A stretch of 12,460 bases of DNA from Chloroflexota bacterium (GTDB taxonomy: Bacteria; Chloroflexota; Limnocylindria; Limnocylindrales; CSP1-4): contig JAJYDP010000076.1 in NCBI GenBank assembly GCA_021777365.1, positions 1 to 12,460 of the forward strand, in the 5' to 3' direction. The position numbers and the translations under genes were made by a program. This document shows positions 1 through 12,460 of this stretch, piece after piece. Position 1 is the first letter of the stretch. The number at the start of each line of letters is the position of its first letter. Below the pieces are notes generated by a model. It searched no databases. It saw only the letters and a program-made list of their open reading frames with translations, and was not told the origin of the DNA.

Positions 1-210
1 CGAGCCGCGCAGTGCCCTATCGGCGCCGAACCCGGGAATAGGCCACCTGCTGCGGCGCCGCGCGCGGGAGCGCGAGCGCATGCGACGGGCCCCCCCGTTA
101 GTGTCGCCTTCCTACCTTCCCCGTGGCGGTCCTCCTTCTCCATCCACCCCGTCTCTACCACCAGGTGGCGTGGGCGGGGCAGGACCGCCCGCAAGTTCCG
201 CGACCAAGGA
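1..210. other. Non-coding stretch with inverted repeats downstream of the protease remnant
   Basis: I see no supportable gene here. Two inverted repeats stand out: a 9-bp perfect pair GGCGGTCCT (125-133) and AGGACCGCC (181-189), and nested inside it the compact palindrome CCACCAGGTGG (158-168). Because the protease remnant ends at 211 and is transcribed leftward, these could form a terminator-like structure just past its stop codon, but no T-run follows on the minus strand. A run of seven C lies near position 92. Function is inference only. Confidence 0.4.
125..189. repeat. Nested inverted repeat, possible terminator of the protease gene
   Basis: The outer arms are GGCGGTCCT and AGGACCGCC, a perfect 9-bp match separated by 47 bases. 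The inner palindrome CCACC-A-GGTGG lies at 158-168. On the minus strand this begins about 20 bases past the stop codon of the protease remnant. The position fits a factor-independent or Rho-assisted terminator, but the U-tract is absent. Confidence 0.3.
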
Positions 211-841
211 CTAACCGTGTTGACGCTGAAGCTCCTCGCCAAGCTGTCGGCGCTGTTCCATAAAGTCCTCCCTCTCCAAGAGGTCCACCACCTTCCAAAT
301 CGGAGCGGCAATGGCCACGTCGCTCGGGTGCACCGCGGTCAGATCGGCCCGCTCCTGCCACTCGCCCGGTGCCTGTTCCTCAACCACCGGCAGCCGGTCG
401 ATAACGTGCCCGGTGTCGATCCCGAGGAGACGGAAGCGCGTGACGTTGTCCTCCAAGGACGTGTCGCCGATCTCCCCGCGGAAGCTGTGCTGGGGAGTCA
501 GGACGACTACTGGAGACCCGCTGAACCCGGCGTGGGACCGCATCTCGATGAGATACGCCTCAACTTCTCTTCCGCGGCCGTCGCGGACCGGCTCGGCCGG
601 ATTCGGCATGAGGGAGATGCTTCCGAACCTAGCGATTGGGTTGTTTGTCACTCGCCCACCGTGAGCGACGAACCGGCCGACCATGTAGCACTCGTCGCCG
701 ACCCCCACATTCAGCGCCTTGGCCTCCTCCCGAGTGACCGCAAGGCTTTCAAGGGAGAGCTGGTACGGGACGACGTCGGGTGGCAAGGGGAGCAATGCCA
801 CGGCGAAGTCGTCCCCGTGCGGCGCCCAGGTCCAATTTTCT
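211..841 (-). pseudogene. Trypsin-like serine protease, 5'-truncated remnant next to the IS
   Basis: This is the C-terminal part of a chymotrypsin-fold protein. The frame runs without a stop from the IS boundary at about 841 to TAG at 211. Just inside the boundary it reads W-A-P-H-G-D-D-F-A-V-A-L-L, a good match to the catalytic-Asp strand of S1-type peptidases. Further on is GFSGSPVV, whose Ser is residue 94 when counted from the GTG at 801, matching the GxSGxP nucleophile motif. The catalytic His segment and the N-terminal barrel are absent. The GTG at 801 could still initiate a 196-residue product, but it would lack both His and Asp, so I regard the gene as broken. The C-terminus is a charged, helix-prone tail rich in E, R and Q. 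Local GC is clearly lower than in the pump genes, which suggests separate acquisition. The original substrate cannot be told. Confidence 0.6.
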
Positions 842-868
842 GGTCCTCCTCACCTTTCCATGGGTAGC
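842..868 (+). repeat. Left terminal inverted repeat of the ISL3-family element
   Basis: Read inward on the plus strand it begins GGTCCTCCTCACC and ends TGGGTAGC. It pairs with the reverse strand of 2244-2270: GG, CTCCTC, TT, CC and TGGGTAGC are shared, 20 of 27 positions by hand. It contains the transposase stop codon, so the last codons of the gene form part of the repeat. Confidence 0.65.
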
Positions 869-2082
869 TCGACTGTGATCCCACTGCAGCAGAGGTAGAT
901 CATCGCGATGAGGGCGGAGGCGGAATGATGCCCGTAGCCCCGGTGGTTGATCAGGCGGATCTTCGAGTTCAGCCCCTCGAGCCTCGAGTTCGACAGCCCG
1001 AGCTCGATCGCCGCGAGGATCCCCTCGCGGTTTGCCCGGATCGTTCGTGCGAGGCGAACGAACGAGGGGATCCGGCAGCGGGAAGCCCACCCGAGCCAGA
1101 GGTCGAGCTCCTCGGCGGCCACCTTGGGATCGGCGATCTTGTAGAGGTCGCGCAGCGACTCCTTCAGCACCCAGGCGCGCCAGAGCACCCCGCCCTCGGC
1201 CCGCAGCTGCTCGAGGACCAGGCGCTGGGAGAACTTCAGCCGGGCGGGGTCTTTCACCAGGGCCCAGCGGGTCCGCTTGATCCAGACCGCGAGCGCCTCC
1301 CCGGAGGCCCGGTGGCGCCTCCAGGCCCACCGGCGGGCCGCATCCACGGCCTCGTTCGCGAGCTTCACGACGTGGAAGGGATCCACGCACCGGCGAGCCC
1401 GGGTGGCACGGGCGGCCGTGGCCTTGGCGTAGGCCCCGGCCATGTCCATGGACACGGCCTGAAGGCCCGCCGCACGCCCCTCCCCGAGCTCGTCGTAGAA
1501 GCGCTCCAGGGTGGCGGCCGAGCGCCCCTCGCCCACCCACACCACGGCCCCGTCCCGGTCGTGGTCGGCGACCACCGTGAGGTAGTGGTGGCCCCTTCGC
1601 CAGGAGATCTCGTCCACCCCGATGCGGTACAGCTCGTTCAGGCGGGCATCGTCGATCGAGTGGGCCACTACCCGGGCGACGATCCCCGCCACGGCCTCGA
1701 AGGACACCCGAAGCAGCCGGGTGATCGTGGTCTTGTCGCACCGTTGGGCGAGGAAGGCCACGACGTCCTCGAAGTCCTTCGTGTGGCGGGCCCCCGGGCG
1801 GGCCCAGGGCACCGCCTCGGTCCGGACCCGGTCACACCTCGGGCAGCAAAGCCGGCGGATCTCTGTCTCGAGCAAGAGCCGGCAGGCCCCGAGGTCGAGG
1901 TGGCGCCAGCGGCGCGTCGAACGGTCGTAGGCGGCCCGAGACGATCCCCCGCAGGGACACCAAAGCCTGCTCCGCCGACGGAGCCTGATCGAGACCACCA
2001 CGCCCTCCGGGGCGAACGCGACCCCGGTCACGGTGGCGCCGGGGATGGCCAACATGCGGTTGAATGCGGTGGTGACGCGCAC
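850..2082 (-). CDS. ISL3-family DDE transposase
   Basis: This is a complete 410-residue transposase of usual ISL3 length, which catalyses cut-and-paste or copy transposition of the surrounding element. The N-terminus carries a zinc-ribbon-like set of cysteines (C42-P-C44, then C79-C80-x-x-C83). A helical DNA-binding segment rich in R and K follows at about 100-140. The DDE catalytic triad is visible as D157 in IGVDEIS, D213 in VSMDMAG, and E369 in NSRLEGLNSKIR, the last motif being highly typical of ISL3. The GTG at 2082 is chosen because the sequence MRVTTAFNRML matches the usual ISL3 N-terminus; the ATG at 2055 is the alternative. No frameshift or internal stop is seen, so the gene looks intact. 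The start codon sits in one arm of a 13-bp inverted repeat that may limit translation from read-through transcripts. Confidence 0.92.
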   Translation of the reverse strand: MRVTTAFNRMLAIPGATVTGVAFAPEGVVVSIRLRRRSRLWCPCGGSSRAAYDRSTRRWRHLDLGACRLLLETEIRRLCCPRCDRVRTEAVPWARPGARHTKDFEDVVAFLAQRCDKTTITRLLRVSFEAVAGIVARVVAHSIDDARLNELYRIGVDEISWRRGHHYLTVVADHDRDGAVVWVGEGRSAATLERFYDELGEGRAAGLQAVSMDMAGAYAKATAARATRARRCVDPFHVVKLANEAVDAARRWAWRRHRASGEALAVWIKRTRWALVKDPARLKFSQRLVLEQLRAEGGVLWRAWVLKESLRDLYKIADPKVAAEELDLWLGWASRCRIPSFVRLARTIRANREGILAAIELGLSNSRLEGLNSKIRLINHRGYGHHSASALIAMIYLCCSGITVELPMER

Positions 2083-2148
2083 GCCCTTGCCCCCTTCGGA
2101 TCGGTGCTTCGTCGAAACCCGAACCGTAATGGACGGGGCGTGCGCGTC
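2074..2148. repeat. 13-bp inverted repeat enclosing the transposase start codon
   Basis: The arms GACGCGCACGCCC (2074-2086) and GGGCGTGCGCGTC (2136-2148) are perfectly complementary, with a 49-base spacer. The left arm contains the transposase GTG at 2082-2080. A smaller palindrome TTCGTCGAA (2108-2116) lies in the loop. In an mRNA read leftward through the element the start codon would be double-stranded. Start-site hairpins of this kind are established in IS10 and IS50 as protection against transcription entering from outside; that role here is inference. Confidence 0.5.
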
Positions 2149-2243
2149 TCACCTCCAGTCGAGACGCGAACCCCGGGAGGAGGGCGATCGTTGCCGCGGG
2201 CAGCGGAGACGGAGCGCCTCGGCCTTACTGCGGGTCAGGGGAG

Positions 2244-2270
2244 GCTACCCACGGGAACCCGAGGAGTCCC
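2244..2270 (-). repeat. Right terminal inverted repeat of the ISL3-family element
   Basis: Read inward on the minus strand it begins GGGACTCCTCGGG and ends TGGGTAGC, matching the left repeat at about 20 of 27 positions. It lies 162 bases upstream of the transposase start, leaving room for an element-borne promoter. No partner of the left flanking octamer is seen at 2271-2278. Confidence 0.65.
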
Positions 2271-2486
2271 CCCTTTGGCCATACGTCGACGTGGTGCTCT
2301 TCCACCAATGGAGTCGGGCAATGTCTCCGAACCCTCAGACGTGTTCGGAACGTTGGCCGTCTCGCGGGTGGCCACCTCTCTCCCTCCGCGGCAACGCGAC
2401 GCAGGGGAGGGAGCGGGCGCGGGCGTGGCCTGGTTCCTCGCCTCGGCCCGGCCCACGCCCCACGGCGACACCGGCCTTCGGATCGG
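2271..2486. other. Intergenic stretch between the IS and the pump operon end
   Basis: No convincing gene is found here. Together with the IS leader (2083-2270) it makes the 404-base gene-free stretch 2083-2486. The short open frames are low-complexity and rich in R, P and G, as random high-GC DNA gives. In particular the missing N-terminal half of the serine protease, with its His motif, is not present in any minus-strand frame. Two hairpin candidates lie here: 2421-2460, and a 7-bp pair TCCGAAC (2326-2332) with GTTCGGA (2343-2349). Confidence 0.5.
2421..2460 (-). terminator. GC-rich stem-loop downstream of the pump operon, possible terminator
   Basis: GGGCGTGGCC (2421-2430) pairs with GGCCCACGCCC (2450-2460) with one bulged base and a 19-base loop. 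It begins 26 bases past the stop codon of the last operon gene. There is no T-run on the transcribed side, so it is at best a weak or factor-assisted terminator. Such U-less stems are common in high-GC genomes, and this call rests on position and symmetry only. Confidence 0.3.
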
Positions 2487-3404
2487 TCAGGCGGACGCGT
2501 CAGGGCCCCGCGCCGGCTCGGTCCTGCCGTACAGGTTCGGCTTGACGTCGTAGGCGCGCCGCTCGAGGGTCAGCGCCCCGGCGCGGGCGCGCGCCAGCTC
2601 CTGCGCACCGAGCCGGGTGACCGAGGTCAGGACCAACCCCTCCTGCTGCATTTCGGCCCCCGCGAACCCGACCCGCACGTTCCCCACGTCGAGGGCGTAG
2701 TACTTGAGCTGGTGGGCCCCCGGCTCGTCGGGGTTCCACTCGTCGATCACGAGCACCCGCCGGTAGCAGCCGGCCGGCACGCAGGTCCGCTGCCCGGTCA
2801 GTTCCACAACCGCCCGATCGGCGAACCCGATGGCGGGCGCCCAGCCCTGGAGGTAGCTCGAGGTTCCCGTGCGCGGGTCGGCCCTCATCATGATGCCGGG
2901 CCTCGCGCCCTGCAGGCCCACGATCCAGGTGTCGGGCGCGCCGGCGAACGCGCCGTCCTCGTACTCCTCGGGGTACTCGCCCATCAGCCAGACGTTGCCG
3001 GCGCCGTCCTGGGCGAAGAACGCGAGCTCGCCCTCGACGAGCTGGCCAGCCGTGTAGTCGCGGTCCCAGATGACCACCGACGGCACCCCGTCGATCCTCT
3101 TCGTCAGGTCGGTGACGGTCATGACCACGCGGTGGGAGACCTTCCGGTCGCCCTGGCGGACCGTCCCCTCGTACACGAACTGGGTTCCCGGAACGAGCGG
3201 GAGCCAGCGGTTGTCGATTCGCGTCGAGGCGGTGAACGAGCTGGCCGGATAGTCCTCCGCGGTCGCCGGCGGCAGCGTCGCGCGGGGGGTGCCTCCCGCG
3301 CCCTCCGTCCGCGACGGCCCCGGCGCCGGACCCGCGACGCAGGCGGACGCGGCGAGCGCCACCGCGACGGCCCCGGCGCCGACGATCAGGTGAATCGGGC
3401 GCAT
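2487..3404 (-). CDS. Lipoprotein of unrecognised function, last gene of the pump operon
   Basis: This encodes a 305-residue exported lipoprotein. Residues 1-20 form a signal peptide (M-R-P-I-H-L then an Ala/Val-rich core) ending in the lipobox A-S-A-C. A Pro/Gly/Thr-rich linker follows, then one soluble domain from about residue 50. It opens with N-R-W-L-P-L-x-P-G-T-x-F-V-Y-E-G, a pattern I associate with uncharacterised bacterial surface proteins. Further on come F-A-Q-D-G-A-G-N-V-W-L-M-G-E-Y and E-W-x-P-x-E-P-G-x-H-x-L-K-Y-Y-A-x-x-V-G, suggesting a beta-rich fold; one Cys pair (R-T-C-V-P-A-G-C-Y) could form a disulphide. The ATG at 3404 is preferred because AAGGAGGA lies just before it. An ATG at 3419 overlaps the stop of RND permease 1 as ATGA and would add five residues. 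Gene order suggests an accessory role to the pumps, such as substrate binding or presentation; this is inference. Confidence 0.85.
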   Translation of the reverse strand: MRPIHLIVGAGAVAVALAASACVAGPAPGPSRTEGAGGTPRATLPPATAEDYPASSFTASTRIDNRWLPLVPGTQFVYEGTVRQGDRKVSHRVVMTVTDLTKRIDGVPSVVIWDRDYTAGQLVEGELAFFAQDGAGNVWLMGEYPEEYEDGAFAGAPDTWIVGLQGARPGIMMRADPRTGTSSYLQGWAPAIGFADRAVVELTGQRTCVPAGCYRRVLVIDEWNPDEPGAHQLKYYALDVGNVRVGFAGAEMQQEGLVLTSVTRLGAQELARARAGALTLERRAYDVKPNLYGRTEPARGPDASA

Positions 3405-3418
3405 CCCATCCTCCTTCA
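3405..3418 (-). promoter_or_regulatory. Strong ribosome-binding site overlapping the pump stop codon
   Basis: On the minus strand the pump stop TGA (3418-3416) is followed directly by AGGAGG and, after about six bases, the ATG at 3404. The preceding ATG at 3419 overlaps the stop as ATGA. The SD and stop arrangement indicates translational coupling between RND permease 1 and the lipoprotein, and it decides the start at 3404. Confidence 0.6.
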
Positions 3419-6400
3419 TGGCTCCGCGGGGACCCTCGACGCTCCGCTCCTCGCGAAGCGCAGGTACAGCGAGGGGATCACGAACAGGTTCAGCAGGGTG
3501 GAGGTGACCAGCCCGCCGACGATCACGACGGCCATCGGGTGCTCGATCTCGTGGCCGGGCAGGTTCCCCGCGATCACGAGCGGGACCAGCGCGAGGCCGG
3601 TCGCGAGCGCCGTCATGAGGATCGGGCGGAGCCGCTCCCGCGCGCCCCGCAGGACGAGCCCGGGTCCGAAGGGCTCGCCCTCGAACCGCTCCAGGTGCTG
3701 GAGGTGGTTGATCAGCATGATCCCGTTGCGGGCGGCGATGCCGAGGACGGTGAAGAAGCCGACCAGCGTGCCGATCGAGATGATGCCGCCGCCGGCCCAG
3801 GCCGCCAGGATGCCGCCGGCGAGAGCCATCGGCAGGGCGAGGAACGACATCGTGGCCAGCCGCCAGCTCCGGAAGGCCCGGCGCAGCAGCAGGAACACCA
3901 CCAGCACCGCGCCGATGGCGAGGGTCAGCAGGTTCCGCTGCGCCGACTGGCGCTCCGCGAACTCGCCGAGCACCTCCGCGTGGTAGCCGAGCGGGGACCG
4001 TGTCCGCTGCAGCGCCGCGTGCAGGTCCCCGACCACCGACCCGAGGTCCCGACCCGAGACGTTGGCGGCCACCTCGATGCTCCGCGACCCCTGCTCGCGG
4101 TGGACGGCGTTCGGGGCGGGCTGGAGCGTCACGTCGGCCACCTGCGCGAGCCGCACGTGCCCCCCGTCCGGAGTGTCGAGCAGCAGCCGGCGGATGTCGG
4201 TCACGCTGCTGCGTGTCTCCGGGACGCTCCAGACCTGGACGTCGTAGGCCTTCCCGTCCCGGAAGATGTCGCCGACCTCCTCGCCGGAAACGAGCGTCGC
4301 CGCGGCCCGACGGACGTCGCCGGGCTTGACCCCGTAGCGCTGCGCCGCGGCGAGGTTCACCCGGACGTTGATCTGGGGAACATCCTCCTGGAACTCCACG
4401 TGCTGCTCGGTCACCCCGTCGATGCCGGAGAGAAGCTTCAGGACCTTCTCGGCCTGGGCGCGAAGCACGTGGAGGTCGGGACCGAAGATCCGGACGACGA
4501 TCGGCTCGCTCGACCCCGCCAGCACCTCGTCGACGCGCTCGTTGAAGTAGGTGAGCACGTCGCTGTAGAGACCCGGGTAGCTCGCGGCCACGCCCCGGAT
4601 CGCGGCGACGGTCTTGTCGTAGTCGGCCCCCGGGTCCAGGCTCACCCAGTTCTCGCCGAAGTTCCCGCCGACCACCTCCTCGGCGAGCAACGCCTGCCCG
4701 ATGTGGGAGCCGAAGCTCTGGACGCCGGGGATCGCCGAGAGGTCGCGGCTCGACGCCGTCACGATCCGCCGCTCCTCCGGCAGCGAGGTGCCGGGCTTGG
4801 TGAGCCAGTGCATCAGGAAGTTGCGCTCCTTGAATTGCGGGAGCAGCGACTGGCCGAGGCTCGGCACGACCAGGACCCCCGCGAGGACGATCACGCTGCC
4901 GGCCACCGCAATGCGAAGCGGGCGGCGCATGACCCTCGCCAGCAGCGCGGTGTAGGCGCGCTGGAGCCAGACCACCAGCGGCGACTCCCGCCGCTCGATC
5001 GGCGCCTTTCGCAGCAGGATCAGCGCGAGGGCCGGCGTGACCGTGAGCGCGACCCCCATCGAGGCCAGGACGGCGAGCCCGTACGCCATGGCCAGCGGCC
5101 GGAACAGCGCCCCGGTCAGCCCGCTGATGAAGAAGATCGGCAGCAGCGTCGCGACATCGATCAGCGTCGCGAAGATGATGGCGCCGCGCACCTCGATCGA
5201 GGCGTCGAGGATGAGGCGCGGCGTGGACAGCGTGGTCCCCTGCGCGCGGTGCAGCCGCAGGCGGCGCACGATGTTCTCGACGTCGATGATCGCGTCGTCG
5301 ACGACCACCCCCACCGCGATCACGAACCCGGCGAGCACCATCGTGTTGATCGTCGCCCCGAGGCGGTCGAGCACGAGCGCGGCCGCGAGCAGCGACAGCG
5401 GGATCGCGAGCAGGCTGATCAGCGCGGTCCGCCACTCGAAGAGGAACGAGAGCAGGACGAGCAGCACCAGGATCGAGCCGATCAGCAGGGCCATGCTCAG
5501 GTTGTGGACGGCGAGGCCGATGAAGTCGGCTGCCTGGAAGACCTTGGAGTCGATCTGCACGCCGGGGAGCCCCGGACGGAGCTCCCCCAGCGCCTGCTCG
5601 ACCCCGCGGGTCGCCACCAGCGTGTTCGCCCAGGGCGCCTTCTCCACGACGAGCAGGAGCCCGGGGCCGTTGTTGATGACGGCGTCGCCGATCAGCGGCT
5701 GGTGGCCGTAGACGACCCTCGCCACGTCGGCCAGCCGGAGCTCCCGCCCGTGCGGCCCCGCCCGGGAGCCCTCGATGGGGACATCGGCCAGGCTCGCCGG
5801 ATCGAGAATCGGAAGGGGATGCTCCACCGAGATCCGCTGGTTCGGGGTGTCGACGAACCCGCCGGTCCCGATCCGCGCGCCGTTCGAGAACTTCAGGATC
5901 CCGGCGTCGAGCGCGTCGGCCGTCGTGCGCATGACCTGGTCGAGCGTGACCCCGTTCGCGCTCATGAGCGTCGGCTCGACCTGCACCTGCGGCATCTTCA
6001 GGCGCTCGCCCCAGATCGCCACGTTGACCACGCCGGGCACGCGCAGCAGCCGGGTGCGGATGGTCCAGTAAGCCGTCATCGAGAGGTCCATGAGGTTCAT
6101 CGACCTCGACGACAGCCCGATCTCCATGAACCGGCCCGTCGTGGAGACGGGCGGGTATATCACCGGGGGCGCCGCCCAGGTCGGCAGGGTGCGGGAGACT
6201 GTCGCCATGCGCTCCTGCACGAGCTGCCGGGCCTCCAGGAGGTCGGTGCCCGGCTTGAACAGCATCTCGATCGAGGAGAGCTGCGGGACCGACCGCGACC
6301 GCATGAGGTCGAGCCCGGGCGTCCCGTTCAGCGCCTGCTCGAGCGGGACCGTGACGAGCTGCTCCACCTCGTCGGCCGACAGCCCGACGCAGGCGGTCTG

Positions 6401-6544
6401 GATCTCGACCCGAGGGGGCGCGAACTCGGGGAACACGTCCACCGGCATGCCGCGGAGCTCCCCGACGCCGAAGAAGAGCATCGCCCCGGCGAACGCCACC
6501 ACGAGGAACCGGAACTTCAGGCTGGTGCCGACGATCCAGCGCAT
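3416..6544 (-). CDS. RND-superfamily efflux permease 1
   Basis: This is a 1042-residue proton-driven inner-membrane transporter of normal RND length with the duplicated 6+6 TM layout. TM1 lies at about 10-28, the first porter domain at 30-340, and TM2-6 at about 345-510; the second half repeats this from about residue 525. The porter start (PVDVFPEFAPPRVEIQT, EVEQLVTVPLEQALNG, ARQLVQERM) resembles metal pumps of the CzcA/CusA type. TM4, however, reads V-V-D-D-A-I-I-D-V-E-N, with an AcrB-like D416-D417 pair plus an extra D421 before E423. TM10 reads G-I-A-A-R-N-G-I-M-L-I-N, with Arg where AcrB has the relay Lys. Substrate class is therefore open: metal, hydrophobic drug or lipid. The ATG at 6544 follows GTG at 6547, and either may be used. 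The adaptor-like gene ends 22 bases before the ATG; the lipoprotein follows within 11. Confidence 0.93.
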   Translation of the reverse strand: MRWIVGTSLKFRFLVVAFAGAMLFFGVGELRGMPVDVFPEFAPPRVEIQTACVGLSADEVEQLVTVPLEQALNGTPGLDLMRSRSVPQLSSIEMLFKPGTDLLEARQLVQERMATVSRTLPTWAAPPVIYPPVSTTGRFMEIGLSSRSMNLMDLSMTAYWTIRTRLLRVPGVVNVAIWGERLKMPQVQVEPTLMSANGVTLDQVMRTTADALDAGILKFSNGARIGTGGFVDTPNQRISVEHPLPILDPASLADVPIEGSRAGPHGRELRLADVARVVYGHQPLIGDAVINNGPGLLLVVEKAPWANTLVATRGVEQALGELRPGLPGVQIDSKVFQAADFIGLAVHNLSMALLIGSILVLLVLLSFLFEWRTALISLLAIPLSLLAAALVLDRLGATINTMVLAGFVIAVGVVVDDAIIDVENIVRRLRLHRAQGTTLSTPRLILDASIEVRGAIIFATLIDVATLLPIFFISGLTGALFRPLAMAYGLAVLASMGVALTVTPALALILLRKAPIERRESPLVVWLQRAYTALLARVMRRPLRIAVAGSVIVLAGVLVVPSLGQSLLPQFKERNFLMHWLTKPGTSLPEERRIVTASSRDLSAIPGVQSFGSHIGQALLAEEVVGGNFGENWVSLDPGADYDKTVAAIRGVAASYPGLYSDVLTYFNERVDEVLAGSSEPIVVRIFGPDLHVLRAQAEKVLKLLSGIDGVTEQHVEFQEDVPQINVRVNLAAAQRYGVKPGDVRRAAATLVSGEEVGDIFRDGKAYDVQVWSVPETRSSVTDIRRLLLDTPDGGHVRLAQVADVTLQPAPNAVHREQGSRSIEVAANVSGRDLGSVVGDLHAALQRTRSPLGYHAEVLGEFAERQSAQRNLLTLAIGAVLVVFLLLRRAFRSWRLATMSFLALPMALAGGILAAWAGGGIISIGTLVGFFTVLGIAARNGIMLINHLQHLERFEGEPFGPGLVLRGARERLRPILMTALATGLALVPLVIAGNLPGHEIEHPMAVVIVGGLVTSTLLNLFVIPSLYLRFARSGASRVPAEP

Positions 6545-6566
6545 CACGGGAGGCGCGCCCCTTCGC

Positions 6567-7016
6567 TCACTCCTGGCCGACCCCGTACTCGGTGCCGTAC
6601 AGCTCGGCCGCTCCCACCGTCACGACCTGCGTGCCGGGCCGCGGGCCGCCCGACAGGAACGCGTCCTGCCCCTCGATGCGGTCGACCCGGATCTCGGCGC
6701 GGACGAACACGAGCGGGTCGGGGTTCGCGTACACCCACGTCCTGCCCGCGGCGTCGTAGACGACGGCCGCGTAGGGGACGACGAGGTCCGCGTCCCCCGA
6801 CCCCGTCGGCGCCTCCCGAACCGGGGACGTCTCGACGCCGAGCCGCTTGGCCGCGTCGGCCGAGAGCGTGATGCGGCTGACGTCGCTCCCCTCGATCGCC
6901 TCCACGGTCGCCGGCTCCCGGACGGTCGCGGTCTCGCCGGAGGACCGGGTGCACGACGGGAGCAGCAGCCCGGCAGCGATCAGCGCCCCGATGGCCCATC
7001 CGTGACGCACTCGCAT
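6567..7016 (-). CDS. Miniature RND adaptor-like lipoprotein
   Basis: This encodes a 149-residue protein, against about 350-450 for ordinary periplasmic adaptors (HlyD/CusB/AcrA family). Residues 1-21 form a signal peptide ending in the lipobox L-L-P-S-C22, so the protein should be lipid-anchored outside the membrane. After a short linker, L-S-A-D-A-A-K-R-L-G-V-E-T-S-P-V (51-66) resembles the strand that precedes adaptor barrels. V-V-P-Y-A-A-V-V-Y-D, G-R-T-W-V-Y, P-G-T-Q-V-V-T-V-G-A-A-E-L-Y-G-T-E-Y-G (79-145) is the classic C-terminal membrane-proximal signature. The lipoyl domain and alpha-hairpin that reach an outer-membrane channel are absent, and there is no room for them. ATG 7016 has GGGAGG six bases upstream. 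It lies 17 bases after RND permease 2 and 22 before RND permease 1, so it probably contacts one or both pumps. A decayed adaptor is the alternative, but the intact signal peptide argues against this. Confidence 0.85.
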   Translation of the reverse strand: MRVRHGWAIGALIAAGLLLPSCTRSSGETATVREPATVEAIEGSDVSRITLSADAAKRLGVETSPVREAPTGSGDADLVVPYAAVVYDAAGRTWVYANPDPLVFVRAEIRVDRIEGQDAFLSGGPRPGTQVVTVGAAELYGTEYGVGQE

Positions 7017-7033
7017 GTCTGCCTCCCGTGCGC

Positions 7034-10000
7034 TCAGGTCCTGGGGGCCGGCTCCTCATCGGGCAGGAGGGCCACGCCCCCGCTCCCCGCCATCCCGACC
7101 GTCGCGGCCGATCCGAACCGCAGGTAGAGCGGGGCGACGACGAACAGGGACACCAGCAGGGCCGTGACCAGCCCCCCGAGGATCACGACCGCCATCGGAT
7201 GGACGAGCTCGAGGCCGGGGATCGGCCCGAGCCACACGATCGGGACCAGCGCCAGCGCGGTGGCCGCGGCGCTGGCCACGACCGGCAGGAAGTGCTCGCC
7301 GGCCCCCCGCAGGACGAGCTCGGGGCCGAACCCGATGCCCTCCTCCCGCTGCAGGCGCTGGACGCGACGGACCAGGGTGACCGTGAAGCGCGTCGAGAGG
7401 CCGAACACCACCATCAGCCCGGCCAGGGTGCCGAGCGAGACCGGCCGCCCCGAGGCGAACGCCGCGAGGACCCCGCCGGAGAGGGACGCGGCGATCGAGA
7501 GGAGCGCCATCGTCGCCAGCCGCCAGCTCCACGTCGCCGCCTGGAGCAGCAGGAAGATGCCGACCGCGACGGCGGCCGCGACGGCCAGGAAGCGGCCGTG
7601 CGCCGCCTGCCGGTCGGCGTAGTTGCCCACAAGCTCGGCGTGGTGCTCGAGCGGGAACGAGACCGCCTGCACCCGCCGGCCCACATCGGCGGCGACCGCG
7701 CCGGGGCTCCGTCCCGAGACGCCCGCGGTGACGTCGAGGTAGCGCGAGATGTCCTGGTGCCGCACCACGACCGGGTAGGGCTGCACGCGCACGTCGGCGA
7801 GCTTCGCCAGGCGCACCAGCCCGCCGTCCGGCCGGTCGACCAGCAGGTTCGAGATGCTGGTCAGGCTCGCCCGCGACTCGGGCGTGCCCCACACCACCAC
7901 GTCGAAGACCATCTGCTGCTCGTAGAGGCTCCCGACGATGGTCCCGGAGAGCAGCGTGGCAGCCGCCCGGCGCACGTCGCCCGGCTTGACCCCGAAGCGT
8001 TCGGCGGCCGCGAGGTCGACCACGACGCTCGCCGTCGGCTCCTCGACCATCGGCGACACGCGAGGGTTCACGACGCCGTCGATCCCCGCGATCGCCCTGC
8101 GAATCTCCTCGGCCTTGCTGCGGAGCACGCCGAGGTCCTGACCGAAGACCCGGACCACGATCGGCGGGTCGGTCGGGGTCAGCACGCTCGAGACCCGCTG
8201 GTTCGGGTACGTCTCCACCGCGGAGCGCAGGCCCGGGTAGCCGCGAACCGTCCGGTTGATCGCGGCGAGCGTCGCCTCGTAGTCGGCCGAGGGGTCGACG
8301 TGGACCCACAGCTCGCCCGAGCCGACGTCCACCACCTGGTCGGACATGATGGCCCGGCCGACGTGCGCGCCCACCGACCGGACCCCCGGCAGCGAGCGGA
8401 GCTCCACGCCAACGCGCGCGGTGATCCTGTCCATCTCCGGCAGGGAGGTTCCGGGCGCCGCCGCCTGAAGCCTCACGATGACGTCCCCGTCCCTGAACGA
8501 GGGAACCGTCGACCGATCGAGGAGCGGCAGCAGCGCGAGGGACGCGAGCACGACGACCCCGGCGGCCGCGTACACCGGCCGCGGCCGGCCGACCGCCCGG
8601 GACAGCAGGTTCCCGTACCCGTGACGCAGCCGGCGGGCGATCGCCGACTCGCCCCGCGTCCGCGTGGCCCCCGCCAGGAGCACGAGCCCGAGTGCCGGCG
8701 TCACCAGCAGGGCCACCACCATCGAGGCGGCGACCGCGAGCACGTACGACAGGGCGATCGGCGGGAAGAATGCGCCGGACTCCCCCGTCAGGAAGAAGAC
8801 CGGCAACGCGGCGATCAGGATCACGAGGGTCGCGTAGCCGGCCGCCCCGCGCGTCTCGAGCGCGGCCGCGAGCGCGAGCCGCGCGGGCGGCTCGGTGCCA
8901 CCTTTCATCCGGTCCCGGCGCAGGCGGCTGCCGATGTTCTCCACGTCGGCGACGGCGTCGTCGACGATCACGCCGAGCGCCATCACCAGCCCGGCGAGCG
9001 CCATCGCGTTGACCGTGGCCCCCAGCAGGAACAGGACGATCCCGGCGGCGGCGAGCGACGCCGCGACCGCCACCACGACGACGAGCACGTGCCGCCAGCT
9101 CGCCAGCAGGAGCAGGAGCGCCAGGACCAGCAGGAGGAACCCGATGGCCAGCGCCCGGAACAGGTTCCCGAACGATGTCTGGATGTAGGTCGCGGGGCGG
9201 TAGACCGTGGGGTCGATGGCCATGCCGGGAAGGCCCGGACGCATCCCGTCGAGCGCGTCCTCCACCCCCCGGGTCACCTCGAGCGTGTTCGCCGCGGGGA
9301 ACTTCTCGACGACGAGCAGGAGCCCTCCCCCGCCGTCGGGGAACACCGCGTCGCCGATCAGCGGCTGGTGGTCCTCCACGACGTTCGCGACGTCCTGCAG
9401 GCGGAGGCCCGGGGCGCCCTCGATCGGGACGACCGCGAGGTCCTTCGCGGTCTCGATCGGCTGGAGGTGCTGGACCGAGAGCCGCTGGTTGTTGGTGTCG
9501 ATGAACCCGCCGGTGCCCGGCGTGGACGCCTCGAGGAAGCTCAGCGGCGAAGCCCACAGCGCGTTGCCGGTCGTCTCGATCACGTTCTGCAGCGAGACGC
9601 CGTGGAGGCGGAGCCGACGCGGGTCCACCTGCACCTGGAGCTGGCGCTCGCGCTGGCCCCAGATCGTCACGTTCGCGACGCCGGGCACCCCCAGCAGGCG
9701 GGGACGGATCGTCCAGCGCGCGAGCACCGACATCTCGATCGCCGACAGCCGCCCAGACGAGAGTCTCACCATCATGACCCGGGTCGTGGCCGACCGTGGC
9801 GGAAGCATCTGCGGCATGGTGGAGACGTTCGGCAGCCCGGCGGCCTGCGAGATCCGCTCCTGGACGACCTGCCGTGCGTCCAGGAGGTTCGTGCCGGGGT
9901 CGAAGGTCATCTCGATCGAGGAGAGTCCGGTCATCGACTCGGATCGGATGGTGTCCAGCCAGGGAACGCCGGCGAGGAGATCCTGCTCCACCGGGACCGT

Positions 10001-10195
10001 GATCAGCTGCTCGACCTCGGAGGCCGACAGCCCGAGCGCCTCGGTCTGGACCTCCACGGTCGGGGGCGCGAACTCCGGCAGCACGTCGGCCGGCATCGAG
10101 CGGAACGCGACGACGCCCACGGCGATCAGCGCCGCCGCGAGGGCGGCCGCGAGCAGCCGCGCATTCAGAGCCGACCGGATGATCCAGCGCAGCAT
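7034..10195 (-). CDS. RND-superfamily efflux permease 2
   Basis: This encodes a 1053-residue RND permease, clearly a homologue of permease 1 (shared stretches include FGVKPGDVRRAAATL or YGVKPGDVRRAAATL, EVEQL-x-TVP, GTGGF-x-DT-x-NQR and HPMAVVI). The two have diverged enough that this is not a recent duplication. TM1 is at about 10-30, the first porter domain 32-340, and TM4 carries V-D412-D413-A-V-A-D417-V-E419-N. TM10 reads G-L-S-T-R-F-T-V-T-L-V-R: Arg replaces the usual Lys as in permease 1, and the following conserved Asn is Phe. That makes its proton relay the more unusual of the two. The ATG at 10195 is the only start in the conserved region; no ATG, GTG or TTG is in frame for over 20 codons upstream, and MLRWIIRSALNARLL matches the MRWIVGTSLKFRFL start of permease 1. 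The leader lacks a good SD and carries an eight-G run. It is the first gene of the pump operon. Confidence 0.93.
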   Translation of the reverse strand: MLRWIIRSALNARLLAAALAAALIAVGVVAFRSMPADVLPEFAPPTVEVQTEALGLSASEVEQLITVPVEQDLLAGVPWLDTIRSESMTGLSSIEMTFDPGTNLLDARQVVQERISQAAGLPNVSTMPQMLPPRSATTRVMMVRLSSGRLSAIEMSVLARWTIRPRLLGVPGVANVTIWGQRERQLQVQVDPRRLRLHGVSLQNVIETTGNALWASPLSFLEASTPGTGGFIDTNNQRLSVQHLQPIETAKDLAVVPIEGAPGLRLQDVANVVEDHQPLIGDAVFPDGGGGLLLVVEKFPAANTLEVTRGVEDALDGMRPGLPGMAIDPTVYRPATYIQTSFGNLFRALAIGFLLLVLALLLLLASWRHVLVVVVAVAASLAAAGIVLFLLGATVNAMALAGLVMALGVIVDDAVADVENIGSRLRRDRMKGGTEPPARLALAAALETRGAAGYATLVILIAALPVFFLTGESGAFFPPIALSYVLAVAASMVVALLVTPALGLVLLAGATRTRGESAIARRLRHGYGNLLSRAVGRPRPVYAAAGVVVLASLALLPLLDRSTVPSFRDGDVIVRLQAAAPGTSLPEMDRITARVGVELRSLPGVRSVGAHVGRAIMSDQVVDVGSGELWVHVDPSADYEATLAAINRTVRGYPGLRSAVETYPNQRVSSVLTPTDPPIVVRVFGQDLGVLRSKAEEIRRAIAGIDGVVNPRVSPMVEEPTASVVVDLAAAERFGVKPGDVRRAAATLLSGTIVGSLYEQQMVFDVVVWGTPESRASLTSISNLLVDRPDGGLVRLAKLADVRVQPYPVVVRHQDISRYLDVTAGVSGRSPGAVAADVGRRVQAVSFPLEHHAELVGNYADRQAAHGRFLAVAAAVAVGIFLLLQAATWSWRLATMALLSIAASLSGGVLAAFASGRPVSLGTLAGLMVVFGLSTRFTVTLVRRVQRLQREEGIGFGPELVLRGAGEHFLPVVASAAATALALVPIVWLGPIPGLELVHPMAVVILGGLVTALLVSLFVVAPLYLRFGSAATVGMAGSGGVALLPDEEPAPRT

Positions 10196-10251
10196 GGCCG
10201 CCCCCCCCGACGCCGCGGCCTCCTCCGCCCCTCGCGCGGCCGTCGATTCGA

Positions 10252-10280
10252 ACGCTAGGCACGCGCGCAGGCGGTGTCGT
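10252..10280 (-). promoter_or_regulatory. Candidate sigma-70-type promoter of the pump operon
   Basis: On the minus strand ACGACA (10280-10275) and TAGCGT (10257-10252) are separated by exactly 17 bases. They match the -35 consensus at four of six and the TANNNT pattern at -10. Transcription would start near 10245, giving a leader of about 50 bases. The -35 box touches the proximal copy of the tandem palindrome. It is a by-eye match in GC-rich DNA, so it is a candidate only. Confidence 0.4.
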
Positions 10281-10317
10281 CGTCGCCCGAGACGAACGGC
10301 ATCGTCGCCGGAGACGA
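10280..10317. promoter_or_regulatory. Tandem palindromic operator candidate upstream of the pump operon
   Basis: There are two copies of one 16-base site: TCGTCGCCCGAGACGA (10280-10295) and TCGTCGCCGGAGACGA (10302-10317). They differ at one base and have a period of 22, about two helical turns. Each copy is an inverted repeat, TCGTC-N6-GACGA; the distal one extends to an 18-base near-palindrome from ATCGTC to GACGAT. They lie between the response regulator and permease 2, with the proximal copy against the candidate -35 box. This is a natural binding site for a dimeric regulator, most simply the neighbouring LuxR-type regulator, but another repressor is possible. Confidence 0.6.
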
Positions 10318-10388
10318 TTCCCGCAGGCTGCCGGGCTCGGACGCGCTTCGGGGGGTGGGCGCGATGCCGGGGCGGCGTCCGGCCCCGG

Positions 10389-11054
10389 CTACCGCGGCTG
10401 AGGCCGGACCAGCCCGGTCTCGTAGGCGAGGACCACGGCCTGGACGCGGTCGCGCAGGCGGAGCTTCTCGAGGATGTGCCGGATGTGGGTCCGCACGGTC
10501 GTGTCGGCAACGAACAGCTCCGAGGCGATCTCCTCGTTCGACAGGCCCCTGCCGACCAGCGCGAGCACCTGAAGCTCGCGCTCCGTGAGGCTCGCCAGCG
10601 CCTCCGGCGGGGCCGGGGGGGCCGGGGGAACGACCCGGCAGAACGCCTCCAGGAGCCGCCTCGTCACCGAGGGCGACAGCAGCGCGTCGCCCCGCGCCAC
10701 CACCCGGACGGCGTCCACGAGATCCTCCGGGCGGACGTCCTTCAGCAGGAAGCCGCTCGCTCCCGCGCGCAGCCCCTCGATCACGTACTCGTCGAGGTCG
10801 AAGGTCGTGAGGATCAGCACGCGCGCGGAGGCGTTCTCGCGCACGAGCCGCCGGGTCGCCTCCACCCCGTCGAGCTCCGGCATGCGGATGTCCATCAGCA
10901 CGACGTCGGGCGAGAGCAGGCGGGTCTGCTCGATGGCCTCCAGGCCGTCGGCGGCGGTCCCCACGACCTCGATGTCGGGCGCGCTGCGAAGCGTCATCTC
11001 GAACGCGGCGCGCATGAGCGGCTGGTCGTCGACGACCAGCACGCGCACGGTCAC
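10389..11054 (-). CDS. NarL/LuxR-family response regulator
   Basis: This encodes a 221-residue DNA-binding response regulator. The receiver domain spans about 1-120, with acidic D9-D10, phospho-acceptor D55 in L-M-D-I-R-M-P, switch T83/T84 and K105 all in place. A Pro/Ala linker (P-P-A-P-P-A-P-P-E-A, 143-152) joins it to a C-terminal LuxR-type helix-turn-helix at about 155-212 (L-T-E-R-E-L-Q-V-L, G-L-S-N-E-E-I-A, T-T-V-R-T-H-I). The GTG start at 11054 overlaps the kinase stop codon as GTGA, indicating translational coupling; GGAG lies about nine bases upstream. The product should be phosphorylated by the kinase encoded before it and bind a symmetric site as a dimer. Both the tandem palindrome at 10280-10317 and the palindrome at 12350-12395 are candidate targets. 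The regulon is not shown by sequence alone. Confidence 0.93.
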   Translation of the reverse strand: MTVRVLVVDDQPLMRAAFEMTLRSAPDIEVVGTAADGLEAIEQTRLLSPDVVLMDIRMPELDGVEATRRLVRENASARVLILTTFDLDEYVIEGLRAGASGFLLKDVRPEDLVDAVRVVARGDALLSPSVTRRLLEAFCRVVPPAPPAPPEALASLTERELQVLALVGRGLSNEEIASELFVADTTVRTHIRHILEKLRLRDRVQAVVLAYETGLVRPQPR

Positions 11055-12319
11055 CGGGAGGCTCCGTTCAGCGGAAGGTACGCGATGACCCGATAGCCAC
11101 CCCCGGGCCGGTTGCCCACCGACAGCCGGCCGCCGAAGAGCGTCACGCGCTCGCGCATGCCGAGCTGTCCGAACCCCATCCTCGTTCCGCCCCGCCCCGC
11201 CGCGCCGTCGCCGTCGTCCTCGATCGTGAGGCGGAGGCCGGCTGCCTCGTAGGCCACCACCACGCGCGCGTGCGCCGTGTGCCCGGCGTGCTTCAGCACG
11301 TTGGTGAGCGCCTCCTGGGTGATCCGGTAGGCGGACAGGTCGAGCGCCACGGGGAGGGGCCGCGGCAGCCCCTCGGTTCTGACCGACACCGGGAGGCCCG
11401 CCTCGCGAACCTGGGCGACGAGGGTCCCGAGGTCCCGCATGCCGGGCGGCGGCGCGAGGTCGGGCGCGCCGGAGTCGGCATCGATCCGCAGGAAGCCGGT
11501 CATCCGCCGCATCTCCGCGAGCGCCTCACGGCCGATCTCCTCGATGCACCCGAGCGAGGAGCGCGCGTCCTCCGGGTGCCCGTCGAAGACGCGGCGCGCG
11601 CCGCCGGCCTGCGCGACCATGATGCTCACGTTGTGCGCCACGATGTCGTGGAGCTCCCTCGCGATGACCCGCCGCTCCTCCATCACGGCCTGGCGCACCC
11701 GCTCCTCCCGCTCCCGCTCCAGGCGCGCCGCGCGGTCCTCCAGCTGCACGACCCTGCCGCGGCGGAGCCGGAGGCCGTCGCCGAGGAACCACGCCGCGCC
11801 GACGATCAGGTAGTCCGCGATGAACGTGTCCGGGGCGATCCGGCGCCTGTCGAGCAGGAGGGAGAGCAGCAGCGGCACGCCGGCCACGACCCCGGCCGGC
11901 ACGGAGACGGGCCGGTCGCGATGGGCGGCGACCGTGTAGAGCGCGACGAGGAAGCCGAACGATGCCAGCGACGGGCGGTACCCGAGCACCGAGAACGAGA
12001 GCAGCCCGGCTCCGGTCGCGCCAAGGACCCAGACCGGTGCCCTCCTCCGCAGTGCGAGCGGCACCGTCTGGACCCCGACGAGCAGCAGCCCGAGCAGGTC
12101 GAACCGCCGGAAGACGTCGCGCTCGGCCTCGAGCAGGTCCATGTCGAAGTGCGCAGCGATGCCCGCGAGCGCCGCGAGCGCGAGCGCCGCCGCCACGATC
12201 GTGTCCTGGGCGATGGGGCTCGCCGGCCACGGCCCTGCTCTCACCCCCGCCCCGGCGGCGATGCGCGCGCCCCCCGAGCCGGTGCCGCCGACCCGACGCC
12301 CCGGTCCCTCCCTCTTCAT
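11051..12319 (-). CDS. Membrane sensor histidine kinase, DesK/NarL-partner type
   Basis: This encodes a 422-residue sensor kinase. After a short Gly/Arg-rich cytoplasmic start come about six hydrophobic segments (roughly 38-56, 74-90, 95-112, 117-133, 140-157, 166-182) with very short loops. Any signal is therefore probably sensed in or at the membrane, as for DesK and antibiotic-sensing kinases. An Arg/Glu-rich coiled-coil linker (190-215) leads to the HisKA_3 dimerisation domain with the phospho-acceptor H224 in R-E-L-H-D-I-V-A-H-N. The ATPase domain has the N box (Q-E-A-L-T-N340), D-D-G-D-G at 368-372 and G-F-G-Q-L-G-M-R-E-R. ATG 12319 is chosen for the upstream GAGGA; a GTG at 12346 would add nine residues with no clear SD. 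The gene overlaps the response regulator by four bases. Confidence 0.92.
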   Translation of the reverse strand: MKREGPGRRVGGTGSGGARIAAGAGVRAGPWPASPIAQDTIVAAALALAALAGIAAHFDMDLLEAERDVFRRFDLLGLLLVGVQTVPLALRRRAPVWVLGATGAGLLSFSVLGYRPSLASFGFLVALYTVAAHRDRPVSVPAGVVAGVPLLLSLLLDRRRIAPDTFIADYLIVGAAWFLGDGLRLRRGRVVQLEDRAARLEREREERVRQAVMEERRVIARELHDIVAHNVSIMVAQAGGARRVFDGHPEDARSSLGCIEEIGREALAEMRRMTGFLRIDADSGAPDLAPPPGMRDLGTLVAQVREAGLPVSVRTEGLPRPLPVALDLSAYRITQEALTNVLKHAGHTAHARVVVAYEAAGLRLTIEDDGDGAAGRGGTRMGFGQLGMRERVTLFGGRLSVGNRPGGGYRVIAYLPLNGASR

Positions 12320-12349
12320 GGCATGTCCTCGAGAAACCTGCCCCACAAG

Positions 12350-12395
12350 GGTCGGACCTTTGACTCGATACCGCCCAGACCCAAAGGTCCCGACC
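12350..12395. promoter_or_regulatory. Long imperfect palindrome upstream of the sensor kinase
   Basis: GGTCGGACCTTTG (12350-12362) and CAAAGGTCCCGACC (12382-12395) are inverted copies that match throughout apart from one extra C, separated by 19 bases. The centre lies about 54 bases upstream of the kinase ATG, in the expected promoter zone. Spacing of the half-sites is about three helical turns. This suits a dimeric or tetrameric regulator; the G-G-G-A-C-C-T-T-T half-site recalls DevR/DosR-type boxes of actinobacteria, though symmetry and spacing differ. Autoregulation by the encoded LuxR-type regulator is inference. I found no convincing -35/-10 pair here. Confidence 0.5.
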
Positions 12396-12460
12396 GTTCC
12401 GGGCCTGGGCAGCGCGGGACCCGGGACCCCTGGTGGGCGCGACGCCCCTTCGGCGTCGGG

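Follow-up and report, generated by a model that had tools for sequence, protein, structure and literature searches.

A lipobox-bearing RND adaptor consisting of a membrane-proximal domain, encoded between two permease paralogues in a Chloroflexota bacterium

Main finding

The window, i.e. the whole stretch of 12,460 nucleotides that was analysed, encodes a 149-residue protein (the mini-adaptor or, for short, the mini) which is confirmed as a CusB/CzcB-type RND adaptor with the membrane-proximal domain (MPD) as its sole domain. Its identity and gene context are firm, and its function is proposed here. According to the preferred reading, to which a probability of roughly 60% is assigned, the mini is a dedicated, tethered, MPD-only subunit of one exporter formed with the permeases encoded on both sides of it (RND1 and RND2), and it descends from longer adaptors.

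Adaptors do two different jobs: (i) bridging to TolC; and (ii) stimulating or gating the permease. So far, arguments on which part of the adaptor stimulates or gates the permease have drawn on mutants of full-length adaptors. Since the mini has kept nothing but the part by which adaptors sit on the pump, mostly in bacteria in which no TolC was found, it amounts to a natural test of the adaptor base by itself. A hairpin-less, MPD-only family, present largely where no TolC gene is found, is the case that a review had looked for. Besides, the natural deletion series described below allows a direct test of whether the MPD alone suffices, and connects the loss in the adaptor with a second permease. 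No MPD-only RND adaptor was found in the portions of the literature searched, which included PMC4446572, PMC8277102 (its first 300,000 characters) and PMC13328181, with subscription papers mostly outside the search.

Architecture of the mini-adaptor

The mini is encoded by an intact open reading frame which starts with ATG and runs from 7016 to 6567 on the minus strand (C-terminal end SGGPRPGTQVVTVGAAELYGTEYGVGQE). Its features, and those of its neighbours, are collected in Table 1.

Table 1. Features of the window around the mini-adaptor, with the evidence for each
Feature	Position	Strand	Evidence
Mini-adaptor, MPD-only RND adaptor, 149 aa	6567..7016	-	Profiles, predicted structure, alignments
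Signal peptide and lipobox, residues 1-22 (Cys22)	6951..7016	-	Sequence; Cys22 invariant
N-terminal half of MPD, residues 34-68	6813..6917	-	Profile and structure comparison
Short linker, residues 69-75 (site occupied by barrel, lipoyl domain and hairpin in full adaptors)	6792..6812	-	
C-terminal half of MPD, residues 76-145	6582..6791	-	Profile and structure comparison
RND1, CusA/ZneA-like permease paralogue, 1053 aa from ATG at 10195	7034..10195	-	ACR_tran 550 bits; closest solved structure ZneA 4k0e; RND1 clade
RND2, CusA/ZneA-like permease paralogue, 1043 aa	3416..6547	-	ACR_tran 728 bits; closest solved structure ZneA 4k0e; RND2 clade
Accessory secreted/lipoprotein, 305 aa, LolA/RseB/YmcC-like predicted fold	2487..3404	-	Fold comparison
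LuxR-type response regulator	10389..11054	-	Response_reg, GerE
Sensor histidine kinase, paired with the response regulator	11051..12346	-	HisKA_3, HATPase_c, DUF7134

The lipid cysteine is conserved in all 35 aligned mini sequences. More generally, a lipobox-like motif, as defined by a pattern made for this analysis, is present in 73 of 82 adaptor rows; eight have a hydrophobic N-terminus in which the pattern finds no lipobox, and one is cut by the end of its contig. The presence of the MPD in the window's mini is supported by profile, structure and alignment with the long forms, and its predicted fold matches the MPDs of CusB and ZneB. The beta-barrel domain is absent, since the insert between the two MPD halves amounts to 7 residues; the lipoyl domain and the alpha-helical hairpin are likewise absent according to profiles, insert measure and alignment. 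The earlier note on this DNA had described a 149-residue lipobox protein carrying the membrane-proximal signature only, i.e. a small adaptor tethered to the membrane and devoid of hairpin and lipoyl domain, and had proposed a structure prediction of the protein alone as a check; this description holds on all these points.

The window's mini scores 16.7 bits against TIGR01730, below the curated cut-off of 94.9, and its hairpin-bearing relatives also score under that cut-off (70-74 bits). When solved structures were searched with the single mini sequence, one match at chance level was obtained (E=0.62), and a profile search did better. Across the 35 mini sequences, 18 columns are invariant. DUF302 was considered as the family of the mini and rejected (12.9 bits vs. 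a cut-off of 23).

Family and distribution

Out of 1606 candidates in a database search with the mini, 1364 proteins reached E<=0.001. The best 120 of these 1364 relatives are 133-164 aa long and all of them (120/120) are MPD-only by the insert measure used here. As evidence against its own interpretation, the earlier note had named full-length homologues in close relatives, with this copy shortened by a frameshift. Close relatives are in fact equally short; longer and hairpin-bearing forms exist further out, as relatives from which the short form is probably derived by domain loss. An origin of the window's mini by frameshift or truncation is thus ruled out, as its reading frame is intact and the close relatives listed are all MPD-only.

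In a scan of named genomes, 179 pattern matches led to 116 confirmed relatives, from which 80 loci were kept. These loci belong to (i) Actinomycetota, such as Arthrobacter, Cryobacterium, Streptomyces, Amycolatopsis and Nocardioides, among others; and (ii) Chloroflexota bins and bins labelled Rokubacteria, Trueperaceae, Bacteroidota, Chlamydiae and others. The 80 loci contain 81 adaptors: 74 MPD-only, one with a remnant, five with a barrel-sized insert and one with a longer insert. RND genes lie on both sides of the adaptor, on the same strand, in 75 of the 80 loci (between matched ends, the distance is no more than 396 bp upstream and 263 bp downstream), so that the recurrence beside RND genes for which the earlier note had suggested a survey is indeed observed. 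Among the other loci, three (L015, L055 and L078) end at a contig edge beside the adaptor, in L021 RND1 lies about 2.4 kb upstream of the adaptor, and L056 holds an orphan mini with no RND within its 20-kb locus, which counts against the preferred reading. Given that the best 120 relatives are MPD-only and that most loci are flanked by RND genes, the mini is not an accident of truncation, and the MPD-only adaptor is confirmed as a real, recurring form.

Its spread is patchy. The mini was found in 15 of 396 Actinomycetota genomes (including one weak, partial match), 14 of 51 Arthrobacter-group genomes, one of 246 Streptomyces-group genomes and six of 61 genomes of a further set that includes G001. 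The mini is missing from G001 itself, the nearest genome compared (29% of sampled words in common), and from its seven family mates, a result that also counts against the preferred reading.

Operon and pairing with the permeases

On the minus strand, the gene order is histidine kinase, response regulator, RND1, mini, RND2 and secreted/lipoprotein gene, with spacers of 17 and 19 bp flanking the mini. To judge from its position, the LuxR-type response regulator is likely to regulate the operon. Downstream of the operon lies a gene for an ISL3 family transposase (window 850-2082, minus strand; NCBIfam 1.4e-85). Long open frames run antisense to the permeases (window 3539-6871, plus strand, 1110 codons; 7028-10258, plus strand, 1076 codons), likely because of the high G+C.

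The 305-aa accessory protein matched no Pfam or NCBIfam family. Of 70 loci, 25 have a secreted/lipoprotein gene no more than 1.5 kb downstream of RND2, and the lipoprotein is hence ruled out as a constant part of the operon. This frequency bears on the idea that the mini is a substrate-binding or substrate-presenting subunit, possibly one that passes a lipophilic substrate to the neighbouring lipoprotein or receives it from there. Substrate binding or presentation has been proposed for the MPDs of ZneB, CusB and MacA, but for the mini it appears quite improbable: apart from the inconstant lipoprotein, there is no known ligand, and the invariant residues show no Cys/His/Met cluster beyond the lipid cysteine.

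The pairing of the mini with the permeases is strict in the 51 Arthrobacter-group genomes, for which the mini and permease tables were matched by hand: 19 mini loci, 19 RND1-class and 19 RND2-class genes, all adjacent (in G090, both the mini and RND2 are in two pieces). ACR_tran scores are 419-507 bits for the RND1 class, over nearly the whole model, and 699-733 bits for the RND2 class. RND matches are present in all 51 genomes, and solitary RND genes never occur with a mini; two solitary permeases of this group (L223 and L224) fall far outside the RND1 and RND2 clades. That the mini is a decaying relic without function, as its being a shortened descendant of longer adaptors might suggest, is scarcely credible in view of this pairing, of an operon that is fixed across several phyla, of the uniform MPD-only form of the best 120 relatives and of the 18 invariant columns.

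Some loci depart from the usual order of slots (L041, L202 and L209), each with one permease per class. Two minis are present in L209 (18 kb, Actinomycetota genome G050), with the order mini - RND1 - mini - RND2, while L041, from a Chlamydiae bin, reads mini - RND1 - barrel form - RND2.

In Streptomyces nymphaeiformis (L086:6557-10357, plus strand), RND1 and the mini share a single, uninterrupted open frame of 1267 codons, in which the mini's hydrophobic stretch sits after the last membrane helix of the permease. No second RND1-mini fusion was found in the 246 Streptomyces-group genomes, in which the only genome bearing the system is the one with the fusion. The fused frame speaks for the preferred reading; its restriction to one genome, which rules out fusion as a rule, counts against it.

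Two permease classes

A FastTree phylogeny of 193 permeases (reduced from 198), from which the short copies L090-L184 and pieces of <880 aa were left out, resolves two clades: (i) RND1 (n=96; support 0.818); and (ii) a second clade (n=95; 0.998) composed of 91 RND2 (0.937) and four permeases of related plasmid operons. RND1 evolves faster, with a mean distance from common ancestor to tip of 0.93 vs. 0.55 for RND2.

The relay residues are unevenly conserved. In RND2, the TM4 Asp-Asp pair and the relay Arg are kept in 90 of 91 sequences, the remaining one having a gap, and the Asp pair in all 91. In a comparison of RND2 with solved structures, the first TM4 Asp aligns with an Asp of CusA; the relay Arg is taken here to align with AcrB Lys940. 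All three relay residues are kept in 50 of 96 RND1 sequences and the Asp pair is missing in 42; 39 of 96 have another residue, mostly Gly, at the position of the first TM4 Asp, which changes 6 times over the tree, and many of the altered sequences are Arthrobacter-type. This difference suggests unequal partners in part of the family, in which RND1 of the altered lineages is possibly a pseudo-permease partner. The argument is not directly applicable to the window, as its RND1 keeps all three residues.

In a mirror-tree analysis of 75 loci, mini distances correlate with those of RND1 (0.68) and RND2 (0.62), and neither value was reached in 1000 permutations. The partial correlations are 0.39 and 0.15, respectively, with a bootstrap interval of the difference from -0.20 to 0.62, so that no partner is singled out, a result that weighs against the preferred reading.

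These data bear on the suggestion of the earlier note that the mini, lying between two pumps, may serve both. Its position is as described. As for the sharing, RND1 and RND2 would in that case be independent homotrimeric pumps with one small capping or gating adaptor in common, with which the location of the mini between both permease genes, the complete relay of 50 of 96 RND1 (the window's included) and the correlation of mini distances with both permeases are compatible. Nevertheless, strict one-to-one-to-one occurrence in the 51 genomes, solitary RND genes without a mini and an altered relay in 42 of 96 RND1, which speaks against a free pump in those lineages, make this arrangement unlikely. 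The one-to-one occurrence of the mini with fixed paralogue classes makes one two-permease system likelier than two pumps sharing a part.

A natural deletion series

The length of the insert between the MPD halves was compared in 328 database proteins, drawn from the best rows of three lists, so that empty stretches carry meaning and group proportions do not. The insert has <20 residues in 121 proteins, 30-39 in 31, 70-130 in 130, 131-175 in 13, 176-215 in 26 and >215 in four, and three proteins lack one MPD half. Empty stretches lie at 20-29, 40-89, 170-179 and 210-229 residues. The following forms can be differentiated: (i) MPD-only; (ii) a remnant class between MPD-only and barrel forms (P0154, P0156 and P0161); (iii) barrel plus MPD (A3); (iv) decayed lipoyl domain, barrel and MPD (P0186 and P0236); (v) lipoyl domain, barrel and MPD without hairpin (P0183, P0245, P0253 and P0260), in which HlyD_D23 and HlyD_3 exceed their cut-offs; and (vi) proteins of 395-396 aa with a helical hairpin, as read from sequence (P0252, P0254 and P0266), whose TIGR01730 matches (1e-19 to 1e-20) are below the cut-off. 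P0256 (397 aa) has a long insert and no evident hairpin. When the profiles of minis and long forms are aligned, they match in one block, interrupted by a single internal gap (E=1.3e-56); with the barrel forms, the result is alike (3e-101).

The operons of P0252, P0254 and P0266 were not found in 400 genomes from the phylum of a Chloroflexota bin or in 95 from the phylum of a Rokubacteria bin. In the 400-genome scan, 117 genomes had some match; among the matches listed, the strong C-terminal match of the family was read in nine, and most other matching rows cover the generic lipoyl/barrel part.

In the RND2 part of the permease tree (95 tips), 81 short and 14 long adaptors, four of the latter from the plasmid relatives, are interleaved and require 6 parsimony changes; hence, reduction probably occurred several times. 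Close pairs illustrate this: (i) L023 and L198 (inserts of 35 and 104 residues), with RND2 93% and MPD 87% identical; (ii) L203 and L205 (8 and 11) against L197 (149), with RND2 78-79% and MPD 71-72% identical; and (iii) L021 and L189 (6 and 116), with RND2 83% and MPD 61% identical. In the first pair, the alignment of the remnant with the beginning of the barrel makes in-place erosion the best interpretation; the third could reflect replacement by exchange. Altogether, the short form probably derives from CusB/CzcB-type long adaptors by loss of whole domains on several occasions, the canonical architecture of adaptors pointing to loss rather than gain as the direction of change.

Outer-membrane channels

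No gene of the OEP/TolC family was found in the 51 Arthrobacter-group genomes (controls were positive in 7 of 14), nor a TolC family gene in the 14 genomes of a second set. Among 30 further mini-bearing genomes, 22 had no TolC family gene and eight had some (those of L070, L080, L023, L085, L041, L019, L013 and L021), which counts against the preferred reading. Seven of these eight are labelled as metagenome-assembled genomes, and L070 (Rhodoferax, isolate OTU1) is not, yet it has a metagenome-style contig name. As seven of the eight are metagenome bins, the TolC-positive genomes are possibly mixed bins. The premise of a cell without an outer-membrane channel, put forward in the earlier note, is supported as the usual situation among the genomes searched; the eight TolC-positive genomes speak against it as a strict rule.

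Four Rokubacteria bins carry the locus (L023, L083, L085 and L089). In that of L085, a gene for an LbtU-family porin (L085:15466-16779, plus strand; NCBIfam 8.8e-56) lies beside a barrel-form adaptor, and related open reading frames occur in nine other loci, two of which are second copies of one contig. The TolC genes in eight of 30 genomes, the four Rokubacteria bins and the porin neighbours suggest that a role of the reduced adaptor in outer-membrane-bearing cells, with export into the periplasm, is possible as well.

Full adaptors need the barrel, lipoyl domain and hairpin to form a conduit, and a separate protein might supply these domains in trans. Weak matches to the adaptor model (TIGR01730) elsewhere in 28 of the 51 Arthrobacter-group genomes (E<=0.001) would suit such a split adaptor, ten of them being open frames of 511-586 aa at 72-77 bits. 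Even so, none of the 51 genomes has an adaptor above the cut-off, there is no TolC family gene to join, and no conserved adaptor-type neighbour appears among the clusters of locus open reading frames, some of which are antisense artefacts because raw six-frame frames were clustered. A split adaptor is hence very improbable.

Proposed mode of action

With nothing above its MPD, the tethered mini cannot form a conduit; binding to the permease, assembly and tuning of the cycle or of substrate entry remain open to it. According to excerpts of PMC8934357, the MPD of full systems touches the permease at its porter domain and vets substrates or affects their entry. The C-terminal adaptor domains are needed to stimulate the transporters, and TolC binding triggers that state, as stated in excerpts of PMC4338810.

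According to the preferred reading, several copies of the mini would bind the outer face of a permease trimer, most likely a mixed RND1/RND2 one, and would help to hold it together. They would keep the permease in the stimulated state that full adaptors reach upon TolC binding, and may influence which substrates enter its side clefts; the substrate would then be released just outside the cytoplasmic membrane, with no conduit. In this favoured scheme, the MPD would act as a constitutive activator or gate on the mixed trimer. Alternatively, it might be a cap or a substrate carrier, or serve two separate pumps. A more far-reaching version, tentative and somewhat against the odds, is that of a bipartite RND exporter that arose by stepwise dismantling: TolC would have been lost, the adaptor pared from tip to base in several lineages and RND1 often rendered weakly conducting or non-conducting, leaving a heteromer of RND1, RND2 and MPD in which the MPD by itself would take on the allosteric task of the adaptor.

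Comparison with known systems

CusB, ZneB, AcrA and MexA are full adaptors of tripartite RND pumps; the mini, in contrast, has no barrel, lipoyl domain or hairpin and in most cases apparently no TolC partner. A partial reduction is known: BesA, from Borrelia burgdorferi, is an RND adaptor without hairpin in which, according to excerpts of PMC3807786, the barrel and the lipoyl domain are kept and which has a single permease and a TolC-type channel as its partners, whereas the mini is devoid of all three domains. The longer relatives P0183, P0245, P0253 and P0260, with barrel and lipoyl domain and no hairpin, fit the BesA type.

The plasmid operons L185-L187 (Hymenobacter, Methylomonas and Sphingomonas) resemble the family in that their adaptors are related to the long forms and their permeases are the sister group of RND2. 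They differ in having a TolC family gene followed by the genes for the adaptor and a single RND permease, and inserts of 192-262 residues between the MPD halves; a fourth record, L188, has no annotation. The proteobacterial plasmid adaptors of L186, L187 and L188 measure 314-325 aa (a size annotated for L186 and L187), and the 192-204 residues inserted between their MPD halves would not accommodate a full hairpin. Those of L186 and L187 adjoin a TolC family gene and are possibly further BesA-type adaptors.

With MdtBC and MuxBC, the family has in common two adjacent, anciently split permease paralogues that are kept together (excerpts of PMC7015380 and PMC4338810), as the permease tree confirms. 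The full adaptor upstream of the permeases, another trait of MdtBC-type systems, is absent; instead, the mini is the adaptor and lies between them. MdtABC has a full adaptor and TolC, and its heterotrimer has been demonstrated (excerpts of PMC7015380 and PMC4338810); that of RND1 and RND2 is a proposed one. Unequal importance of the relay has been reported for MdtB and MdtC (excerpts of PMC4338810).

Finally, the MmpS5/MmpL5 system of mycobacteria also combines an RND pump without TolC and a small, membrane-tethered beta-domain subunit (excerpts of PMC12501195). MmpS5 consists of a transmembrane helix and an Ig-like domain, and the mini of an MPD, mostly with a lipobox; MmpS5 is an analogue and not a known homologue. 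The best structure-comparison rows for the mini are adaptor MPDs. According to the same excerpts, MmpS5 is required for the activity of this actinobacterial RND pump and is predicted to bridge its protomers, an example which indicates that a role for a small tethered RND subunit exists.
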